A stretch of DNA of 64,000 bases from Opitutia bacterium. GTDB lineage: Bacteria > Verrucomicrobiota > Verrucomicrobiia > Opitutales > Opitutaceae. Below are positions 1 to 64,000 of the stretch, piece after piece. Below the pieces are notes generated by a model. That model searched no databases and was not told the DNA's origin. It saw nothing but the letters and a program-made list of their open reading frames with translations. Every line of letters starts with the position of its first letter. Within the stretch, counting starts at the first letter, position 1. Both the position numbers and the translations under genes were made by a program. The stretch covers positions 62,001 to 126,000 of the forward strand of contig JACPIT010000013.1 of assembly GCA_016187945.1 (NCBI GenBank). Direction: 5' to 3'.

Positions 1-590
1 CACCAGGCCCCCACGCCCCATGCGACGAGCGCGTAGCCGACGGCGGCGAGGTGCGCGCTTGTCGCGACTTTCACTCCGGGATCGTCGAACTCGATGAAGC
101 CGCCGCCGTGACCGCCTTTCCAGATTTCGTAGCCAAGCTCGACGGCGTAGATGACGACGATCGCCGGCCAAAACCAGTCGCGCCAATCGCCGCGCCAGCT
201 CCGCGCCGCGAGCAGGAGCAGCAGCCCGAGATTGACGGCGCTGAGTCCGGCGTAGCGCGCCATCGTCGGATCGAGCCAGTAGAGCACGCCGCAGATCGCC
301 GGTGGCATGAGCAGGAGACCGACCCAGCTATCGCGCGGAAATTCGCGGCCGAGCGTGAAGCCGACGATCAGCAGCAACCCGCCGTCGGCGACGAAGTGCG
401 GCCAGCCGAAGTGCACGATCTGGCCGGTCCAGATGCGCCACCACTCGCCGTGCGCCAGCGCCGTGCGATCGTAGACGAGCGCCTCGCGCCATTCCGGGCG
501 GAGCTGCACGACCAGCGCCGCCGCGGCGACCGCGCAGAAGAACCACGGAGCGCGGAAACGGAAGCGAGCTTGCGGCGGGGGAGAGTCCAC
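1..590 (-). CDS. Rhombosortase-like rhomboid intramembrane protease (partial, C-terminus outside window)
   Basis: About 196 residues are visible from a GTG at 590, and the frame stays open to the window edge. The protein is hydrophobic with several membrane segments. Rhomboid signatures are present: a first conserved stretch IVHFGWPHF (residues 58-66), a catalytic serine motif YAGLSAVNLG (Ser117) and a histidine motif TSAHLAAVGYAL (His180). Rhombosortases are short rhomboid proteases that process proteins ending in GlyGly-CTERM tails. The neighbouring gene upstream ends in exactly such a tail, which supports the call. An asparagine replaces the usual histidine three residues after the catalytic serine. 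The start is uncertain because no ATG lies upstream in frame. Confidence 0.68.
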   Translation of the reverse strand, partial: MDSPPPQARFRFRAPWFFCAVAAAALVVQLRPEWREALVYDRTALAHGEWWRIWTGQIVHFGWPHFVADGGLLLIVGFTLGREFPRDSWVGLLLMPPAICGVLYWLDPTMARYAGLSAVNLGLLLLLAARSWRGDWRDWFWPAIVVIYAVELGYEIWKGGHGGGFIEFDDPGVKVATSAHLAAVGYALVAWGVGAW

Positions 591-713
591 GGCGCCGTTG
601 ATGGCGGTGAGAGACGGCGCGCGCAAGCGTCGGAGCGCGGGAAGGCGCGGGGGCGCGCGAAACGTGCGCGGCAGCCGGCGGCAGTCGGCCGGGATCAGCG
701 GGCGGAGGTTTTT

Positions 714-737
714 CAGCCGACTCGCGTCGGCTGCTAC
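714..737 (-). repeat. Single GTAG palindromic repeat, CAGCCGAC family
   Basis: On the minus strand this reads GTAG followed by a hairpin whose arms are CAGCCGAC and GTCGGCTG. Related copies lie at 39142-39211, 48802-48825 and 56214-56280. It lies just upstream of the rhombosortase gene. Confidence 0.75.
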
Positions 738-773
738 GGGGAAGCGCGGCGAGCGCGGGCGATTTTTGCGTGG

Positions 774-805
774 AAAACAAAAAGGCCTCACGCGCGGTGA
801 GGCCT
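774..805 (-). terminator. Rho-independent terminator after the GlyGly-CTERM protease gene
   Basis: A perfect 9-bp stem (AGGCCTCAC with GTGAGGCCT, loop GCGCG) at 783-805 is followed on the minus strand by TTTTTGTTTT. It lies 32 bp after the stop codon of the protease gene, so the rhombosortase gene probably has its own promoter or relies on read-through. Confidence 0.85.
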
Positions 806-836
806 GGAATTCGTCCGCGAAGTTTCGCGTCGCGCG

Positions 837-2300
837 TCAGGCGCGGCGGCGTTTTTGCCAGGCGCGAAGGACGCCGGCGAGCGCGAGCGCCGCGAGGAAC
901 CAATCGCTCGGGGCGCCGCCGCCGCCACCGCCCGAACTCGGCGGCGTGACGGGCGCGTTCACGGTGAGCGTGGCGCCGTTGCTCGTGACTGAGCCGAGGC
1001 TGTTGACCACCGTGACGGTGTAAGTGGCGGCGTCGCCCGTCTGCACGTTGCTCAGGCTGAGCGTCGCGCTTTGCTGACCAAGAATTGGGCTGCCGTTCTT
1101 GTTCCACTGGTAAGTGGGATTCGGCAACCCGGTGGCGACGACGCTGAAGACGACGTTCCCACCGACGGTGACGGACTGGCTTTGCGGGTGCGTCGTAATG
1201 ACGGGCGCAGCGTTCACCTGGCTGGCGGAAAACGTGGCGTTGAGCTGCACGCTGCCCCACTCGCCCTGCCAGCCGTCGACGGCGAGGTAGTAGGTCGTGC
1301 CGGAGGCCACGTTGAAGACGACGCGGCTGGTGCGCGGGCGGGTCTGCGAGGAATCTTCGGACGGGCTCACGACATCGTCGTTCGAGGCGAGTTGCGTGAG
1401 GGAGCCGACGGCGGAGCCGGTGTAGGCGCCGAGCAGCGTGTCGAAGTTCGTGCCGGCGGTCGTGACTTCGAGGCTGCCGTTGGCGGTGGCGGTCCATTTC
1501 CACCAGACCGAGGCGCCGCCGGCTTCGCTGGAGACGTGGTTGGGTTCGCCGGACTCCTTGTGAGCGCCCACGCTGGAACCGGTGACCGTGACGGTGTTGC
1601 TCGCGGGAATGGTGATCGCGGTGGCGTTGCCGAAGAGGTCGTTGGGCACGCCGATGGAAACGCTGGGATCGCCGTAGATGTAAGTCGCGCCGTCGATGTC
1701 GTCGCGCTGGAGCGCGTCGATGCTGCTGATGTGGCTGTTCATGATCGCGCTGACGGACTGGCCCCACTCGTCGGGGTGATCGAGGCCGAGGACGTGGCCG
1801 AGCTCGTGCAGGGCGACACGACGGATATCGAGCGCGCTGCGTGTGGAGCCGCGGTAGGAATCCCAGGTTTTTGCGGAGTTGAAGAGGATGTCCGACTCGG
1901 TGCGGCGATAGGTGCCGTCCGTCTGCAACGCGCCGCGATTGGAGAGCGTGACGGCGATGACGTTGGTGCCGTAGGCCTCACCGTAAACGGTCGACGAAAA
2001 GAATAGTTCGTTGATGCCGTTGTCTTCGCCGCCGTTGCCGGCGGTCGCGGTCGTGCCGGCAAACTGGGAATTGAGAATCACCTGGTTCCACGAGGTCATC
2101 GCGGCGACGGCGCTCGAGCTGTAGTTGGAGCCGTCGGACAGCGTGGACGAAGTGCCGAGCTTCACCTGCATCGGAATGCTGCCGGTGGCCCATTTCACGA
2201 GCGTCTGGCCGCTGCGGATAACCTCGTAGCCGGGCGCGAGCGCGCCGGCGGCGAGCGCAGCGAGGACGAGAGCGGGGCGGAGGAAAAATTTAGCGGACAT
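837..2300 (-). CDS. Matrixin-like (M10) metalloprotease with Ig-like domain and GlyGly-CTERM sorting tail
   Basis: 487 aa. A signal peptide is predicted at residues 1-20. The zinc motif HELGHVLGLDH (165-175) and a downstream Met-turn (SAIMNSH) mark a metzincin protease domain of the M10A type. A beta-rich PPC-like domain follows (about 210-355), then an immunoglobulin-like domain (about 360-447; PTYQWNKNG, DAATYTVTV). The C-terminus has a poly-glycine run, a hydrophobic helix and a basic end (QKRRRA), the architecture of a GlyGly-CTERM signal recognised by rhombosortase. It probably leaves the cell through type II secretion, with the tail trimmed by the neighbouring rhombosortase. The start codon overlaps the end of the upstream gene by 11 bp. 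Substrate is unknown. Confidence 0.85.
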   Translation of the reverse strand: MSAKFFLRPALVLAALAAGALAPGYEVIRSGQTLVKWATGSIPMQVKLGTSSTLSDGSNYSSSAVAAMTSWNQVILNSQFAGTTATAGNGGEDNGINELFFSSTVYGEAYGTNVIAVTLSNRGALQTDGTYRRTESDILFNSAKTWDSYRGSTRSALDIRRVALHELGHVLGLDHPDEWGQSVSAIMNSHISSIDALQRDDIDGATYIYGDPSVSIGVPNDLFGNATAITIPASNTVTVTGSSVGAHKESGEPNHVSSEAGGASVWWKWTATANGSLEVTTAGTNFDTLLGAYTGSAVGSLTQLASNDDVVSPSEDSSQTRPRTSRVVFNVASGTTYYLAVDGWQGEWGSVQLNATFSASQVNAAPVITTHPQSQSVTVGGNVVFSVVATGLPNPTYQWNKNGSPILGQQSATLSLSNVQTGDAATYTVTVVNSLGSVTSNGATLTVNAPVTPPSSGGGGGGAPSDWFLAALALAGVLRAWQKRRRA

Positions 2301-2913
2301 TGTTCGCCCCTCCTTTCTTCACCGCATCCCGCGTCTCGCGGACGCTCTGGCGGAAATCCGCGGGCGTCAGCGCGTCGGAGGTTTTGATCTGCTGGCGCAG
2401 CAATTTTGCGGCGGCGCCCTCGGCGAGCGGCAGCGCGACCTCGGCGGTGGCGGAGAGCGGCAGGCCGTTGGCGCGCGCGACGTATTCGCGGCCGGTGGTC
2501 TTGTCGCGCTTGATCGGGTAGACGCCGTGCATGACGGCGTAGAGCGGGTAGAAGGCTTTGCCGTTGTCCTTCACGAAGAGGATGCTCTCGTCGCCCACGG
2601 TGAATTTCGGCGCGCCCTCGACCACGAGTTCGCCGCCGTCGGAGGTCTTGCCGCCGAGCATCGTGAGCACGACTTTCGCGGGCGGCGTGCCGGCGATGAC
2701 GTCGGTCACCTCGATCTCGGCGAGCGTGAAGGGCACCTCGCGACCGTCGCGGAGGCGGATTTCGTTGGTGAGGCTTTTCACCTTGCCGCGAATCACGTAG
2801 TCGGCGTTCGCGGAAAGCTCGGAAAATTCCGGCGGGATGACGGAGGTCGCGCGCGCGGCCGCGGCGGCGGCCAGCAACATCGCACCTAGAGCGAGAATTC
2901 GGAGGGGGCGCAT
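2290..2913 (-). CDS. Hypothetical exported protein
   Basis: 207 aa from the ATG at 2913, chosen because a typical signal peptide begins there (MRPLRILALGAMLLAAAAAA, cleavage near ARA). The mature part is soluble and beta-rich: YVIRGKVKSL, FTLAEIEVTDVIAG and VVLTMLGGKTSDGG suggest an OB-like or carboxypeptidase-regulatory-like fold, often seen in exported proteins found with secreted metalloproteases. It overlaps the downstream protease gene by 11 bp and is very likely cotranscribed with it, so it may be a chaperone, inhibitor or partner of the protease. That role is inferred from position only. I do not recognise a named family with confidence. The 312 bp between this start and gspD (2914-3225) form a divergent intergenic region in which no convincing promoter was seen. 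Confidence 0.75.
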   Translation of the reverse strand: MRPLRILALGAMLLAAAAAARATSVIPPEFSELSANADYVIRGKVKSLTNEIRLRDGREVPFTLAEIEVTDVIAGTPPAKVVLTMLGGKTSDGGELVVEGAPKFTVGDESILFVKDNGKAFYPLYAVMHGVYPIKRDKTTGREYVARANGLPLSATAEVALPLAEGAAAKLLRQQIKTSDALTPADFRQSVRETRDAVKKGGANNVR

Positions 2914-3225
2914 GGCTTTTTCGGGGTCGGCACGGAAGCGGATTGCGCTGCGCGCGCCAGCATCATTCGAGGTCGAGGATTGATTTACCGGAGGTTCACT
3001 CGGGCGGCGAGTGACCGGGCCCAACGGGGGAAGTTGACGTGGTTTTCGTCCGCCGCAAGTGCCGGATGTTCCCGGTGAATCGGATCGGCTGGGACGAGGG
3101 CGAAATTATCCGGGACGGACGCGGGCCTTGCCAAGCCGCCCGCCGGAGTTTCAACTGAAACTCTGCAACTTTTTGACGCGGGCCACGTCACACACGACTA
3201 TTCACGCCCTCCCCGGCACCCCTGC

Positions 3226-5247
3226 ATGAAGCACTTTTTCTTTCGCCTCGCCGCTTGCGCGCTCGTGCTCGCACCGACGTCCCTGCCGCTCCGCGCGCAA
3301 ACGCCGCCACCCGGGCCCGCCGCCACCGCTCCCGCTCCCCTGCCGTCCGACGCCGTCGGCCCGCTCGATCTCCGCGAAGAGAGCATCGATCAGGTGATCG
3401 CGATGATCGAGCGCTTCACCGGCAAGACCGTCCTCCGCCCGCAAGCGCTCCCCGCCGCGACGATCACCGTGCATCTCAAGGAAACCGTGACGCGCGAGGA
3501 AGCCGTCCGCGCCCTCGAGACGCTGCTCAACCTGAACGGCGTCGCCATCACCCCGATGGGCGATCATTTCATCAAGGTCACCGCGCTGAACATGGCGAAG
3601 TCCGAGGCGCCCGAGCTTATCGACGGCTCGACGCTCCTCCTCGCGCCGAGCGGCCGCATCGCCAGCAAAGTTTTCCAACTGAACTTCCTCCGCGTCGCCG
3701 AATTCATGCCGCAAGTCGCCGGCCTGCTCTCGCCCAACACCGGCAGCCCACCCGTCATCTTCGAGAAAGCCAACGCCGCGCTCGTCACCGACTCGATCAC
3801 CAACCTCCAGCGCATCGAGACGCTCCTCAGCCGCCTCGACCAGCCCGCGCTCGGCGGCCTCACGCCGAAGTTCTACACGCTGCACTTCGCCAAGGCCTCC
3901 GACGTCGTGAACAAGATGCGCACCATCCTCTCCGGCGCGCTCCAATCCCAGCTCGGCACCGCCACCACCTACAACGCCGACGACCGCACCAACCAGATCG
4001 TCGTCATCTCCGACCCGCGTCAGATCGCCTTCTTCGACGACCTCATCGCCAAGCTCGACGTCAAATCCGACCCGAATACCCGCAACGAGGTCATCTTCCT
4101 CAAGCACGCCACCTCGAAGGACGTCGCGCAAATTCTCTCCCAACTCGTCGCCGGCCAGAACAACGCCGCCAAAGCGCAAGAATCCGCGCGCCCGAACGTC
4201 ATGCCCGCCGCCGCCGCACCCGCGGCTCCCGGCGCCGCACCCGCACCCGTCGCAATCGTGCCCACCGGCCTCACGCTCGGCAGCGAGCCGTCGAATCAGT
4301 TCAGCGCGCTGCTCACCATCTTCGCCGATGAGCGCAGCAACTCCATCGTCGTCTCCGGCACCGTCGACGACATCCGCCTCATCAACGACCTCGTCACCAA
4401 GATCGACGTCCTCCTCGCCCAAGTGCGCATCGAAGTCGTCATCGCCGAAGTCACCCTTGGTGACGAAGCCACCTCCGGCATCAGCGCGCTCGGCCTGAAG
4501 ATCGACGGCGATAAACTCGTCGGCGGCTCGTTCGCCATGGCGGGCGCATCCAGCAGCGCGGTCACCGGCACGCGTCAACCCACCGGCGACCTCGACCTCG
4601 CCGCCGAGATTGCGCTCACCACGACGCCGCGCAAAACCAACGCCACCATTCTCTCCGTGCCGAGCATCATCACGACGCACAACAAGGAGGGCAAAATCTT
4701 CGTCGGCGAACAGCGCCCGGTCATCAGCAGCTACCTCAACGACACGAGCACCACCACCACGAGCTCCGGCTACCGCTCCAACGTTTCCTACAAAGACATC
4801 GGCATCGATCTCACCGTGAAGCCGCTCATCGGCAACGACGGCTCCGTCCAGCTCGAGATCAAGCAGGAGGTGAACGACATCCTCGGCGAAATCACGATCG
4901 ACGGCAACCAACAGCCCCGCATCGGCCGCCGCTCCACCAATTCCTTCGTCTCCGTGAAGAGCGGCGACATCGTCGTGCTCGGCGGCCTCCAACGCACCTC
5001 GAAATCCAAGACCAGCTCGCGCCTCGGTCCGATTCCGATCCTCGGCGACCTGCTCGGCAGCCGCAAACGCGACGACACCCGCACCGACCTCGTGTTCTTC
5101 CTCCGCCCGACCGTGCTGACCAACACCGCCACCGATAACGTCTCGGCGCTCCAGCAGATCGACAAGCTCCCGGCGAAACAGCGCGACCCGATCCGCGAAG
5201 CCATCGGCCAGCCGCTGCCCGACCCGAAGAAGAAAAAATCCCGCTGA
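3226..5247 (+). CDS. gspD: Type II secretion system secretin GspD
   Basis: 673 aa outer-membrane secretin. A signal peptide occupies residues 1-25. Periplasmic N0 and N1-N3 domains follow: DLREESIDQVIAMIERFTGK starts N0, and the repeats HFAKASDVVNKMRTIL and FLKHATSKDVAQILSQLVAG are N-domain KH-like folds. An Ala/Pro-rich linker lies near 325-350. The secretin domain occupies about 430-640, with FVGEQRPV near 492 and VLGGLQR near 583, ending with LVFFLRPTVL. It forms the channel for folded exoproteins. It is the first gene of the gspD-gspE-gspF block. The ATG at 3226 has no Shine-Dalgarno sequence upstream. A PilQ-type pilus secretin is less likely given the flanking GspE/F and pseudopilin genes. 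Confidence 0.95.
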   Translation: MKHFFFRLAACALVLAPTSLPLRAQTPPPGPAATAPAPLPSDAVGPLDLREESIDQVIAMIERFTGKTVLRPQALPAATITVHLKETVTREEAVRALETLLNLNGVAITPMGDHFIKVTALNMAKSEAPELIDGSTLLLAPSGRIASKVFQLNFLRVAEFMPQVAGLLSPNTGSPPVIFEKANAALVTDSITNLQRIETLLSRLDQPALGGLTPKFYTLHFAKASDVVNKMRTILSGALQSQLGTATTYNADDRTNQIVVISDPRQIAFFDDLIAKLDVKSDPNTRNEVIFLKHATSKDVAQILSQLVAGQNNAAKAQESARPNVMPAAAAPAAPGAAPAPVAIVPTGLTLGSEPSNQFSALLTIFADERSNSIVVSGTVDDIRLINDLVTKIDVLLAQVRIEVVIAEVTLGDEATSGISALGLKIDGDKLVGGSFAMAGASSSAVTGTRQPTGDLDLAAEIALTTTPRKTNATILSVPSIITTHNKEGKIFVGEQRPVISSYLNDTSTTTTSSGYRSNVSYKDIGIDLTVKPLIGNDGSVQLEIKQEVNDILGEITIDGNQQPRIGRRSTNSFVSVKSGDIVVLGGLQRTSKSKTSSRLGPIPILGDLLGSRKRDDTRTDLVFFLRPTVLTNTATDNVSALQQIDKLPAKQRDPIREAIGQPLPDPKKKKSR

Positions 5248-5281
5248 CCATGCCCGCCACGCCGGCTTCTCCGTCTCCGAG

Positions 5282-5362
5282 GTGGAGCGCATTGACCTCA
5301 ATGCGCTCAAACGCCCGCCCGTCCGCCGCACGCTCGAACGCGTTGGGGCCAACGCGCTCCAC
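5282..5362. repeat. GTGG palindromic repeat pair between gspD and gspE
   Basis: Two inverted hairpin units share the head GTGGAGCGC. The left unit has stem GAGCGCATTG/CAATGCGCTC. The right unit, on the minus strand, has GAGCGCGTTG/CAACGCGTTC, so stem changes are paired. Related pairs lie at 17616-17688 and 22641-22701. The pair ends 6 bp before the gspE start codon. Confidence 0.8.
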
Positions 5363-5368
5363 CTGACC

Positions 5369-7123
<1,755 letters not shown>

Positions 7124-7129
7124 GGACGA

Positions 7130-7234
7130 AGTTGAGAGCTGAGAGTTCAGAGTTGAGAGACCCGAACCACCGACTCTTCGCACTGCCTTCTTCCGGCTGT
7201 CTGGCTCTCAACTCTCAACTCTCAGCTCTCAACT
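7130..7234. repeat. Inverted repeat with microrepeat arms between gspE and gspF
   Basis: Arms at 7130-7159 and 7205-7234 match as reverse complements at 29 of 30 positions. Each arm is made of repeated GAGAGTT/AGTTGAG microunits. It fills nearly the whole 116-bp gap between gspE and gspF. Similar architecture with different microunits occurs at 16878-16973, 20001-20098 and 34120-34207. Confidence 0.85.
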
Positions 7235-7239
7235 AGCCC

Positions 7240-8499
7240 GTGCCTCGCTTCGCCTACACCGCCCGCTCCGCGAACGGCCAGACCGTCGAAGCGACGCTCG
7301 ACGCGCCGAGCCGCAAGGACGCCGCGCGCCTCCTCGCCGCCCGCGGCCTCCAGCCGGTGCGCCTCAGCGAGATCGGTGCGGCGGGCGCCGCCGCTGCGAA
7401 AAAACCCACCGCCGCGTCCGACGTATTGCCCACGCTCTTCGCCGAGCGCAGCTCGCACCGCGCGTTCGCCGAAAAGCTCCAGCTCCCGTTCTTCCAATCC
7501 CTCTCCGACCTCATCGGCAGCGGCCTGCCCGCCGGCGAGGCCGTGCGCTTGCTCAGCCAGCGTCTCCAGGAGCCGCAACTGCGCGGGCTCTGCACCGCGC
7601 TCTGGGAACGCCTCAGCGAGGGCCTGCCGCTCTCGCAAGCGATGGAGTCGCTCTCCGGCACGTTCAGCACGCACGCCGTCAACCTCATCGCCGCCGGCGA
7701 GGCCACGGGCAACCTGCGCGAAGTCCTCGAACGCCTCATCCAGCACTACACCGCGCAGCGCGAAATCCGCCGCACGCTCGCCGCCGCGCTCTCCTACCCC
7801 GTCTTCGTCTGCACGATCGCGGTCGGCGTCATTCTGTTTTTCATCTTCTTCCTCCTGCCGCGCCTGCAGACGCTGCTGAATTCCCTCGGCGGAAAAATGC
7901 CGTGGGCGACGCGCGTGCTGGTCAACCTTTCCGACTTCCTCATCCACTACGGCGTGATCGTGCTCGTCGGCGCGCTGCTCACCGCGGTGTTTTTCTGGCG
8001 CTGGCGCAAGAGCGCGAAAGGCCGCGTCGCCACCGACGCCGCGATGCTGCGCGCGCCGTTCGCCGGCCGCTTCGTCACCGCCGCCACCGTGCAGAATTTC
8101 GCCTCCACGCTCGCCGTGCTGCTCGAGAACGGCGTCACCACCGCCGAGGCGCTGCGCATGACCGAGCGCACGATCGCCAACCGCTCGCTCCAAACCGCGT
8201 TCCGCGACGCCACCAGCCGCGTCCTCGAAGGCGAAAGTCTTTCCTCCTCGCTCTCGAAGACGAACTGCTTCCCGCCGCTCGTGATCGACCGTCTCGCCGT
8301 CGGCGAGAGCACCGGCCAACTCGCGCCCAGCCTGCGCAGCATCGCCGCGTCGTATCAGGAAGACCTGCGGCGTCAGGTGAACATCCTCACGCAAGTGCTC
8401 TCGACCGCCGTGCTGCTCTCGGCGTTCCTCTTCGTCGCCTTCATCGCCTACGCGATCGTGAGCGCCGTCTACCAAGTCAGCGCGAGCTTCAAGTTCTGA
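7240..8499 (+). CDS. gspF: Type II secretion inner-membrane platform protein GspF
   Basis: 419 aa from a GTG start; the following MPRFAYTARSANGQTVEA is the standard GspF opening. It has two GspF cytoplasmic domains (about 65-185 and 270-390), each starting with a conserved helix bundle (FFQSLSDLIGSGLPAGEAV; FASTLAVLLENGVTTAEAL). The three membrane segments are near 187-210, 228-252 and 385-412. GspF is the inner-membrane platform around which GspE drives pseudopilus assembly. It is the third gene of the plus-strand block. Its last 57 nt, including the stop codon, are present again at 9494-9550, bracketing the hicBA island. Confidence 0.95.
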   Translation: MPRFAYTARSANGQTVEATLDAPSRKDAARLLAARGLQPVRLSEIGAAGAAAAKKPTAASDVLPTLFAERSSHRAFAEKLQLPFFQSLSDLIGSGLPAGEAVRLLSQRLQEPQLRGLCTALWERLSEGLPLSQAMESLSGTFSTHAVNLIAAGEATGNLREVLERLIQHYTAQREIRRTLAAALSYPVFVCTIAVGVILFFIFFLLPRLQTLLNSLGGKMPWATRVLVNLSDFLIHYGVIVLVGALLTAVFFWRWRKSAKGRVATDAAMLRAPFAGRFVTAATVQNFASTLAVLLENGVTTAEALRMTERTIANRSLQTAFRDATSRVLEGESLSSSLSKTNCFPPLVIDRLAVGESTGQLAPSLRSIAASYQEDLRRQVNILTQVLSTAVLLSAFLFVAFIAYAIVSAVYQVSASFKF

Positions 8500-8502
8500 G
8501 CT
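8447..8502 (+). repeat. Direct repeat copy 1: 3' end of gspF
   Basis: The terminal segment of gspF, from CCTACGCGATCGTGAGC through the stop codon to GAGCT, matches 9494-9550 except for one mismatch and one indel. Weaker similarity extends about 20 bp further upstream. Confidence 0.9.
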
Positions 8503-8563
8503 GAGCGCAGGCGGCGAACCGCCGACTCGCGTTTTCGACGGAAACGTGCATCTCATTTGGCCG

Positions 8564-8755
8564 ATGAAAGCCAAGTTCACCTATTGGAAGGAATCTGACG
8601 GGAAGTATCTCGGCTATCTGAACTCGCACCCCGAGCATTGGACGCAAGGTGACGATCTGGAGGATCTGAAGGCTCACTTGCGCGACCTCTACGAAATGTT
8701 TTCGGCCGAAGACATCCCCGGCATCCGCAAGGAAGCCGAGCTCGAAGTCGCATGA
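8564..8755 (+). CDS. hicB: HicB-family antitoxin (short form)
   Basis: 63 aa from the ATG at 8564; a GTG at 8546 is an alternative. The sequence KAKFTYWKESDGKYLGYLNS followed by GDDLEDLKAHLRDLY is the partial RNase H-like fold of HicB antitoxins. The C-terminal DNA-binding domain of long HicB proteins is absent, as in many short HicB members. It should bind and neutralise the HicA toxin encoded next: the stop codon overlaps the hicA start (ATGA at 8752-8755). It sits in the island between the two gspF-end repeats. Confidence 0.8.
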   Translation: MKAKFTYWKESDGKYLGYLNSHPEHWTQGDDLEDLKAHLRDLYEMFSAEDIPGIRKEAELEVA

Positions 8756-8937
8756 AGCGGCGCGACCTCGTCGCGGAAATCGAGCGAGCCGGTTGCGTGC
8801 TGCTGCGCCACAGCGGCAGACACGATATTTATCACAACCCCAAAACGGGTCGCTCCGAACCGATCCCCCGGCATCGCGAGATCAACGAACTCCTCGCGAA
8901 GAAGATTTTGAAATCGCTGGTGCAACAAGCAACCTGA
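8752..8937 (+). CDS. hicA: HicA-family mRNA interferase toxin
   Basis: 61 aa, the normal HicA length. HicA toxins have a dsRBD-like fold with a catalytic histidine in a G-x-H motif; here it is SGRHDIYHNP with His24. The N-terminal helix KRRDLVAEIERAGCVLLR and the C-terminal INELLAKKILKSL match the family. It is expected to cleave mRNA when HicB is lost. The order antitoxin then toxin is one of the two known hic arrangements. Start overlaps the hicB stop. Confidence 0.85.
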   Translation: MKRRDLVAEIERAGCVLLRHSGRHDIYHNPKTGRSEPIPRHREINELLAKKILKSLVQQAT

Positions 8938-8941
8938 GCGG

Positions 8942-9439
8942 ATGAAGCGCTGGATTTTCATCATCCTCTGTTTTTCGCAGGCGTCCTGCGCGCGAAACGA
9001 CGGTAACTTGGTGCCCATCGAACGCACCGCTATCTTCCCGGCAGCTAAAGCCGCCGACTTGATCCGCACGGTCTGTTACGAACCACTCGCAGCGACTGAC
9101 TATTGGACTCCCAACGCCACGGACATCGACGGTCTCGAGCAAACGCTCGCCGAGTTTCTCGACTCTCGCGGAGCCAACAGGAAGAAAGACTGGAGCACGT
9201 TTCGGCGTCAAATTGCGGGCGTTAAACGCGGCGACGAACGGTTGATTTTCATCTACTACTTTCGCTTCGATCAAGGAATTGAGGACGACTTGGTGAAGCG
9301 GAAGGAACCTCGTTACGACCCCGCCGGTTGGAGGAGTGAGCCTCACCTTGTGTTTGATGGTGGCGAGGAGTTCTTTCGCGTGCTCTACGATGTGAAGACG
9401 AAACGATTCATCTGGTATGAGTGCAACGGTGTCGCGTAA
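8942..9439 (+). CDS. Hypothetical lipoprotein in the hicBA island
   Basis: 165 aa, starting 5 bp after hicA. The N-terminus MKRWIFIILCFSQASC has a hydrophobic stretch and a lipobox-like QASC, so it is probably a lipoprotein cleaved before Cys16. The mature protein is soluble with many aromatic residues (LIFIYYFRFDQG, EEFFRVLYDVKTKRFIWYECNG). The family is not recognised. Base composition is visibly less G+C-rich than neighbouring genes, which fits recent acquisition together with hicBA. No evidence links its function to the toxin-antitoxin pair beyond position. Confidence 0.75.
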   Translation: MKRWIFIILCFSQASCARNDGNLVPIERTAIFPAAKAADLIRTVCYEPLAATDYWTPNATDIDGLEQTLAEFLDSRGANRKKDWSTFRRQIAGVKRGDERLIFIYYFRFDQGIEDDLVKRKEPRYDPAGWRSEPHLVFDGGEEFFRVLYDVKTKRFIWYECNGVA

Positions 9440-9493
9440 AGCTTCGTGAATTGCTGCCTCCCTAATATTCTCGCGCTCTTCGTCTCGCTATCT

Positions 9494-9550
9494 CCTACGC
9501 GATCGTGAGCGATCGTCTACCAAGTCAGCGCGAGCTTCAAGTTCTGAGCT
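9494..9550 (+). repeat. Direct repeat copy 2: duplicated gspF 3' end
   Basis: Second copy of the gspF terminus with a one-base insertion that shifts the gspF frame. It marks the far boundary of the 1.05-kb segment holding hicB, hicA and the lipoprotein gene. Confidence 0.9.
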
Positions 9551-9932
9551 CAGCCGGACTCATGCAGTCGGCCCCGATTTCCCTCCGAAATTCCAAGACT
9601 GAAAAATGAGAGGGCGGGCCAGCCCGCTGGCGGGCGCCCAAGGGCTCGCTCCCCACAGGCAACTGCATGATCCCGGCCGAGCGCAGGCCGCGAGGGCCCA
9701 CGATGAGGTTGCCCGCACCTTGGCACCGATGCGCGCGGGCCGGGTAGCTGCGCTTGAGGCCGCCGGCCGAAAGCGCGGCCACGTTGTCGCTTCGCTCCAA
9801 CGCGGCTATCCCGCATTCACAGTTTCCGACATTCTGAGCGGAACGTGAGAGTCCGCGCCCTACCCGCCTTCGCCCTTGAGGCGGGCGGCGGCCTGTGACT
9901 GTGTCTCTTCACGCCTCGCGCCTCTCTCACGG
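9551..9932. other. Intergenic stretch without a convincing gene
   Basis: No frame here has convincing protein character. A minus-strand reading across 9537-9800 contains a stretch (GGLKRSYPARAHRCQGAGN) that does not look random, so a decayed element or structured RNA is possible, but nothing decisive is visible. A GC-rich hairpin (GCGGGCCAGCCCGC) lies near 9615. Confidence 0.4.
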
Positions 9933-10358
9933 ATGAACAACCCGCTGCGCAACGTCCTCGCTTTCATCATCGGCTTCGCCGTCGGCACGATCGTCAACAT
10001 GGGGCTCGTCACGCTCGGGCCGCACGTGTTTCCGCCGCCGCCGGGCGTGAACATGACGAGCGCCGAGGGCATCGCGGCCGCGATGCCGCTGCTCGAAGCG
10101 CGACATTCCGTGTTTCCGTTTCTCGCCCACGCGCTCGGGACATTCGCCGGCGCGCTCGTGGCCTACGTGATGGCGACGAGCTATCGCGCGGCGTTCGCCT
10201 GGGCGCTCGGCGTGCTCACGCTCGCCGGCGGCATCGGGGCGGCGTTCATGATTCCCGCGCCGAAGTGGTTCGTCGCTCTCGACCTCCTCGTGGCCTACCT
10301 GCCAATGGCGTGGCTCGCGATCCGCCTCGTCACGCGCGTGACGGCGAAACGGGCGTGA
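9933..10358 (+). CDS. Hypothetical integral membrane protein
   Basis: 141 aa from the ATG at 9933, chosen over an upstream TTG because a membrane segment starts right after it. Four hydrophobic segments lie near 9-30, 65-88, 92-113 and 117-137. The first loop contains a Pro-rich stretch (VFPPPPGVNM). No family was recognised with confidence; small four-helix proteins of this kind are common in environmental bacteria. It lies alone between the hicBA island and the DUF1501/DUF1800 pair. Confidence 0.75.
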   Translation: MNNPLRNVLAFIIGFAVGTIVNMGLVTLGPHVFPPPPGVNMTSAEGIAAAMPLLEARHSVFPFLAHALGTFAGALVAYVMATSYRAAFAWALGVLTLAGGIGAAFMIPAPKWFVALDLLVAYLPMAWLAIRLVTRVTAKRA

Positions 10359-10386
10359 GCCCGCGCGCGAGCTCAGGCGATCGGTT

Positions 10387-10464
10387 GTAGGAGCGGCTTT
10401 ACGCCGCGATTGCTGCGATGCGCACGCCGCGCCCGATGGAATCGCGGCGTAAAGCCGCTCCTAC
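10387..10464. repeat. GTAG palindromic repeat pair, GGAGCGGCTTTACGCCGC family
   Basis: Inverted copies of GTAGGAGCGGCTTTACGCCG are separated by about 30 bp. Further copies lie at 39902-39975 and, degenerate, at 51821-51923. It may act as a bidirectional terminator between convergent genes. Confidence 0.85.
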
Positions 10465-10487
10465 AATTTCGCTGCGAGGATTTGAGA

Positions 10488-10547
10488 GTAGCGCGGTGCT
10501 TCAGCCCGCGCTGAAATCCGCCCGTGCGGGCTGAAGCACCGCACTAC
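10488..10547. repeat. GTAG palindromic repeat pair, GCGGTGCTTCAGCCCGC family
   Basis: Inverted units GTAGCGCGGTGCTTCAGCCC and, from the other side, GTAGTGCGGTGCTTCAGCCC. Related pairs lie at 39818-39878 and 51949-52007. The TAG of the minus-strand GTAG head is the stop codon of the DUF1501 gene. Confidence 0.85.
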
Positions 10548-12151
10548 TCGGAATGCTTCGCCGCGCGCTCGGCGGCGAGGCGGGCTTTGCGGTCGGCGAT
10601 TTTCTTCAGCAGCAACGCGCCGCCGATTGCGGCGGCGCCGATGATCGTGGGCGAGCCGCCGCCTCCTCCGCCTCCGCCACTCGAGGAACCGCCGCCACCG
10701 CTGCTGCCGCCCGAGCCGCCGCTGCCGGTGCCGCCGCCCGAGGTCGGGGCGCTCGTCATCAGGCCCAGTTCGGCGCGGCCGCCGAAGCGGTTGCTGAACG
10801 CAGGCAGCACGTAATCCAGGTCGCCCGCGCTGACGCCGAACCAGCTCAGCAGGTCGCGCGCGTATTCGTCGACCGCGATGCCGGGGATGAGGCGGCCCTG
10901 ACCGGTATCGAAAATCGAGAGCTGCTGCAGGTCGGGATAGTAGCCCTGGTCCTTGTTGCCGGCGATGCGTCCGCCCGCGACCGAGCCGCCGAGCACGAAC
11001 TGGTTGCCGCCCCACGCATGGTCGGAGCCGTTGCCATTCGACGTGAGCGTGCGCGCGAAGTCGGAGGCGGTGAAGAGCGTGACGTTGTTCTGCAGGCCGA
11101 CCTCGCCGAGCGCGGTGTGGAAAAAGCCGACCGCCTGGCTGACGGTGCGGAGCATCGTGAGCTGGTTGTTGATGAGTTCGTCGTGGTGGTCCCAACCGCC
11201 GAGCTGCACGAAGAAGATCTGCCGCTTCACGCCGAGCTTGCCGTTCACGGAGGCGATCTTGGCGATCATCGCGAGGTTGTTCGCGAGCGTGTTGCCGGAG
11301 GGCACGGCGGTGCCGAGCGTCACGCCGCCGAGCGCGCTGGAGAACTCGTAGTAGGCGTCGACGGCGCCGGCCGTGTTGTCGCCGTAGGTTTTCTCGAAGA
11401 GGCTGCGGTAATCGGCTTCGAGCAGGCTGTCGGCCGCGGCGGTGCGCAGGGCGTTGAGGCTGTTTTTCGCAGTGGGATCGTAACCGCTGAGCGCGGTGGC
11501 GCCGCTCGAGGAAACCGTGTAGCCGAACGAGCGCTCGCCGGTGAGGAAGGTGTTCTGGCCGGAGAGCGAGATGAGCATCGAGACCATGCTCGGCGAGTTG
11601 AGCGACTTGATGATGTCGGCCGCGCGGCCGCCCCAGCCGATCGCGGTGCGCTGGTCGGGCATGCAGGTCTGCCACTGCTTGATCTGGTCGGCGTGCGAGT
11701 AGAGCGAGACGGGGCGGTAGCGGTTGGCCTTGTAGTCGGCGAGCGTCGTGGGGCGAACGAGCGAGCCGACGTTGGAGACGAAGGCGAGTTTGCCGGACGC
11801 GAACAGGTCGCGCACCTCAGTCATCGACGGGTGGACGCCCAGCGTGCGACCGCCGAGGTTCGACGGCGTGATCTGGAGGAGCGTGTCCTTCGCGAGCGCG
11901 AGGTTGCCGCGGGCCTTCGCGTAGGCGTCGTATTCGCCGCTCGTCGTCGGCACGAGCATGTTGAAGGAGTCGTTGCCGCCTGCGAGGAACAGGCAGACGA
12001 GGGCCTTGTAGTCCGACGTGGCGGTCTGCGCCGCGAGCGAGTTGGCGAGGCGGAGCGAGAGCAGCGTCGAGAGGATCGCGGTGCCCTTCACGCCGGCGCA
12101 ACTGGCCTGGCCGAGGAATTCGCGGCGGGAGATCGGGTGCGGCGCGCTCAT
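10544..12151 (-). CDS. DUF1501 family exported protein with Gly-rich C-terminal anchor
   Basis: 535 aa from the ATG at 12151, which overlaps the stop of the DUF1800 gene (ATGA). The N-terminus SRREFLGQASCAGVKG has a twin-arginine pair and hydrophobic stretch, suggesting Tat export. The body matches the DUF1501 family, related to sulfatase/alkaline-phosphatase folds: ALVCLFLAGGNDSFNMLVP, QIFFVQLGGWDHHDEL and DHAWGGNQFVLGG contain its conserved Asp/His positions. The C-terminus is a long Gly/Ser run, a hydrophobic helix (TIIGAAAIGGALLL) and a basic tail, resembling a surface-sorting signal. DUF1800-DUF1501 pairs are common in Planctomycetes and Verrucomicrobia; function is unknown. Confidence 0.9.
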   Translation of the reverse strand: MSAPHPISRREFLGQASCAGVKGTAILSTLLSLRLANSLAAQTATSDYKALVCLFLAGGNDSFNMLVPTTSGEYDAYAKARGNLALAKDTLLQITPSNLGGRTLGVHPSMTEVRDLFASGKLAFVSNVGSLVRPTTLADYKANRYRPVSLYSHADQIKQWQTCMPDQRTAIGWGGRAADIIKSLNSPSMVSMLISLSGQNTFLTGERSFGYTVSSSGATALSGYDPTAKNSLNALRTAAADSLLEADYRSLFEKTYGDNTAGAVDAYYEFSSALGGVTLGTAVPSGNTLANNLAMIAKIASVNGKLGVKRQIFFVQLGGWDHHDELINNQLTMLRTVSQAVGFFHTALGEVGLQNNVTLFTASDFARTLTSNGNGSDHAWGGNQFVLGGSVAGGRIAGNKDQGYYPDLQQLSIFDTGQGRLIPGIAVDEYARDLLSWFGVSAGDLDYVLPAFSNRFGGRAELGLMTSAPTSGGGTGSGGSGGSSGGGGSSSGGGGGGGGSPTIIGAAAIGGALLLKKIADRKARLAAERAAKHSE

Positions 12152-13839
12152 TTCAAGACGGCGTAATCGGGCGAGAGCGCGACGAGGTAGATCGCGAGAC
12201 GTGCACGCTGCTGGTTGAGGTTGCTGCCGTTCGGGACCATCGCGGTCGTGATGCCGTTCACGGCGGTGAGAATCTTCGTGCGGCTGTCGGCGCTGAGTGT
12301 GCCGTGGGTGAGGAGCAGATCGAGGTTGTCGAGCAACGCGTCGGGGCTCGCGGCGAGCGACTCCTGCGCGGACAGGTCGAGGCGCATGTTGCCGGTGCCG
12401 CTCGTCACGAGCGTGTTCACGGCGTTGGGGAACGTGACGGCGGTGACCGCGTTGAGGATCTGATATTCCGGGCCGACAAGCCGCGCGTTCTGAATAGAGC
12501 CCGGCGGCTCGTAGTCGGGCGAGTAGAAGTTGAACACCGAGGGCGAGCCCAGCGGGAATTGGCCCATCGAACTCTCGGAAAACGCGCCGAGGTCGTAGGG
12601 GATGATCGTCGTGCTGGGGGCGAGCGTGAACTTGAAGGCGCGCAGCAGGTGCGTGACGCGCAGGAAGGGTTCGCGAAGCTTGCCGTGCTCGGGGTCGGTG
12701 AGCATCGCGGCGCTGCGCGCCTCGTTGTCGAGGAGGATGGCTTTCACGACCGCGAGCAAATCGCCGCGCACGCCGGCGCCGTTGTTCGCGAAGACGGCGG
12801 CGACGCGGCCGACGTAGGCGTCGCTCGGGTTCGACGTCACGAGGCGCTGGATGAGCAGGCGTGAGATGAACGGCGCGCAACTCGGATGTTCGATGAGATT
12901 GTCGAGCGCGTCGCTGACGTCGGTGAGGCCGGCTTGGTTGGCGGGGAGATTCGTCTTTCGCGCGCCGGCGTAGGCGAGCAGCGTTTTCGCGCCGGTGTCG
13001 TGCTGCGGCTCCCACATGCGCATCGGGCTGGTGTAATTCGCGGTGGCACTTGGGAAATCGGTGCGGCCGGAGCCGGTGCCGGTGTTGGCGGTGCTCTCGT
13101 CGGTGAACCCGGTGAAGACGCGCGCGAACTCCGTGATGTTGTCGTTCGTGTAGGTTTCGAGTGTGCGACCGGAGTTGTCGGTGACGTAGGTGCCGTCGGC
13201 GTTGAGCTGGTAAAGGCCGATGGTGAAGAGCTGCATCACCTCGCGCGCGTAGTTCTCGTCGGGGCGGGTGCCGGTGGTGGCGTTGGCCTTCCGGTTTTTG
13301 TAGTGGCTCAGGTAGCGGCCCATCATCGGGTGCCGCGTGACGTCGGTCATCAGCGTCTTGAAATTGCCGAGTGCATTTCGCGCGAGCATGTCCCACCAGG
13401 CCGAGGAGCCGTCGCTGGCGTTGGCGATGTTCGAGTCGGCGTCGGACACGACCACGATCTGGCTGAGCGCGTAGGCCACGCGCTGGCGGAGCTGGTCGGG
13501 CGCCGTCAGCATCACCTGCGTGCGGGCGCGGCGGTTGTGGTTCTTGTCGCTCGTGGTGAACGATCCGGCGGCGCGCGCGGCGGCGAGGATGTCCATCGCT
13601 TTCGTCTGCGGCTTCGCCGCCTGCGCGTCGATCCACGCGGCGTAGTTGTAGCCGAGCTGGCGAAGTTCGGCGATGCTGTCGGAGGTCGGCCCGAAAGTGG
13701 CCTGCGCGAGGAAGCGCGAAGCCTGCTCGTCGGCGGTGAGGTTCGTATCGGGCGACACGGCGGCGAATGCCGACACGGTCATCGCGAGGAAACACAACGC
13801 GCTGCGCAGCGCCGAGGGGGCCCGTTTCACGCCGCGCAT
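12148..13839 (-). CDS. DUF1800 family exported protein
   Basis: 563 aa with a signal peptide at about 1-27. The family hallmark opening FLAQATFGPTSDSIAELRQLGYNYAAWIDAQ is followed by further conserved stretches: RQRVAYALSQI, HPMMGRYLSHYKNRKA, ENYAREVMQLFTIGLY and EFARVFTGF. DUF1800 proteins are large helical exported proteins of unknown biochemical role that almost always precede a DUF1501 gene, as here with a 4-bp overlap. The pair is placed between the two halves of the type II secretion locus, so the products may be secretion substrates or surface partners; this is inference from location. Confidence 0.9.
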   Translation of the reverse strand: MRGVKRAPSALRSALCFLAMTVSAFAAVSPDTNLTADEQASRFLAQATFGPTSDSIAELRQLGYNYAAWIDAQAAKPQTKAMDILAAARAAGSFTTSDKNHNRRARTQVMLTAPDQLRQRVAYALSQIVVVSDADSNIANASDGSSAWWDMLARNALGNFKTLMTDVTRHPMMGRYLSHYKNRKANATTGTRPDENYAREVMQLFTIGLYQLNADGTYVTDNSGRTLETYTNDNITEFARVFTGFTDESTANTGTGSGRTDFPSATANYTSPMRMWEPQHDTGAKTLLAYAGARKTNLPANQAGLTDVSDALDNLIEHPSCAPFISRLLIQRLVTSNPSDAYVGRVAAVFANNGAGVRGDLLAVVKAILLDNEARSAAMLTDPEHGKLREPFLRVTHLLRAFKFTLAPSTTIIPYDLGAFSESSMGQFPLGSPSVFNFYSPDYEPPGSIQNARLVGPEYQILNAVTAVTFPNAVNTLVTSGTGNMRLDLSAQESLAASPDALLDNLDLLLTHGTLSADSRTKILTAVNGITTAMVPNGSNLNQQRARLAIYLVALSPDYAVLK

Positions 13840-14028
13840 CTTCAGTGCGAGCGTGCGCGGCTCAAGCCGCGAAACAGCGGACGGCGCGATTTAACAGATC
13901 TTGAGCATACCGGCTGAGGAACGGGAGAGGCAGAACCCAACCGGGAACGCAGCCGCGCGGAGTCGTTTTCTCGACCACGGACGTCACGGGGTGAGACGGA
14001 TCGCCCGATGATTTTCTCTTTTCTGCGG

Positions 14029-14091
14029 GTAGGGCACGACCGCGAGGCGCGCCGAAACGTTATCGCGGCGGGCCCAGCGGTCCCGCCCTAC
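14029..14091. repeat. GTAG palindromic repeat pair, GGGCGGGACCGC family
   Basis: Left unit is GTAGGGCACGACCGCGAGGC; the inverted right unit is GTAGGGCGGGACCGCTGGGC. It lies between the gspM stop and the DUF1800 gene and could attenuate transcription leaving the gsp operon. Confidence 0.75.
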
Positions 14092-14134
14092 CCCGGAGCG
14101 AGGGATGCGCGGCTTGCGCCTCCCGCGTGCGCCC

Positions 14135-14656
14135 TCACCGCTGCAGCTCCGCCGCGGTGACGCGGAAGGTGGCGTTGATCGCGCCGGGCGCGCCGCGGTC
14201 GGCGGCGAGGGAAACCTGTTCGAGACCGACGTAGGGCGAGCGCGCGGAGAGCGATTCGTAGAATTTCACCAGCGCGCCCATTTCCGCGCGGCGGAAACTC
14301 ACTTGCGCCGAGTGAAAAGCGAACTGCGTCGTGCGTTCGCTGCGCTGGCCGGAAACCTCGGCCGTGAGTCCGGCCTGCGCGGCGAGCGTGCTCATCTCGG
14401 CGACGAGGCGCGTGCCGTTGAGCGTTTTCGCCGCGTCGAGCTGCGCGGTGGCTTTCGCGGCGCGCGCTTCGATCTCGGCGTGGTTCGAGAGCCAGAGCCG
14501 CTGCTCCTCGCCCGAGCTGCGCAGCGAGCGCCAGTCGGCGAGCCGCGCGCGCGTGCGGCCGGTCGCGCTGATCAGCCACACGATGGCGACGAGCGAGACG
14601 AACGCCACCAGCAGCGTCTTTTCGCGAAGATTGCGGGCAAAGAAGAAGCGTTTCAC
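14135..14656 (-). CDS. gspM: Type II secretion GspM-like protein
   Basis: 173 aa. A short cytoplasmic tail and one membrane helix (TLLVAFVSLVAIVWLISATG, about 14-33) are followed by a coiled-coil-prone stretch and a periplasmic alpha/beta domain (MGALVKFYESLSARSPYVGLEQVSLAAD), the layout of GspM/PilO. It begins inside the stop of gspL (4-bp overlap) and is the last gene of the minus-strand gsp operon. GspM partners GspL in the inner membrane to couple the ATPase to the pseudopilus. Identity rests mainly on topology and gene order. Confidence 0.8.
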   Translation of the reverse strand: MKRFFFARNLREKTLLVAFVSLVAIVWLISATGRTRARLADWRSLRSSGEEQRLWLSNHAEIEARAAKATAQLDAAKTLNGTRLVAEMSTLAAQAGLTAEVSGQRSERTTQFAFHSAQVSFRRAEMGALVKFYESLSARSPYVGLEQVSLAADRGAPGAINATFRVTAAELQR

Positions 14657-15795
14657 TTGGCACCTCCCGTTCCGGCGATGTCCCTGAGCGAGCCGTCCTT
14701 GAACGTCGTGACGAAGCGGAACGTCGTCAGACCGTCGCGCAGGCCGACGTTGGACACTTCGAGCGTGGCGACCTGCGGGAGCGCGCGCACGGCGGACTCG
14801 AACGTGCCGACGTTATCGGCGTTGGCCGACTGGCCCTCGACCTCGAGCGTGTCGCGTCCGCTCGTCGTCGAACGCGAGAAAACGATGCCGGTGGGCCGCA
14901 CGGAATTGACGACCGCGAGCATCTCCATCGCGCGGAGGCGGCGCTGAGCCATTTCCTCGATGCGCGTGCCGAGGGCCTGCGCGGTCTGGATTTTCTCCAC
15001 GTCGGGCGCGAGCACGCGCTGCGCCTCGCGCTGCTGGTTCAGCAGGATGCCGCCGAGGAAGAGCGCGAGTTCGAGCACGGCGGCGAAGGCGATGCAGCCG
15101 AGCGTGGTCTGCAACACGCGCCAGAGAAACCGGTCGCGCTGTTGCGTGGCGCGGCGCGTGGCGAGGACTTCCTTGTCGCGCACGTCCATCGTCGCGGCCG
15201 CGTTTTCGTCGAAGGCGGTGGCGAGCGTGCCGCCGGCGCGGCGGGCGACGGAAAATTCCCAAATCTGCTTCTTCGCGGCGACGGTGATCGGGCCGACGAA
15301 TTCCTCCGTCGGGCCGAGGTCGCCGAGGCGCGCTCCGGCATCGGCGAGCAGGCGGTCGCGCTCCGCGGCTTCGGTCGCGGGCTCGACTTGGCGCGCGAGC
15401 ACGAGTGCGGGCAGCGTGCCCTCGCCGTCCCAGGCGACGACGATGAGCGAGGCGCCGTCGCTCCACAGGCGCGCCTTGCGGTGCGTCGGCGGCTCGCCGA
15501 GCAGCGCCGCGAATGCCGGCAGCACGGCGGCGGCGCCGTCCCAGCCTTCGGCGGCGAAGCGCCGGCGGTGCGTGGCGAACACGAGCGCGCTGGCGCCGTC
15601 GGTCGCACGCAGGTAGCCGTAGAAGAGTTGCCCGAGCGCGAAAGGCGCGTGCATCTCGAGCGCGAGTTCGACCTGATCGGTGGCCTCGGCGACGGGATCG
15701 AGCGGGACGCGGCGCACGAAGAATGCCTCGGCCGGCAGCACGACGGTTTCGTCGAGCACGGCTTCGGGCGCAGCGGGGATGGAAGTTGTCGACAT
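14653..15795 (-). CDS. gspL: Type II secretion GspL-like protein
   Basis: 380 aa from the ATG at 15795, two bases before the gspK stop codon. A cytoplasmic part (about 1-215) is followed by a single membrane helix (LGCIAFAAVLELALFLGGILL, near 230) and a periplasmic ferredoxin-like domain containing IEEMAQRRLRAMEMLAVVNS and GTFESAVRALPQVATLEVS. This layout is that of GspL/PilN-type proteins, which link the GspE ATPase to GspM and the pseudopilus. The cytoplasmic domain is divergent, so assignment relies on topology and position between gspK and gspM. Confidence 0.82.
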   Translation of the reverse strand: MSTTSIPAAPEAVLDETVVLPAEAFFVRRVPLDPVAEATDQVELALEMHAPFALGQLFYGYLRATDGASALVFATHRRRFAAEGWDGAAAVLPAFAALLGEPPTHRKARLWSDGASLIVVAWDGEGTLPALVLARQVEPATEAAERDRLLADAGARLGDLGPTEEFVGPITVAAKKQIWEFSVARRAGGTLATAFDENAAATMDVRDKEVLATRRATQQRDRFLWRVLQTTLGCIAFAAVLELALFLGGILLNQQREAQRVLAPDVEKIQTAQALGTRIEEMAQRRLRAMEMLAVVNSVRPTGIVFSRSTTSGRDTLEVEGQSANADNVGTFESAVRALPQVATLEVSNVGLRDGLTTFRFVTTFKDGSLRDIAGTGGAK

Positions 15796-15796
15796 G

Positions 15797-16969
15797 TCAG
15801 CTCGTGGGACTCGCAATCGGCCCGGTTGGTTCGGCGTTCTCTGTAATCTCCAATACGGTGAAGGGGTAGTTCAAGGCTTTCCTCTCGGGCAACGGGGCGG
15901 TTTCGACGGTGCCGGGCTTCGCCGCCTCGGTGCGGCGCTGCGGGGCGGAGGCGTTCGTGCCGGCGGAAACCACGGCGCTCAACCGGTAAACCACCGCGCC
16001 CTGCCGCACGGCGACATTGATGCGGAGCGCCTCGATGTTGGTGCCGTAACGGTCGCCGCTGACGGCGGCGCCCATGACTGTGTTCGCCTCGGTGATGGAG
16101 CGAAAGACGCCGGTGTCGCCCTTCGGTTTCGGGCGCGCGCGGTAATCCTCGAGGGATTGCACTTCGCCGGCGCCGAGGCCGAGCGCGGTGAGCACCCCGG
16201 CGCGCGCGGCGTTCAGGTTCACCCGACGGAACGAGAGCAGCGAAACTTCCTGCCGAAATGAGTCGAATACCGGCGTGGGCCGTCCGGCGTCGTCGAAAAA
16301 AACGTGCTCGTCCAACTCGGCGGCGGCGAGTTCGCCCCACGAGCGGAGCGCGCGATGCGCGGCCTGGTAGGGCGGATCGGCGCGCGTGTAGTCGGGGACG
16401 TCGAGGTCGGCGGAGGCGTCCTTGGGCGCGTCGTGCCCCCAGGCGTGCAGCACGTGGCTGAGGTGCTCGGCCTGGTTGCGTTCGACGCCGGAGAATTCGA
16501 GCATGGTCTGAATTTCGGCTTCGCTCGCGTTGGGCAGCGAGAGTTTCGCCGACTCGTCCTCGAACGTCACCTCGACGTCGCGTCCCGCCACCGGCTCGAA
16601 GCCGCTGTCGGCGAGCGGATCTTCCCAACCTTCGGCGGGGCTGCGGAGCGCGCCGTCGACGGCGCGGAAGTCGGCGAGCACGGCGAGCGTCGTTTCCATC
16701 GCCGAGTAGGCGTCGGCGCGGAGGCTGCGGGTGTTGGCCGCGCGCGCATCGGCGAGCAGTTCGGTGCCGCTGCGGCGGACGAACGCGGTGAGGAGAAACG
16801 CCGCGAGCATGATCGTGACGAGGACGAGGACGATGACCGCACCGCGATCCCGCGCGCGCCGCGGCGCGCGGGAAATCCCAAAAGCCAAACGTCCAAAAGC
16901 CAAAGCAGGCCCCCGCTTCGAGGGCGAAGCAACAGACGCACACGAGATTTGGCGTTTGGAATTTGGCAC
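15797..16969 (-). CDS. gspK: Type II secretion minor pseudopilin GspK with repeat-derived leader
   Basis: 390 aa from a GTG at 16969. The hydrophobic pilin helix is AVIVLVLVTIMLAAFLL; the likely prepilin cleavage site is RDRG|AV (Gly43). The large globular domain (RVNLNAARAGVLTALGLGAGEVQSLEDYR) is the helical insertion typical of GspK, which caps the pseudopilus tip with GspI and GspJ. The first 31 codons, including the assumed start, lie inside an inverted repeat (16878-16973), so most of the 43-residue leader is repeat-derived. A TTG at codon 28 is an alternative start. No ATG exists between the gspJ stop and the pilin helix. Confidence 0.88.
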   Translation of the reverse strand: MPNSKRQISCASVASPSKRGPALAFGRLAFGISRAPRRARDRGAVIVLVLVTIMLAAFLLTAFVRRSGTELLADARAANTRSLRADAYSAMETTLAVLADFRAVDGALRSPAEGWEDPLADSGFEPVAGRDVEVTFEDESAKLSLPNASEAEIQTMLEFSGVERNQAEHLSHVLHAWGHDAPKDASADLDVPDYTRADPPYQAAHRALRSWGELAAAELDEHVFFDDAGRPTPVFDSFRQEVSLLSFRRVNLNAARAGVLTALGLGAGEVQSLEDYRARPKPKGDTGVFRSITEANTVMGAAVSGDRYGTNIEALRINVAVRQGAVVYRLSAVVSAGTNASAPQRRTEAAKPGTVETAPLPERKALNYPFTVLEITENAEPTGPIASPTS

Positions 16970-16973
16970 TTGG
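16878..16973. repeat. Inverted repeat with microrepeat arms at the gspJ/gspK junction
   Basis: The left arm CCAAAAGCCAAACGTCCAAA and the right arm TTTGGCGTTTGGAATTTGG are imperfect reverse complements built from CCAAA/TTTGG microunits around a 45-bp centre. It encodes the GspK leader. Confidence 0.75.
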
Positions 16974-16979
16974 AGTTTT

Positions 16980-17714
16980 TCAGTAATGCGGCAGCGGTCC
17001 CGGCGGCGGCGGGAGAGTCACGGTGGTTTCGGCCTTCAGGTCGTTGTGCGCGAAGCTGAGGCGCAGGCGTGCGGGCATGCGCCAGCGGCCCTGGTTGTCG
17101 CGCTGGAGCTGGTCGTAAACGCGCCAGAAGCTGCCGTCGCCTTCGAGGTATTCGTATTTCAGATCGGCGCCGAACGCCGAGAGCACGAACGCGCGCGGCG
17201 CGGCGTCGTCGAAATCCTTCTCGAGGCGCGACTGCCAATAGAGCATCAGGCCCTTGCCCGGCTGCTGCGTGAGCGCGCAAACGACGTCGGGCAACGGCGC
17301 GGTTTTCCATGGCAAGCGCGGGCTGCCTTGGGGAAGCTCGAAGGTGACGAGCGTCGAGCGGCTGCCGTTATCGAGCCGCACTTCGCGCGCGAAAATCGGG
17401 ATGTCGTTCGAGACGGGCGGGAGCGCGGCCGTGCGGAGCATCGTGTCGACTTCGCGAGTGACGGCGCGCACGTGCTGCTCGAAGAGACGGCGCTCGGCGC
17501 CGACGCCCCAGATCTCGGCCATCGAGAAAACGAAATAGTTGAGCGCGATCAGCAGCGCGCCGAGGAGCGCGGTGGCGAGGAGGACTTCGATCAGCGTGAA
17601 GGCGCGGCAGCGAGGGTGGAGCGCGTTGACCTCAACGCGCTTTTCCGAAGCGAGAGTCCTTGAGCGCGTTGGGGTCGACGCGCTCCACCTCGCGCGATCG
17701 CGCGCGGCGCTCAT
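16980..17714 (-). CDS. gspJ: Type II secretion minor pseudopilin GspJ with repeat-derived leader
   Basis: 244 aa. The prepilin motif RA|FTLIEVLLATALLGALL places cleavage before Phe39, with the conserved Glu at +5. The leader is 38 residues because a GTGG repeat pair (17616-17688) is inserted in frame between the native start MSAARD and the motif; no ATG, GTG or TTG lies in frame after the repeat. The C-terminal beta-rich domain (LRLSFAHNDLKAETTVTLP) fits GspJ. The start codon overlaps the gspI stop (ATGA), which shows the native start is kept. GspJ forms the pseudopilus tip with GspI and GspK. Confidence 0.9.
   Translation of the reverse strand: MSAARDRARWSASTPTRSRTLASEKRVEVNALHPRCRAFTLIEVLLATALLGALLIALNYFVFSMAEIWGVGAERRLFEQHVRAVTREVDTMLRTAALPPVSNDIPIFAREVRLDNGSRSTLVTFELPQGSPRLPWKTAPLPDVVCALTQQPGKGLMLYWQSRLEKDFDDAAPRAFVLSAFGADLKYEYLEGDGSFWRVYDQLQRDNQGRWRMPARLRLSFAHNDLKAETTVTLPPPPGPLPHY
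17616..17688. repeat. GTGG palindromic repeat pair inside the gspJ leader
   Basis: Inverted units GTGGAGCGCGTTGACCTCAA and GTGGAGCGCGTCGACCCCAA are related to those at 5282-5362 and 22641-22701. It is inserted in frame at codons 9-33 of gspJ. Confidence 0.85.
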
Positions 17715-18235
17715 TTCCTCGCCTCCTGCGCTTTTTCGTGAGCGGCGCGCCAGTCGGAGCGGAGCTGTTCGCGGCGTTGCGCGTCGCTCCAGGTGGGGCG
17801 GAGCAGCATCAGCGTCTCCGTGCTTTCTTCGTCGGCTTTCATCGTGCCGCCGCTGGTGCGCGTCGTGACGGTGACTTTGAAAAGGTCGGGCACGGGCGCT
17901 TCTTCGATCTTCGCTTCCCAGCGCAGGCGGCGATCGTCGGGCAGCGAGACGTCGCCGCCTTTCTCGACTTTTTCGCGCTCGGGTTCGTTGAGAACCTGGT
18001 CGTGGAGGAAGTCCATCGCCGAGCCGCCGACCGCGCGCTGGGCCACGGCGCGGTGGGCTTCGAGCGTGTTGGCGTAGGCGGCGCCGAGCACGATCGCCGC
18101 GAGGGCGAGGACAGCGAGAGCGACGAGGACTTCGATGAGGGTGAAGGCGCGGGACTGTAGCGGCGGTCTATGACCGCCGAGTGGACGGAGTCGGCGCTCG
18201 TAGAGCGCCGCTACAGAGAAGCGAGTCGCGCTCAC
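17711..18235 (-). CDS. gspI: Type II secretion minor pseudopilin GspI with repeat-derived leader
   Basis: 174 aa from the GTG at 18235, chosen because it overlaps the gspH stop (GTGA), matching the tight coupling seen at the next junction. The pilin motif RA|FTLIEVLVALAVLALAAI puts cleavage before Phe31. Residues 8-26 of the leader are encoded by a GTAG repeat pair (18157-18214). Between the repeat and the motif there is no alternative start codon, so translation must pass through the repeat. The rest is a short globular domain typical of GspI. Upstream in-frame ATG at 18277 is possible but lies inside gspH. Confidence 0.88.
   Translation of the reverse strand: MSATRFSVAALYERRLRPLGGHRPPLQSRAFTLIEVLVALAVLALAAIVLGAAYANTLEAHRAVAQRAVGGSAMDFLHDQVLNEPEREKVEKGGDVSLPDDRRLRWEAKIEEAPVPDLFKVTVTTRTSGGTMKADEESTETLMLLRPTWSDAQRREQLRSDWRAAHEKAQEARK
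18157..18214. repeat. GTAG palindromic repeat pair inside the gspI leader
   Basis: The unit GTAGCGGCGGTCTATGACCG and the inverted unit GTAGCGGCGCTCTACGAGCG differ at paired stem positions (GGTC-GACC versus GCTC-GAGC), so each hairpin stays perfect. Confidence 0.88.
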
Positions 18236-18876
18236 GATCCGCCTTTCGTCGGCGCGGGGCTCAGCGCGCAGGTCCATGGATCGACGACGAGGAGGCGGGG
18301 CTTGGCGTCCGGGCTGGTCTTCACGCGGAGGCGGAACGGTTCGCAGGTGCCGTCGGGGAAAAAGCGCACGCGTTTGAGCGGCTCCTGCTGCGACTCGGTG
18401 AGTTCGCCGCCGAGGAGAATGCTCGTCCCCGCCTGCATCGGCAGGAGTTCGAGCGAGACACCGAGCGGCAGCGCGTCGCTGCGGACGGCGAACGCGCCGT
18501 AGACGAGCTGGCGTTTCTCGGTGTCGTAGCTGAGCTCGACGGCGCGGCCGGATTCGAGCGCTTCGGTGCGGGCGGCGAGCACGGCTTCGTTGACGAGTTG
18601 CTCGGGGCCGCGGTCGTTCATCTCGTCGAGAATCGAGTTCACTCCCGGGATGAACACGGCGGCGAACAGCGCGATGAACGCGAGGACGAGGAGGACTTCG
18701 ACCAAGGTGAAGGCGCGCGCATCGCCTCTGCTCTTGCCCGATGGTCGTAGCGGAAGCCGTGAGGCTTTCGCCGCGCGCGGGCGGGCGAAATTCTGACGAA
18801 TTCCGCTACCGTGCGCTTCGCGGCACCGACCGCCGGGCGCCGGCCAAGGAATCTCAATGGCGCGTCCGGTGTTCAT
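18232..18876 (-). CDS. gspH: Type II secretion minor pseudopilin GspH with repeat-derived leader
   Basis: 214 aa from the ATG at 18876. The pilin motif RA|FTLVEVLLVLAFIALFAAV puts cleavage before Phe56, giving an unusually long 55-residue leader. Codons 23-43 are a GTAG repeat pair (18747-18809). The mature part has the GspH-like beta domain (AVELSYDTEKRQLVYGAF, RVRFFPDGTCEPFRLRV). It starts 39 bp after gspG and its stop overlaps the gspI start. GspH is a minor pseudopilin that joins the tip complex to the GspG shaft. Whether the first 20 residues before the repeat are native or also acquired is unclear. Confidence 0.88.
   Translation of the reverse strand: MNTGRAIEIPWPAPGGRCREAHGSGIRQNFARPRAAKASRLPLRPSGKSRGDARAFTLVEVLLVLAFIALFAAVFIPGVNSILDEMNDRGPEQLVNEAVLAARTEALESGRAVELSYDTEKRQLVYGAFAVRSDALPLGVSLELLPMQAGTSILLGGELTESQQEPLKRVRFFPDGTCEPFRLRVKTSPDAKPRLLVVDPWTCALSPAPTKGGS
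18747..18809. repeat. GTAG palindromic repeat pair inside the gspH leader
   Basis: The unit GTAGCGGAAGCCGTGAGGCT and the inverted unit GTAGCGGAATTCGTCAGAAT share head and flanks but have different, internally complementary stems (AAGCC-GGCTT and AATTC-GAATT). Confidence 0.8.
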
Positions 18877-18915
18877 GCAGCGCGGGCGGCGAAGGCCGGC
18901 TAGACCGGACCGCGG

Positions 18916-19344
18916 TCACCAATTGCCGACGTCGTCCTCGGAGCCTTCGGCGTGGTCCTTGCCGACGGAGTAGAGGTCGTAGCCGCCTTTGTTTTTCGTG
19001 CCGGGATAACGGTAACGATAAGGCTCGCCCCACGGATCGAGCGGGAGCTTGCCGCTGGGCGCTTCGATGTAGGGGCCGCGCCAGCGGTCGGCCTTGTTGG
19101 CGGGAGCGGTGACGAGCGCGGCGAGGCCTTCGGTGGTCGACGGGTAATCGCCGAGGTCCATGCGGTAGCGCGTGAGCGCGAGCTTCACCGTGTCGCGCAC
19201 GAAGATTTTCGCGGCGGTTTCCTGGCCTTGGTCGAACACGCCGGCGGTGTTCGTGATCAGCACGCCGGCGAGCAGGCCGATGAGGGCGAGGACGAGGAGG
19301 ATTTCGATGAGCGTGAACGCGGCGCGGTTTTTTCGCTGATTCAT
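18916..19344 (-). CDS. gspG: Type II secretion major pseudopilin GspG
   Basis: 142 aa, the usual GspG size. The short classical leader MNQRKNRAA is followed by the pilin helix FTLIEILLVLALIGLLAGVL with Glu at +5. The globular domain carries GspG signatures: YRMDLGDYPSTTEGLAALV, GPYIEAPSGKLPLDPWGEPY and YDLYSVGKDHAEGSEDD, the last forming the calcium-binding C-terminal loop of major pseudopilins. It builds the pseudopilus shaft. Unlike gspH, I, J and K it carries no repeat in its leader. ATG at 19344 lies 10 bp after the stop of the GspC-like gene. Confidence 0.96.
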   Translation of the reverse strand: MNQRKNRAAFTLIEILLVLALIGLLAGVLITNTAGVFDQGQETAAKIFVRDTVKLALTRYRMDLGDYPSTTEGLAALVTAPANKADRWRGPYIEAPSGKLPLDPWGEPYRYRYPGTKNKGGYDLYSVGKDHAEGSEDDVGNW

Positions 19345-19354
19345 GGGGAAATTT

Positions 19355-19924
19355 TTAGCGCGGAGGCTGGTTGGGTGGCGGGGGCGGATTGGCGGGCGGC
19401 TGCTGCGCTTGCTGGCGGAGGGCGCGGCGGCGGCGGATTTCCTCGGCCACTTGCGCGAGGCGCTGCGCCTCGGTGGTGTTCGGTCCGGGGGCGATGGCGG
19501 CGGGTGCGCCGATCGCGACACCGGGCTGCGGCGTGGGCGCTTGCGGCGGCGGCACGGCCATCGCGGTGATGCGCGCAGTGCGGAGTTTCAGGCTCAGGCT
19601 GCGGCCCTGGTAATCGAGCGCCACCGTCTCGCTGTCGGCATCGTAGGACTTCACCTGAAACGCGTGGCCGCCCTCGTTGAGGCTGACCCACTCGGCGCGG
19701 CGGGAGCCGGTGTCGAGGATGCTGAAAAAACGTTCGCCGCGATCCACGAAGGTGCCGCGAAACTCGAGCGGGCCGGCCGCCGCGGCGGCTTGGCCGGCGG
19801 GCGTGGCGGAGCCGAAGGGCGAGTTTTGCACCAGGTTTTGCAGCGACGGCGAGACGGGCGCGGCGGAGGGTGTCTGAGCCAGTGCGGGCGCCACGAGGAG
19901 TGCGAGGAGGGGAAGCGATCGCAT
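19355..19924 (-). CDS. GspC-like periplasmic protein of the type II secretion operon
   Basis: 189 aa. A signal sequence or N-terminal anchor MRSLPLLALLVAPALAQ is followed by a Pro/Ala linker and a small beta domain (LEFRGTFVDRGERFFSILD, EWVSLNEGGHAFQVKSYD, SLSLKLRTARITAM). This resembles the GspC/PilP homology region that contacts the secretin. The C-terminal 70 residues are a Pro/Gln-rich tail with a charged helix (RLAQVAEEIRRRRALRQQ). It is the first gene of the minus-strand operon, directly before gspG. The GspC identity is tentative because no PDZ domain or clear membrane anchor beyond the signal is seen. Confidence 0.65.
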   Translation of the reverse strand: MRSLPLLALLVAPALAQTPSAAPVSPSLQNLVQNSPFGSATPAGQAAAAAGPLEFRGTFVDRGERFFSILDTGSRRAEWVSLNEGGHAFQVKSYDADSETVALDYQGRSLSLKLRTARITAMAVPPPQAPTPQPGVAIGAPAAIAPGPNTTEAQRLAQVAEEIRRRRALRQQAQQPPANPPPPPNQPPR

Positions 19925-20000
19925 GCGGAGAAACGTTCGACTACGTTGCGGGGCTTTTGTGCCGGAGCAAGGCGCTTCGCGCCTGCGGCGCGAAGCGCCA

Positions 20001-20098
20001 GTTGAAGTTTAGGGGTTGAAGTTGAAGTGACGGAGGCGCGCCGAGGAGACGCACCCGGAGCAGGACCGGTTTCTTCAACTTAAACCTTCAACTTAAAC
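20001..20098. repeat. Inverted repeat with GTTGAAG/GTTTAAG microrepeat arms
   Basis: The left arm (GTTGAAGTTTAGG then GTTGAAGTTGAAG) and the right arm (CTTCAACTTAAACC then TTCAACTTAAAC) are imperfect reverse complements with a 45-bp centre. The same microunits make the inverted repeat at 34120-34207. It lies upstream of the GspC-like gene and downstream of the outer-membrane protein gene. Confidence 0.78.
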
Positions 20099-20116
20099 CA
20101 GCGGCGCTGCGCGCCG

Positions 20117-21103
20117 CTACCACGCGTAACCGAGCGAGGAGGTCAGGCGCGAGTCGGAGCGGTAGGTCGGATCGGGGATCGAGTGGTCGTAGTCGAGCTC
20201 GTAGCGGAGATTGAGCGAGATGCGATCGGTCATGCGCGATTGGAGCGCGGCGTTGAATTTCACCCGGTAGTTTCCGTCGGACGGAGCGAACGCGACCGTC
20301 GAGCGGCCGCCGCGCGCGGACATGTTGGGCGAGTCGGCGATGAAGACCGTGGCTTCCTGCGTCAGCTTCAGGCGGTTGTTGAATTGCAGCGAGTAGTCCT
20401 GAAACGCGGAGCCGAGGAGCGCCGTGTAGTCTTCGTAGCCGTCGCGGGAGAGGCGCTGCACGACGGCGCCGAGGCCGACGTTCACCTGCTGTCTCGACGC
20501 GTCGATCAGCTTGTAGCCGCCGCCGAGCTGCTGCTCGACGCTGTAGTTGATCTGCTTGAGGTCGTCGGACGAGTAGGTCGTGAGCGACTGGGTGAAGAGG
20601 CGCTTGTTGAAATCGTGGCGCCAGCGGAAGTCGGCCACCTGGCGGTCGGCGGTGATGACGCCTTGCGCTTCGGAGCGCTGCGCAGTCGCGGTGGCGCGGT
20701 AGCTGTTGGAGCGCTTGTCGTGGCCTTCGATCGAGAAGCGTGCGGTGAGATCCGTTTTGGTTTTCGCGCCGTCCTGGGTGGCGTAGCCGAGTTCGATCTG
20801 GCGCGTCCACTTCGGGATGACTTTGTCGGACTTCGCGGCAGGCGTGCCGGCGGGGGCAGTCGGGACTTTGGCGATGGCGGCGGCGGTGCTCGGGCTCACG
20901 AGCGGAGCGAGCGCGGTGCGCGGAATTGTCAGGGTGCCGAGCTGGTCGTGGCGGATTTCGAGTTCGGCGTCGGTCTCGCGCACGAGGGTGCCGGTGAGGC
21001 GGTCGCCGTTGGCGAGCACCCAAGTGGTCGCGCGCGCCGGGACGACGAGGAGGAGAACAGGAACGAGGAGGAGGAGGGTGCGGAGTTTTTCCCGGGCGAT
21101 CAT
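20117..21103 (-). CDS. DUF481-like outer-membrane beta-barrel protein
   Basis: 328 aa from the ATG at 21103; the signal peptide (LRTLLLLVPVLLLVVPARA) starts immediately after it. An N-terminal region (TTWVLANGDRLTGTLVRETD) resembles the small SH3-like module that precedes DUF481 barrels. The remainder is alternating amphipathic strands (YRATATAQRSEAQGVITADR, LTTYSSDDLKQINYSVEQ, LNLRYELDYDHS) ending in an aromatic residue (YAW), typical of outer-membrane barrels of the salt-induced YdiY/DUF481 type. Cargo is unknown. It lies upstream of the gsp operon on the same strand, separated by an inverted repeat. Confidence 0.75.
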   Translation of the reverse strand: MIAREKLRTLLLLVPVLLLVVPARATTWVLANGDRLTGTLVRETDAELEIRHDQLGTLTIPRTALAPLVSPSTAAAIAKVPTAPAGTPAAKSDKVIPKWTRQIELGYATQDGAKTKTDLTARFSIEGHDKRSNSYRATATAQRSEAQGVITADRQVADFRWRHDFNKRLFTQSLTTYSSDDLKQINYSVEQQLGGGYKLIDASRQQVNVGLGAVVQRLSRDGYEDYTALLGSAFQDYSLQFNNRLKLTQEATVFIADSPNMSARGGRSTVAFAPSDGNYRVKFNAALQSRMTDRISLNLRYELDYDHSIPDPTYRSDSRLTSSLGYAW

Positions 21104-21195
21104 GCAGTGAAAATGACGAGGCTGCGCGTTGGACCCCGCACGGTGCCAAGCGTTCGATAAAATCTGAGGAGCGCGCCGCCGGTGTGCGGCCGCTG

Positions 21196-21233
21196 AAACG
21201 AGCGGCGGCGCGTCTCTAGGACGCCGCCGCTCG
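21196..21233 (-). terminator. Hairpin terminator candidate after the phosphofructokinase gene
   Basis: A 12-bp stem CGAGCGGCGGCG/CGCCGCCGCTCG lies just beyond the stop codon. The minus-strand T-tract after it is short (TTT), so termination efficiency is uncertain. Confidence 0.55.
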
Positions 21234-21242
21234 GGTAAAAAT

Positions 21243-22469
21243 TTACGCCGTCTTGCGCTGGCGGCCATTTTTCTGGCCGGTCACGACGAGGAGTTCCTGG
21301 AACCAGCGCGTGCGCAGGTCGAAATGCTTGCCGCCTTTCACGCGGGTGAACTCGATCGGGCGGAGGTGGCCGTTGGCTTCCTCGTCCTCGCCGATGAGAC
21401 CGGAATCGCCGCGGAGCGCGCTCTCGACGGCATGCTCGACGCAACGCGCGATGAGGACGAGGTCCGCATCGTTGGCCGGGGCCGAGCGCGCGAAATAGCC
21501 GGACTTCTGCACGAGCACCTTCTCGGCGCCGATCATCGTGGCGAAGCGTTTGCCGAACCAGGAACCGACGTTGATCTTGTCGAGTTTCACGTGGCCGAAC
21601 GGGTCGCGTTCGACGGACTCGCCGCGCGCGGTCATCTCGGCGATGACGGTGTCGACGCAGGCGCCTTCGGAGACGAAGAGGTTCACGTTGCCGAGGCGGT
21701 CCATGACGGCGCGGAGGCGGTCGGCCTCGGCGTGGAGATCGAATTCCATCTCGGGCAGGTAAACGCCGTGGATGCTCCAGCGGGCTTCTTCGAGGCCGAG
21801 GCCGGGGAGGAAGCGGCCGCCTTCGATGAAGCGGAGGTATTCGCGCGTCGTGGCGGCGGTGAGCCAGCCGGAGTGGCGGCCCATGATCTCGTGCACGATG
21901 AGCATGCGCGAGGAGGCGCCGTGTTCGCTGACGACATTCTGGAAGAAACGCGCGCCCTGCTCGGCGGCGGTGAGGGCGCCGAGGCTCTGACGGATCGGCA
22001 CGATGTCGTTGTCGATCGTCTTGGGCAGGCCGACGACGGTGAGCTTGTAATTGTTTTTCTTCAGCCAGGCGGCGAGGTCGGCCGCGGCGGTGTTGGTGTC
22101 GTCGCCGCCGACGGTGTGGAGGATGTCGACCTTGTCCTTCTTGAGCTGGCGGGCCGCGACGGCGCGCGGATCCTGGCCTTTTTTGACGAGGCCGCGTTTG
22201 ACGCAGTCGTCGACGTTGGTGAGGCGGACGCGGGAGTTGCCGATCGGGCTGCCGCCGTAGCGGCGGAGGATGCCGGCCTGGGCGCGCATGTCGGGCGTCA
22301 CCTCGATGGAATCGCCGAGCAGGAGGCCTTTGTAGCCGGAGCGGTAGCAGATGATATCGATGTCCGGCGCAGCGGCGGTGTATTGGAGGATGAGTTCACC
22401 GACGGCTGCGCTCAGACAGGGAGCGAGTCCACCGGCAGTGAGAATGGCGACCTTGCGTGGCTGTTTCAT
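21243..22469 (-). CDS. pfp: Pyrophosphate-type 6-phosphofructokinase
   Basis: 408 aa from the ATG at 22469; the upstream extension runs into a palindromic repeat. It belongs to the phosphofructokinase superfamily. The phosphoryl-donor loop reads TVGGDDTNT with Asp at the position where ATP-dependent enzymes have Gly (GGDG), and the catalytic motif reads PKTIDND; both are hallmarks of PPi-dependent enzymes. Substrate motifs EIMGRHSGWLT and MIGAEKVLVQKSGYFAR are present. It catalyses reversible fructose-6-phosphate phosphorylation with pyrophosphate in glycolysis/gluconeogenesis. Monocistronic, with a hairpin after the stop. Confidence 0.92.
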   Translation of the reverse strand: MKQPRKVAILTAGGLAPCLSAAVGELILQYTAAAPDIDIICYRSGYKGLLLGDSIEVTPDMRAQAGILRRYGGSPIGNSRVRLTNVDDCVKRGLVKKGQDPRAVAARQLKKDKVDILHTVGGDDTNTAAADLAAWLKKNNYKLTVVGLPKTIDNDIVPIRQSLGALTAAEQGARFFQNVVSEHGASSRMLIVHEIMGRHSGWLTAATTREYLRFIEGGRFLPGLGLEEARWSIHGVYLPEMEFDLHAEADRLRAVMDRLGNVNLFVSEGACVDTVIAEMTARGESVERDPFGHVKLDKINVGSWFGKRFATMIGAEKVLVQKSGYFARSAPANDADLVLIARCVEHAVESALRGDSGLIGEDEEANGHLRPIEFTRVKGGKHFDLRTRWFQELLVVTGQKNGRQRKTA

Positions 22470-22640
22470 GCGTGAAAAGGGTAACGAAAAAGGAATCGGG
22501 GGCGGTGGCGCCAGAAAGATTTCGGGAAATTTTCGGCGTGCGTGGGGCGGCGGAATTTCGAGGTTCTCCGTGGCGGCGGCAATGCGCGGAACGGGTAGCG
22601 CGGCGCGAGTTGCGTCATATCGGGCGCCGGTGGCGTCAAG

Positions 22641-22701
22641 GTGGAACGCGCAGACCTCAACGCGTCCGGGCGAAGAGCGGGTTGAGGTCGATGCGCTCCA
22701 C
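22641..22701. repeat. GTGG palindromic repeat pair upstream of pfp
   Basis: Degenerate inverted units starting GTGGAACGCGCAGACCTCAA and GTGGAGCGCATCGACCTCAA; same family as 5282-5362 and 17616-17688. Confidence 0.75.
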
Positions 22702-22705
22702 TCCA

Positions 22706-22740
22706 ACAAAAAACCGGCTGCGCGCGTGGGGCGCAGCCGG
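22706..22740 (-). terminator. Rho-independent terminator after amt
   Basis: A 9-bp stem (CCGGCTGCG/CGCAGCCGG) at 22714-22740 is followed on the minus strand by TTTTTTGTT. It lies about 70 bp after the amt stop codon. Confidence 0.85.
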
Positions 22741-22812
22741 CTGAACTTGGCAAGAAATCGAGCAATGCGCGGCGGTCACGGGAAGCGTGGCCGCGCACGC
22801 GCGCGAGAGAGG

Positions 22813-24408
<1,596 letters not shown>

Positions 24409-24569
24409 AGGAGGTTATCGGGGCAGTGGAACGCGCAGGAGGGAATTCCCCTTGAGCACTGCTTGTGCCAAGGCGCGAAAAGCGTCCGCGCAGGGCGTGG
24501 CACGGGCCGCCTTCGCACGTCATAGCGTGGCCGCCGTCGCGCGCGAGCGGACCGAAGCGGCGATATTAT

Positions 24570-25105
24570 CCTAAAAAACGCAGTTGAAACGCGGAGGACG
24601 CGGAGAGCACAGAGGAGAAACTCCGATCATCCTAAATTCCGCAGAAGATTAACCACTGACGAACACTCATGCGCACGGATGAATGAGACGGCCGAAAAGC
24701 GCAGCGTGAAGTGGCTCACCTGCCAGGTGGACGATCGCGGTGATCGCAAGTCTGCTTCGATGAGTGCTCATCAGCCTAAAAGCAGCAGTTGAAACCACGG
24801 ATTTCACGGAGGGCACGGATAGTTCAAGACTTCGGCAGCGGAGCCGCTTCACCCAGCAGGTGAACGAAGATGGAGAGGAAGTTTTCCTGAAATAATTCCA
24901 TCCGTGTAATCGGTGCAATCCATGGTGAGTTCTTCTGCGGGATTTAGGATCAGTGAAAATCAGTGGTTCAACTGCGCGTTCTAGGATCATTCCGCTCCGC
25001 GGCCCTTCACCTGACAGGTGAGTCCTTCCGCGGCCGGATTTTCCCGCGTGCTACTCCGCGGCCTCCGCGCGCTCCGCGTTTCAACTGCGGAATTTAGGAT
25101 GATGT
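24570..25105. repeat. Cluster of nested CCTAAA-ended intergenic repeat elements
   Basis: This gene-free stretch holds several copies of an end motif ATCCTAAA followed by a GCAGTTGAAAC-like stretch: plus-strand ends at about 24570, 24632 and 24775, inverted ends at about 24949, 24990 and 25100. The copy 24775-24949 is closely similar over 175 bp to 47961-48136. Internal text contains CACGGATTTCACGGA and GTGTAATCGGTGCAATCC, which are near-reverse-complementary and could fold. No protein-coding signal was seen between 24409 and 25167. Confidence 0.8.
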
Positions 25106-25167
25106 CGCCGTTCCCGCCGGCGAATGGCGCTCCGCGCAAAGCAGCCGCTGCAGTCCCAACGCTCGCC

Positions 25168-25202
25168 ACAAAAAAACCGGCCGCACTCGCGTGCGGCCGG
25201 TT
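25168..25202 (-). terminator. Rho-independent terminator after the TorF-type porin gene
   Basis: A perfect 12-bp stem AACCGGCCGCAC/GTGCGGCCGGTT with a 4-nt loop is followed on the minus strand by TTTTTTT. Located 31 bp past the stop codon. Confidence 0.92.
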
Positions 25203-25232
25203 CCCATTCTGCTATGCGTTCCTGTTTCTGGA

Positions 25233-25964
25233 TCAGAACACGACGGTGACGCCGAGCGTGACCCAAAGGTTCTTGTCCGGAGACGCCAGGTCGCCGGTGG
25301 TGTCGGTCCAGTGACCACCGAGCTTGACGGTGGCCTTGTCGGAGAGCTTCACGCTCACCGAGGCGTCGACGCCGTAGTATTTGTAGGTGTAGCCGCTGCC
25401 GCCGGGGAGATCGGCATCGCCGTCGCCGATGTCGTTGTAGCCGTAATAAACGCCGACATCGAAGGAGCCGTTGTTGATCGGCACGCTGTAGCCGAGATCG
25501 GCCTGGAGCGTGTTCGACTCGAATTTGAAGTCGTGGAACACCGTGAGTTTGCCGCTCAGCGGGCCGACGGGAGCGGCGAACGCGATCGAGCCCTCATACG
25601 ATTTCTTGGCCTCGCTCAGGCTGGGCCGCGCGGACGGATAATAGTAGTAGGTGCCGCCGAGCGTGACGGAGGCGTTGTTTTCGAGCGCGAAGGCGTAGCC
25701 GGCGAAGAAATCGTATTCCTTGCCCTGCGCCCACTGGGCTTTCTTATCGCTCAACGCCTGGCTGGTCCAGACGCCGGCGGAAAACGCGCCTTGCGCGAAA
25801 GTCACGGAGGGCTGAAACGCCGAGTCCTGGTTCTTCACGCCGCGGAAGAAGTAGCGCGTCGTGTAGGTGAAGTCGGTCGTGACGGAATAGGAGGACTTGG
25901 CTTCCTCCGCATGGAGGCCGGCAGCGGCGAGGAGCGCGAACGCGGCGAACAGGGTTTTTCTCAT
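25233..25964 (-). CDS. TorF-family putative porin (Gcw_chp family)
   Basis: 243 aa. A signal peptide (FAAFALLAAAGLHA) is followed by the family opening SVTTDFTYTTRYFFRGVKNQ and regular beta strands with aromatic girdles (FFAGYAFALENNASVTLG, FDVGVYYGYNDIG), ending in Phe (VTLGVTVVF) as outer-membrane barrels do. The family is a putative porin often found beside ammonium transporters in other bacteria, and here it sits just upstream of amt on the same strand. It may pass ammonium or small nitrogen compounds across the outer membrane; this is inference. A strong terminator follows, so it is transcribed separately from amt. Confidence 0.85.
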   Translation of the reverse strand: MRKTLFAAFALLAAAGLHAEEAKSSYSVTTDFTYTTRYFFRGVKNQDSAFQPSVTFAQGAFSAGVWTSQALSDKKAQWAQGKEYDFFAGYAFALENNASVTLGGTYYYYPSARPSLSEAKKSYEGSIAFAAPVGPLSGKLTVFHDFKFESNTLQADLGYSVPINNGSFDVGVYYGYNDIGDGDADLPGGSGYTYKYYGVDASVSVKLSDKATVKLGGHWTDTTGDLASPDKNLWVTLGVTVVF

Positions 25965-26102
25965 GTTGGGTGTATTGCTTGTGTGTTTTTGCGTGGGTTT
26001 GGGGGCGACAGCGCCGCCCTACGCGATGAGAGAAAGCAACCGGTCGGCCAACTGCGCGCGTATGACAAGGATGGCGCCTTGGGGCGTGGCGCGGTTGGCA
26101 TG

Positions 26103-26127
26103 GTAAGGCCGGCTTCAGCCGGCCCCA
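26103..26127. repeat. Single palindromic repeat, GGCCGGCTTCAGCCGGCC family
   Basis: Perfect hairpin GGCCGGCT/AGCCGGCC with head GTAA. Related units lie at 32596-32618 and 55400-55504. Confidence 0.65.
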
Positions 26128-26188
26128 ATGGTTTCCCGTTCGCAAACGCGATGCAGGCGAGCCGATGCGCATTGCAGGCGAACAAAAG

Positions 26189-26310
26189 GTAGCGCCGGTC
26201 TCTGACCGGCGAAAAGCACTCGCGTCTCGTGGTCGCGAGCGCGAGCGCGGCGCAACGCATCGATGCGGAGCGTGGGCGGAGGTATTTCGCCAGTCAGAGA
26301 CTGGCGCTAC
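26189..26310. repeat. GTAG palindromic repeat pair, GCCGGTCTCTGACCGGC family
   Basis: The unit GTAGCGCCGGTCTCTGACCG and the inverted unit GTAGCGCCAGTCTCTGACTG differ by a paired stem change (CCGG versus CCAG/CTGG). The spacer is about 75 bp, longer than in other pairs. It lies downstream of gltB1. Confidence 0.85.
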
Positions 26311-26347
26311 TTTACGGCGGCGATGTCCTGAACGCCGCACTCCGCGC

Positions 26348-29300
26348 TCAGCCGAGCGCTTCGGCCGGGTGCTCGGCGAAAACTTGCACGGGCTCGTAGC
26401 GGTAGAACGGCTTCGGCGCGTCCGCGGTCGGCGCATTCGGCACGACTTTCCAGAACTGCTGCACGCTCGCGCTCCACTGTTCGAGGATGCGCTTCGCGTG
26501 CGGGCTGCCGGTGGCTTCCGCGTGGTCGGCGATGAGCCGGCGCAGCGACTCGCTCTCGTCGTCGTTCGACAGGCGCTCGAGCGTAACCATCTGGTTGTTG
26601 AACCGCTGCGGGAGCACGTTGCGCTCGTCGAACACGAACGCGAGACCGCCGCTCATGCCGGCGGCGAAGTTCAGGCCGGTGCGGCCGAGCACGACGACCG
26701 TGCCGCGCGTCATGTATTCGCAGCCGTGGTCGCCCACGCCTTCGACGACGGCGATCGCGCCGGAGTTGCGGACGGCGAAGCGCTCGCCCGCCCACCCCGC
26801 CGCGAAGAGCAAGCCGCCCGTCGCGCCGTAGAGGCAGGTGTTGCCGATGAGGACGTTCGTCTCCCACGCGAAGAGCTCGTCGCCGCGCGGACGCACGACG
26901 ATTTCGCCGCCGCTCATGCCCTTGCCGACGTAGTCGTTGCCCTCGCCGGTGAGCGTGAGGCGCACGCCGGGGACGAGGAACGTGCCGAAGCTCTGCCCGG
27001 CCGTGCCGTTGAACTTCAGGTCGATCGTGCGCGGAGCGAGCGGGTGCTGGCTGCCGCGCAGGTAGGCGATCTGGCCGGAGAGGTGCGTGCCGAGGCAGCG
27101 CGATTCGTTCGTGACCTTATAGGTGCCGGAGAAACGGCCCGCGCGGCCCGCGATGACGTGGCGCGCTTCCTGGACGATGAGTTCGTCGAGCGAGCCCTCG
27201 GAGCCGAAACGCTCGTTGCGCTCGCGCGTGTGGTATCGGTCGAGCTGGCCGGTCGGGTCGACGTTGTGCAGCACGCCGGAGAGATTGAGGAAACGCGTCT
27301 TCGGATTCGCCGGGTCGTCGATCTGCTCGAGCAACTCGGGGCGGCCGATGACGTCGTTGAGCGTGTGCGCGCCGAGACGCGCGAGGTAGTGGCGGACTTC
27401 CTCAGCCACGGCGTTGAAGTAGGCGATGACGTTCTCGGGCTTGCCGCGGAACTTCGCGCGCAGGTCTTCGCGCTGCGTGGCGACGCCGACCGGGCACGTG
27501 TTGAGATGGCAGACGCGGAACATCGCGCAACCCGCCGCAATGAGCGCGCCGGTGCCGAAGTTGAATTCCTCGGCGCCGAGGATCGCGGCGATGACGATGT
27601 CGCGACCGGTCTTCATGCCGCCGTCGGTGCGGAGCGTCACGCGATTGCGCAGGCCGTTCATCAGGAGAACCTGATGCGCCTCGGCGAGGCCGAGCACCCA
27701 ATCGGAGCCGGCGTTCTTGATCGAGCCGAGCGGCGAAGCGCCCGTGCCGCCCTCGTGACCGGAGACGAGCACGACGTCCGCGTAAGCCTTCGCGACGCCC
27801 GCGGCGATCGTGCCGACGCCGGACGACGAGACGAGCTTCACGCAGACCTTCGCGCGCGGATTCACTTCCTTGAGATCGAGGATCAACTGCGCGAGATCCT
27901 CGATCGAATAGATGTCGTGATGCGGCGGCGGCGAGATGAGCGTGACGCCAGGCACGGAGAAACGGAGGCGCGCGATGAGCGGCGAGACCTTGTGGCCGGG
28001 CAACTGGCCGCCTTCGCCGGGCTTCGCGCCCTGCGCCATCTTGATTTCGATCTCGCGCGCGTTGGCGAGGTATTCGGCGGTGACGCCGAAACGGCCGGAC
28101 GCGACCTGCTTGATCGCGCTGTTGGCGCTGTCGCCGTTTTCGCGGAGGCCGAAGCGCTCGGGATCTTCGCCGCCTTCGCCGGAGTTCGACTTGCCGCCGA
28201 TGCGGTTCATCGCGATCGCGAGCGTCTCGTGCGCCTCGGGCGAGAGCGCGCCGAGCGACATGCCGGCCGTGGTGAAACGGCGGCGGATGTCCTCGATCGG
28301 CTCGACTTCCTCGAGCGGCAGGCCGCTCGCCGGGAAACGGATTTTCAGCAGGTCCTTGATCGTGACCGGCGGATGCTCGTCGGCGGTCTGCGCGAAGACC
28401 TTGTAGTCCTCGGGCGCAGCGCCCTTGAGGAATTTGTGCATGCCGGCGACGACCTTCGGGTTCCAGCCGTGGAACTCGCCGTCGCCCTTCTTCGCGACCT
28501 TGTAGTAACCGTCGTTCGGCAACTCGGTCGCGGCGACCGCGGTCGACTCGGCCTCGGCTTCGGAGGCGGCGTTGCTTAGGCGCGGGAACGCGCGCTCGTG
28601 GCGGCGCAACAATTCCTCGGCGATCTGACGGTAACCGATGCCGCCGATCGGCGACGGCGTGCCGCCGAAGCATTCCTCGATGACTTTGCCGCCGATGCCG
28701 ATGGCTTCGAAAATTTGCGCGCCGCGGTAGCTGGCGAGCGTGCTGATGCCCATGCGGGCCATCACCTTCATCAGGCCGGCCTCGAGCGCCTTCTTGTAAT
28801 TCTTCTCGGCGTCGGCCGGCTTCGCGGGCGTGGCGAGTTTGTTTTGCGCGGCGAGTTCGCGGACGGTGGCGAGCGCGAGGTAAGGATTGATGGCGTTCGC
28901 GCCGTAGCCGCTGAGGCAGGCGATGTGGTGGACGTCGCGCGCTTCGCCGGTCTCGGCAACGATGTCGCACTTCAGGCGCAGGCCGGCGCGGATCAGGCGG
29001 TGCTGCACGGCGCCGACGGCGAGGAGCATCGGGATCGCGGCCTTGTCGGGCGAGAGGCCCTTGTCGGAGAGGATGACGATTTTCGCGCCCTGGTTTTCGA
29101 CGGCGTTGTAGGCGCGGTGCGCGAGGTCGTGCACGGCGTTGGCGAGCGCGTCGGGTCCGGCGTTGGCGTCGAAGAGCACCGAGAGGCGCACGACGGCGTT
29201 GCGAAAGAGCGGGACGGCGTGGAGCGCTTCGAGCTCGTGGTCGAAGATCAGCGGCGACTCGAGCGTGAGCACGCCAGTCGGCGCGAGGCCGGTTTCGAAG

Positions 29301-30976
29301 AGGCTGATGCGCGGGCCGAGCGCGGCGCCGAGCGACATCACGGACTTTTCGCGGATCGAGTCGATCGGCGGATTCGTGACCTGCGCGAAGAGCTGCTTGA
29401 AGTAGCTGTAGAGGAGCTTCGGGCGGCGCGAGAGGACGGCGAGCGGCGTGTCGTCGCCCATCGAGCCGGTGGGCTCGACGCCGACGGCGAGCGAGCCGAG
29501 CACGAGGTCGAGCTCCTCGGTGTCGTAGCCGAACGCGAGCTGTTGTTGCAGCACGCTCGCCGAGTAGCTCGCGGGCGGCGTGATGACTTCGCTCTCGGGC
29601 GCGGTGGCGGCGAACTTCTGGAGATTGATCAGGTGGCGCGCGCACCAATCGCGGTAGATCGGCTTTTCGGCGACTTCCTTCTTGATGTCCTCGTCCATCA
29701 GCAAGCGCTGGCCTTCGAGGTCGACCGCGATCATGCGGCCGGGCCCGAGACGGCCGGACTGGACGACTTGACCGGGGAGGTTCGGCACGAGGCCGGTTTC
29801 CGAGGCGAGGAGGATGTGGCCGTCGTCGTAGAGCTTGAAACGCGCGGGGCGCAGGCCGTTGCGGTCGAGCGTGGCGGCGACGATCTTGCCGTCGGAGAAC
29901 ACGAGCGCGGACGGGCCGTCCCACGGCTCCATGAGGAGCGAGTGGTATTGGAAGAAGCCGCGGGCGTCCTCGCTGAGGCGCGGGTTCTGTTCCCACGCGA
30001 GCGGCGCCATCATCATCATCGACTGCAACGCGGAGCGACCGCCGAGCGTGAGGACTTGGAGAACGTTGTCGAAGCTCGCGGAGTCCGACATGCCCGGCTG
30101 CACGATCGGGTGCAGATCGGAGAAACGCGGACCCCACACGCCGCCGGCCATCGCACGCTCGCGTGCGTGCATGCGCACGCGGTTGCCGCGGACGGTGTTG
30201 ATCTCGCCGTTGTGCGCCATGAGGCGGAACGGCTGCGCGAGATGCCACGTCGGGAACGTGTTCGTCGAGTAGCGCTGGTGGAAGATCGTGAACGCTGTCG
30301 TGTAGCGCGGGTCGCGCAGGTCGGGGAAGAAGCGGCGGACCTCGGGCGCGTTGAGCAGGCCCTTGTAGACGATGGTGCGCGACGAGCACGAGCAGACGTA
30401 GAAGCCGTCGAGGCGCGCCTCGCCGCAACGGCGCTCGGCGACCTTTTGCGCAAGGAACAAGTGGCGCTCGAAGTCGTCGTCGCTCGAGTCGTCGAGCCGC
30501 GCGATGATGGCCTGGAGGACGAACGGGCGCGTGTCGGCGGCCTTGCGGCCGAGGATCGAGTAGTCGGTCGGCACGTCGCGCCAGGCGACGAAGCCGAGGC
30601 CCTCTTCCTTCACGGCCTCGATGAAAATCTTTTTGATCTGCGCCTGCGCGAGGTCGTTTTCGCGCGGGAGGAAAAGCTGAGCGAGGGCGAGATCCTGATC
30701 GCGCGGCTGGACGCTGACTTTGGCGGCGACGAGGTGGGCGCGGATCAGCTCGTAGGGGAGCTGCGTCATGATGCCGGCGCCGTCGCCGGTGGAGGAGTCG
30801 GCGTCGATGGCGCCGCGATGCGCGAGAGCTTTGAGAGCGGTCAACCCGTGCTTGAGGACGTCGTGCGTGCGCCGGCCGTCGGTCCGGGCGATGAAGCCGA
30901 CGCCGCAAGCATCGTGCTCGAACGACGGATCGTAGAGAGGCGAAGGTTGAACGTGAGCAGGAATGGGCATGCGCAT
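26348..30976 (-). CDS. gltB: Glutamate synthase large subunit, copy 1
   Basis: 1542 aa, full length for the alpha subunit. The N-terminal glutamine amidotransferase domain has the nucleophile Cys24 in [10 protein letters not shown], preceded by a short propeptide removed in the mature enzyme. A central domain and the FMN-binding synthase domain follow ([48 protein letters not shown]). The [3Fe-4S] cysteines are in [15 protein letters not shown] near 1149-1160. The C-terminal beta-helix GXGXG domain ends near 1440. It converts glutamine plus 2-oxoglutarate to two glutamates with the GltD subunit. The ATG at 30970 is an alternative start. A second complete copy lies at 34217. Confidence 0.95.
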   Translation of the reverse strand: MRMPIPAHVQPSPLYDPSFEHDACGVGFIARTDGRRTHDVLKHGLTALKALAHRGAIDADSSTGDGAGIMTQLPYELIRAHLVAAKVSVQPRDQDLALAQLFLPRENDLAQAQIKKIFIEAVKEEGLGFVAWRDVPTDYSILGRKAADTRPFVLQAIIARLDDSSDDDFERHLFLAQKVAERRCGEARLDGFYVCSCSSRTIVYKGLLNAPEVRRFFPDLRDPRYTTAFTIFHQRYSTNTFPTWHLAQPFRLMAHNGEINTVRGNRVRMHARERAMAGGVWGPRFSDLHPIVQPGMSDSASFDNVLQVLTLGGRSALQSMMMMAPLAWEQNPRLSEDARGFFQYHSLLMEPWDGPSALVFSDGKIVAATLDRNGLRPARFKLYDDGHILLASETGLVPNLPGQVVQSGRLGPGRMIAVDLEGQRLLMDEDIKKEVAEKPIYRDWCARHLINLQKFAATAPESEVITPPASYSASVLQQQLAFGYDTEELDLVLGSLAVGVEPTGSMGDDTPLAVLSRRPKLLYSYFKQLFAQVTNPPIDSIREKSVMSLGAALGPRISLFETGLAPTGVLTLESPLIFDHELEALHAVPLFRNAVVRLSVLFDANAGPDALANAVHDLAHRAYNAVENQGAKIVILSDKGLSPDKAAIPMLLAVGAVQHRLIRAGLRLKCDIVAETGEARDVHHIACLSGYGANAINPYLALATVRELAAQNKLATPAKPADAEKNYKKALEAGLMKVMARMGISTLASYRGAQIFEAIGIGGKVIEECFGGTPSPIGGIGYRQIAEELLRRHERAFPRLSNAASEAEAESTAVAATELPNDGYYKVAKKGDGEFHGWNPKVVAGMHKFLKGAAPEDYKVFAQTADEHPPVTIKDLLKIRFPASGLPLEEVEPIEDIRRRFTTAGMSLGALSPEAHETLAIAMNRIGGKSNSGEGGEDPERFGLRENGDSANSAIKQVASGRFGVTAEYLANAREIEIKMAQGAKPGEGGQLPGHKVSPLIARLRFSVPGVTLISPPPHHDIYSIEDLAQLILDLKEVNPRAKVCVKLVSSSGVGTIAAGVAKAYADVVLVSGHEGGTGASPLGSIKNAGSDWVLGLAEAHQVLLMNGLRNRVTLRTDGGMKTGRDIVIAAILGAEEFNFGTGALIAAGCAMFRVCHLNTCPVGVATQREDLRAKFRGKPENVIAYFNAVAEEVRHYLARLGAHTLNDVIGRPELLEQIDDPANPKTRFLNLSGVLHNVDPTGQLDRYHTRERNERFGSEGSLDELIVQEARHVIAGRAGRFSGTYKVTNESRCLGTHLSGQIAYLRGSQHPLAPRTIDLKFNGTAGQSFGTFLVPGVRLTLTGEGNDYVGKGMSGGEIVVRPRGDELFAWETNVLIGNTCLYGATGGLLFAAGWAGERFAVRNSGAIAVVEGVGDHGCEYMTRGTVVVLGRTGLNFAAGMSGGLAFVFDERNVLPQRFNNQMVTLERLSNDDESESLRRLIADHAEATGSPHAKRILEQWSASVQQFWKVVPNAPTADAPKPFYRYEPVQVFAEHPAEALG

Positions 30977-31116
30977 AAGCGAACGGAATTCGCAGCAGTA
31001 ATGGTGCCTCTGACTCGCCGCGCAAGTGACATAACCGGGAGGTTGCGTTCTAAGGGCGTGAAAAATTCGCGGGCGCTGGATCGCTGCGCACAGCGAGACT
31101 GCGAAATGTCAGAGTT

Positions 31117-31575
31117 TCAAAATACCTTCCACCATGGCTTCCTACATTCGCCGACGGGAAGCAGCGTGCGCCCATCCTTAAAACTGGCTGTGAACTTCTC
31201 CGGCTTGTGAACGGGCGAGTCGATTCCCTCGATGACTCCGTCACGAAAAGATTCCAACTGGAGAACTCGAAACCGTGCGTGCATCTCGACCGTCTCGCCT
31301 TGCGGCACACGGATAACGCAAAGCTGGTGCTCGCGACGACGTGTCCAGCGAGGAACTGCTATCGCACAGGAATCCTCGGACCAAACGAACGACGCGCTCG
31401 ATTCGGGAAAGACCATCAACCAGTGCTCTTCGTCTTTGCGCCTGATCTTCAAGGTGCCACGCAGCGGTCCGCCCATGCAGATTTCCCCACCGTCTCCATC
31501 GAAAAACGCGACGTAACGGCCGTTAGGACTCTCTCTCGTCGCCGACCCCGCCCAAGGTGAAATCGCGTCACTCAT
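31117..31575 (-). CDS. Hypothetical protein
   Basis: 152 aa, no signal peptide. The sequence reads like a small beta-sheet protein: ESPNGRYVAFFDGDGGEICM, ASFVWSEDSCAIAVPRW, HQLCVIRVPQGETVEMHA, with blade-like repeats similar to part of a beta-propeller. No family recognised. Its base composition is less G+C-rich than the flanking glutamate synthase genes. It is the first of three small genes lying between gltB1 and gltD, all on the minus strand; nothing links them to glutamate synthesis besides position. Confidence 0.65.
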   Translation of the reverse strand: MSDAISPWAGSATRESPNGRYVAFFDGDGGEICMGGPLRGTLKIRRKDEEHWLMVFPESSASFVWSEDSCAIAVPRWTRRREHQLCVIRVPQGETVEMHARFRVLQLESFRDGVIEGIDSPVHKPEKFTASFKDGRTLLPVGECRKPWWKVF

Positions 31576-31630
31576 CGGTCGATCGTCGTCCTGCTGCCTG
31601 CTGGATCCAGAGATAGCTCAGGTAACTTCT

Positions 31631-31978
31631 TCATTCTACGCCGACGTGCATACGCGACCGCTCTTCGGTGCGCCAGCTCTTGCCACATCGCGGGCAAACA
31701 AAAATGCCATCATACTTTTCTGGGTCACGTCCTTCGCCTTGCGTCATGAACGCACCGCAACCGGGGCAGCGCGCGTAACCAACCCAAATTCCAGCCACTA
31801 CGAGACCGAAGAACCCAATCCCAACCGCCCACTGTCCAGACCTACCGAGAGCGGTGCGACCACTGAAGTTTTCCCAGCCAGCGGTCGCGGCACCAACGAG
31901 CAGGACCAATCCAGAAAGAGCAGCAAGGAGGCGCACCTTGAATGCATGGCCGGGGAGGATATCAGGTTCATTAGCCAT
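31631..31978 (-). CDS. Hypothetical membrane protein with zinc-ribbon-like cysteines
   Basis: 115 aa. Two membrane helices (LLAALSGLVLLVGAATAGW; WAVGIGFFGLVVAGIWVGY) are followed by a cytoplasmic module with CPGC and, 23 residues later, CPRC, a likely zinc ribbon. The C-terminus is short and charged. Family unknown. It is the middle gene of the three-gene cluster between gltB1 and gltD, with an unusually low G+C content for this window, suggesting later acquisition. Confidence 0.6.
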   Translation of the reverse strand: MANEPDILPGHAFKVRLLAALSGLVLLVGAATAGWENFSGRTALGRSGQWAVGIGFFGLVVAGIWVGYARCPGCGAFMTQGEGRDPEKYDGIFVCPRCGKSWRTEERSRMHVGVE

Positions 31979-32119
31979 TGGACGCTTTTCTTTGCGGAGC
32001 AGTGTTACGCAGCCCCCGAGAAACTTACCACGTGATCCATGCTCGGGACTGAGCGCGAGGAGACGCAGGCTGGCAACGGTTCAGAACTTTTACCCGTGCC
32101 GCACATCGTGTTTGATCGC

Positions 32120-32353
32120 CTATCTGATCTGTCGCTTCACATAGAAGCTCTCCTCGCCCGTTACCGGATTCACATAGACGGCCACAAGTTCCCAACCGTC
32201 TTTGCCGACCGCGTATAAACGGCTCCGGGCGGCCCCGTTGCTAAGCACTTGGTATTCGAAGGTCGGCCGATCCGACGAGGCGGCGCCGACTGTAAACGCG
32301 GCTACGATCAGGCCGATCGCAAGGACGGCCCAGAGATTCTTGTTCGGTTTCAT
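32120..32353 (-). CDS. Small exported or membrane-anchored protein, DUF4177-like
   Basis: 77 aa. A signal anchor (LWAVLAIGLIVAAFTVGAA) is followed by FEYQVLSNGAA, a LYAVGKDGWELVAVY core and a FYVKRQI end. The pattern NxxGxxGWELVxV...YFKR is that of the small DUF4177 fold found in many bacteria; its role is unknown. Start at the ATG at 32353 is followed by a normal basic-hydrophobic N-terminus (MKPNKNLW). Confidence 0.65.
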   Translation of the reverse strand: MKPNKNLWAVLAIGLIVAAFTVGAASSDRPTFEYQVLSNGAARSRLYAVGKDGWELVAVYVNPVTGEESFYVKRQIR

Positions 32354-32478
32354 GTGTATCCCTTCAGCAGCGAACTACGCATTCGCACGCGATGAAAACC
32401 TCACCGCAGGTGGCCCGTGACGTCGGAGCGTGGGCGAAGACGTCAGGGATTCAAGCGAGTGTTTGCGCGATCGTGCGT

Positions 32479-32535
32479 GTAGCGGCGAGCGCGGAGCGAG
32501 CCGAGATTCGTCGGGTCGCTGGCGCTCTCCGCTAC
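32479..32535. repeat. GTAG palindromic repeat pair
   Basis: Inverted heads GTAGCGGCGAGCGC and GTAGCGGAGAGCGCC face each other. It lies in the gene-free stretch 32354-32541. Confidence 0.6.
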
Positions 32536-32541
32536 GACGGC

Positions 32542-32574
32542 AAAGAAAAAGGACGCTCGGTGTAGAGCGTCCTT
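32542..32574 (-). terminator. Rho-independent terminator after gltD
   Basis: A 10-bp stem (AAGGACGCTC/GAGCGTCCTT, loop GGTGTA) is followed on the minus strand by TTTTCTTTG. It lies 52 bp past the gltD stop codon. Confidence 0.85.
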
Positions 32575-32595
32575 GTTGTCGCGGAGAGTGAATTT

Positions 32596-32618
32596 GGCCC
32601 GGCTGAAGCCGGCCCTAC
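32596..32618 (-). repeat. Single GTAG palindromic repeat, GGCCGGCTTCAGCCGG family
   Basis: Minus strand reads GTAGGGCCGGCTTCAGCCGG; the unit lies between the gltD stop codon and its terminator. Confidence 0.75.
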
Positions 32619-32625
32619 TTTTCGC

Positions 32626-34110
32626 TTACGGCAGGTCGGTGCTACCCATGAGATACCGATCGCACTCTCTGGCGACGGCGCGGCCTTCGTTGATCGCCCA
32701 GACGACCAGGCTCTGGCCGCGACGGCAGTCGCCGGCGGCGAAGACGCCCTTGAGGCTCGTCGTGAACTTGCCGTGCTCGGCCTTCACGTTGCTGCGCGCG
32801 TCGGCTTCGACGCCGAGTGACTTGAGCAGCGGTTGCTCGGGCCCGAGGAAGCCCATGGCGAGGAGCACGAGGTCGGCCTTGAGCGTCTTCTCGGTGCCGG
32901 GCTGTTCCTTCGGGATGAACTGGCCCTTGTCGTTGCGCTCCCACTTCACCTCGACGGTGACGAGTTCCTTCACGTTGCCCTGCGCGTCGCCGATGAATTT
33001 CTTCACCGTCGTCAAATACGTGCGCGGGTCGGCGCCGTATTTGAACGCGGCTTCTTCCTGGCCGTAATCGACCTTGAGGGTCTTCGGCCACTCGGGCCAG
33101 GGGTTGTCGGCCTGACGCTCGAGCGGGGGCTTCGGGAGAATTTCGATCTGCATCACGTGCTCGCAGCCGTGGCGGATCGAGGTGCCGACGCAGTCCGTGC
33201 CGGTGTCGCCGCCGCCGATGACGACGACGCGTTTGCCGCGCGCGTGGATCGGGGCCTTGTCGGTGCCGGAATCGAGCAGCGCCTTCGTGTTGCCGCCGAG
33301 GAACTCCATCGCGAAGTGCACGCCCTTGAGGTTGCGGCCTTCGATCGGGAGATCGCGCGGCTGCGTCGCGCCGGTGGCGAGAATGGTGGCGTCGTGCTCG
33401 GCGAGGAGTTTCGCGGCGTCGACGTTGCCGCCGACGTTCGCGTTGCAGACGAATTTCACGCCTTCCTGCTCCATCAACTGGAGGCGGCGTTGCACGACGT
33501 GCTTCTTATCGAGCTTCATGTTGGGGATGCCATACATGAGGAGGCCGCCCGGACGGTCGGCGCGCTCGTAGACGGTGACGGTGTGGCCGGCGCGGTTGAG
33601 CTGCGCGGCGGCGGAGAGGCCGGCGGGGCCGGAGCCGATGATCGCGATTTTTTTGCCGGTGCGGACCTTCGGCGGCTCGGGCACGACCCAGCCTTCATCC
33701 CAGCCGCGGTCGATGATCGAGACTTCGTTGTTCTTGATCGTGACGGGCGGGGCGTTGATGCCGAGGACGCACGAGCCTTCGCACGGCGCCGGGCACACGC
33801 GGCCGGTGAACTCCGGGAAATTGTTCGTCTTGTGCAGGCGATCGAGCGCCTCTTTCCAGAGTCCGCGGAAAATCAGGTCGTTCCACTCCGGGATGAGGTT
33901 GTTGATCGGGCAGCCCGACGCCATGCCGCCGATGAGGCGACCCGTGTGGCAGAACGGCACGCCGCAATCCATGCAGCGCGCGCCCTGCTGGCGGAGCTCC
34001 TTCTCGTCCATGTGCGGGTGGAACTCGTTCCAATCGTGCACGCGCTCGGCGGGCGTGCGGTCGACGGGCAGTTCGCGCAAATACTCGATGAATCCGGTGG
34101 GCTTTCCCAT
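32626..34110 (-). CDS. gltD: Glutamate synthase small subunit
   Basis: 494 aa. The N-terminal ferredoxin-like domain has cysteines [16 protein letters not shown] and [12 protein letters not shown] that bind two [4Fe-4S] clusters. The FAD site is [20 protein letters not shown] and the NADPH site is [16 protein letters not shown]. The C-terminal FAD contact reads [19 protein letters not shown]. It passes electrons from NADPH to the large subunit. It follows gltB2 after a 106-bp gap filled by an inverted repeat and is the only small-subunit gene in the window, so it may serve both large subunits. Confidence 0.96.
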
Positions 34111-34119
34111 GGTAGAAAA

Positions 34120-34207
34120 GTTGAAGAGTGAAGTTGAAATTTAAGGGCTCGGTGGCGGGTGGGCGAAGCTGGGGCGTTAAGCTTAAACTTAAACTTCCAA
34201 CTTCAAC
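34120..34207. repeat. Inverted repeat with microrepeat arms between gltB2 and gltD
   Basis: The left arm (34120-34145) and right arm (34181-34207) are imperfect reverse complements built from GTTGAAG/CTTAAAC units, as at 20001-20098. Confidence 0.78.
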
Positions 34208-34216
34208 GGTGGGCGG

Positions 34217-37200
34217 TCAGTTGCCGCCCACTCGGCTGAGGTCGCGGGCGTTTTCTTCGAAGGCGGCCATGATGGCTTCGTCGCCGGTGAGGCCCTGGGC
34301 TTGCGCCTTCTCGATGCAGGCGAGCATGCGCTTGTAGTCCTTGGGCATCACCTTGACGAACTTCGGGACGTTGTTCGCCCAGTCGGCGAGGACGGCCTTG
34401 GCCTTCGCGCTGCCGGTGTAAGCGAGGTGCTTCTCGATCAGCGCGCGGACGGCGGCGATTTCCTTCGGGTCTTCGAGCTTCTCGATGCCGACCATCTGCG
34501 TGTTCACGTTCGCAACGAAGTCGCTGCTCTCGTTGAGCACGTAACCGACGCCGCCGGACATGCCGGCGCCGAAGTTGCGGCCGGCGGGACCGATGACGAC
34601 GACGCGGCCGCCGGTCATGTATTCGCAACCGTTGTCGCCCACGCCTTCGACGACGACGTCGACGCCGGAGTTGCGGACGGCGAAGCGCTCGCCGGCGAGG
34701 CCGTTGAGGTAAACTTCCCCGGCGGTCGCGCCGTAGAGGGCGACGTTGCCGATGATCATGTTTTCCTCGGCCTTGAACGAGGCTTGCGGCGACGGGCGGA
34801 CGATGAGTTTGCCGCCGGAGAGGCCCTTGCCGAAGTAGTCGTTGGCGTCGCCCTCGATCGAGAGCGTCATGCCGCGCGTGACGAACGCGCCGAACGACTG
34901 GCCGGCCGAGCCCTTGAAGTTCAGGCGAATCGTGTCCTCGGGCAGGCCCTTCGCGCCATGCTTCTTCGTGACTTCGTAGCTGGTGACGGTGCCGACGACG
35001 CGGTTGACGTTGCGGATCGGCAGCTCGGCGACGACCTTCTCGCCGCGCTCGATGGCGGGCTTGCAGATGTCGAGGAGCTGCGTGACGTCGAGCGAGCGGT
35101 CGATGCCGTGGTCCTGCTTGATCTGGCAATAGCGGCCGATCTCGCCGTCGACGTCGGGCGAGTAGAGGATGCCCGAGAAGTCGAGGCCCTTGGCCTTCCA
35201 GTGCTCGATGGCTTGCTTCGGCTGGAGGCGATCGGTGCGGCCGACCATCTCCTCGATCGTGCGGAAGCCGAGGCTCGCCATGATTTCGCGGAGCTCTTCC
35301 GCGACGAAGCGCATGAAGTTCACCACGTCCTCGGGGCGGCCTTTGAACTTGGCGCGGAGCGCCGGGTCCTGCGTCGCGACGCCGGCCGGGCAGGTGTTGA
35401 GGTGGCAGACGCGCATCATGATGCAGCCCGTCGAGACGAGCGGCGCGGTGGCGAAGCCGAATTCCTCGGCGCCGAGCAACGCGGCGATCGCGACGTCGCG
35501 GCCGGTTTTCAACTGGCCGTCGGTCTCGACCGCGATGCGCGAGCGAAGATTGTTCAGGATGAGCGTCTGGTGCGTCTCGGCGAGGCCGAGTTCCCACGGC
35601 AGACCCGCGTGCTGGATCGAGGTCTGCGGCGAGGCGCCCGTGCCGCCGTCGTAGCCGGAGATGAGCACGACGTCCGCGTGCGCCTTCGCGACGCCGGCGG
35701 CGATGGTGCCGACGCCGACTTCGGAGACGAGCTTCACGCTGATGCGCGCGTGGCGGTTCGAGTTCTTGAGGTCGTGGATGAGCTCCGCGAGATCCTCGAT
35801 CGAGTAGATGTCGTGGTGCGGCGGGGGCGAGATGAGGCCGACGCCGGCGGTGGTGCCGCGGGTCTTGGCGACCCACGGATAAACCTTCGTGCCGGGCAAT
35901 TGGCCGCCTTCGCCGGGCTTCGCGCCCTGCGCCATCTTGATCTGGAGTTCGCGGGCGTTGGCGAGGTATTCGGCGGTGACACCGAAACGGCCCGACGCGA
36001 CCTGCTTGATCGCGGAGTTCTTCGAGTCGCCCAGCTCGTTGGTCCAGGTGTAGCGCGCGGGATCTTCGCCGCCTTCGCCGGTGTTGGACTTGCCGCCGAT
36101 GCGGTTCATCGCGATGGCGAGCGTCTCGTGCGCTTCCTGCGAGATGGAGCCGTAGGACATGGCGCCGGTCTTGAAGCGGCGCATGATCGACTCGGCCGAC
36201 TCGACTTCCTCGAGCGGGATCGCGTTGGCGGCCTTGAACTCGAGCAGGCTGCGCAGCGTGCAGAGGTTGCGCGACTGGTCGTTCACCGTGCGCGAGTATT
36301 CGCGGAACGTCGCGAAGCTCTCGGTGCGCACCGCTTTTTGCAAGAGGTGGATCGCCTCGGGCGTGAAGAGGTGCGCTTCGCCTTCGTTGCGCCATTTGTA
36401 GAGACCGCCCGCGGGCAACACGTGACCGTCGACGGGACGCTCCGGATACGCAGCGCGGTGGCGGAGGAGGACTTCCTGCGCGATGACGTCGAGGCCGATG
36501 CCGCCGACGCGCGACGGCGTCCAGGTGAAGTATTGATCGACGACGTCCTGGCGGAGGCCGAGCGCTTCGAAGACTTGGGCGCCGCGGTAGGACTGGATCG
36601 CGGAGATGCCCATCTTGGACATGACCTTGATGACGCCCTTCGAGGCGGCCTTCACGAAGTTGTAGCAGGCCTTCTTGTGCTCGATGCCGGTGAGCAGGCC
36701 TTCGCGGATCATGTCGTCGATCGTCTCGAACGCGACGTAAGGATTGATCGCGGAGCAGCCGTAGCCGATGAGCAGCGAGAAGTGGTGGACTTCACGCGCT
36801 TCGCCGGTCTCGAGGACGAGCGAGATGCGCGTGCGCAGGCCTTCGCGGATCAAGTAGTGGTGCAGGCCGGCCACGGCGAGCAGCGCCGGGATCGGCGCGT
36901 AGTCCTTCGTGACGCCGCGATCGGAGAGGATGATCACGTTGACATCCTCCTCCTCGATCATGTGGCGCGCCATGATGGAGAGCTCCTCCATGGACTTCGC
37001 GAGGCCCTTCTCGCCGCGCGTCGCGCGGAAGATGATCGGCAGCACGCCGACCTTGAGGCCGGGGAGATTCGTGCGGCGGATCTTGGCGAACTCCTCGTTG
37101 GTGAGAATCGGCCAGGTCAACTCGACGCGGCGGCACGCGCTCGGCGTCGGGTTGAGCAAGTTGCCTTCGGAACCGAGACGCGTCTCGGCGGAGGTGATGA

Positions 37201-38878
37201 TCTCTTCGCGGATGCAGTCGATCGGCGGGTTGGTGACCTGCGCGAAGAGCTGCTTGAAGTAATCGTAGAGCAGACGCGGCTTGTTCGAGAGAACGGCGAG
37301 CGCGGAGTCATTGCCCATCGAGCCGATCGCTTCGACGCCGTCACGCGCCATCGGCGTGAGAATCATGCGCTCGTCTTCGTGCGTGTAGCCGAAGGCGATC
37401 TGGCGCTGGAGCAACGTGGCGTGATCCGGCGGCTCGATCTTCGGCGCCTCGGGCAAGTCGCCGAGGTGCACGAGGTGCTGCTTGATCCACTCGCGATACG
37501 GATGCGCGGTGCAGATCTCGCGCTTGATCTCCTCGTCGTCGATGATGCGGCCCTGCTCGGTGTCGATGAGGAACATGCGGCCGGGTTGCAGGCGGCCCTT
37601 GTGCTCGACCTGCTCGTCCGGGATGTCCAGCACGCCGGCTTCGGAGGCCATGATGATGCGGCCGTCCTTCGTCTGGTAATAACGCGAGGGGCGCAGGCCG
37701 TTGCGGTCGAGGATCGCGCCGATCTGCGTGCCGTCGGTGAACGCGATCGAGGCCGGGCCGTCCCACGGCTCCATGAGGCACGAGTGATATTGGTAGAACG
37801 CGCGGCGATCCGGGTCCATCGACTGATGGCCGGACCACGGCTCGGGGATCATCATCATCATCGCGTGCGCCAGCGGGCGACCGGTGAGGACGAGCAGCTC
37901 GAGGACGTTGTCGAACATCGACGAGTCGCTGCCGTGCGGGTTCATGATCGGGACGATCTTCTTGATGTCCTCGCCGAACAGCGGGTGCTCGAACAGCGCC
38001 TCGCGTGCGTGCATCCAGTTGATGTTGCCGCGGAGCGTGTTGATTTCGCCGTTGTGCGCCAGATAGCGATACGGGTGCGCGCGCTCCCAGCTCGGGAACG
38101 TGTTCGTGCTGAAACGCGAGTGCACGAGCGCGATCGCCGTCTCCATCAGCGGGTGCTTCAGGTCGGGGAAATAATTGTCGACCTGATCGGTCGTGAGCAT
38201 GCCCTTGTAGACGAGCGTGCGCGCCGAGAGACTGGCGACATACCAATACTCCGCGCCGTCCTGCGTGGACGTGCGGATGACGTTGTAGGCGCGCTTGCGG
38301 ACGACGAAGAGCTTCCGCTCGAAATCGTCGAGGCTCATGCCCGCCGGGCGGGCGATGAACGTGTGGCGCATGAACGGCTCGGTCGAACGCGCGGCGTCGC
38401 CGAGCGACGAGCTGTTCGTCGGCACCGTGCGCCAGCCGAGGAAATGCAGGCCCTCGGCCTGAACGGTCGCTTCGAACTTTTCTTCGACCTTGCGGCGGAC
38501 GGTCGGGTTGCGCGGCAGGAAGATCAGGCCGCAGCCGTATTCGCCGGCGGCCGGCAGCGTGAAGCGGAACGTCTTCGCCTGCTCGGCGAAAAACTTGTGC
38601 GGCATTTGGATGAGGATGCCCGCGCCGTCACCGGTGTTCACCTCGGCGCCGCTCGCGCCACGGTGGTCGAGATTGCGCAGCACTTGGAGGCCGTCGGCGA
38701 CGATCTGGTGCGACTTGCGGCCCTTGATGTCGACGACGAAGCCGACGCCGCACGCGTCGTGCTCGAACCACGGGTCGTAGAGACCCTGTTTGCCCGGCGG
38801 TCGCAGCGGGCGGCCGGACAGGCCGGCGGGAGAGGCGGAATGGGCTGAATTCGAGTCGGTGGACCGCGGAGTGCTCAT
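34217..38878 (-). CDS. gltB: Glutamate synthase large subunit, copy 2
   Basis: 1553 aa from the ATG at 38878; upstream in-frame codons lack protein character. Nucleophile Cys43 lies in [10 protein letters not shown] after a 42-residue Ser/Pro-rich propeptide. FMN-domain motifs ([47 protein letters not shown]) and the [3Fe-4S] motif [15 protein letters not shown] near 1151-1162 are intact. The C-terminal beta-helix domain is complete. It is clearly paralogous to copy 1 but diverged throughout, so this is not a recent duplication. Position directly upstream of gltD makes this the likely partner gene. Confidence 0.96.
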
Positions 38879-39141
38879 GAGTGCTAGTGAAAATAAGGGC
38901 GCCCGCCCGGCGGTCGTAGGACACAGCCGGGGCACCAACGAGAGTGATGACCGGGACGCATGAAAAGTTGTGTGGAGATTCGGGGTAAGCCGTCCGGGAT
39001 GAGCTCCGTCCGGCGTGAAAACGAAACGAGCAACCGGGATTACCGCGCTCCCCCGTGGCTGATGCAAGCAAGTGAAGCAACATAACCAAAATTAGGACAC
39101 ACTCGCGAATGCGGGTCGGAGTAGCGCGGCGGTGGCCTCTC

Positions 39142-39211
39142 GTAGCAGCCGACGTGAGGAGGCTGAGGGTTTATCGCGCGCCCTTTCCAGCCTCCTCACG
39201 TCGGCTGCTAC
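39142..39211. repeat. GTAG palindromic repeat pair, CAGCCGACGTGAGGAGGCTG family
   Basis: Two almost identical units GTAGCAGCCGACGTGAGGAG face each other with a 22-bp spacer. The other full pair is at 56214-56280. It lies in the 437-bp gene-free stretch between gltB2 and the next plus-strand gene. Confidence 0.9.
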
Positions 39212-39315
39212 ATCGGGCAGGCGCGGGCGAGGCATCGGCAACTTCCGAATCCTCGCTCGCAGGAGCCGCGCAAATTCAGCTTCAGCCCGCACGCGTTCGC
39301 GGCCAACCTCCGCGC

Positions 39316-39813
39316 GTGCCCGACGCCCCCGATCCGCCGCGGAAAAACTACGCGTTCAAGCCGAAGGAGTTCGAACGCCTCAACGCGCCGCGACCGGACG
39401 CCCCGCCGTCGGACGCTCCGCAGCCGCACGCATCCACCGGCCCGAACGCCGCCACGCCCCCGAACGCGCCCGGCGCGTCGAGCGCAGCCGGAGCCGCGCA
39501 CTCCCCCGCTCCGCCCGAGCCGCCCGAGCCGACGCCCGCCGCGAACGACGTCTTCGCGATCCAACGCGAGTTACGCGAACGCGAGATCGCCGCCGGCATG
39601 GACGAACTCGCTCCGCCGCACCGCCCTGTGCGCAGCCGCCGCAAACGCGATTACTGGCTCCTGACCATCCTGACGAACGGCGTGCTCCTTCCGCTCGCGC
39701 TCTGGGGCTACCGCACGCAAAACGCCGTGCTCTTCGTCTACTGCATCGCCGGCCTCGCGCTCGTGAACGCCGCGCTCACCTGGATCATGTGGGTGCTGAT
39801 GGACGATTACTGA
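39316..39813 (+). CDS. Hypothetical membrane protein with Pro/Ala-rich N-terminus
   Basis: 165 aa from a GTG at 39316; the upstream frame crosses a palindromic repeat and was excluded. Residues 1-75 are a low-complexity Pro/Ala region after KNYAFKPKEFERLN. A charged helix (AIQRELREREIAAGMDEL) is followed by two membrane segments (YWLLTILTNGVLLPLALWGY and AVLFVYCIAGLALVNAALTWIMW). The C-terminus MDDY is cytoplasmic or periplasmic. Family unknown. The gene stands alone; a repeat pair follows immediately after the stop codon. Confidence 0.65.
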   Translation: MPDAPDPPRKNYAFKPKEFERLNAPRPDAPPSDAPQPHASTGPNAATPPNAPGASSAAGAAHSPAPPEPPEPTPAANDVFAIQRELREREIAAGMDELAPPHRPVRSRRKRDYWLLTILTNGVLLPLALWGYRTQNAVLFVYCIAGLALVNAALTWIMWVLMDDY

Positions 39814-39817
39814 AGCA

Positions 39818-39878
39818 GTAGCGCGGTGCTTCAGCCCGCGCTGAGAGTCCGCCGGCGCGCGCTAAAGCACCGCGCTAC
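39818..39878. repeat. GTAG palindromic repeat pair, GCGGTGCTTCAGCCCGC family
   Basis: Inverted units GTAGCGCGGTGCTTCAGCCC and GTAGCGCGGTGCTTTAGCGC. It begins 5 bp after the preceding stop codon. Confidence 0.85.
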
Positions 39879-39901
39879 CCCGAGCCCGCGCATCGTGAAT
39901 T

Positions 39902-39975
39902 GTAGGAGCGGCTTTACGCCGCGATCCGTTCGAAGCGCCTGCCGCGCTCGGATCGCGGCGTAAAGCCGCTCCTAC
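39902..39975. repeat. GTAG palindromic repeat pair, GGAGCGGCTTTACGCCGC family
   Basis: Two nearly identical inverted units of GTAGGAGCGGCTTTACGCCG separated by about 22 bp, between the convergent 39316 gene and pheA. Confidence 0.9.
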
Positions 39976-40051
39976 AAAAACGCGCGCACGCCACCTCGTA
40001 ACAGCCGATTGACGTCCGCCGCACGCCCCGCCTCGCAGCCCCTCGCGCGCC

Positions 40052-41134
40052 TCACACCGCTTTCGCCGCCGGATAGCTGCCGAGCCACTTCACCAACGGG
40101 CACTGACGGCGCAGATCCGCGAGCGCCTTCTGCATCGCGGGCTCGTCGTAGTGACCGCTCACGTCGAGGAAGAAGATGTAATCCCACGGACGCAGCCGGC
40201 TCGGACGCGATTCGATGCGCGTGAGGTTCAGCTTGCGACGGTGGAACGGCGTCAGCGCCCGCAGCAACGCGCCGGGCTCGTGGTGCAGCGAGACGAGCAA
40301 GCTCGTCTTGTCGTGCCCGTGGCCGACAACGCCCGACGGCTCCCGGCCGAGAATGCCGAAGCGCGACGTGTTGTTCTTCTGATCCTGGATGCGCGAAGCG
40401 ACCGCCGGCACGCCGTAACGTTCGCCCGCCAGACGCGGGCCGACCGCCGCCGCGCCTTTTTCCTTCGCCGCGCGTTGCACGCCGAGCGCCGTGCTATCGA
40501 CGTCGACGAGTTGCGCGTGCGGGAGGTTGCGCTGCAGCCAGCGACGGCACTGCGCGAGCGCCTGATCCTTCGAGTAAACGCGTTGGATTTTTTCCAGCGG
40601 CTCGTGCGAGAGCAGCGTGTGCTCGATCTCGAGTTGCAGCTCGGCGACGATCTTCAGCGGCGTCTCGACGAACAGGTCGAGCGAGTCGCGCACGGAGCCC
40701 TCGGTGGAATTCTCGATCGGCACGACGCCGTAATCCGCTTCGCCCTTTTCGACGGCGGTGAACACGTCGGCGAGCGACGGCATCGGCCGGTAATCGACGC
40801 TCGCGCCGAACTTCTTCAGCGCGGCGGCGTGCGTGTTGGTCGCCTCGGGTCCGAGGTAGGCGATGACGAGCGGTTTTTCCAACGCGAGCGCCGCGGACAT
40901 GATCTCGCGGTAGATCGCCTGGAGCGCCGCGGGCTTGAGCACGCCGTCTTTGTTCGCCGCGGCGACGCGGCGCAGCACGTCGGCTTCGCGCTCGGCGACG
41001 TAGATGCGGCCCTTCGCGCCGTGTTTCAGTTCGCCGATTTTCTGGGCGCACTTCAGGCGCGCGTTGAGGAGCTTCACGACCTGCTGGTCGATCGTGTCGA
41101 TGCGCGTGCGGATGGCGGAGATGTCTTTTTTCAT
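40052..41134 (-). CDS. pheA: Bifunctional chorismate mutase/prephenate dehydratase
   Basis: 360 aa from the ATG at 41134. Chorismate mutase (AroQ) domain 1-85: KKDISAIRTRIDTIDQQVVKLLNARL with the catalytic GRIYVAEREADVL. Prephenate dehydratase domain about 90-270: IAYLGPEATNTHAAA, YGVVPIENSTEGSV and NNTSRFGILG. C-terminal ACT domain with GALLRALTPF and the Phe-binding ESRPS motif, so the enzyme is probably inhibited by phenylalanine. It makes phenylpyruvate from chorismate. It lies 81 bp downstream of DAHP synthase with no terminator between them, so both fall under the Phe-rich leader at 42401-42544. Confidence 0.96.
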   Translation of the reverse strand: MKKDISAIRTRIDTIDQQVVKLLNARLKCAQKIGELKHGAKGRIYVAEREADVLRRVAAANKDGVLKPAALQAIYREIMSAALALEKPLVIAYLGPEATNTHAAALKKFGASVDYRPMPSLADVFTAVEKGEADYGVVPIENSTEGSVRDSLDLFVETPLKIVAELQLEIEHTLLSHEPLEKIQRVYSKDQALAQCRRWLQRNLPHAQLVDVDSTALGVQRAAKEKGAAAVGPRLAGERYGVPAVASRIQDQKNNTSRFGILGREPSGVVGHGHDKTSLLVSLHHEPGALLRALTPFHRRKLNLTRIESRPSRLRPWDYIFFLDVSGHYDEPAMQKALADLRRQCPLVKWLGSYPAAKAV

Positions 41135-41147
41135 CGGGCGGAAGATT

Positions 41148-41202
41148 GTGGGCAGCGAGCTTGCTCGCGCCTCTTGCAGCGCCCGCAAGCGGGCTGCCCC
41201 AC
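41148..41202. repeat. GTGG palindromic repeat pair between DAHP synthase and pheA
   Basis: The unit GTGGGCAGCGAGCTTGCTCG and the inverted unit GTGGGGCAGCCCGCTTGCGG show paired stem differences (GAGC-GCTC versus CCGC-GCGG). Confidence 0.8.
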
Positions 41203-41215
41203 AAGAGACGCCGTA

Positions 41216-42271
41216 TTATGAACGGGCGACGGCGGATTGAGGACGGAGCGAAGCGTAAAGAGCGCGGCAGCGTTTGACCAGTTCGGCAAGCGCCGAGGGT
41301 GTCACGGCCTGTTTCGGGTCGTCGCCGATGCCGTGCGATGGACTCACGTGCGCCTCGATGCACAGACCGTCGCAGCCGTAAGCGACTGCGGCGAGCGACG
41401 CCGCGGGCACGTAGGAGGCCTTGCCGACCGAGTGCGACGGGTCGACCACGACCGGCGCCCAGGTTTTCTCTTTGAGCAGCGGCGTGATCGATTCGTCGGG
41501 CTGGTTGCGGTAACCCTCGAGACCCGGCTGCGTGCCGCGCGGGCAGAGCATGACATTCGGGTTGCCGAAGGCGGCGATGTATTCCGCGGCGGAGATGAAC
41601 TCCGCGAGCGGGCCGCTGTGGATGCTGCGCTTGAGCATCACGGAGGTCTGCGGGCGGCCGGCGATGGCGCGGCCGACCTGGCGGAGGAGCGAGTAATTGA
41701 GGGCGTTGCGCGCGCCGATCTGGAGCACATGCACGCCGGCATCGAGCGCGAGGTTGATGTGCTCGAGCTCCATGACCTCGGTGACGACGGGCAGGCCGGT
41801 GCGGCGCGAGGCGTCCATGAGGATTTCGAGCGAGCGCGCGTCGCCTTGGAAGCTGTAGGGATTCGTGCGCGGCTTCCACACGCCGCCGCGGAGGGCGTTG
41901 GCGCCGGCCTCCTTCACGGCCTGCGAGGTCTCGAGGTAGTAGTTCGGATTTTTCGGATCGATCGTGCACTGGCCGGCGATGATCAAGAGCTCTTCGCCGA
42001 GAGTGACGCCGCCGATTTTCAGGTGATGGTTCGCGAGGTCCGAGCGTCGATCCATCAGCTTGAACGGCGACTGGATGCGGTCGATGCGTTCGACGTAGTC
42101 GAGGCCCTCGAGGCGCGCGATCATCAGCTCGTCGCGCTCGTCGCCGACGATGGCGTAGATCGAGCGCACGGCGCCGATGATGGGCTGAATCTTGCAGTTG
42201 AACTCGCCGACGATGGTCGTGACTTCGCTAATCTGCTCGGGAGTGAGACGGTTGGCTTTGGGGAGGATCAT
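41216..42271 (-). CDS. aroF: 3-deoxy-7-phosphoheptulonate synthase, type I-beta with N-terminal regulatory domain
   Basis: 351 aa. The N-terminal 75 residues form a ferredoxin-like regulatory domain (QISEVTTIVGEFNCKIQPIIG), as in Thermotoga-type enzymes where it binds Tyr/Phe. The TIM-barrel domain has AGQCTIDPKNP (metal Cys), LRGGVWKPRTNPYSFQG (PEP contact), MLKRS and VVDPSHSVGK. It condenses PEP and erythrose-4-phosphate, the first step of aromatic amino-acid synthesis. It is the first gene of an operon with pheA and is preceded by a Phe-rich leader peptide, a terminator and a palindromic repeat. A second, unrelated-subtype isoenzyme is at 50697. Confidence 0.94.
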   Translation of the reverse strand: MILPKANRLTPEQISEVTTIVGEFNCKIQPIIGAVRSIYAIVGDERDELMIARLEGLDYVERIDRIQSPFKLMDRRSDLANHHLKIGGVTLGEELLIIAGQCTIDPKNPNYYLETSQAVKEAGANALRGGVWKPRTNPYSFQGDARSLEILMDASRRTGLPVVTEVMELEHINLALDAGVHVLQIGARNALNYSLLRQVGRAIAGRPQTSVMLKRSIHSGPLAEFISAAEYIAAFGNPNVMLCPRGTQPGLEGYRNQPDESITPLLKEKTWAPVVVDPSHSVGKASYVPAASLAAVAYGCDGLCIEAHVSPSHGIGDDPKQAVTPSALAELVKRCRALYASLRPQSAVARS

Positions 42272-42295
42272 GGGGAGTTTGGTCTGAGATTTTTC

Positions 42296-42351
42296 GTGGA
42301 GGGCTCGGCTCCTGCCGAGCCGCGCGGCCCGGCAGGAGCCGGGCCCTCCAA
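42296..42351. repeat. Palindromic repeat pair in the DAHP synthase leader
   Basis: The left unit GTGGAGGGCTCGGCTCCTGC and the inverted unit TTGGAGGGCCCGGCTCCTGC show paired stem differences (CTCGG-CCGAG versus CCCGG-CCGGG). It separates the attenuator from the coding sequence. Confidence 0.8.
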
Positions 42352-42400
42352 GGATTGATGTCGGTTTGAGGTTCTGTGCGCTGCGGATGTTGAGAGCTTG

Positions 42401-42435
42401 AAAAACAAAAGAGCCGCCCGGGATTGGGCGGCTCT
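42401..42435 (-). terminator. Attenuator terminator upstream of aroF-pheA
   Basis: On the minus strand AGAGCCGCCC, loop AATCCC, GGGCGGCTCT forms a perfect 10-bp stem (42426-42435 with 42410-42419) followed by TTTGTTTTT. It starts 37 nt after the leader-peptide stop codon and 165 bp before the DAHP synthase start. The 5' arm can instead pair over 9 bp with TGGGCGGCT at 42475-42483, which overlaps the leader stop codon, giving an antiterminator that excludes the terminator. Confidence 0.9.
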
Positions 42436-42472
42436 GGTGCTTAAATCTGGTGAGTCAGTTTATGCTTCGGAG

Positions 42473-42544
42473 TCAGCCGCCCATGGTTCGCGGGGCAAAA
42501 AAGCCGGCGAACGCAAAAAAGAAATAGGCAAACGACTGAAGCAT
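42473..42544 (-). CDS. Phe-rich leader peptide of the aroF-pheA attenuator
   Basis: 23 codons from ATG 42544 to TGA 42473. Residues 5-16 are FAYFFFAFAGFF: seven Phe and one Tyr in twelve, much like E. coli PheL. The segment TGGGCGGCT over the last codons can pair with the 5' arm of the following terminator. In the classical model, ribosomes stalled at the Phe codons when charged tRNA-Phe is scarce leave this segment free, the antiterminator forms and aroF-pheA is transcribed. With ample Phe the ribosome reaches the stop codon, masks the segment and the terminator forms. The start lacks a Shine-Dalgarno sequence, as do nearly all genes here. Confidence 0.85.
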   Translation of the reverse strand: MLQSFAYFFFAFAGFFAPRTMGG

Positions 42545-42576
42545 GTGCGCAGAGGAGTGGCGGCGGGGGCGCGGAG

Positions 42577-42582
42577 TGTCAA
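42577..42582 (-). promoter_or_regulatory. Candidate -35 box of the aroF-pheA leader promoter
   Basis: TTGACA on the minus strand lies 32 nt upstream of the leader ATG. The hexamer at 17-nt spacing (CACTCC) is a poor -10 box, so the promoter call is weak. It falls between the stop of the upstream gene (42614) and the leader peptide, where a promoter is expected. Confidence 0.3.
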
Positions 42583-42613
42583 CGGCGCGGTTTTGAGTGC
42601 GATGTCATATGCT

Positions 42614-42964
42614 TCACGCATCCCCCGGGCGCCATCGATCCATGAACTCCTGCGCGTTTCTTGATAGGAACGGCGCGATGCTCTGATCGGCTGCTTCGCC
42701 GGCGATATTCTCAAGGAAGCAGGTGTATGCAGCGGTTCGCAGAGTGGCATCATTCTCACACCGCCCAATCAAGGCGGCAATTGCCTGGATTTCGGCGACT
42801 GCCATCCGCTTGTGCCCGCTCCGAAAATAGTGAGTGAAGCTACAAAACACGCCACACGCGCTGAATGCGTCCTCTCCACCCTGGAAATAATTTTCTCCAT
42901 CCCAGTAAGCTCGAAAGCCCGGCTGAATACAGACGATCTCTCCAAGAAGATCACGCGCAGTCAT
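42614..42964 (-). CDS. Hypothetical protein
   Basis: 116 aa from the ATG at 42964, 17 bp after the glgA stop codon. The sequence looks genuine: LGEIVCIQPGFRAYWDGENY, FSACGVFCSFTHYF, AVAEIQAIAALIGRCEND and YTCFLENIAGEAADQS suggest a small helical fold reminiscent of immunity-type or DUF7674-like proteins, but I cannot assign a family. G+C content is lower than in glgA. No signal peptide or membrane segment. A role in glycogen metabolism is not implied by its position. Confidence 0.65.
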   Translation of the reverse strand: MTARDLLGEIVCIQPGFRAYWDGENYFQGGEDAFSACGVFCSFTHYFRSGHKRMAVAEIQAIAALIGRCENDATLRTAAYTCFLENIAGEAADQSIAPFLSRNAQEFMDRWRPGDA

Positions 42965-42980
42965 GGCGGTGACTTTGACT

Positions 42981-44453
42981 TCACTCCTCCAGCACCGCCC
43001 CCGTGCGCGCTTCGATCGCCCAGCGGTAGACCTCGACGTATTTCGGCGCACTCGCGGCCCACGAGAAATCCTGCGCCATCGCGCGGAGCTGCATTGCCCG
43101 AAACTCCGCCGGCCGGTCGTAGTAGGTCTCGCACGCGCGGCCGACCGCCTGATAGAGCGCGGCCGAGTTGGCTTCGCGGAACGTGAAACCGGTGCCGCGC
43201 TCCTGCCCCGGCTCGTAATTCGCCACGGTGTCCACGAGCCCGCCCGTCGCGCGCACGATCGGCAGCGTGCCGTAGCGCATCGCATACATCTGCGTCAGCC
43301 CGCACGGCTCGGAGCGGCTCGGCATCACGAACAGATCGCTGCCGGCCTGCACGAGGCGCGCGAGTTTCGGGTCGAAGCCGATCGCCGCGGCGATCTTGCC
43401 CGGGTAACGCGCGGCGGCGTTGCGGAACATCTGTTCGACGCGCTCCTCGCCGCTGCCGATGAGCGCGAATTGCACGTGCATGCGCTCGACGATGTGTCCG
43501 AGCGACTCGCCGAGCAGGTCGAGCCCCTTCTGGTGCACCAGCCGCGCCACGACGCCGTAGAGCGCCACGTGCGCATCGACGTTCAGCTCGAGCCGTTCCT
43601 GCAACGCCGCCTTGCAGGCCGCTTTGCCGGAGAGATCGGCCGCGGAAAAATTCGCCGTTAGCGCCTTGTCCGTCGCCGGATCCCACGCCGCAGCGTCGAT
43701 ACCGTTCAGGATGCCAATCACGTCACCCGAGCGGAAACCCAGGACGCCATCGAGCCCGAAGCCGCCTTCGCGCGTGCGCACTTCCTGCGCGTAGGTCGGG
43801 CTCACCGTCGTGAGTTTCGACGAGTGATAGAGGCCCGCCTTCATCATGTTCACGCTACCGTGGCTCTCGAGCGAATCGGCGCGATACTCGCTCATCGGCA
43901 GGTGCGAAAACTCCACGATGCTGCGCGGCGCGTAACCTTGGTGTTCGAGGTTGTGGATCGTGAAAACCGTCGCCGTCTTCCCGAGCGGCGTGTCGCGCAG
44001 CGTCGTGTTCAACATCACCGGCAGCAACCCCGTCGTCCAGTCATGGCAATGAATCACGTCGGGGATCCACCCGAGCTGCTCGCAGAGCGCCAGCGCCGCG
44101 CGGCAGAAAAACGCGAAGCGAAACGGATTGTCGGTCGACTCGCTGTAAACCTCCGGCCGCCCGAAATACCAGTCGTGCTCGATAAAATACGCCGGCACCG
44201 CCGTGCCCGGCAGCGTCGTTTCCCACGTGCGCGCCCAACGCGCCTCCGGCCCCACGTCGACGCCGAGCGGCTCCTCGCGATGCGTCCACTCGCCCACGCG
44301 CTTGGTCGACGCGTAGAGCGGGCACATCACGCGCGCGTCGTGGCCGAGCGCGGCGATCTCCTTCGGCAGCGCGCCGACCATGTCGGCGAGGCCTCCCACT
44401 TTGACGAAAGGCTCCACCTCGGGGGTAACGAACAGGACTTTCAGCCGGCGCAT
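42981..44453 (-). CDS. glgA: Glycogen synthase (ADP-glucose type, GT5)
   Basis: 490 aa from the ATG at 44453. The N-terminal GT5 motif KVGGLADMVGALP (18-30) binds ADP-glucose. The catalytic core carries VIHCHDWTTGLLP, TIHNLEHQGYAP, GILNGIDAAAWDPATD, VARLVHQKGLDLL and the C-terminal SRSEPCGLTQMYAMRYGTLPIVRATGGLVDT split as SRSEPCGLTQMYAMRYG plus a GGL-D motif. It elongates alpha-1,4-glucan from ADP-glucose. It appears monocistronic or paired with the small gene downstream. Gap 44454-44705 to the oxidoreductase gene holds only degenerate palindromes. Confidence 0.95.
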   Translation of the reverse strand: MRRLKVLFVTPEVEPFVKVGGLADMVGALPKEIAALGHDARVMCPLYASTKRVGEWTHREEPLGVDVGPEARWARTWETTLPGTAVPAYFIEHDWYFGRPEVYSESTDNPFRFAFFCRAALALCEQLGWIPDVIHCHDWTTGLLPVMLNTTLRDTPLGKTATVFTIHNLEHQGYAPRSIVEFSHLPMSEYRADSLESHGSVNMMKAGLYHSSKLTTVSPTYAQEVRTREGGFGLDGVLGFRSGDVIGILNGIDAAAWDPATDKALTANFSAADLSGKAACKAALQERLELNVDAHVALYGVVARLVHQKGLDLLGESLGHIVERMHVQFALIGSGEERVEQMFRNAAARYPGKIAAAIGFDPKLARLVQAGSDLFVMPSRSEPCGLTQMYAMRYGTLPIVRATGGLVDTVANYEPGQERGTGFTFREANSAALYQAVGRACETYYDRPAEFRAMQLRAMAQDFSWAASAPKYVEVYRWAIEARTGAVLEE

Positions 44454-44705
44454 AGGAACGCCACTCAGGCCCAACGCCCCGCGCGTGCCGAGACAAAATT
44501 CGCCGCCACCTCGCATCCGGAAAATGGATAACCGAGCTCGCCGTCAGCGACCTCAAGGCAGGGCGGCGAGTCCCTTCGCCGCCGCGCCGCGCCAGGTAGG
44601 GCGAGTCGTCCCCGACGAGCCGCCGGCTCCGCCATTGCGAAACAGATTCCGCCCGGCGCCACGCATTTATTACCTCCGCGCAGGAACGCGCGCAACGCAT
44701 TCGCA

Positions 44706-45845
44706 CTACCTCGCCGCCGCCCGCGCCCGCTCCAGCAACTCCGCCCATTCCGACCGCTCGCCGCACACCAGCGCCGCCGCCGCCCGACCGCAAAGCGCGC
44801 CCACGATGTTGCCCGTGCCGCTGTAGCCGCCGAGCGCCCACACGCGCGGACGCACTTCCTCGAGCACCGGCAGCCCATCCGGCGTGTAGCCCACCGACGC
44901 CGCCCAGCGGTGCGTCACCGGCGCGTTCACGCCGAGATGCGCGCGCAGGAAGCGCTCGATCTTCTCCTGCACGAAATCCGTCGGCTCCGTCGACTGCGTC
45001 CACTCGTCCTCGAGCGCGTGATCGCGAAAGCCGCCGAGCGCGATCGAGCCGTCGGCGAGCTGCTGCCAGTATTCGTAGCCATAGCGCCAGTAAACCGCGC
45101 GCGGAAAACTCACCTCGTGCGTCGGCGCCGTGCCCAGCATTTGCAGTCGTGCCGTCCGCACCCGCGGCGCGAGCTCCGGAAAAATCCGCTCCAGCCGTCC
45201 GTCGACGGCGACGATTACGGTGTCCGCGATCACCGCGCCCGCATCCGACACGGCCTGGCCCGGCACGAGTTTCTTCAGCGGCGACTGCTCGAACAACCGC
45301 ACGCCCTGCCCGCGCAGCCGCCGCACCAGCGCACGCACGCGCGCCAGCGGCTGAAACACGCCGTCCGTCGGCAGCAACAATCCCTCGCCCTCCGGTCCGC
45401 GATACCACTCCGCCACGAAACCGTCCGCCTGCAACGCCGCGAGGTGCGCGCGACAATCCTCCAACTCCCGCGCGCTCGCCGCGAGCCGCAGCGAGCCGTT
45501 CAGCTTGAACACGCCCGGCAACGCCGCCGCCTGCCGCTGGATTTCCTCGGCCGTCGCGCGGTAGATCGCCGCCGCCGTCTCGCGGCCGAGTTGAGCGACA
45601 GTCTCGTGATAAAACTTCGCCAACCCCGCGAGCACGAAGCCGCCATTGCGCCCCGCCGCACCGGCACCGGCGCCGCGCGCATCGATGCCGACCGCCTCCA
45701 CGCCGCGCGCCCGCAACTCCTCCAGCGCCGCCAGCCCCGACCCGCCGAGCCCGACCACACACACGTCCGCGCGCACGACGCCCTCGAGTCGAGGCAACGG
45801 TTCCCACGGTGCATCATCCCAGATCGGCCGGTTCACGCCCGGCAT
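44706..45845 (-). CDS. FAD-dependent amine/amino-acid oxidoreductase (DAO family)
   Basis: 379 aa from the ATG at 45845. The Rossmann motif is VCVVGLGGSGLAALEELRARG (about 27-47), with the second FAD contact AAGRNGGFVLAG typical of the PuuB/OrdL-like DAO subgroup. Later motifs are YWRYGYEYWQQLADGSIALGG and the C-terminal FAD clamp SVGYTPDGLPVLEE plus ALGGYSGTGN. It likely oxidises an amino acid or amine; the substrate is unknown. A copy of the 17-bp motif found at the kynU/HTH junction lies 107 bp upstream of the start in matching orientation, hinting at shared regulation. Confidence 0.85.
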   Translation of the reverse strand: MPGVNRPIWDDAPWEPLPRLEGVVRADVCVVGLGGSGLAALEELRARGVEAVGIDARGAGAGAAGRNGGFVLAGLAKFYHETVAQLGRETAAAIYRATAEEIQRQAAALPGVFKLNGSLRLAASARELEDCRAHLAALQADGFVAEWYRGPEGEGLLLPTDGVFQPLARVRALVRRLRGQGVRLFEQSPLKKLVPGQAVSDAGAVIADTVIVAVDGRLERIFPELAPRVRTARLQMLGTAPTHEVSFPRAVYWRYGYEYWQQLADGSIALGGFRDHALEDEWTQSTEPTDFVQEKIERFLRAHLGVNAPVTHRWAASVGYTPDGLPVLEEVRPRVWALGGYSGTGNIVGALCGRAAAALVCGERSEWAELLERARAAAR

Positions 45846-45951
45846 CGTGCCCACCCGACCGCAGACTTCAAGCACCGCCCCGGGGCACTCCCGCCACCGT
45901 CATTCCCCGTCCGCATCGCCCCCGCCGCCGCCGCTCCCCTCGCGCGCATTT

Positions 45952-45968
45952 GGGGCTAATAAGCAACA
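45952..45968 (-). repeat. 17-bp motif, copy A
   Basis: Minus strand reads TGTTGCTTATTAGCCCC, identical to copies B (46228-46244) and C (46594-46610). It is upstream of the FAD oxidoreductase gene and reads toward it. The core GCTTATTAGC is a near-palindrome. The rest of the gene-free stretch 45846-46245 holds only low-complexity GC-rich sequence. Confidence 0.85.
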
Positions 45969-46227
45969 TTCGCCTTCGGCATGCGCTCCACCGTTTCGCC
46001 CCGGTCGCTCCGCTCTCCCTGCTCGCGCCCGCCCGGCAAATGCGAGCACCTCCCGGCAACCCACCGCACGCGTCCCGCACGCGTTCCGCGCGACTCACCG
46101 CACGCCTCCCGCACGGCTCATCGCCGCGCTTCTCCTGCAACTCGCCGCCGACCTCCTCGCGACTCGCCGCTGGCTTCCCCACGGCTCGCCGCGCCGCGAT
46201 TTCCGCAGCCGCCCGCCCCAGCCGCTC

Positions 46228-46244
46228 GGGGCTAATAAGCAACA
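46228..46244 (-). repeat. 17-bp motif, copy B
   Basis: Same 17 bp as copy A, also on the minus strand. It abuts the stop codon of the HTH gene (one base between them) and faces copy C as an inverted repeat. Confidence 0.85.
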
Positions 46245-46245
46245 T

Positions 46246-46593
46246 TCACTTCGGCGAGCTCCGCCGCGCGAGCCACAACAGCACCTGCAATGCGCGCTCG
46301 GCGTCCGGCATCGCGGTCCCGCGCGCGAAAAATTTAGAAACCTGCGAACGATGCAGCCCGAGTTCGCGCGCCAGCATCGCCTTCTCTCCACGCTTGCCGA
46401 GATGCGGACGGATTTCCTCGACCAACGCGTTCCACAGCGGCGTCTCGATGCCCGGCCGCAGCGTCGCGCCCCGGGAGCGCGGCTTGGCGCGCGTCCGTTT
46501 CCGCAACTCGCGCGCGAGGCCGACCGCCGCGTCGTCCAGCAACTCCACGAGAAAATTCGCCGTCCTGAGTCTGGCGGGCAGGGGCAGAGTCAT
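46246..46593 (-). CDS. Small helix-turn-helix DNA-binding protein
   Basis: 115 aa. The C-terminal half is a Cro/XRE-like HTH: PHLGKRGEKAMLARELGLHR then SQVSKFFARGTAMPDAERAL, with helix 2-turn-helix 3 around AMLARELGLHRSQVSKFF. The N-terminal half is helical and basic (LARELRKRTRAKPRSRG). The ORF is exactly bracketed by inverted copies of a 17-bp motif: the start codon touches copy C and the stop lies beside copy B. The minus-strand sequence TAATAA seven bases before the ATG could be a -10 box for a leaderless transcript. It may repress itself and kynU, or be the gene of a small mobile unit; both are inferences. Confidence 0.75.
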   Translation of the reverse strand: MTLPLPARLRTANFLVELLDDAAVGLARELRKRTRAKPRSRGATLRPGIETPLWNALVEEIRPHLGKRGEKAMLARELGLHRSQVSKFFARGTAMPDAERALQVLLWLARRSSPK

Positions 46594-46610
46594 TGTTGCT
46601 TATTAGCCCC
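46594..46610 (+). repeat. 17-bp motif, copy C
   Basis: Plus strand reads TGTTGCTTATTAGCCCC, directly adjoining the HTH gene start codon and 65 bp upstream of the kynU start. Position in the divergent HTH-kynU interval fits an operator or promoter element. Confidence 0.85.
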
Positions 46611-46675
46611 AAATGGCGCGGGGGCGCCAGACAAATTGGGTTGCGGTCGGCGGGGGAGCGCGGAGCGTCGCGGGC

Positions 46676-47959
46676 ATGCTGCCGCTCGAACTTCGCGACC
46701 GCGCTGCCGCGCTCGATGCCGCCGATTCGCTGGCGCGGTTCCGCGCGGAGTTTCATCTTCCGCGCGGGCAAATCTACCTCGACGGCAACTCCCTCGGGCT
46801 GCTCTCGCGGCCGGCTGAAGCGGCCGTGCAACGCGTGCTCGGCGAGTGGCGGGCGCTCGGGATCGCAGGCTGGGGCGAGGCGGGCGCACCGTGGATTTCG
46901 CTCTGCGAAACGATCGCCGCGCAACTCGCGCCGCTCGTCGGCGCGGCGGCGGACGAAGTGTGCGTCACCGCCTCGACGACGGGCAATCTCCACCAACTGC
47001 TCGCGACGCTCTTCGAGCCGACGCACGCATCGCGACGCGCGATTCTCGGCGATGAGCTGAATTTCCCCTCCGACGCGCACGCGATCGCGAGTCACCTGCG
47101 CCTGCGCGGACTCGACCCGGCGACGCACTACCGCGAGGTGCGCAGCCGCGACGGACGCACACTCGACGAGGCCGACATCGTCGCCGCGTTCGCGCCGGAC
47201 GTGCAACTCGCCGTGCTGCCCGCGGTGCTGTTCATGAGCGGACAACTGCTCGACGTCGCACGCCTCACGCGCGAGGCGCACGCGCGCGGGATCGTCATCG
47301 GCTTCGACTGCTCGCACTCGATCGGCGCCGTGCCGCACGCGCTCACGGCCGATGGCGTGGATTTCGCGTTCTGGTGCTCCTACAAATATCTCAACGCCGG
47401 TCCCGGCGCCGTCGGCGGACTTTTTCTCCATCGCCGCCACCACCATCGCGCGCCCGGGCTCGCCGGCTGGTGGGGCGTGAAGCTCGACCGGCGCTTCGCG
47501 ATGTCGCACACGCACGAGCCGGCGCGCGGCGCGGCCGCGCTGCACGTCGGCACCCCGCCCGTGCTGAGCGTCGCGCCGCTGCAGGGCGCGCTCGAGCTCT
47601 TCGCGGCCGCCGGCGGCATCGCGTCGCTGCGCGAAAAATCCCTCGCGCTCACCGCATGGCTGATCGAACTCGCCGACGCGCACCTCGCGCCGCTCGGCTT
47701 CGAGGTCGTCACGCCGCGCGACCCCGCGCGTCGCGGCGGCCACGTCGCGCTCGCGCATCCGGACGCGTGGCGCCTTTGCCAGGCGCTGAAGGCTGCGGGC
47801 ATCGTGCCGGATTTCCGCCCACCCGACATCGTCCGTCTCGCACCGGCCGCGCTCTACAATTCCTACCGCGAGTGCCTTGAAGCCGTCGCGCGCCTCGCCA
47901 ACATCGTCGCGACTCGCGCGCACGAACAATTCCCCGCCGCCCGCGGCAGCGTCACATGA
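46676..47959 (+). CDS. kynU: Kynureninase
   Basis: 427 aa from the ATG at 46676; the in-frame ATG at 46613 overlaps the repeat region and is less likely. Family motifs: IYLDGNSLGLLSRPA near the start, ASTTGNLHQLLATL, the PLP site FDCSHSIGAVPH and the lysine motif FWCSYKYLNAGPG with PLP Lys237. The C-terminal part (RRGGHVALAHPD, VPDFRPPDIVRLAPAALYNSY) matches substrate and phosphate contacts. It cleaves kynurenine to anthranilate and alanine in tryptophan breakdown. Followed by kynB; divergent from the HTH gene. Confidence 0.95.
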   Translation: MLPLELRDRAAALDAADSLARFRAEFHLPRGQIYLDGNSLGLLSRPAEAAVQRVLGEWRALGIAGWGEAGAPWISLCETIAAQLAPLVGAAADEVCVTASTTGNLHQLLATLFEPTHASRRAILGDELNFPSDAHAIASHLRLRGLDPATHYREVRSRDGRTLDEADIVAAFAPDVQLAVLPAVLFMSGQLLDVARLTREAHARGIVIGFDCSHSIGAVPHALTADGVDFAFWCSYKYLNAGPGAVGGLFLHRRHHHRAPGLAGWWGVKLDRRFAMSHTHEPARGAAALHVGTPPVLSVAPLQGALELFAAAGGIASLREKSLALTAWLIELADAHLAPLGFEVVTPRDPARRGGHVALAHPDAWRLCQALKAAGIVPDFRPPDIVRLAPAALYNSYRECLEAVARLANIVATRAHEQFPAARGSVT

Positions 47960-47960
47960 A

Positions 47961-48136
47961 CCTAAAATCAGCAGTTGAAACCTCGGATTTCACGGATGGC
48001 ACGGATCGTTCAAGACTTCGGCAGCGGAGCCGCTCCACCCAGCAGGTGAACGAAAACGGAAAGGAAATTTTCCTGAGATAATTCCATCCGTGCAATCGGT
48101 GTAATCCGTGGTGAATTTTTCTGCGAAATTTTGGAT
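47961..48136. repeat. 175-bp repeat element between kynU and kynB
   Basis: Closely similar to 24775-24949, from CCTAAAA..GCAGTTGAAACC to the end TTTTGGAT (TTTAGGAT in the other copy). Ends CCTAAA and TTTAGG form terminal inverted repeats. The last bases supply the ATG of kynB. Confidence 0.88.
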
Positions 48137-48755
48137 GAAACTCCTCGACATCTCCCGTCCCATCCACACCGGCATGGTCGTCTGGCCCGGCGACACGCCG
48201 ACGGCGTTCTCCTTCGCCAACACGAAGGCCGGCGGCTACTCGGCCAACGTCGGCCGGCTCGTCACGAGCATGCATGCCGGCACGCATGTCGACGCGCCGT
48301 ATCACTTCGTCGACGCCGGCGCGAAGATCGACGAGGTGCCGCTCGACGCCTACGTCGGCCCGGCGCGCGTGATCGATGCCCGCGGTCGCGACGTGCTCAC
48401 GCCCGACCTCTTCGCGGCGTTCGACTGGGCCGCGACGCCGCGGGCGCTCATCCGCACGGATTGCTGGAAAAACCCTGCCGAGTTTCCGCCCGGCTGGCCG
48501 CGCTACGCGCCGGAGTTGCCGGCGTGGCTCGGCGCGCACGGTGTGCGGCTCGTCGGCATGGATTTCCCGTCGGTCGATCAGCCCGACAGCAAAGACCTGC
48601 CGACGCACCACGCGCTCGAAACCGCGCGCGTGCTCATCCTCGAAAATCTCGACCTGCGCGCCGCGGAGCCCGGCGTCTACGAGCTGATCGCGCTGCCGCT
48701 GAAAGTCCGCGGCGGCGATGGCTCACCCGTGCGCGCGGTGCTGCGATGCGATTGA
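48135..48755 (+). CDS. kynB: Kynurenine formamidase (metal-dependent cyclase family)
   Basis: 206 aa from the ATG at 48135. The zinc-site motif HAGTHVDAPYHF (residues 47-58) with His47, His51, Asp53 and His57 defines the KynB/cyclase family. Other conserved parts: MVVWPGDTP, ALIRTDCWKN, GMDFPSVDQPDSKDLPTHHAL and the final YELIALPLKV. It hydrolyses N-formylkynurenine to kynurenine, the step before kynU. It is separated from kynU by a repeat whose end contributes the start codon. No tryptophan dioxygenase gene is present in the window. Confidence 0.93.
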   Translation: MKLLDISRPIHTGMVVWPGDTPTAFSFANTKAGGYSANVGRLVTSMHAGTHVDAPYHFVDAGAKIDEVPLDAYVGPARVIDARGRDVLTPDLFAAFDWAATPRALIRTDCWKNPAEFPPGWPRYAPELPAWLGAHGVRLVGMDFPSVDQPDSKDLPTHHALETARVLILENLDLRAAEPGVYELIALPLKVRGGDGSPVRAVLRCD

Positions 48756-48801
48756 TGCGTGGTGCGACGCGGTGACGGAGGCGGTCGTCGGTCGACGATC
48801 C

Positions 48802-48825
48802 CAGCCTCCTTACGTCGGCTGCTAC
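48802..48825 (-). repeat. Single GTAG palindromic repeat, CAGCCGACGTAAGGAGGCTG family
   Basis: One unit of the family paired at 39142-39211 and 56214-56280, between the convergent kynB and RNA methyltransferase genes. Confidence 0.8.
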
Positions 48826-48845
48826 GGAGCGGAGTCGACCGCGTT

Positions 48846-49607
48846 TCAGCGCGTGCCGAAAAATTCCCAGCAGAGCACCGCGGCCGCGGCGGAGACGTTG
48901 AGCGATTCGACGGTGTCGGTGCCGGGGATCTTCACGAGGCGGTCGCACGCCGCGGCGACGGCGGGCGCGATGCCTTTTTCCTCGTTGCCGAGCACGATCG
49001 CCGGCGGACGCGGCAGGCCGCGGTCGCGCACTTCGCGCGGCGAGAGCTGTGTGCCGCGCAGGCTCGTGCCGATGAGATAGTGACTGCGTTTCAGCGCCGC
49101 GCAAAATTCCGGCAGCGACGGCACACGGTAGAAATCCACAAATTCCATGCCGCCCTCCGCGACGCGATACGCTGCCTCGCTCGGCAGCGCCTGACCGGGC
49201 GCGTCGGGGATCGCGATCGCGCGCACGCCGAAATACGCCGCGCTGCGCACGATCGCGCCGAGGTTGTTGGCGTTGCTCACGCGGTCGAGGAGGAGCAGCG
49301 GCGCCTGCTCGCGCGCCCACGCGGCGAGCACATCAGGCGTCACGCGCCGCAGCGGACGCGCCGCGATCACCGCGACGATGCCGCCGTGGTGCACGGTGCC
49401 GGCGACCTTCTCGAGTTCCTCGGGCGGCACTTGCCGGTAGATGCGCTTGTTTTTCGCGAGGTAGGAACACATCTCGCCCGCGCGCTTGCCCGTCGGCGCA
49501 TCGAAAAACAGCCTCAGCACCTCGCCGGGATGTTGCGCGAAAAGCGCGGACACGGCCTGCCAGCCGCAGACGTTGAGTTCGGAGGGTTTGACGGGAGCGG
49601 GTTTCAT
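48846..49607 (-). CDS. TrmH/SpoU-family RNA 2'-O-methyltransferase
   Basis: 253 aa from the ATG at 49607. The N-terminal substrate-binding domain (ELNVCGWQAVSALFAQHP) is followed by a SPOUT knot domain with motif 1 RVSNANNLGAIVRSAAYFG, motif 2 AIVLGNEEKGI and motif 3 TDTVESLNVSAAAAVLCWEF. Such enzymes methylate a ribose in rRNA or tRNA using SAM; the closest types are RlmB and TrmH-like proteins, but the exact target cannot be told. Overlaps the upstream RlmM-like gene by 4 bp, forming a two-gene RNA-modification operon. Confidence 0.9.
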   Translation of the reverse strand: MKPAPVKPSELNVCGWQAVSALFAQHPGEVLRLFFDAPTGKRAGEMCSYLAKNKRIYRQVPPEELEKVAGTVHHGGIVAVIAARPLRRVTPDVLAAWAREQAPLLLLDRVSNANNLGAIVRSAAYFGVRAIAIPDAPGQALPSEAAYRVAEGGMEFVDFYRVPSLPEFCAALKRSHYLIGTSLRGTQLSPREVRDRGLPRPPAIVLGNEEKGIAPAVAAACDRLVKIPGTDTVESLNVSAAAAVLCWEFFGTR

Positions 49608-50623
49608 GAGCGGACGTCGCCGACGAGCGTGAATTCCTCGCGGTCGTGATACAAGTGGCGGATGCGGAGGTTCGCCGTGTGCGTCGCGAACACGCCGCCC
49701 GGCGCGCGCACGGTGCGCAGCAGCGCGAGCGGGTCGGTGCGGCCGAACTTGAAAATGATCACGAAGCGCCGGCACCAGCCGCGCTGCAGCCAGGGCGCGA
49801 TCAGGTTCTCGAGCACGTGGTGCGGCTCCTCGACGAGGTCGCAGAACATCCAATCGAACACCTCGCCCGCGGGCGGCGCGTATTTGAATGCGTCCTCGCG
49901 CCGGTGCTCGATCAGCGGGTTGTCCAGCGCGCCGCCCTTGAGCGGGCCGTTGTCGATCGCCACGACGCGCGCGCCGCGCTTCGCCGCGCTGTAACTCCAG
50001 CCGCCCGGCGCCGCGCCGAGATCGCACACCGTCTCGCCCGCCGCCGGCTCGCGGCCGAGCACGGCGTAGGCTTCCTCGACCTTCAGATACGAGCGCGACG
50101 GCGCGAGCGGGTCGTCGGCCATGCGTTGCTGGCCGCCGCGCCACGCCGCGCGGCCAGCGAACATGCGGCCGAAATCCGCGAAAAACACGAAGAGCCCGCG
50201 CACCTGCCCCGCGCCGCGCGGCATCTCCGGCGCGGCGAGCTTCGCCACGCGGTTGAGTTTTTTCTTCAGCAGTTCGTGAAATGCCTTCTCCACGCCTGCG
50301 GTGCGCCGGCCAAGTCCGGGAATCTCCGCCGCCTCGCGGAACACGCACGGCCACGGCGCGTCGATCCGCTCGCCGCGCAGGCTCTCGAGAAAATAATCCG
50401 CGAGCTGCTGCGCGAGCGCGTTCACCGAATCGCCGCGGATCTCGCGCGGCGCGAGCAGCGTCAGGTGCGGAAAACACAGCTCGTCGATCGAGCGCGGCAC
50501 CGCGTCGCCCGGCAGCGCCTCGGCGCCGGCCCAGCCCGGACCGGTTTCTTCCACGGTCAAGCCGTCCGCTTGCAACTCGCGGGCGAGCAGCGCTTCGAAG
50601 CCGTGTTGTCCGAGGAAGAGCAT
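49604..50623 (-). CDS. RlmM-like 23S rRNA ribose methyltransferase
   Basis: 339 aa. The N-terminal THUMP-like part (GFEALLARELQADGLTVEE) is followed by an FtsJ-type Rossmann domain with SAM motif VCDLGAAPGGWSYSAAKRG, AIDNGPLKG, the acidic DWMFCDLVEEP and the catalytic lysine in VIIFKFGRTD. This order and the RMFAGRAAWRGGQQRMADD segment match RlmM, which 2'-O-methylates C2498 of 23S rRNA in E. coli. Length is close to the family's 350-370. Stop codon overlaps the next methyltransferase start (ATGA). Confidence 0.85.
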   Translation of the reverse strand: MLFLGQHGFEALLARELQADGLTVEETGPGWAGAEALPGDAVPRSIDELCFPHLTLLAPREIRGDSVNALAQQLADYFLESLRGERIDAPWPCVFREAAEIPGLGRRTAGVEKAFHELLKKKLNRVAKLAAPEMPRGAGQVRGLFVFFADFGRMFAGRAAWRGGQQRMADDPLAPSRSYLKVEEAYAVLGREPAAGETVCDLGAAPGGWSYSAAKRGARVVAIDNGPLKGGALDNPLIEHRREDAFKYAPPAGEVFDWMFCDLVEEPHHVLENLIAPWLQRGWCRRFVIIFKFGRTDPLALLRTVRAPGGVFATHTANLRIRHLYHDREEFTLVGDVRS

Positions 50624-50696
50624 CCCGCCGAGTTTCCGTCATAGCGGAGGCGAGGCGACGAAAATCTCCGTGCAATCCCTCCGTCCGCCCGCTCAC

Positions 50697-51773
50697 ATGA
50701 GCCTCCCCATGCGCCAGCAAACCTCCGATCTCCGCATCCGCACGGCGCGACCGCTGTTGTCGCCCGCGATCCTCGAGGAGGATTTGCCCTTGAGCGAAGC
50801 CGGCGCCGCACTCGTGCATCGCGCGCGGCGCGAGATCGGCGACATCCTCGCCGGACGCGACGACCGTCTGGTGGTCGTGGTCGGTCCGTGCTCGATCCAC
50901 GACCCGGCCGCAGCACTCGACTACGCGAAGAGACTCAAGCCGCTCGCCGATCGTTATGCCGGCGACCTGCTGGTCGTGATGCGCGTGTATTTTGAAAAAC
51001 CCCGCACGGTCGTCGGCTGGAAAGGCCTGATCAACGACCCGGACCTCGACGGCAGTTTCATGGTCAACAAGGGCCTCCGCCTCGCGCGCAAGCTCCTGCT
51101 CGACGTGAACGCCGCCGGTCTGCCCATCGGCACCGAGTTCCTCGACACCACGCTCGGCCAATACTATGCGGACCTCGTCTCGTGGGCGGCGATCGGCGCG
51201 CGCACGACCGAGAGCCAAATCCACCGCGAGCTCGCCTCCGGCCTCTCGATGCCCGTCGGGTTCAAGAACCGAACCGACGGCGACCTGCAAGTCGCGGTTG
51301 ACGCGATCGTCTCGGCGAGCCACCCGCACTGCTTTCCGTCCCTCACGCGCGAAGGCGCGCCGGCCGTGCTCGCCACCGCGGGCAATCCCGAGGGTCATCT
51401 CGTGCTCCGCGGCGGCAGCCGCACCGGTCCGAATTTCTCCGCCGAGCACATCGCGCCCGCCGTCGCGCTGCTGAAGAAAACCAGCGCGCTGCCGGTGGTG
51501 CTCGTCGATCTCAGCCACGGCAACAGCGGCAAGCAGCACGACCGTCAGGTCGCCGTCGCCGCGGACGTCGCCGGCCAGGTCGCGGGCGGCAGTCGCGCGA
51601 TCATCGGCGTGATGATCGAGAGCAACCTCGTCGCCGGCGCGCAGAAGCACGAAGCCGGCAAGCCGCTCGTCTATGGCCAGAGCATCACCGACGCGTGCCT
51701 CGGCTTCGACGAGACGCTGCCGTTGCTCGAGCAATTCGCCGCGGCCGTGCGCCAGCGGCGCGAGCGCGCTTGA
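50697..51773 (+). CDS. aroG: 3-deoxy-7-phosphoheptulonate synthase, type I-alpha
   Basis: 358 aa from the ATG at 50697; the ATG at 50709 is an alternative. This is the E. coli AroF/G/H subtype: VVVGPCSIHDP (metal Cys), FEKPRTVVGWKGLINDP (PEP loop), LPIGTEFLDTT, MPVGFKNRTDGDLQVAVDA, GGSRTGPNF and VDLSHGNSGK are all intact. It catalyses the same reaction as the I-beta enzyme at 41216 but belongs to a different subtype with its own feedback regulation in the N-terminal extension. It is divergent from the RNA methyltransferases and has no leader peptide upstream. Confidence 0.95.
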   Translation: MSLPMRQQTSDLRIRTARPLLSPAILEEDLPLSEAGAALVHRARREIGDILAGRDDRLVVVVGPCSIHDPAAALDYAKRLKPLADRYAGDLLVVMRVYFEKPRTVVGWKGLINDPDLDGSFMVNKGLRLARKLLLDVNAAGLPIGTEFLDTTLGQYYADLVSWAAIGARTTESQIHRELASGLSMPVGFKNRTDGDLQVAVDAIVSASHPHCFPSLTREGAPAVLATAGNPEGHLVLRGGSRTGPNFSAEHIAPAVALLKKTSALPVVLVDLSHGNSGKQHDRQVAVAADVAGQVAGGSRAIIGVMIESNLVAGAQKHEAGKPLVYGQSITDACLGFDETLPLLEQFAAAVRQRRERA

Positions 51774-51820
51774 CGCCTTTCCCGTCGCACCGGCGGCGAC
51801 GCGGCGTGCGGCGGCGATTG

Positions 51821-51923
51821 CAGGAGCGGCTCTCTTGTCGTCCGAAGCCTTGGTGTAGGATGAACGCCGCGATTGCGGCGGTGCCCATGCCGCGCTCGGA
51901 TCGCGGCGTAAAGCCGCTCCTAC
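51821..51923. repeat. GTAG palindromic repeat pair, GGAGCGGCTTTACGCCGC family, degenerate
   Basis: The right unit GTAGGAGCGGCTTTACGCCG (minus strand) is intact. The left unit is decayed, with CAGGAGCGGCTCT and later CGCCGCGATTG separated by about 40 extra bases, as if another sequence had entered it. Confidence 0.65.
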
Positions 51924-51948
51924 AGTGCACGCGAGCGGGGCGCTCGGA

Positions 51949-52007
51949 GTAGCGCGGCGCTTTAGCCCGCGTGGACGGATTTTCGGCGCGGGCTGAAGCA
52001 CCGGCTA
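51949..52007. repeat. GTAG palindromic repeat pair, GCGGTGCTTCAGCCCGC family, degenerate
   Basis: The left unit is GTAGCGCGGCGCTTTAGCCC; the right unit ends GCTATT instead of GCTAC. Together with the preceding pair it fills most of the 311-bp gap 51774-52084. Confidence 0.7.
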
Positions 52008-52084
52008 TTGGTCGCCTATCGGTCGCGCGTGTCGGTCGGCAGCGAGGCGCCGTATCGGCCGATTGAAGTTCGCGCAAAACCCCG

Positions 52085-52852
52085 ATGCGAATTCCGGTTG
52101 CGCGTCCCGCGGTCGCGCGCAGATTGCGCCGCGTGAGCGCCATCCCCGAGCCGCACGACGAACTGCCGCACCACCGCGCGGAGCGTTTCGCGCGCATCCG
52201 GCGCGTGAAGCAGATGCTCAAGTTCATGCCGCGCCGCGCGGTCATGCACAAATATCCGCTCATCGGCCGCTTCGCCGCGCTGGCCCGCAAACGCGCCTAT
52301 CTCTGGTCGCTGAAGCCGCAGCACATGCGCCCCGCGCTCTACGCCGGCTCGATTCTTTCGCTCCTGCCGGTCATGGGCGTGCAACTGCCGCTCGCGCTGC
52401 TGCTCTCGCTCCTGCTGCGCGCGAATTTCATGGTGCTGGGCGGACTGCAATTCATCACGAACCCGTTCACGGCCGCCCCGATCTACTACGCGACGCATCA
52501 ACTCGGCGCCTACGTGATCCGCCATGCCGGCGTCGGCGAATCGCTGCCCTCGGCCGATCCGAACGAGGTCGTCCTCCCCCTCAACGAACCCGTCGATCCC
52601 GCGCTCGTCGAGGCGTCGCCCGCCCCCGCGAAGTCAGCCGCACCGCGCCCGGCCATCACGCCGTCGCGCGCGCGCCGCATCGGCACCGCCATCAACGCGC
52701 TGATCCTCGGCGGCGTCATCAGCGGCGCCGCGCTCGGGCTCGTGCTGGATATTTTCTATCGCAACTACTGGCAGCGCCACGTGCACGCCCCACCGCGACG
52801 CCCGCGCCACCAACGCGGCCCGGAGCCACCCGACGGCACCAAAAATATCTGA
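52085..52852 (+). CDS. DUF2062 family membrane protein
   Basis: 255 aa; a GTG at 52133 is an alternative start since the first 16 residues are only basic. A charged N-terminal region (ERFARIRRVKQMLKFMPRRA) is followed by the family core: LWSLKPQHMRPALYAGSILSLLPVMGVQLPLALLLSLLLRANFMVLGGLQFITNPFTAAPIYY, in which GVQLPLALLLSLLLR and ITNPFTAAPIYY are characteristic. A last membrane helix is ALILGGVISGAALGLVL. DUF2062 proteins are inner-membrane proteins of unknown function. The gene may be cotranscribed with namZ 110 bp downstream. Confidence 0.85.
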   Translation: MRIPVARPAVARRLRRVSAIPEPHDELPHHRAERFARIRRVKQMLKFMPRRAVMHKYPLIGRFAALARKRAYLWSLKPQHMRPALYAGSILSLLPVMGVQLPLALLLSLLLRANFMVLGGLQFITNPFTAAPIYYATHQLGAYVIRHAGVGESLPSADPNEVVLPLNEPVDPALVEASPAPAKSAAPRPAITPSRARRIGTAINALILGGVISGAALGLVLDIFYRNYWQRHVHAPPRRPRHQRGPEPPDGTKNI

Positions 52853-52962
52853 CCCCGGATGCGGCGGCCGAGTTCGATCATGCGAGCACGGGCCGCCGCA
52901 CCGCGCGGCTCGTTGCGTTTCTCCTCGCCAGCGCCGCGCGCGCTTCGCACAAAAACGGACAC

Positions 52963-54321
52963 ATGCCTCGCCGGTCACCTGCGCTGCTTCTCTTTGGAGC
53001 CTTCCTGCTCGCCGCCGCCCTCGCGCTCGCACCGGGTTGCGCGAGCAAGTCCGACAAGAAGCCCGCCAAACCCGCCGCCGCCGCATCGACGCCGCGCCCG
53101 CCGCTCCAGGAAAATCTGCCACCCGTCATGCTCGGCATCGACGTGCTCGAAGCCTCCGGGTTCAAGGAAATCGCCGGCAAGAAAATCGGCCTGCTCACGC
53201 ACGCCGCGGGCGTGAACCGTCGCGGCGAGCCGTCCTGGAGCGTGCTGCGCCGCGCGCCCCAATCGAAGCTCGTCGCGCTCTTCGCCCCCGAACACGGCCT
53301 CGACGGCACGATCAGCGCGTCGGTCAACTTCGCCGATTCGATCCATCAGCCGACCGGCCTGCCGGTCTATTCCGTCCACGGCAAGACGCGCAAGCCGACC
53401 AAGGCGATGCTCAAGGGGCTCGATGCGGTCGTGATCGATTTGCAGGACATCGGCTCGCGTTCCTACACGTTTGCCAGCGCGATGCTCGCGATGATGGCGG
53501 CGTGTTTTGAAAACGATGTCGAAGTCATCGTGCTCGACCGACCGAATCCACTCGGCGGCCTGAAGGCCGACGGCCCGCCGCTCGATGCGGAGCTCAAGAG
53601 CTACGTCGGTGCGTTTCGCACGCCCTACGTGCACGGCCTGACGCTCGGCGAACTCGCGCGCCTCGCCAAGGAACTGCCGCGCATGATGTATATCCCGAAC
53701 GTCATCGACACACCCGACAAAGCCCGCGAGCGCGGCCGGCTCACGGTCGTGCCGATGCGCGGCTGGACGCGCGCGATGCGCTGGCCGGACACGGGGCTGC
53801 ACTGGATTCCGACGTCGCCCATGGTGCCAAGCTATGAAGCCGCCGTCGGCTACGCGATGATCGGCCTCGGCACGCAGGACAGCGGCTGGACCTCCGGCAT
53901 CGGCAGGGACTACCCGTTCCGCGGCATCCATTTTCCCAAGAAGACGCCCGACGAGATCATCCGCACGATGGAGGCTTACAAGATTCCCGGCGTGCGCTTC
54001 CTGAAAATGAACGGCCTCTCACGCGAAAACAAAGTCGTGCCCGGCGTCTACGTCGAGGTCGTCGACTGGGAAAAATGGCGGCCGACCGAAGTGTCGTTCT
54101 ACATGCAGAAGCAGGGCGCGCTCTGGCAGAAGCTGAATCCCTACGCCGCGCTCACGACGAGCGAGGCGCGGACGTTCAACATCCACGTCGGCTGCGCGGC
54201 CTGGTTCGAAGCGCTGCGCAAGCAAGGCGGGCGCGTCGACGTGAGCCTGTTCCTCAAAAACTGGCAGGAGCGCGCCGCGGTTTTCCAGCAGCAGGCGAAG
54301 AAATACTGGCTGTATCCGTAG
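52963..54321 (+). CDS. namZ: Exo-beta-N-acetylmuramidase NamZ-type (DUF1343, GH171)
   Basis: 452 aa from the ATG at 52963. An N-terminal signal ends in LAPGCASKS, an imperfect lipobox, so it is probably a lipoprotein at Cys26. The catalytic family is recognised by GLLTHAAGVNRRGEPSW, LFAPEHGLDGT, LDAVVIDLQDIGSRSYTF, VIVLDRPNPLGG and the GLGTQDSGWTSGIG / YPFRGIHF region. DUF1343 proteins release terminal N-acetylmuramic acid from peptidoglycan fragments, a cell-wall recycling step. The full-length domain (about 60-450) is present. Confidence 0.88.
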   Translation: MPRRSPALLLFGAFLLAAALALAPGCASKSDKKPAKPAAAASTPRPPLQENLPPVMLGIDVLEASGFKEIAGKKIGLLTHAAGVNRRGEPSWSVLRRAPQSKLVALFAPEHGLDGTISASVNFADSIHQPTGLPVYSVHGKTRKPTKAMLKGLDAVVIDLQDIGSRSYTFASAMLAMMAACFENDVEVIVLDRPNPLGGLKADGPPLDAELKSYVGAFRTPYVHGLTLGELARLAKELPRMMYIPNVIDTPDKARERGRLTVVPMRGWTRAMRWPDTGLHWIPTSPMVPSYEAAVGYAMIGLGTQDSGWTSGIGRDYPFRGIHFPKKTPDEIIRTMEAYKIPGVRFLKMNGLSRENKVVPGVYVEVVDWEKWRPTEVSFYMQKQGALWQKLNPYAALTTSEARTFNIHVGCAAWFEALRKQGGRVDVSLFLKNWQERAAVFQQQAKKYWLYP

Positions 54322-54446
54322 AGCGCGCATCCGCAGCGCGCGACGGCGCTGCGAGCGCGCGAACCGGTCTCGCCGCCATGAGCCTCCGCGCGGCATCTGC
54401 GGCATTGCGCAGCGGTCGCGCGATCGCATGCTCCGCCACGGCCCCC

Positions 54447-55394
54447 ATGAACCTCGCCCTCCCCGCCCCTGTTCGTGCGCTGCTGGTGGCGTGCGCCCTG
54501 CCCGCCGCCGCGTGCGCGCAAATCACGTTCGCGTTCGACTATTCCCAGGAAGACGCCGGTGCCGGCTTCAACGACGCCACGCTCGGCGCCACCCGCAAAG
54601 CCGCGCTCCAATCCGCCGCCGACACGCTCAGCGGCTATTTCTCCGGCTACGCCGCGCGCACGGTCACGATTCGGGTCAACGCCTCGCTGAACCAGAACGC
54701 CGGCTTCCTCGCGAGCGCTGGCAGCCTGTATTTCACGACATCGAACACCTTCCAACCCGGCCTCGTCGCGACGCTCATCCAGACGGGCGTGGACAACAAC
54801 CCGAGCTACCAAGGCGCGCTCACGTGGAATTTCGGCTACACGTGGGACTACGACGACAGCGTCGCCGGCGGCACCTTCGACTTCAAAGCCGTCGCGATGC
54901 ACGAGCTGACGCACACGCTCGGTTTCGCGTCGATGATCAGCTCCAGCGGCACCAGCGACCTCGGCACCAATGTCTGGAGCACGTTCGACCAGTTCCTCAC
55001 CGACGCCTCGGGCAACGCACTCATCAACTCCACGACGAAAGCCTACGCCGGCGGCTCGATCCTCTCCGACGGCTTCGGCAGCGACGTCTACTTTTCCGGC
55101 TCGAACGCCATGGCCGCCAACGGCGGTTCGCGCGTGCACATCTACTCGCCCGCCAGCTACGCCGCGGGCAGCAGCCTCAGCCACCTCGACACCGATTTCT
55201 TCACCTCCGCGGCCTATCTGATGGAGCACGCCGTCGCCGCCGGCGCCGCGACGCGCACGCTCAGCGCCATCGAACTCGGCATCCTCACCGACCTCGGCTA
55301 CAGCGTCAGCGCCGTGCCCGAGCCGGGCACGTATGCGCTCGCCGCCGGCGCGCTCGCGCTGCTGCTCGCCGCCGCGCGGCGGCGGGCCGCGTGA
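54447..55394 (+). CDS. PEP-CTERM secreted metalloprotease-like protein
   Basis: 315 aa from the ATG at 54447. A signal peptide (LLVACALPAAACA) is followed by ITFAFDYSQEDAGAGFND, then a beta-rich region and the zinc-binding motif MHELTHTLGFASMI. The HExxHxxGF form lacks the third His of classic metzincins. The C-terminus VPEPGTYALAAGALALLLAA plus RRR is a canonical PEP-CTERM sorting signal, cut by an exosortase encoded elsewhere. It is thus a surface or exopolysaccharide-associated protein with probable protease activity. Related PEP-CTERM metalloproteases occur in many Verrucomicrobia and Proteobacteria. Confidence 0.82.
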   Translation: MNLALPAPVRALLVACALPAAACAQITFAFDYSQEDAGAGFNDATLGATRKAALQSAADTLSGYFSGYAARTVTIRVNASLNQNAGFLASAGSLYFTTSNTFQPGLVATLIQTGVDNNPSYQGALTWNFGYTWDYDDSVAGGTFDFKAVAMHELTHTLGFASMISSSGTSDLGTNVWSTFDQFLTDASGNALINSTTKAYAGGSILSDGFGSDVYFSGSNAMAANGGSRVHIYSPASYAAGSSLSHLDTDFFTSAAYLMEHAVAAGAATRTLSAIELGILTDLGYSVSAVPEPGTYALAAGALALLLAAARRRAA

Positions 55395-55399
55395 CGGAA

Positions 55400-55504
55400 A
55401 GCAGGACCGGCTTCAGCCGGTCCATCGGATCCGCGAGGCACGCTCACCGATCGCACGCGGCAACCGCCGCGCCCGTCCTGCAGGGCCGGCTGAAGCCGGC
55501 CCAG
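55400..55504. repeat. Palindromic repeat pair, CCGGCTTCAGCCGG family
   Basis: The left unit GCAGGACCGGCTTCAGCCGG and the inverted right unit GGGCCGGCTTCAGCCGGCCC have paired stem differences. They lie between the convergent PEP-CTERM gene and msrB and may act as a bidirectional terminator. Confidence 0.75.
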
Positions 55505-55505
55505 C

Positions 55506-56153
55506 TCACGGCGTCGGCTTCGCCGGGCTGTTCTTTTTCGCCCACTCGTCGTATTCGGCGCGCGGCATGAATTTCAGCGAGGCGCTGTTGATGCAGTAGC
55601 GCAGCCCCGTCGGCCGCGGACCGTCGTCGAACACGTGGCCGAGGTGCGAGCCGCACACGGCGCAATGCGTCTCGGTGCGCACCATGCCCCAGCTCTCGTC
55701 GGTCTCCTCGGCGACGAACGCCTTCTCCAGCGGCTGCCAGTAGCTCGGCCAACCGGTGCCAGAATCGAATTTGTGGCGCGAGTCGAAGAGCGGCGTGTCG
55801 CAACCGACGCAGAAATAGACGCCGTCGGCGTGACTGTCCCAATAGGCGTTCCGGAACGGCGGCTCGGTGCCTTGCTGGCGCGCGACGCGATACTGCTCGG
55901 GCGTGAGCCGCGCGCGCCACTCGGCGTCGGTGCGCTTCACCTTCGCCTTGCTCATATCGATGACGACCTTCGACGGCAGGCCGCACGCGGACTTCGCGTC
56001 GCCCGGCGGGCAGTAGGCGGCTTCGGAGGCGGGAGCGTCGGACGGTTTCGTGGATTTCATGGGCGGAGAAGTGTCGGCGAAAACAAAAGTGGCCGCGCCC
56101 GCGAGCGAGACGGCGGCGGCGGCGATGAGGGCGGCGTGGAGCGTTTTTTTCAT
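55506..56153 (-). CDS. msrB: Exported peptide-methionine (R)-S-oxide reductase MsrB
   Basis: 215 aa from the ATG at 56153. A signal peptide ([22 protein letters not shown]) directs it to the periplasm or outside. The MsrB domain has zinc cysteines CVGCDTPLF and [12 protein letters not shown], the substrate region [13 protein letters not shown] and the catalytic cysteine in [12 protein letters not shown]. It repairs oxidised methionine in exported proteins. Between signal and domain lies a 45-residue linker with [11 protein letters not shown], whose two cysteines may act as extra resolving thiols. Stand-alone gene. Confidence 0.93.
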
Positions 56154-56213
56154 CGGCGGAACGAGGCTAGTCAGAGGTGAAGGGGAAGCAAATGCCGGCC
56201 GAAGCCGAGACCC

Positions 56214-56280
56214 GTAGCAGCCGACGTGAGAAGGCTGACGCACGCGGCGCGAGCAACAGCCTCCTCACGTCGGCTGCTAC
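56214..56280. repeat. GTAG palindromic repeat pair, CAGCCGACGTGAGGAGGCTG family
   Basis: Inverted units GTAGCAGCCGACGTGAGAAG and GTAGCAGCCGACGTGAGGAG with a 20-bp spacer, upstream of msrB and downstream of xseA. Confidence 0.9.
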
Positions 56281-56303
56281 GAGAGAGGCGAGCACGCCGC
56301 CGT

Positions 56304-57587
56304 TTATTCCACCCGGCTGCGGATCTTGCCGTCGGCGAATTCCGTCACGAGCGGCTGGCCGGGCTTCGCGTCTTTCGCGCGCGCGATCGGTTTGCCCGCC
56401 TCGTCGCGCACGAGGGCGAAACCGCGTTTCAGCACCGACTGCGGGCTGGCGGACTCGAGCCGCTTCCAGAGCGCCAACAACCGGTGCGACTCGAGCTGCA
56501 CGCGCCGTTCGGGCGAGGCCGCGGCCAGCCTCGCGCGGGCATGCGCGAGTTGCTCGCGACGCTCCTGCGCGGCGTGCCGCAACGCCGAACCGAGGCGGTT
56601 CGCCAGATCGTCGACGCGCAACTGCCGCTGTTCGATCACCGCCTTCGGCGAGAGCAGCCGCAGCCGGCTGCGTGCGTGGTCGAGGTGCTGGCGCGCGCGT
56701 TCGAGGCGCGTGGCGGCGATGTCCTCCATCGCGCCGCCGGCGTTGAGCACGCGCTCGACGCACGAGAGATGCCGGCTCGAAATCAGTTCCGCCGCCGCGC
56801 TCGGCGTCTCCGCGCGCACATCGGCCGCGAAGTCGCAGAGCGTGTAGTCGATCTCGTGACCGACCGCGGAAATGACCGGCACGCTCGCCGCCGCCACGGC
56901 ACGCACGAGAGGTTCCTCGTTGAACGCCCACAAGTCCTCGATGCTGCCGCCGCCGCGCCCGATCACGAGCAGGTCGAAAATCCCGAGCCGCTCCGCCACG
57001 CGCAACTGCTCGACCATCTCCGCCGCCGCGCCCGCGCCCTGCACCTTCGCCGGCAAGATCACCAGCCGCCCGACCCACTCGCGCCGGCGGAGGATGCGGA
57101 TGAAATCCTGCACCGCCGCACCGGTGGGCGACGTGATGAAGCCCACGCTGCACGCCGCCAGCGGCAGCGGGCGTTTTTTCTCCGCGGCGAAGAGCCCCTC
57201 GTCGGCCAGTTTGCGCTTCAGCTTCTCGAACTCCTGCTGGAGCCGGCCGACGCCGTGGTCGACCACCGCGCGGACGATGAGCTGGTATTGGCCGCGCGCC
57301 TCGTAGACGTCGACTTCGCCGTAGACGAGCACCTGCGCGCCGTCGCGCAGCGCGACCGTCTGCCGCGCGGCGTCGCCGCGAAACAGCACGCAGCTCAGCT
57401 GCGCGCTCGCGTCCTTCAGCGAAAAATAGACGTGCCCGCTCGCCTGCGCGCGGAGGTTCGAGATCTCGCCGCGCACCCAGCCGGCGGGCAGGCCGCCCTT
57501 GAGCAACTCGCGCACGCGGCGCGTGAACTCCGCGACCGTCTGCACGCGGCCGGCGTCGTCATTCAGCGCCAGTTCGTCCGGTTTCAC
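56304..57587 (-). CDS. xseA: Exodeoxyribonuclease VII large subunit
   Basis: 427 aa from a GTG at 57587 that overlaps the stop of the TVP38 gene (GTGA). N-terminal OB fold: VRELLKGGLPAGWVRGEISN and SGHVYFSLKD. Catalytic domain: SPTGAAVQDFIRILRRR, DLLVIGRGGGSIEDLWAFNE and ISAVGHEIDYTLCDFAADVR carry the conserved Asp/Gly/His residues. A long coiled-coil region (about 290-370) and a C-terminal RGFALVRDEAGKPI segment complete the family layout. ExoVII degrades single-stranded DNA with XseB; no xseB follows here, so it must lie elsewhere. Confidence 0.95.
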   Translation of the reverse strand: MKPDELALNDDAGRVQTVAEFTRRVRELLKGGLPAGWVRGEISNLRAQASGHVYFSLKDASAQLSCVLFRGDAARQTVALRDGAQVLVYGEVDVYEARGQYQLIVRAVVDHGVGRLQQEFEKLKRKLADEGLFAAEKKRPLPLAACSVGFITSPTGAAVQDFIRILRRREWVGRLVILPAKVQGAGAAAEMVEQLRVAERLGIFDLLVIGRGGGSIEDLWAFNEEPLVRAVAAASVPVISAVGHEIDYTLCDFAADVRAETPSAAAELISSRHLSCVERVLNAGGAMEDIAATRLERARQHLDHARSRLRLLSPKAVIEQRQLRVDDLANRLGSALRHAAQERREQLAHARARLAAASPERRVQLESHRLLALWKRLESASPQSVLKRGFALVRDEAGKPIARAKDAKPGQPLVTEFADGKIRSRVE

Positions 57588-58267
57588 GCCGCCTTTTTGC
57601 GCCGCTCGTAATGCTTGCGCACGAGGTGCGTGCCGGCCGTGAGGGCCAGCAACGCGGAGAGGCCGAGCAGCGCGAGCTTGCCCTTGCCGTGCAGCAGCGC
57701 GTCGCCGAAGAGGATGAACGCGACGTTGAACGCCCACTGGATCGCGCAGGAGATCACCGCGTATTTCACGAACGGCACGCGCGCGAGACCGAGCAGGTAG
57801 TTCTGCGCGGGGAACGGCACGCCCGGTGTCACGCGCAGGAGGACGATGAGGTCGGTGGCGTCGCCCTCGGCCACTTCGGGCAGCTTGTAGCCGAGGCGCG
57901 TCACGAGTTTTTCCAGCAAGGGCCGGAACGCACGGCTGGCGAGGAAGTAGGTGCCGAGGACGTTCAGCGTCACCGCCGCGAGCGCGTAGACGATCACGAG
58001 CGGCATGCCCAGTTGTTCGCCGAAGATCGAGCCGGCCGTGAGTGAAAACGGCGAGAGCGGCGCACCGAACGCCGGCAACACGGCCATCGCGCCGAAGAAC
58101 GCCAGCGGCCCGGCGTGCTGCACGATCTCGAGTCCGCGTTGCACCAGCGCCTTCAGGTCAACGCCGCGTAAAACCAACAGCGCCGCCACGCCGAGCACGG
58201 CCAGACCCGCGGCGAGCTTGATCAGCAGCGCGCGATTTTTTGGAGCGGGAGCGGAGGTTTCGGCCAT
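57584..58267 (-). CDS. TVP38/TMEM64 family (SNARE-associated, DedA-like) membrane protein
   Basis: 227 aa from the ATG at 58267. N-terminal helix ([20 protein letters not shown]), then the VTT domain: [36 protein letters not shown] and the re-entrant [22 protein letters not shown]. The P-x-P / G-x-PF pattern is typical of TVP38 proteins, thought to act in lipid scrambling or transport. A basic C-terminus ([11 protein letters not shown]) is cytoplasmic. Overlaps xseA by 4 bp; no functional link is evident. Confidence 0.88.
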
Positions 58268-58364
58268 CGCTCCACGATGCGCGGGCGGCTTCCGCGCCGT
58301 CAAGGCCGGAGCCTTCTTTGTTCTTCCCTCATCGTCTCCGTCCTCTAGCGTGCGGCGCACTGCC

Positions 58365-59057
58365 ATGAAGCTTTCCGTCGTGATCCCGTGCTACAACGAG
58401 CGCCATACGATCCGTTCGATCGTCGAGGCCGTGCGCGCCGCGCCCGTGGCCGACAAGGAGATCATCGTCGTCGACGATTGCTCGACCGACGGCACGCGCG
58501 AAATCCTCCGCGCCGAGATCGAGCCGCTCGTCAGCAAGGTGATTTACCACCCGATCAACGCCGGCAAAGGCGCCGCGCTGCGCACGGGCTTCGGCGCGGC
58601 GACGGGCGACGCCGTGATCGTGCAGGACGCCGATCTCGAATACGACCCGCAGGAATACCCGCGCCTGCTCAAGCCGATCGCCGAGGGCAAGGCCGACGTC
58701 GTGTTCGGTTCGCGCTTCATGGGCGCCGAGGCGCATCGCGTGGTTTATTTCTGGCACATGATCGGCAACCGCTTCCTCACGCTGCTCTCGAACATGTGCA
58801 CGAACGTCAACCTCACGGACATGGAGACGTGTTACAAGGTGTTCCGCCGCGACGTGCTGGCGAAGATCACGATCGAGGAAAACCGTTTCGGCTTCGAGCC
58901 GGAGATCACGGCCAAAGTCGCGGCGCTCGACGGCTGCCGCATCTACGAAGTCGGCATCAGCTACTACGGCCGCACCTACGCCGAGGGCAAAAAGATCGGC
59001 TGGCGCGACGGCTTCCGCGCGATCTACGCGATCGTGAAATACAACCTGTTCCGCTGA
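58365..59057 (+). CDS. GT2 glycosyltransferase, dolichyl/polyprenyl-phosphate sugar synthase-like
   Basis: 230 aa from the ATG at 58365. GT-A fold: [68 protein letters not shown] and GSRFMG. The C-terminal part [19 protein letters not shown] and [20 protein letters not shown] matches DPM1-like enzymes without C-terminal membrane helices. It probably transfers a hexose from a nucleotide sugar to a polyprenyl phosphate for use by the membrane glycosyltransferases downstream. Confidence 0.9.
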
Positions 59058-59072
59058 GAACGGCCGGACCGC

Positions 59073-60524
59073 TCAGAGGCGGAACTTCAGTTTGCGCATC
59101 GCGAACCACGTCATCCGCAGCAGCAGCCAACCGTGGCTGAAGCGCGAGATGTTCGTCTCGCCGTAAGTGCGATCGCGGTAGCGGACCGGCAGATCGCGGA
59201 TTTTCAGGTCGAGGAGCGCGGCGCCGAAGAGCAGATTGAAATCGCCGAAGGGATCGAAATCGCCGAGCACGGCGATGCGACGGAGCAAGCGCTCGTAATC
59301 CGAACGCGCGATCATCTTCGTGCCGCAGAGGCTGTCCTTCACCGCCTGACCGAGCACGTAGGTCAGCGCGAGGGCGAAGAATTTGTTGCCGAGAAAATTC
59401 AGGAGACGCATCGCCTGCGCCTCCATCGGATAGACGAGCCGGCTGCCGTTGACGAATTCCGCGGCGCCCGACGTGAGCGCGTCGTAGAATTTCGGCAAAT
59501 CCTCGGGTGGTGCGGTGAGGTCGCCGTCCTGGATCACGAGCACTTCGCCGCGCGCGGCTGCGAAGCCCGCGCGGACGGCGTCCCATTTGCCTTTCCCCGG
59601 TTGCTGGAAGGCCTGCACGAGATGCGGCCCCCGATAGGCGGCGACTTCGCGCTGCAGCACGGCCCAGGTGTCGTCGCGACTGTGTCCTTCGACGAAGACC
59701 ACCTCCGTCCGCCGGCCGAGGGTCGGGATGCGTTCCAGCGCCGCCCGCAGGTTGCCGGATTCGTTGCGCACCGGCACGATGACGGAACAACTGATCTCGG
59801 CGGAAACCGGGCGCGGTCGACGCGGACGTGCGGTGATCCAGAGCGAGACGCCGAAGTGCCGCACCAGCGGCAGGCGCACCGCGACGTTGTTGAACAAACT
59901 CGAGATGACCGGCCAGTTGAAGGGAAAGAGCTGCGCTCGCTCGAACACGACGACCTCCCAGCCGCTCAACTCGAGCAAGTTGATCAGATCCTCGTGCGAG
60001 AGCCAGTTGCTCGGCGGCTGGGGCATCACGGCACCGAGTTTCTCGGCGGCGCGCAGCGGTCCGCGCCAAATCGTGTTCAGCGAAGTGAGGTGCAACCGCG
60101 TGCGCTCGTGCGCCGCTCGGTGGAGCAGTTGCAGCGCGCGCTGGATGTCGGTCAGGTAACCGGTCAGATAATCCAGCACGATATGGTCGAAGGTTTCGTC
60201 AATCGGCTCGGCCTGGATGTCGGCAATGCGAAACTCGAGACCGGTCTGCGCGCCATGCCGCGCGCGCGCTTTCGCGATCATCGCCGGGCTGAAATCGAGT
60301 CCCAAGCCGCGCGCGGGCGCCAGACCAGCCAGCAGGTCGCCGGCCCCGCACCCCGCTTCAAGCACGCGACTGCCGGCCGGGATATGGTGACGGAACTGGG
60401 CGAGAATCTGAGCGTGAAAATCGGCCTGCCGCGCGCGGACCGCCGCGTCGTTCTCCGCGACAAAATCGAAATGCGCGCGTTGGGCGGCGGTCGAAAACGA
60501 AAAAGGCGATTCTCGTGAACTCAT
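59073..60524 (-). CDS. Fusion of a SAM methyltransferase and a GT2 glycosyltransferase
   Basis: 483 aa from the ATG at 60524. Residues 1-225 are a class I methyltransferase: GSRVLEAGCGAGDLLAGLAP, GLDFSPAMIAKAR and FDHIVLDYLTGYLTD. Residues about 240-483 are a GT2 domain: SCSVIVPVRNESGNLRAALE, VVFVEGHSRDDTW, GKGKWDAVRAGFAAARGEVLV, IQDGDLTAPPEDLPKFY and CGTKMIARSDYERL. The GT2 part resembles polyprenyl-phosphate sugar transferases, with YRDRTYGETNISRFSHGWLL at the end. It is convergent with the preceding glycosyltransferase and divergent from the next. The fused activities suggest modification of one lipid-linked glycan. Confidence 0.87.
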   Translation of the reverse strand: MSSRESPFSFSTAAQRAHFDFVAENDAAVRARQADFHAQILAQFRHHIPAGSRVLEAGCGAGDLLAGLAPARGLGLDFSPAMIAKARARHGAQTGLEFRIADIQAEPIDETFDHIVLDYLTGYLTDIQRALQLLHRAAHERTRLHLTSLNTIWRGPLRAAEKLGAVMPQPPSNWLSHEDLINLLELSGWEVVVFERAQLFPFNWPVISSLFNNVAVRLPLVRHFGVSLWITARPRRPRPVSAEISCSVIVPVRNESGNLRAALERIPTLGRRTEVVFVEGHSRDDTWAVLQREVAAYRGPHLVQAFQQPGKGKWDAVRAGFAAARGEVLVIQDGDLTAPPEDLPKFYDALTSGAAEFVNGSRLVYPMEAQAMRLLNFLGNKFFALALTYVLGQAVKDSLCGTKMIARSDYERLLRRIAVLGDFDPFGDFNLLFGAALLDLKIRDLPVRYRDRTYGETNISRFSHGWLLLRMTWFAMRKLKFRL

Positions 60525-60677
60525 GCGGGCGCGACAGATTGGGCAGCGCAACACCACGCGTCCAATCGGAATTACCCGTCGCAACGAACGCGGGAAATGG
60601 CTTCCCGGAGCGGACGATTTCCGGCAACGTGCCGCCCACCTTCCGCCCCCAACCGCCCGCGACCTATCCGACTCCGC

Positions 60678-62099
60678 GTGATCAGACCGAGTTCAACCCG
60701 CTCCTTCGCGTCGTTCTGGGCGGGGCTGGCGATTCTGGCCGCGCTTCTCTGGGTCTGGATCGGCTGGTGCCGTCTGCCCGCCTCGAGCTGGAACGACATG
60801 CGGCTCACTCCCGTGTTCATGGCGATGCAGGGCGTGCCCGTCTACACGCTGCCGGGCAGCGGCGTGCTGACCACGTGGATGTATGGCCCCGCTCCGCTCT
60901 GGCTCTGGTCGCCGAGCGTGTTCGCGCACGACGCGGTTTCCGCACTGCTGGTCGGCGGCACCGTCAACACCACGCTGACGCTGGCGGCCATCGCACTGAC
61001 TTGCCTGCTGTGGCCGTGCGCCGGCGCCACGCGCCCGATCCGCCTGCTGGCACTCGCGCTCGCGTGCGCGCTGTGGCCGGAAGCCGCGTGGCGCTTCTTT
61101 CAGGCCGACAATGTCGTGGTCGCGTGCGGCCTGCTCGCCAATCTCGCGCTGGTCCACGCTGCGACGGAAGCGCGCGGACGCCTGTGGCTCGCCGCCTTCA
61201 CGACCGCCCTCGCTCTCGCCAGCAAACAAAACGCCATCGGTCTGCTCGCGGGACAGTTGCTCTGGCTCTGGCACGCCCGGGGCGGACGCGCCGCAGTGGA
61301 CCACGCCGCGCGCACCCTCGCGATCGGCGCCGTGCTGGCGGCGTTCGCCGTGGCTCAATTCGGGCTGCGCGAGCTGTGGTTCGGCATGATCACAGTGCCG
61401 TCGCGTCTGCCGTGGGCGGACGACCTCGGAGTGAGGGCCCTGGCGGTCTTGCCATTTGTGCTCCGCCAATGGGCAGTGCCCGGAGCATTACTCTGGCTCC
61501 TCCTCCGCCGCCGGCGCGAGCTCTCCCCGGCGCTCGGTCTGACCATCGCCTGCTGGGGCGCGACACTTCCGCTCGGGATCGCCGGGACTTTCACCACGGG
61601 AGGCACCGTCAATCACCTTCATGGTTTTCAATTCCTGCTGCCGTCAGCGGTCGTGGTGCTGCTGACCTGGGTCCACACGCATCTGACGCGAACCCTGGTG
61701 CTCGGCTCCTTGCTCACCTGCACCCTGGTCGTCGGACAAATTTACCGGGCGGCCGCGGTCCCGTTGCTCCCCGCCACGGCGCGCGAAGAACTCGCCATCC
61801 ATCTCGCCCGCCGCAATCCCGGTGCGGTCTGGATGCCGTGGGCGCCCCTCGTCACTTATTTCGACGAAGGCCGCTTCGACCACGTGGAAGACGGTGTCTA
61901 TGTGCGCTTCATCACCGGCTATCCGGTCTCGCTGGCGCAAATGCGGGAACACCTGCCGCCGCGTTTTTCCTCGATGGTTTTGCCCGCCGGCGACGCCGAC
62001 TGGGCACTCGCGATCAAGCTCGCTCCGCCCTCGTCAAAGATGTGGGAAATCGGCAGTTGGCGCATCGTGCAGTGGACACCGGAACCCGTCCGACGATAA
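60678..62099 (+). CDS. Membrane glycosyltransferase (GT39/ArnT-like)
   Basis: 473 aa from a GTG at 60678; an ATG at 60597 would add a Pro/Arg-rich stretch that looks non-coding. About ten membrane helices, for example SFASFWAGLAILAALLWVWI, LTLAAIALTCLLWPC and VVVLLTWVHTHLTRTLVLGS. The first large periplasmic loop (SSWNDMRLTPVFMAMQGVPVYTLPGSG) carries an acidic residue as in GT39/GT83 enzymes that use polyprenyl-phosphate sugars. Acceptor and sugar unknown. The gene is 45 bp before the next glycosyltransferase. Confidence 0.78.
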   Translation: MIRPSSTRSFASFWAGLAILAALLWVWIGWCRLPASSWNDMRLTPVFMAMQGVPVYTLPGSGVLTTWMYGPAPLWLWSPSVFAHDAVSALLVGGTVNTTLTLAAIALTCLLWPCAGATRPIRLLALALACALWPEAAWRFFQADNVVVACGLLANLALVHAATEARGRLWLAAFTTALALASKQNAIGLLAGQLLWLWHARGGRAAVDHAARTLAIGAVLAAFAVAQFGLRELWFGMITVPSRLPWADDLGVRALAVLPFVLRQWAVPGALLWLLLRRRRELSPALGLTIACWGATLPLGIAGTFTTGGTVNHLHGFQFLLPSAVVVLLTWVHTHLTRTLVLGSLLTCTLVVGQIYRAAAVPLLPATAREELAIHLARRNPGAVWMPWAPLVTYFDEGRFDHVEDGVYVRFITGYPVSLAQMREHLPPRFSSMVLPAGDADWALAIKLAPPSSKMWEIGSWRIVQWTPEPVRR

Positions 62100-62143
62100 A
62101 CACGCTTTCGTCCGAGCGCCGAATCCCCGATAAACGAGCAACT

Positions 62144-63088
62144 GTGAATCGCCCGCCCCAAGTCGCGATCGTCATCCCGGCCTACAACGAAACGGAGGTG
62201 CTGCCTCAGCTTTTCGCCCGGCTCGGCGCGCTGTTCGACGCCCATCCGGAGTGCGCGTGGCAGGCCGTGCTGATCGACGATGGCAGCCGCGACCGCACGG
62301 CGGAATTCATCCTCGAGCAATGCCAACGCGACCGGCGCTTTCGCTTCGTCGCGCTGTCGCGCAATTTCGGATTTCAAAACGCTCTGGCGGCCGGCCTCGC
62401 CCAATGCGCCAGCGTGGACGCAGTCGTCACGATGGACGCGGATTTGCAGGATCCGCCGGAGGTCATCCCCGAACTGGTGCGCGCGTGGCGCGAGGGTGCG
62501 GAAGTGGTGCTCGCCGTGCGGCGCTCGCGCCAGGAACGCGGTTTGCGGCGGGTCGGCTTCGATTTGTTTCACCGTTGTTTCGGCGCGCTGGCTGATCTGC
62601 CGATCGAGCGCAACACGGGGACGTTCGGCTTGCTCGGTCGCCAGGCGCTCGCCGCGTTCAACGATCTGCCGGAGGTTCACCGTTTTTTCCCCGGCCTGCG
62701 GTCGTGGGTGGGATTCCCGCGCGCCGAAGTTTACTATGACCGGCTGGAGCGCGCGGCGGGCACGCCCGCGCAAAACCTGCGGCGGCTCGTCCGCTACGGA
62801 CTCGACGGCGTTTTCAGTTTCTCGCGGCTGCCGTTGCGGATGCTCACCTACAGCGGGGTCGCGGTCGCGGGACTCGGCTTCAGCGTCGGCGTGTTCTTCA
62901 TCGTGCGGCGCCTGCTGGGCATCGAGATCGCGCAGACCGGTTTCACCACGCTCGTGACGCTGGTGCTTTTTCTCGGCGGAGTGCAGTTGATCGGCATCGG
63001 GGTGCTCGGCGAATACCTCGGTCGCGTCTACGATGAAGTGAAGCGTCGCCCCAGCTACATCATCAAACAGCGTGTCGGCTTCGAGTAG
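62144..63088 (+). CDS. GT2 glycosyltransferase, GtrB/ArnC-like with two C-terminal membrane helices
   Basis: 314 aa from a GTG at 62144. GT-A motifs: VAIVIPAYNETEVLPQLFAR, VLIDDGSRDRTAEF, ALSRNFGFQNALAAGL and VTMDADLQDPPEVIPEL. Two membrane helices at the C-terminus (LTYSGVAVAGLGFSVGVFFIV and FTTLVTLVLFLGGVQLIGIGVL) are followed by EYLGRVYDEVKRRPSYII, a signature of bactoprenol glucosyltransferase-like enzymes. It loads a sugar onto undecaprenyl phosphate, presumably used by the flanking GT39-type proteins. Its end overlaps the next gene by 17 bp. Confidence 0.92.
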   Translation: MNRPPQVAIVIPAYNETEVLPQLFARLGALFDAHPECAWQAVLIDDGSRDRTAEFILEQCQRDRRFRFVALSRNFGFQNALAAGLAQCASVDAVVTMDADLQDPPEVIPELVRAWREGAEVVLAVRRSRQERGLRRVGFDLFHRCFGALADLPIERNTGTFGLLGRQALAAFNDLPEVHRFFPGLRSWVGFPRAEVYYDRLERAAGTPAQNLRRLVRYGLDGVFSFSRLPLRMLTYSGVAVAGLGFSVGVFFIVRRLLGIEIAQTGFTTLVTLVLFLGGVQLIGIGVLGEYLGRVYDEVKRRPSYIIKQRVGFE

Positions 63089-64000
63089 GACCATCGCCCG
63101 CTGCCTGCTGTTCGCCGCGCTGGCGCTCGCGCTCGCCCTGTGCGGCTACGCGCTGCTCACCACGCAGTTCATGGCCTACGACGACGAGGGCTACGTGCTC
63201 TTGTCCTACCGCAACTACGCGACGCAGGGGCACCTCTATCGCGAAGTCTTCAGCCAATACGGCCCGCTGCCCTATGTCTGGTATCATGCCCTCGCTTCCC
63301 TCGCGGGATTTCGATTGGACAGCGAACTCGTCCGCGCCGTGACGCTCGCCTGCTGGCTCGGCTGCGCAGCCGCGGCGGGGCGTTTTTTGTGGCAACAAAC
63401 CCGGCATCGCGGCATCGCCGCCGGCGCCGCGGTGCTGACGTTTCTCGCCCTGCTGCCGATGATCGACGAACCGGGTCACCCGGGCGGCTTGCTCGCGCTG
63501 CTCTCCGCCGCGGGAGCTGTCGCTGGCGCAACCGCGCTGACTCGCGGCCACTGGCGCGGCTTTGCCGTGGTCACGGCCCTGTGCGGCGCCGCCATGCTGC
63601 TGTGCAAAGTCAACGTCGGGCTCTTCTTTCTGGTCGCGGCGAGCTCATGGCTGGCCCTGCACACTCGCTGGTCGCGCGGAAGCGCGGCGGTGACGTGGTC
63701 GATCGCGCTCGGCTGCGCGATCTCGCCGCTGCTGCTGATGCAGCAGCTCTGGCACGAGCGATGGGTGCGGGAATTCGGCTTCGTTTTTGCCGGCGGATCA
63801 CTCGCGCTGTTGTTAGCGGCACTGCGGACACGCCGTGCCGAAGCCGGTGCGCGCGCCTGGCTCGATGCGGCGCTGGCCGTCGTCGCGGTCGTGTCGGCGG
63901 TCGTCGGGGCGGTGGCATTTCGCGGCACGACGTTTTCCGAGCTGTGGCAAGGCGTGGTGGCGGACCCTTTGCGCCATCCCTTGATCTACGCCCATGCGAC
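63072..64000 (+). CDS. Membrane glycosyltransferase (GT39/ArnT-like), partial at window end
   Basis: At least 309 residues from a GTG at 63072, overlapping the upstream gene; the reading frame is open to the window edge. N-terminal helix (CLLFAALALALALCGYALL) is followed by an acidic loop AYDDEGYVLLSYRNYATQGHLY and SQYGPLPYVWYHALAS; the DDEG pair near the membrane is the catalytic-loop pattern of GT39-type enzymes. Multiple further helices follow (VTFLALLPM-like and FFLVAASSWLALHT stretches). It is similar in plan to the 60678 protein and belongs to the same cluster. Confidence 0.78.
   Translation, partial: MSASSRTIARCLLFAALALALALCGYALLTTQFMAYDDEGYVLLSYRNYATQGHLYREVFSQYGPLPYVWYHALASLAGFRLDSELVRAVTLACWLGCAAAAGRFLWQQTRHRGIAAGAAVLTFLALLPMIDEPGHPGGLLALLSAAGAVAGATALTRGHWRGFAVVTALCGAAMLLCKVNVGLFFLVAASSWLALHTRWSRGSAAVTWSIALGCAISPLLLMQQLWHERWVREFGFVFAGGSLALLLAALRTRRAEAGARAWLDAALAVVAVVSAVVGAVAFRGTTFSELWQGVVADPLRHPLIYAHA

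Follow-up and report, generated by a model that had tools for sequence, protein, structure and literature searches.

Amino acid-dependent transcription attenuation of the Yanofsky type is a textbook mechanism, and the enterobacterial PheL leader shows its anatomy, with a short Phe-rich ORF, RNA segments pairing as 1:2, 2:3 and 3:4, a terminator, and pheA downstream. The papers found report leader-peptide attenuation from Proteobacteria and Actinobacteria, and some instances from Firmicutes and Acholeplasma. The ilvBNC and his leaders of Corynebacterium, as far as the available parts of their sources go, demonstrate amino acid attenuation outside the enterobacteria, but they belong to Actinobacteria and precede other operons. 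A predicted uORF with Phe codons followed by a terminator is described as the uORFC-13-1 motif of Acholeplasma aroF leaders, whose description includes a ribosome-binding site and one Phe residue or more and which comprises 24 examples from Acholeplasma and environmental sequence (PMC8632094). According to the available part of another report, the attenuated trpL transcript of Sinorhizobium meliloti starts with the ATG of the leader, its 5' end being given there (PMC7298713). No paper on leader-peptide attenuation in Verrucomicrobia, Opitutus or the PVC group was found in the literature searched, in which subscription journals are largely missing, and within these bounds the result agrees with an earlier note on this DNA, whose author knew of no such attenuator described in Verrucomicrobiota.

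The window analysed here, a stretch of 64,000 nucleotides from an Opitutaceae genome, contains a leader peptide ORF, MLQSFAYFFFAFAGFFAPRTMGG, on the minus strand at 42473..42544 (ATG at 42544, TGA at 42475-42473). This short ORF is rich in codons of the cognate amino acid, seven of its 23 codons specifying Phe and one Tyr, and it lies before aroF-pheA; the residues 5-16 read FAYFFFAFAGFF, exactly where the earlier note had placed them. Counting both strands, the window contains 1528 ORFs of 8-45 codons, of which it is the only one with at least seven Phe in 12 residues, and none of the 71721 ORFs from 40 simulated windows with the dinucleotide make-up of the real one reaches this value. The genes following it had been named as DAHP synthase and chorismate mutase/prephenate dehydratase, in agreement with the Pfam matches. 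The first of them, aroF (41216..42271, minus strand), codes for a DAHP synthase with a ferredoxin-like domain (PF00793 and PF18152 above cut-offs; the best NCBIfam model, PRK08673, gives 278 bits and stays under its curated cut-off of 335), and the second, pheA (40052..41134, minus strand), for chorismate mutase/prephenate dehydratase with an ACT domain (PF01817, PF00800 and PF01842; NCBIfam PRK11898 above cut-off). Upstream of the leader, a DUF7674-like ORF and glgA are oriented in the same direction.

An intrinsic terminator (42401..42435, minus strand) separates the leader ORF from aroF, beginning 37 nt past the leader stop and consisting of a 3:4 hairpin at 42435-42410, with the 10-pair stem AGAGCCGCCC-AATCCC-GGGCGGCTCT, and the U-tract TTTGTTTTT at 42409-42401. 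The 10-bp hairpin reported before at this distance is therefore present, but its description as a GC stem needs correction, since it contains eight GC and two AU pairs. Segment 2, the antiterminator 5' strand TGGGCGGCT (42475..42483, minus strand), overlaps the end of the leader ORF and pairs over 9 bp with AGCCGCCCA of segment 3 (42425..42435, minus strand), which comprises the terminator 5' arm plus one loop base and is common to antiterminator and terminator; the last of these pairs involves the first loop base. The claim that the last leader codons and the terminator 5' arm form a mutually exclusive 9-bp pairing was borne out, as an equally good one arose in only 1 of 2000 candidate-strand shuffles. 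The combination of leader, terminator and antiterminator is real and goes far beyond chance.

Two further helices complete the picture. Segment 1, the 5' strand of a protector (1:2) stem, is situated in the first codons (42525..42544, minus strand) according to the minimum free energy fold, and an inner hairpin (TTCGC...GCGAA; 42487..42511, minus strand) surrounds the last aromatic codons, its stem being kept in relatives with other sequences. The RNA from 42580 to 42398 is predicted to fold with -66.2 kcal/mol (z -5.5) into the terminator and a 1:2 stem, in which the first codons pair with segment 2, an arrangement like that of a classical attenuator. A structured 5' region with a terminator might also represent a metabolite-binding riboswitch or a T-box, sensing Phe or uncharged tRNA directly, but an Rfam scan of the whole window yielded no family at gathering score, T-boxes are absent from the 15 weak Rfam matches of the leader region, and the structured part is almost wholly made up of the coding leader and the terminator, which leaves direct sensing with a negligible probability.

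A 52-bp GC-rich palindromic repeat is present between terminator and aroF (42298-42349, minus strand), with 14 more matching rows at about 11 other places of the genome. The gap between leader and aroF is about 100 nt shorter in the two nearest relatives than in the window, so that the repeat seems to be a dispersed REP-like element which was inserted recently. This repeat (42349-42298), the 1:2 stem and a TTGACA box at 42582-42577 are additions to the earlier note.

Conservation was evaluated in 80 named genome loci coding for close AroF relatives, and 150 Opitutaceae genomes were searched in addition. A homologous leader with terminator and antiterminator precedes aroF in 30 of the 80 named loci, while 47 are without it (47 of 77 scorable ones) and three offer too little upstream sequence; the covariance model matches 31 of the 80, because L016, one of these three, shows the 3' part of the element at its contig edge. 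Together with the window's genome and four other Opitutaceae genomes, these 30 loci form a set of 35 leaders, obtained from 37 rows of an aromatic-ORF filter after L059 and L107 had been dropped by eye as being far upstream and without a terminator. Same-assembly duplicates among L092-L118 were left out by hand, and L236 is a repeat of L049, which belongs to the set of 35 but is omitted from the alignments A1 and A2 (n=34). For L038 and L063, the start was shifted by hand to an inner GTG by leader homology, which also brings the TTGACA box into register. Typical leader peptides of the relatives read MNRFAAYFYFGFAGYFTPQTGGGLS..., MNRFSAYYFSFAFRGYFTRKNQGGCREN and MLRSFAYYFFAFAGFFAPRIPGGCLEA. All nine alignment pairs of the terminator are formed in 28 of the 34 aligned leaders and eight of the nine in the other six; the antiterminator retains at least seven of eight pairs in 33 of 34, and the protector GCCGCC:GGCGGC at least five of six in 26 of 34. 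The inner hairpin recurs with the stems TTTGCGGG:CCCGCAAA, TTCCGGG:CCCGGAA, CTTCGGC:GCCGAAG and GGGCAT:ATGCCC, as known from per-sequence helices only, since register shifts between groups defeat column-wise counting.

The earlier note had asked for conservation of the Phe codons and of the alternative pairing in relatives, and both aromatic codons and antiterminator pairing are indeed kept, even behind a different upstream gene. A covarying antiterminator stem, which had also been hoped for, did not emerge: covariation within the Opitutaceae is no better than in shuffles and is uninformative there, because the helix hardly varies. The stronger argument for conservation is the positional and cross-family one, rather than covariation. 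Mapped on the aroF tree, the presence of the leader requires 7 changes versus 26.7 in shuffles (0 of 500 shuffles as low), which fits an old origin followed by several losses. Two loci from MAGs titled Acidobacteria (L053 and L062) carry an aroF that is nested among those of Opitutaceae in the tree and has no leader; either transfer or mislabelled bins may account for this placement.

The neighbourhood of these loci is relevant to another reading, that the hairpin merely terminates the upstream genes (the DUF7674-like ORF and glgA), a T-rich sequence having given rise to the Phe ORF by chance. Intrinsic terminators are frequent, and the upstream genes are indeed co-directional, but the unit stays before aroF despite differing upstream genes, and ORF, TTGACA and pairing are all conserved; together with the chance controls, this rules out a spurious ORF behind a plain terminator, to which we assign next to no probability. 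In 13 leader-bearing loci, an upstream gene with the C-terminus GTKRLFLHSLETSF... has its matched piece ending 213-379 nt before aroF, and in 39 leaderless named loci a gene of the same type ends 34-250 nt before aroF (within 144 nt in 35 of the 39). A gene piece with the C-terminus GTKRLFLHSLETSFDYEW... (e.g., in L046) is likewise found near aroF in most leaderless loci and farther away where the attenuator is present. The conserved piece MFLHSLETSFDYEW... of leaderless loci was considered as a second leader type and rejected, as it also ends a stretch farther upstream in leader-bearing loci; we take it to be the probable C-terminus of the neighbouring gene. Two examples of this C-terminal piece gave no Pfam match.

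The peptides themselves bear on whether the leader acts like TnaC, its nascent peptide arresting the ribosome on free Phe or another ligand independently of codon starvation. Such an arrest could explain why a non-aromatic Ala-Ala near the start and a Gly-Gly near the end recur in the main group; these residues, however, are encoded by segments 1 and 2 (GCCGCC and GGCGGC), and the peptides of genus g21 and of other families share mainly the aromatic richness, their remaining residues being different. In the g21 leaders, e.g., MSTFVYFYFSFWFGFNRTG, segment 2 is found just past the stop codon in five of six cases and not inside the ORF, which argues for a role as RNA and not as peptide; the 2:3 match is short in this genus and by itself not significant against shuffles in five of the six leaders. 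Peptide arrest is accordingly regarded as very unlikely, and stalling through codon starvation remains the preferred reading.

Beyond the named loci, a covariance model of the aroF leader element (R1) matched 50 of 252 Opitutaceae genomes at E <= 1.4e-11, many of these strong matches being training assemblies, and 141 of 252 at E <= 0.1, mostly weakly. In the 38 genomes compared (31 of the 50 with strong matches plus 7 with weaker ones chosen for adjoining aroF), the leader match lies directly before aroF and on its strand, with a distance of -2 to 195 nt between its end and the aroF match. Outside the Opitutaceae, R1 gave five weak matches (1.5e-4 to 9.8e-4, one of them L269) among 387 genomes of the phylum, and equally similar AroF genes occur only in Opitutaceae among the matches listed (106 genomes, to E 1e-60). 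More distant aroF genes of other families (37-43% identical) were viewed in 13 loci, taken from 14 among the matches listed, and four of these contain aromatic leaders (L250, L251, L252 and L256); an aromatic-rich ORF in L261 (6/12) was excluded for its distance of 616 nt from aroF. The 2:3 pairing was equalled in 3 of 2000 shuffles for L250 and in 21 of 2000 for L251; one of these leaders from other families, MTGTAERFFNFYFYYFAFQKRGSSAAA, retains the pairing through different strands, GCGGGGGTC:GATCCCCGC (3 of 2000 shuffles). The pairing of L256 is weak (231 of 2000 shuffles as good), and no 2:3 pairing was found in L252.

A perfect TTGACA is located at -36 to -41 from the leader ATG or GTG in 42 of 43 leaders examined, with a chance of about 0.002 per 20-nt stretch of equal composition in shuffles; in the remaining one, L234, it precedes the assigned start by about 104 nt. 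In the window, this predicted -35 box occupies 42577..42582 (minus strand), 38 nt before the leader ATG, and is followed after 17 nt by a weak predicted -10 region, CACTCCT (42553..42559, minus strand). At the same spacing, the columns C-A-N4-T are conserved in 33, 31 and 31 of 34 leaders and differ from the sigma-70 consensus, and a scan for sigma-70 consensus promoters found none at the leader. The TTGACA is placed as a -35 box would be for transcription starting at the start codon, which predicts a leaderless or nearly leaderless mRNA. Given the non-consensus -10 region and the result of the scan, we infer this start from the position of the box, and consider a leaderless mRNA beginning with the leader start codon probable. 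A Shine-Dalgarno match of 4 nt precedes 3 of 42 leaders, and longer ones precede none; aroF starts are equally poor (4 nt in 5 of 110), so that the missing Shine-Dalgarno sequences are no special trait of the leaders. In L251, from another family, TTGACA is combined with a TATATT box, and the leader ORF seems to be preceded by an untranslated 5' region; the leaderless layout may therefore be specific to Opitutaceae. As a separate observation, a TATGAC/GTCATA motif occurs 19-28 nt upstream of TTGACA in 15 of 42 aroF leaders (42609-42603 in the window), a number inflated by closely related loci, with 0.23 expected by shuffle. It is also found before several ilvD leaders and before the leader-like ORFs L149-L151 described below, possibly as a shared upstream control site.

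The choice of codons in the leaders favours RNA structure: compared with 200 synonymous recodings of each leader ORF, 34 of the 35 show better folding than the average recoding (mean z -1.79; 28 below -1). They also prefer TTT over TTC (119:60, versus 37:178 in the aroF genes behind them), and it may be guessed that this preference serves slow decoding or low pairing. Phe accounts for 19.7% and Tyr for 8.1% of the residues in the 35 leaders. To describe the switch, a ribosome footprint was masked at each codon in 34 loci, and the pairing was computed for RNA in which segment 4 is not yet present. A ribosome placed on aromatic codons gives a mean p(2:3) of 0.94, whereas one placed at the stop codon gives 0.07, together with a mean p(3:4) of 1.0. 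In the window leader, p(2:3) amounts to 0.99 for the aromatic codons from 5 to 12, to 0.39 at codon 15 and 0.81 at codon 16, and to 0.00 once the ribosome is at the stop. Computationally, the 9-bp pairing together with this model yields an antiterminator that excludes the terminator and is masked by a ribosome at the stop. Higher values of p(2:3) with the ribosome at the stop were obtained for L031 (0.52), L054 (0.93) and L073 (0.44), in which the stop lies well past segment 2. Without any ribosome, p(2:3) has a mean of 0.85 across relatives and amounts to 0.64 in the window; the antiterminator intermediate thus forms in most relatives, and the model, simple as it is, makes the protector stem appear weak. 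At full length and without a ribosome, p(3:4) has a mean of 0.96, the terminator being favoured at equilibrium, and read-through must therefore be kinetic. A kinetic switch is also the usual view of known attenuators.

Taken together, the aroF-pheA operon is very probably controlled by a ribosome-mediated transcription attenuator. Its ORF, terminator and exclusive pairing, their conservation and the structure-favouring codon choice can be read from the sequence, and from them we infer the course of transcription start, translation, stalling, termination and Phe response. Transcription would begin at the leader start codon or no more than a few bases away from it, and a ribosome would follow RNA polymerase while translating the Phe/Tyr-rich peptide. 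With ample charged tRNA-Phe, and probably tRNA-Tyr as well, the ribosome would proceed to the stop codon and cover segment 2 (TGGGCGGCT), allowing segments 3 and 4 to pair and transcription to terminate near 42401. If charged tRNA is scarce, the ribosome would stall on the aromatic run and keep the 1:2 stem open, and segment 2 could capture segment 3 before segment 4 is made, leading to read-through into aroF and pheA. The earlier proposal of ribosome-mediated attenuation is supported by the conserved codons and pairing, whereas charged tRNA-Phe as the lone signal may be too narrow, as Tyr codons are also frequent. The attenuator might in addition release a product acting in trans, either the terminated RNA or the leader peptide, in the manner of rnTrpL/peTrpL of S. 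meliloti. Termination would yield a short mRNA of about 140 nt with almost no 5' leader, similar to rnTrpL, whose 5' end is the trpL ATG (PMC7298713), but the peptide varies widely among relatives, and such an additional function appears unlikely, leaving control in cis as the favoured reading.

Further leaders are found in the same genome. An Ile/Val/Leu-rich leader, MTSSIKLPLHFIAALIIAVVILLTPSTGRLSHN (L163; G000:C12:312997-313137, minus strand), precedes a gene identified as ilvD by NCBIfam TIGR00110 above cut-off, whose frame has no ATG near the expected start; GGGCGGCTTT of this leader faces the terminator arm AAGGCCGCCC. Weaker R1 matches led to this leader and to similar ones in 14 fetched relatives. 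The TTGAC boxes of the ilvD leaders precede the start by 41-51 nt, with 50 nt in the case of the window's genome, and these transcripts would therefore have short 5' leaders instead of none. A five-His leader, MIRNHHHHHAS (L171; G000:C9), ends about 200 nt before hisG (289014) and is followed by hairpins and a terminator-like stretch before that gene. By an H-rich filter, His leaders were detected in 4 of 30 Opitutaceae hisG loci; no good TTGACA was found before the hisG leader, the best agreeing in four of six positions. Applied to about 1.5 kb next to trpE, a W-rich filter gave no Trp leader in 30 loci, which exclude the window genome's own trpE with its single weak match. Another leader-like ORF of about 30 codons is present at G000:C8:476909-477075 and in two same-genus genomes (L149-L151). 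It reads MIQVVAKVSMNLTPWYATSKAILRELTGAL in the window's genome, has a GGCCGCC terminator but no clear codon run, and precedes a conserved ORF of about 107 amino acids without an NCBIfam match.

These observations incline us, with some reserve, to the view that Verrucomicrobiota run a set of leader-peptide attenuators, for at least aroF-pheA, ilvD and hisG, with an origin apart from those of Proteobacteria, the aroF member of Opitutaceae being leaderless behind a near-invariant TTGACA and the ilvD member having a similar box at a distance of 41-51 nt from its start. If this is true, attenuation would be an old or repeatedly invented amino acid control in the phylum, operating without Shine-Dalgarno initiation, and a conserved case with several operons in Verrucomicrobiota would widen the known range of leader-peptide attenuation. 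It would raise the question of whether attenuation can proceed on mRNAs without Shine-Dalgarno sequences, where initiation would have to follow promoter escape at once. The series of leaders with segment 2 inside or outside the ORF would let the role of the RNA be told from that of the peptide, and the covariance model may help annotators with a class of small genes that have been overlooked.

The closest published case identified, uORFC-13-1, resembles the window leader by its description as a Phe uORF before aroF (PMC8632094). The S. meliloti trpL leader belongs to a Trp operon of Alphaproteobacteria, and its reported 5' end differs in kind from the start proposed for the window, which is derived from the distance of TTGACA (PMC7298713). 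Against the enterobacterial Phe_leader family RF01859, the window leader scores 24.8 bits versus a gathering threshold of 55, aligning mainly at the terminator, and is thus not a member; identity with a known Rfam family was rejected because the scores stay below gathering. In its layout, the window leader resembles enterobacterial PheL by the Phe-rich ORF, the three segment pairings, a similarly shaped terminator and pheA downstream, but differs from it in having aroF as the first gene of the operon and a leader mRNA predicted to be leaderless. The mechanism itself is that of the textbooks, while the phylum and the leaderless layout look new.
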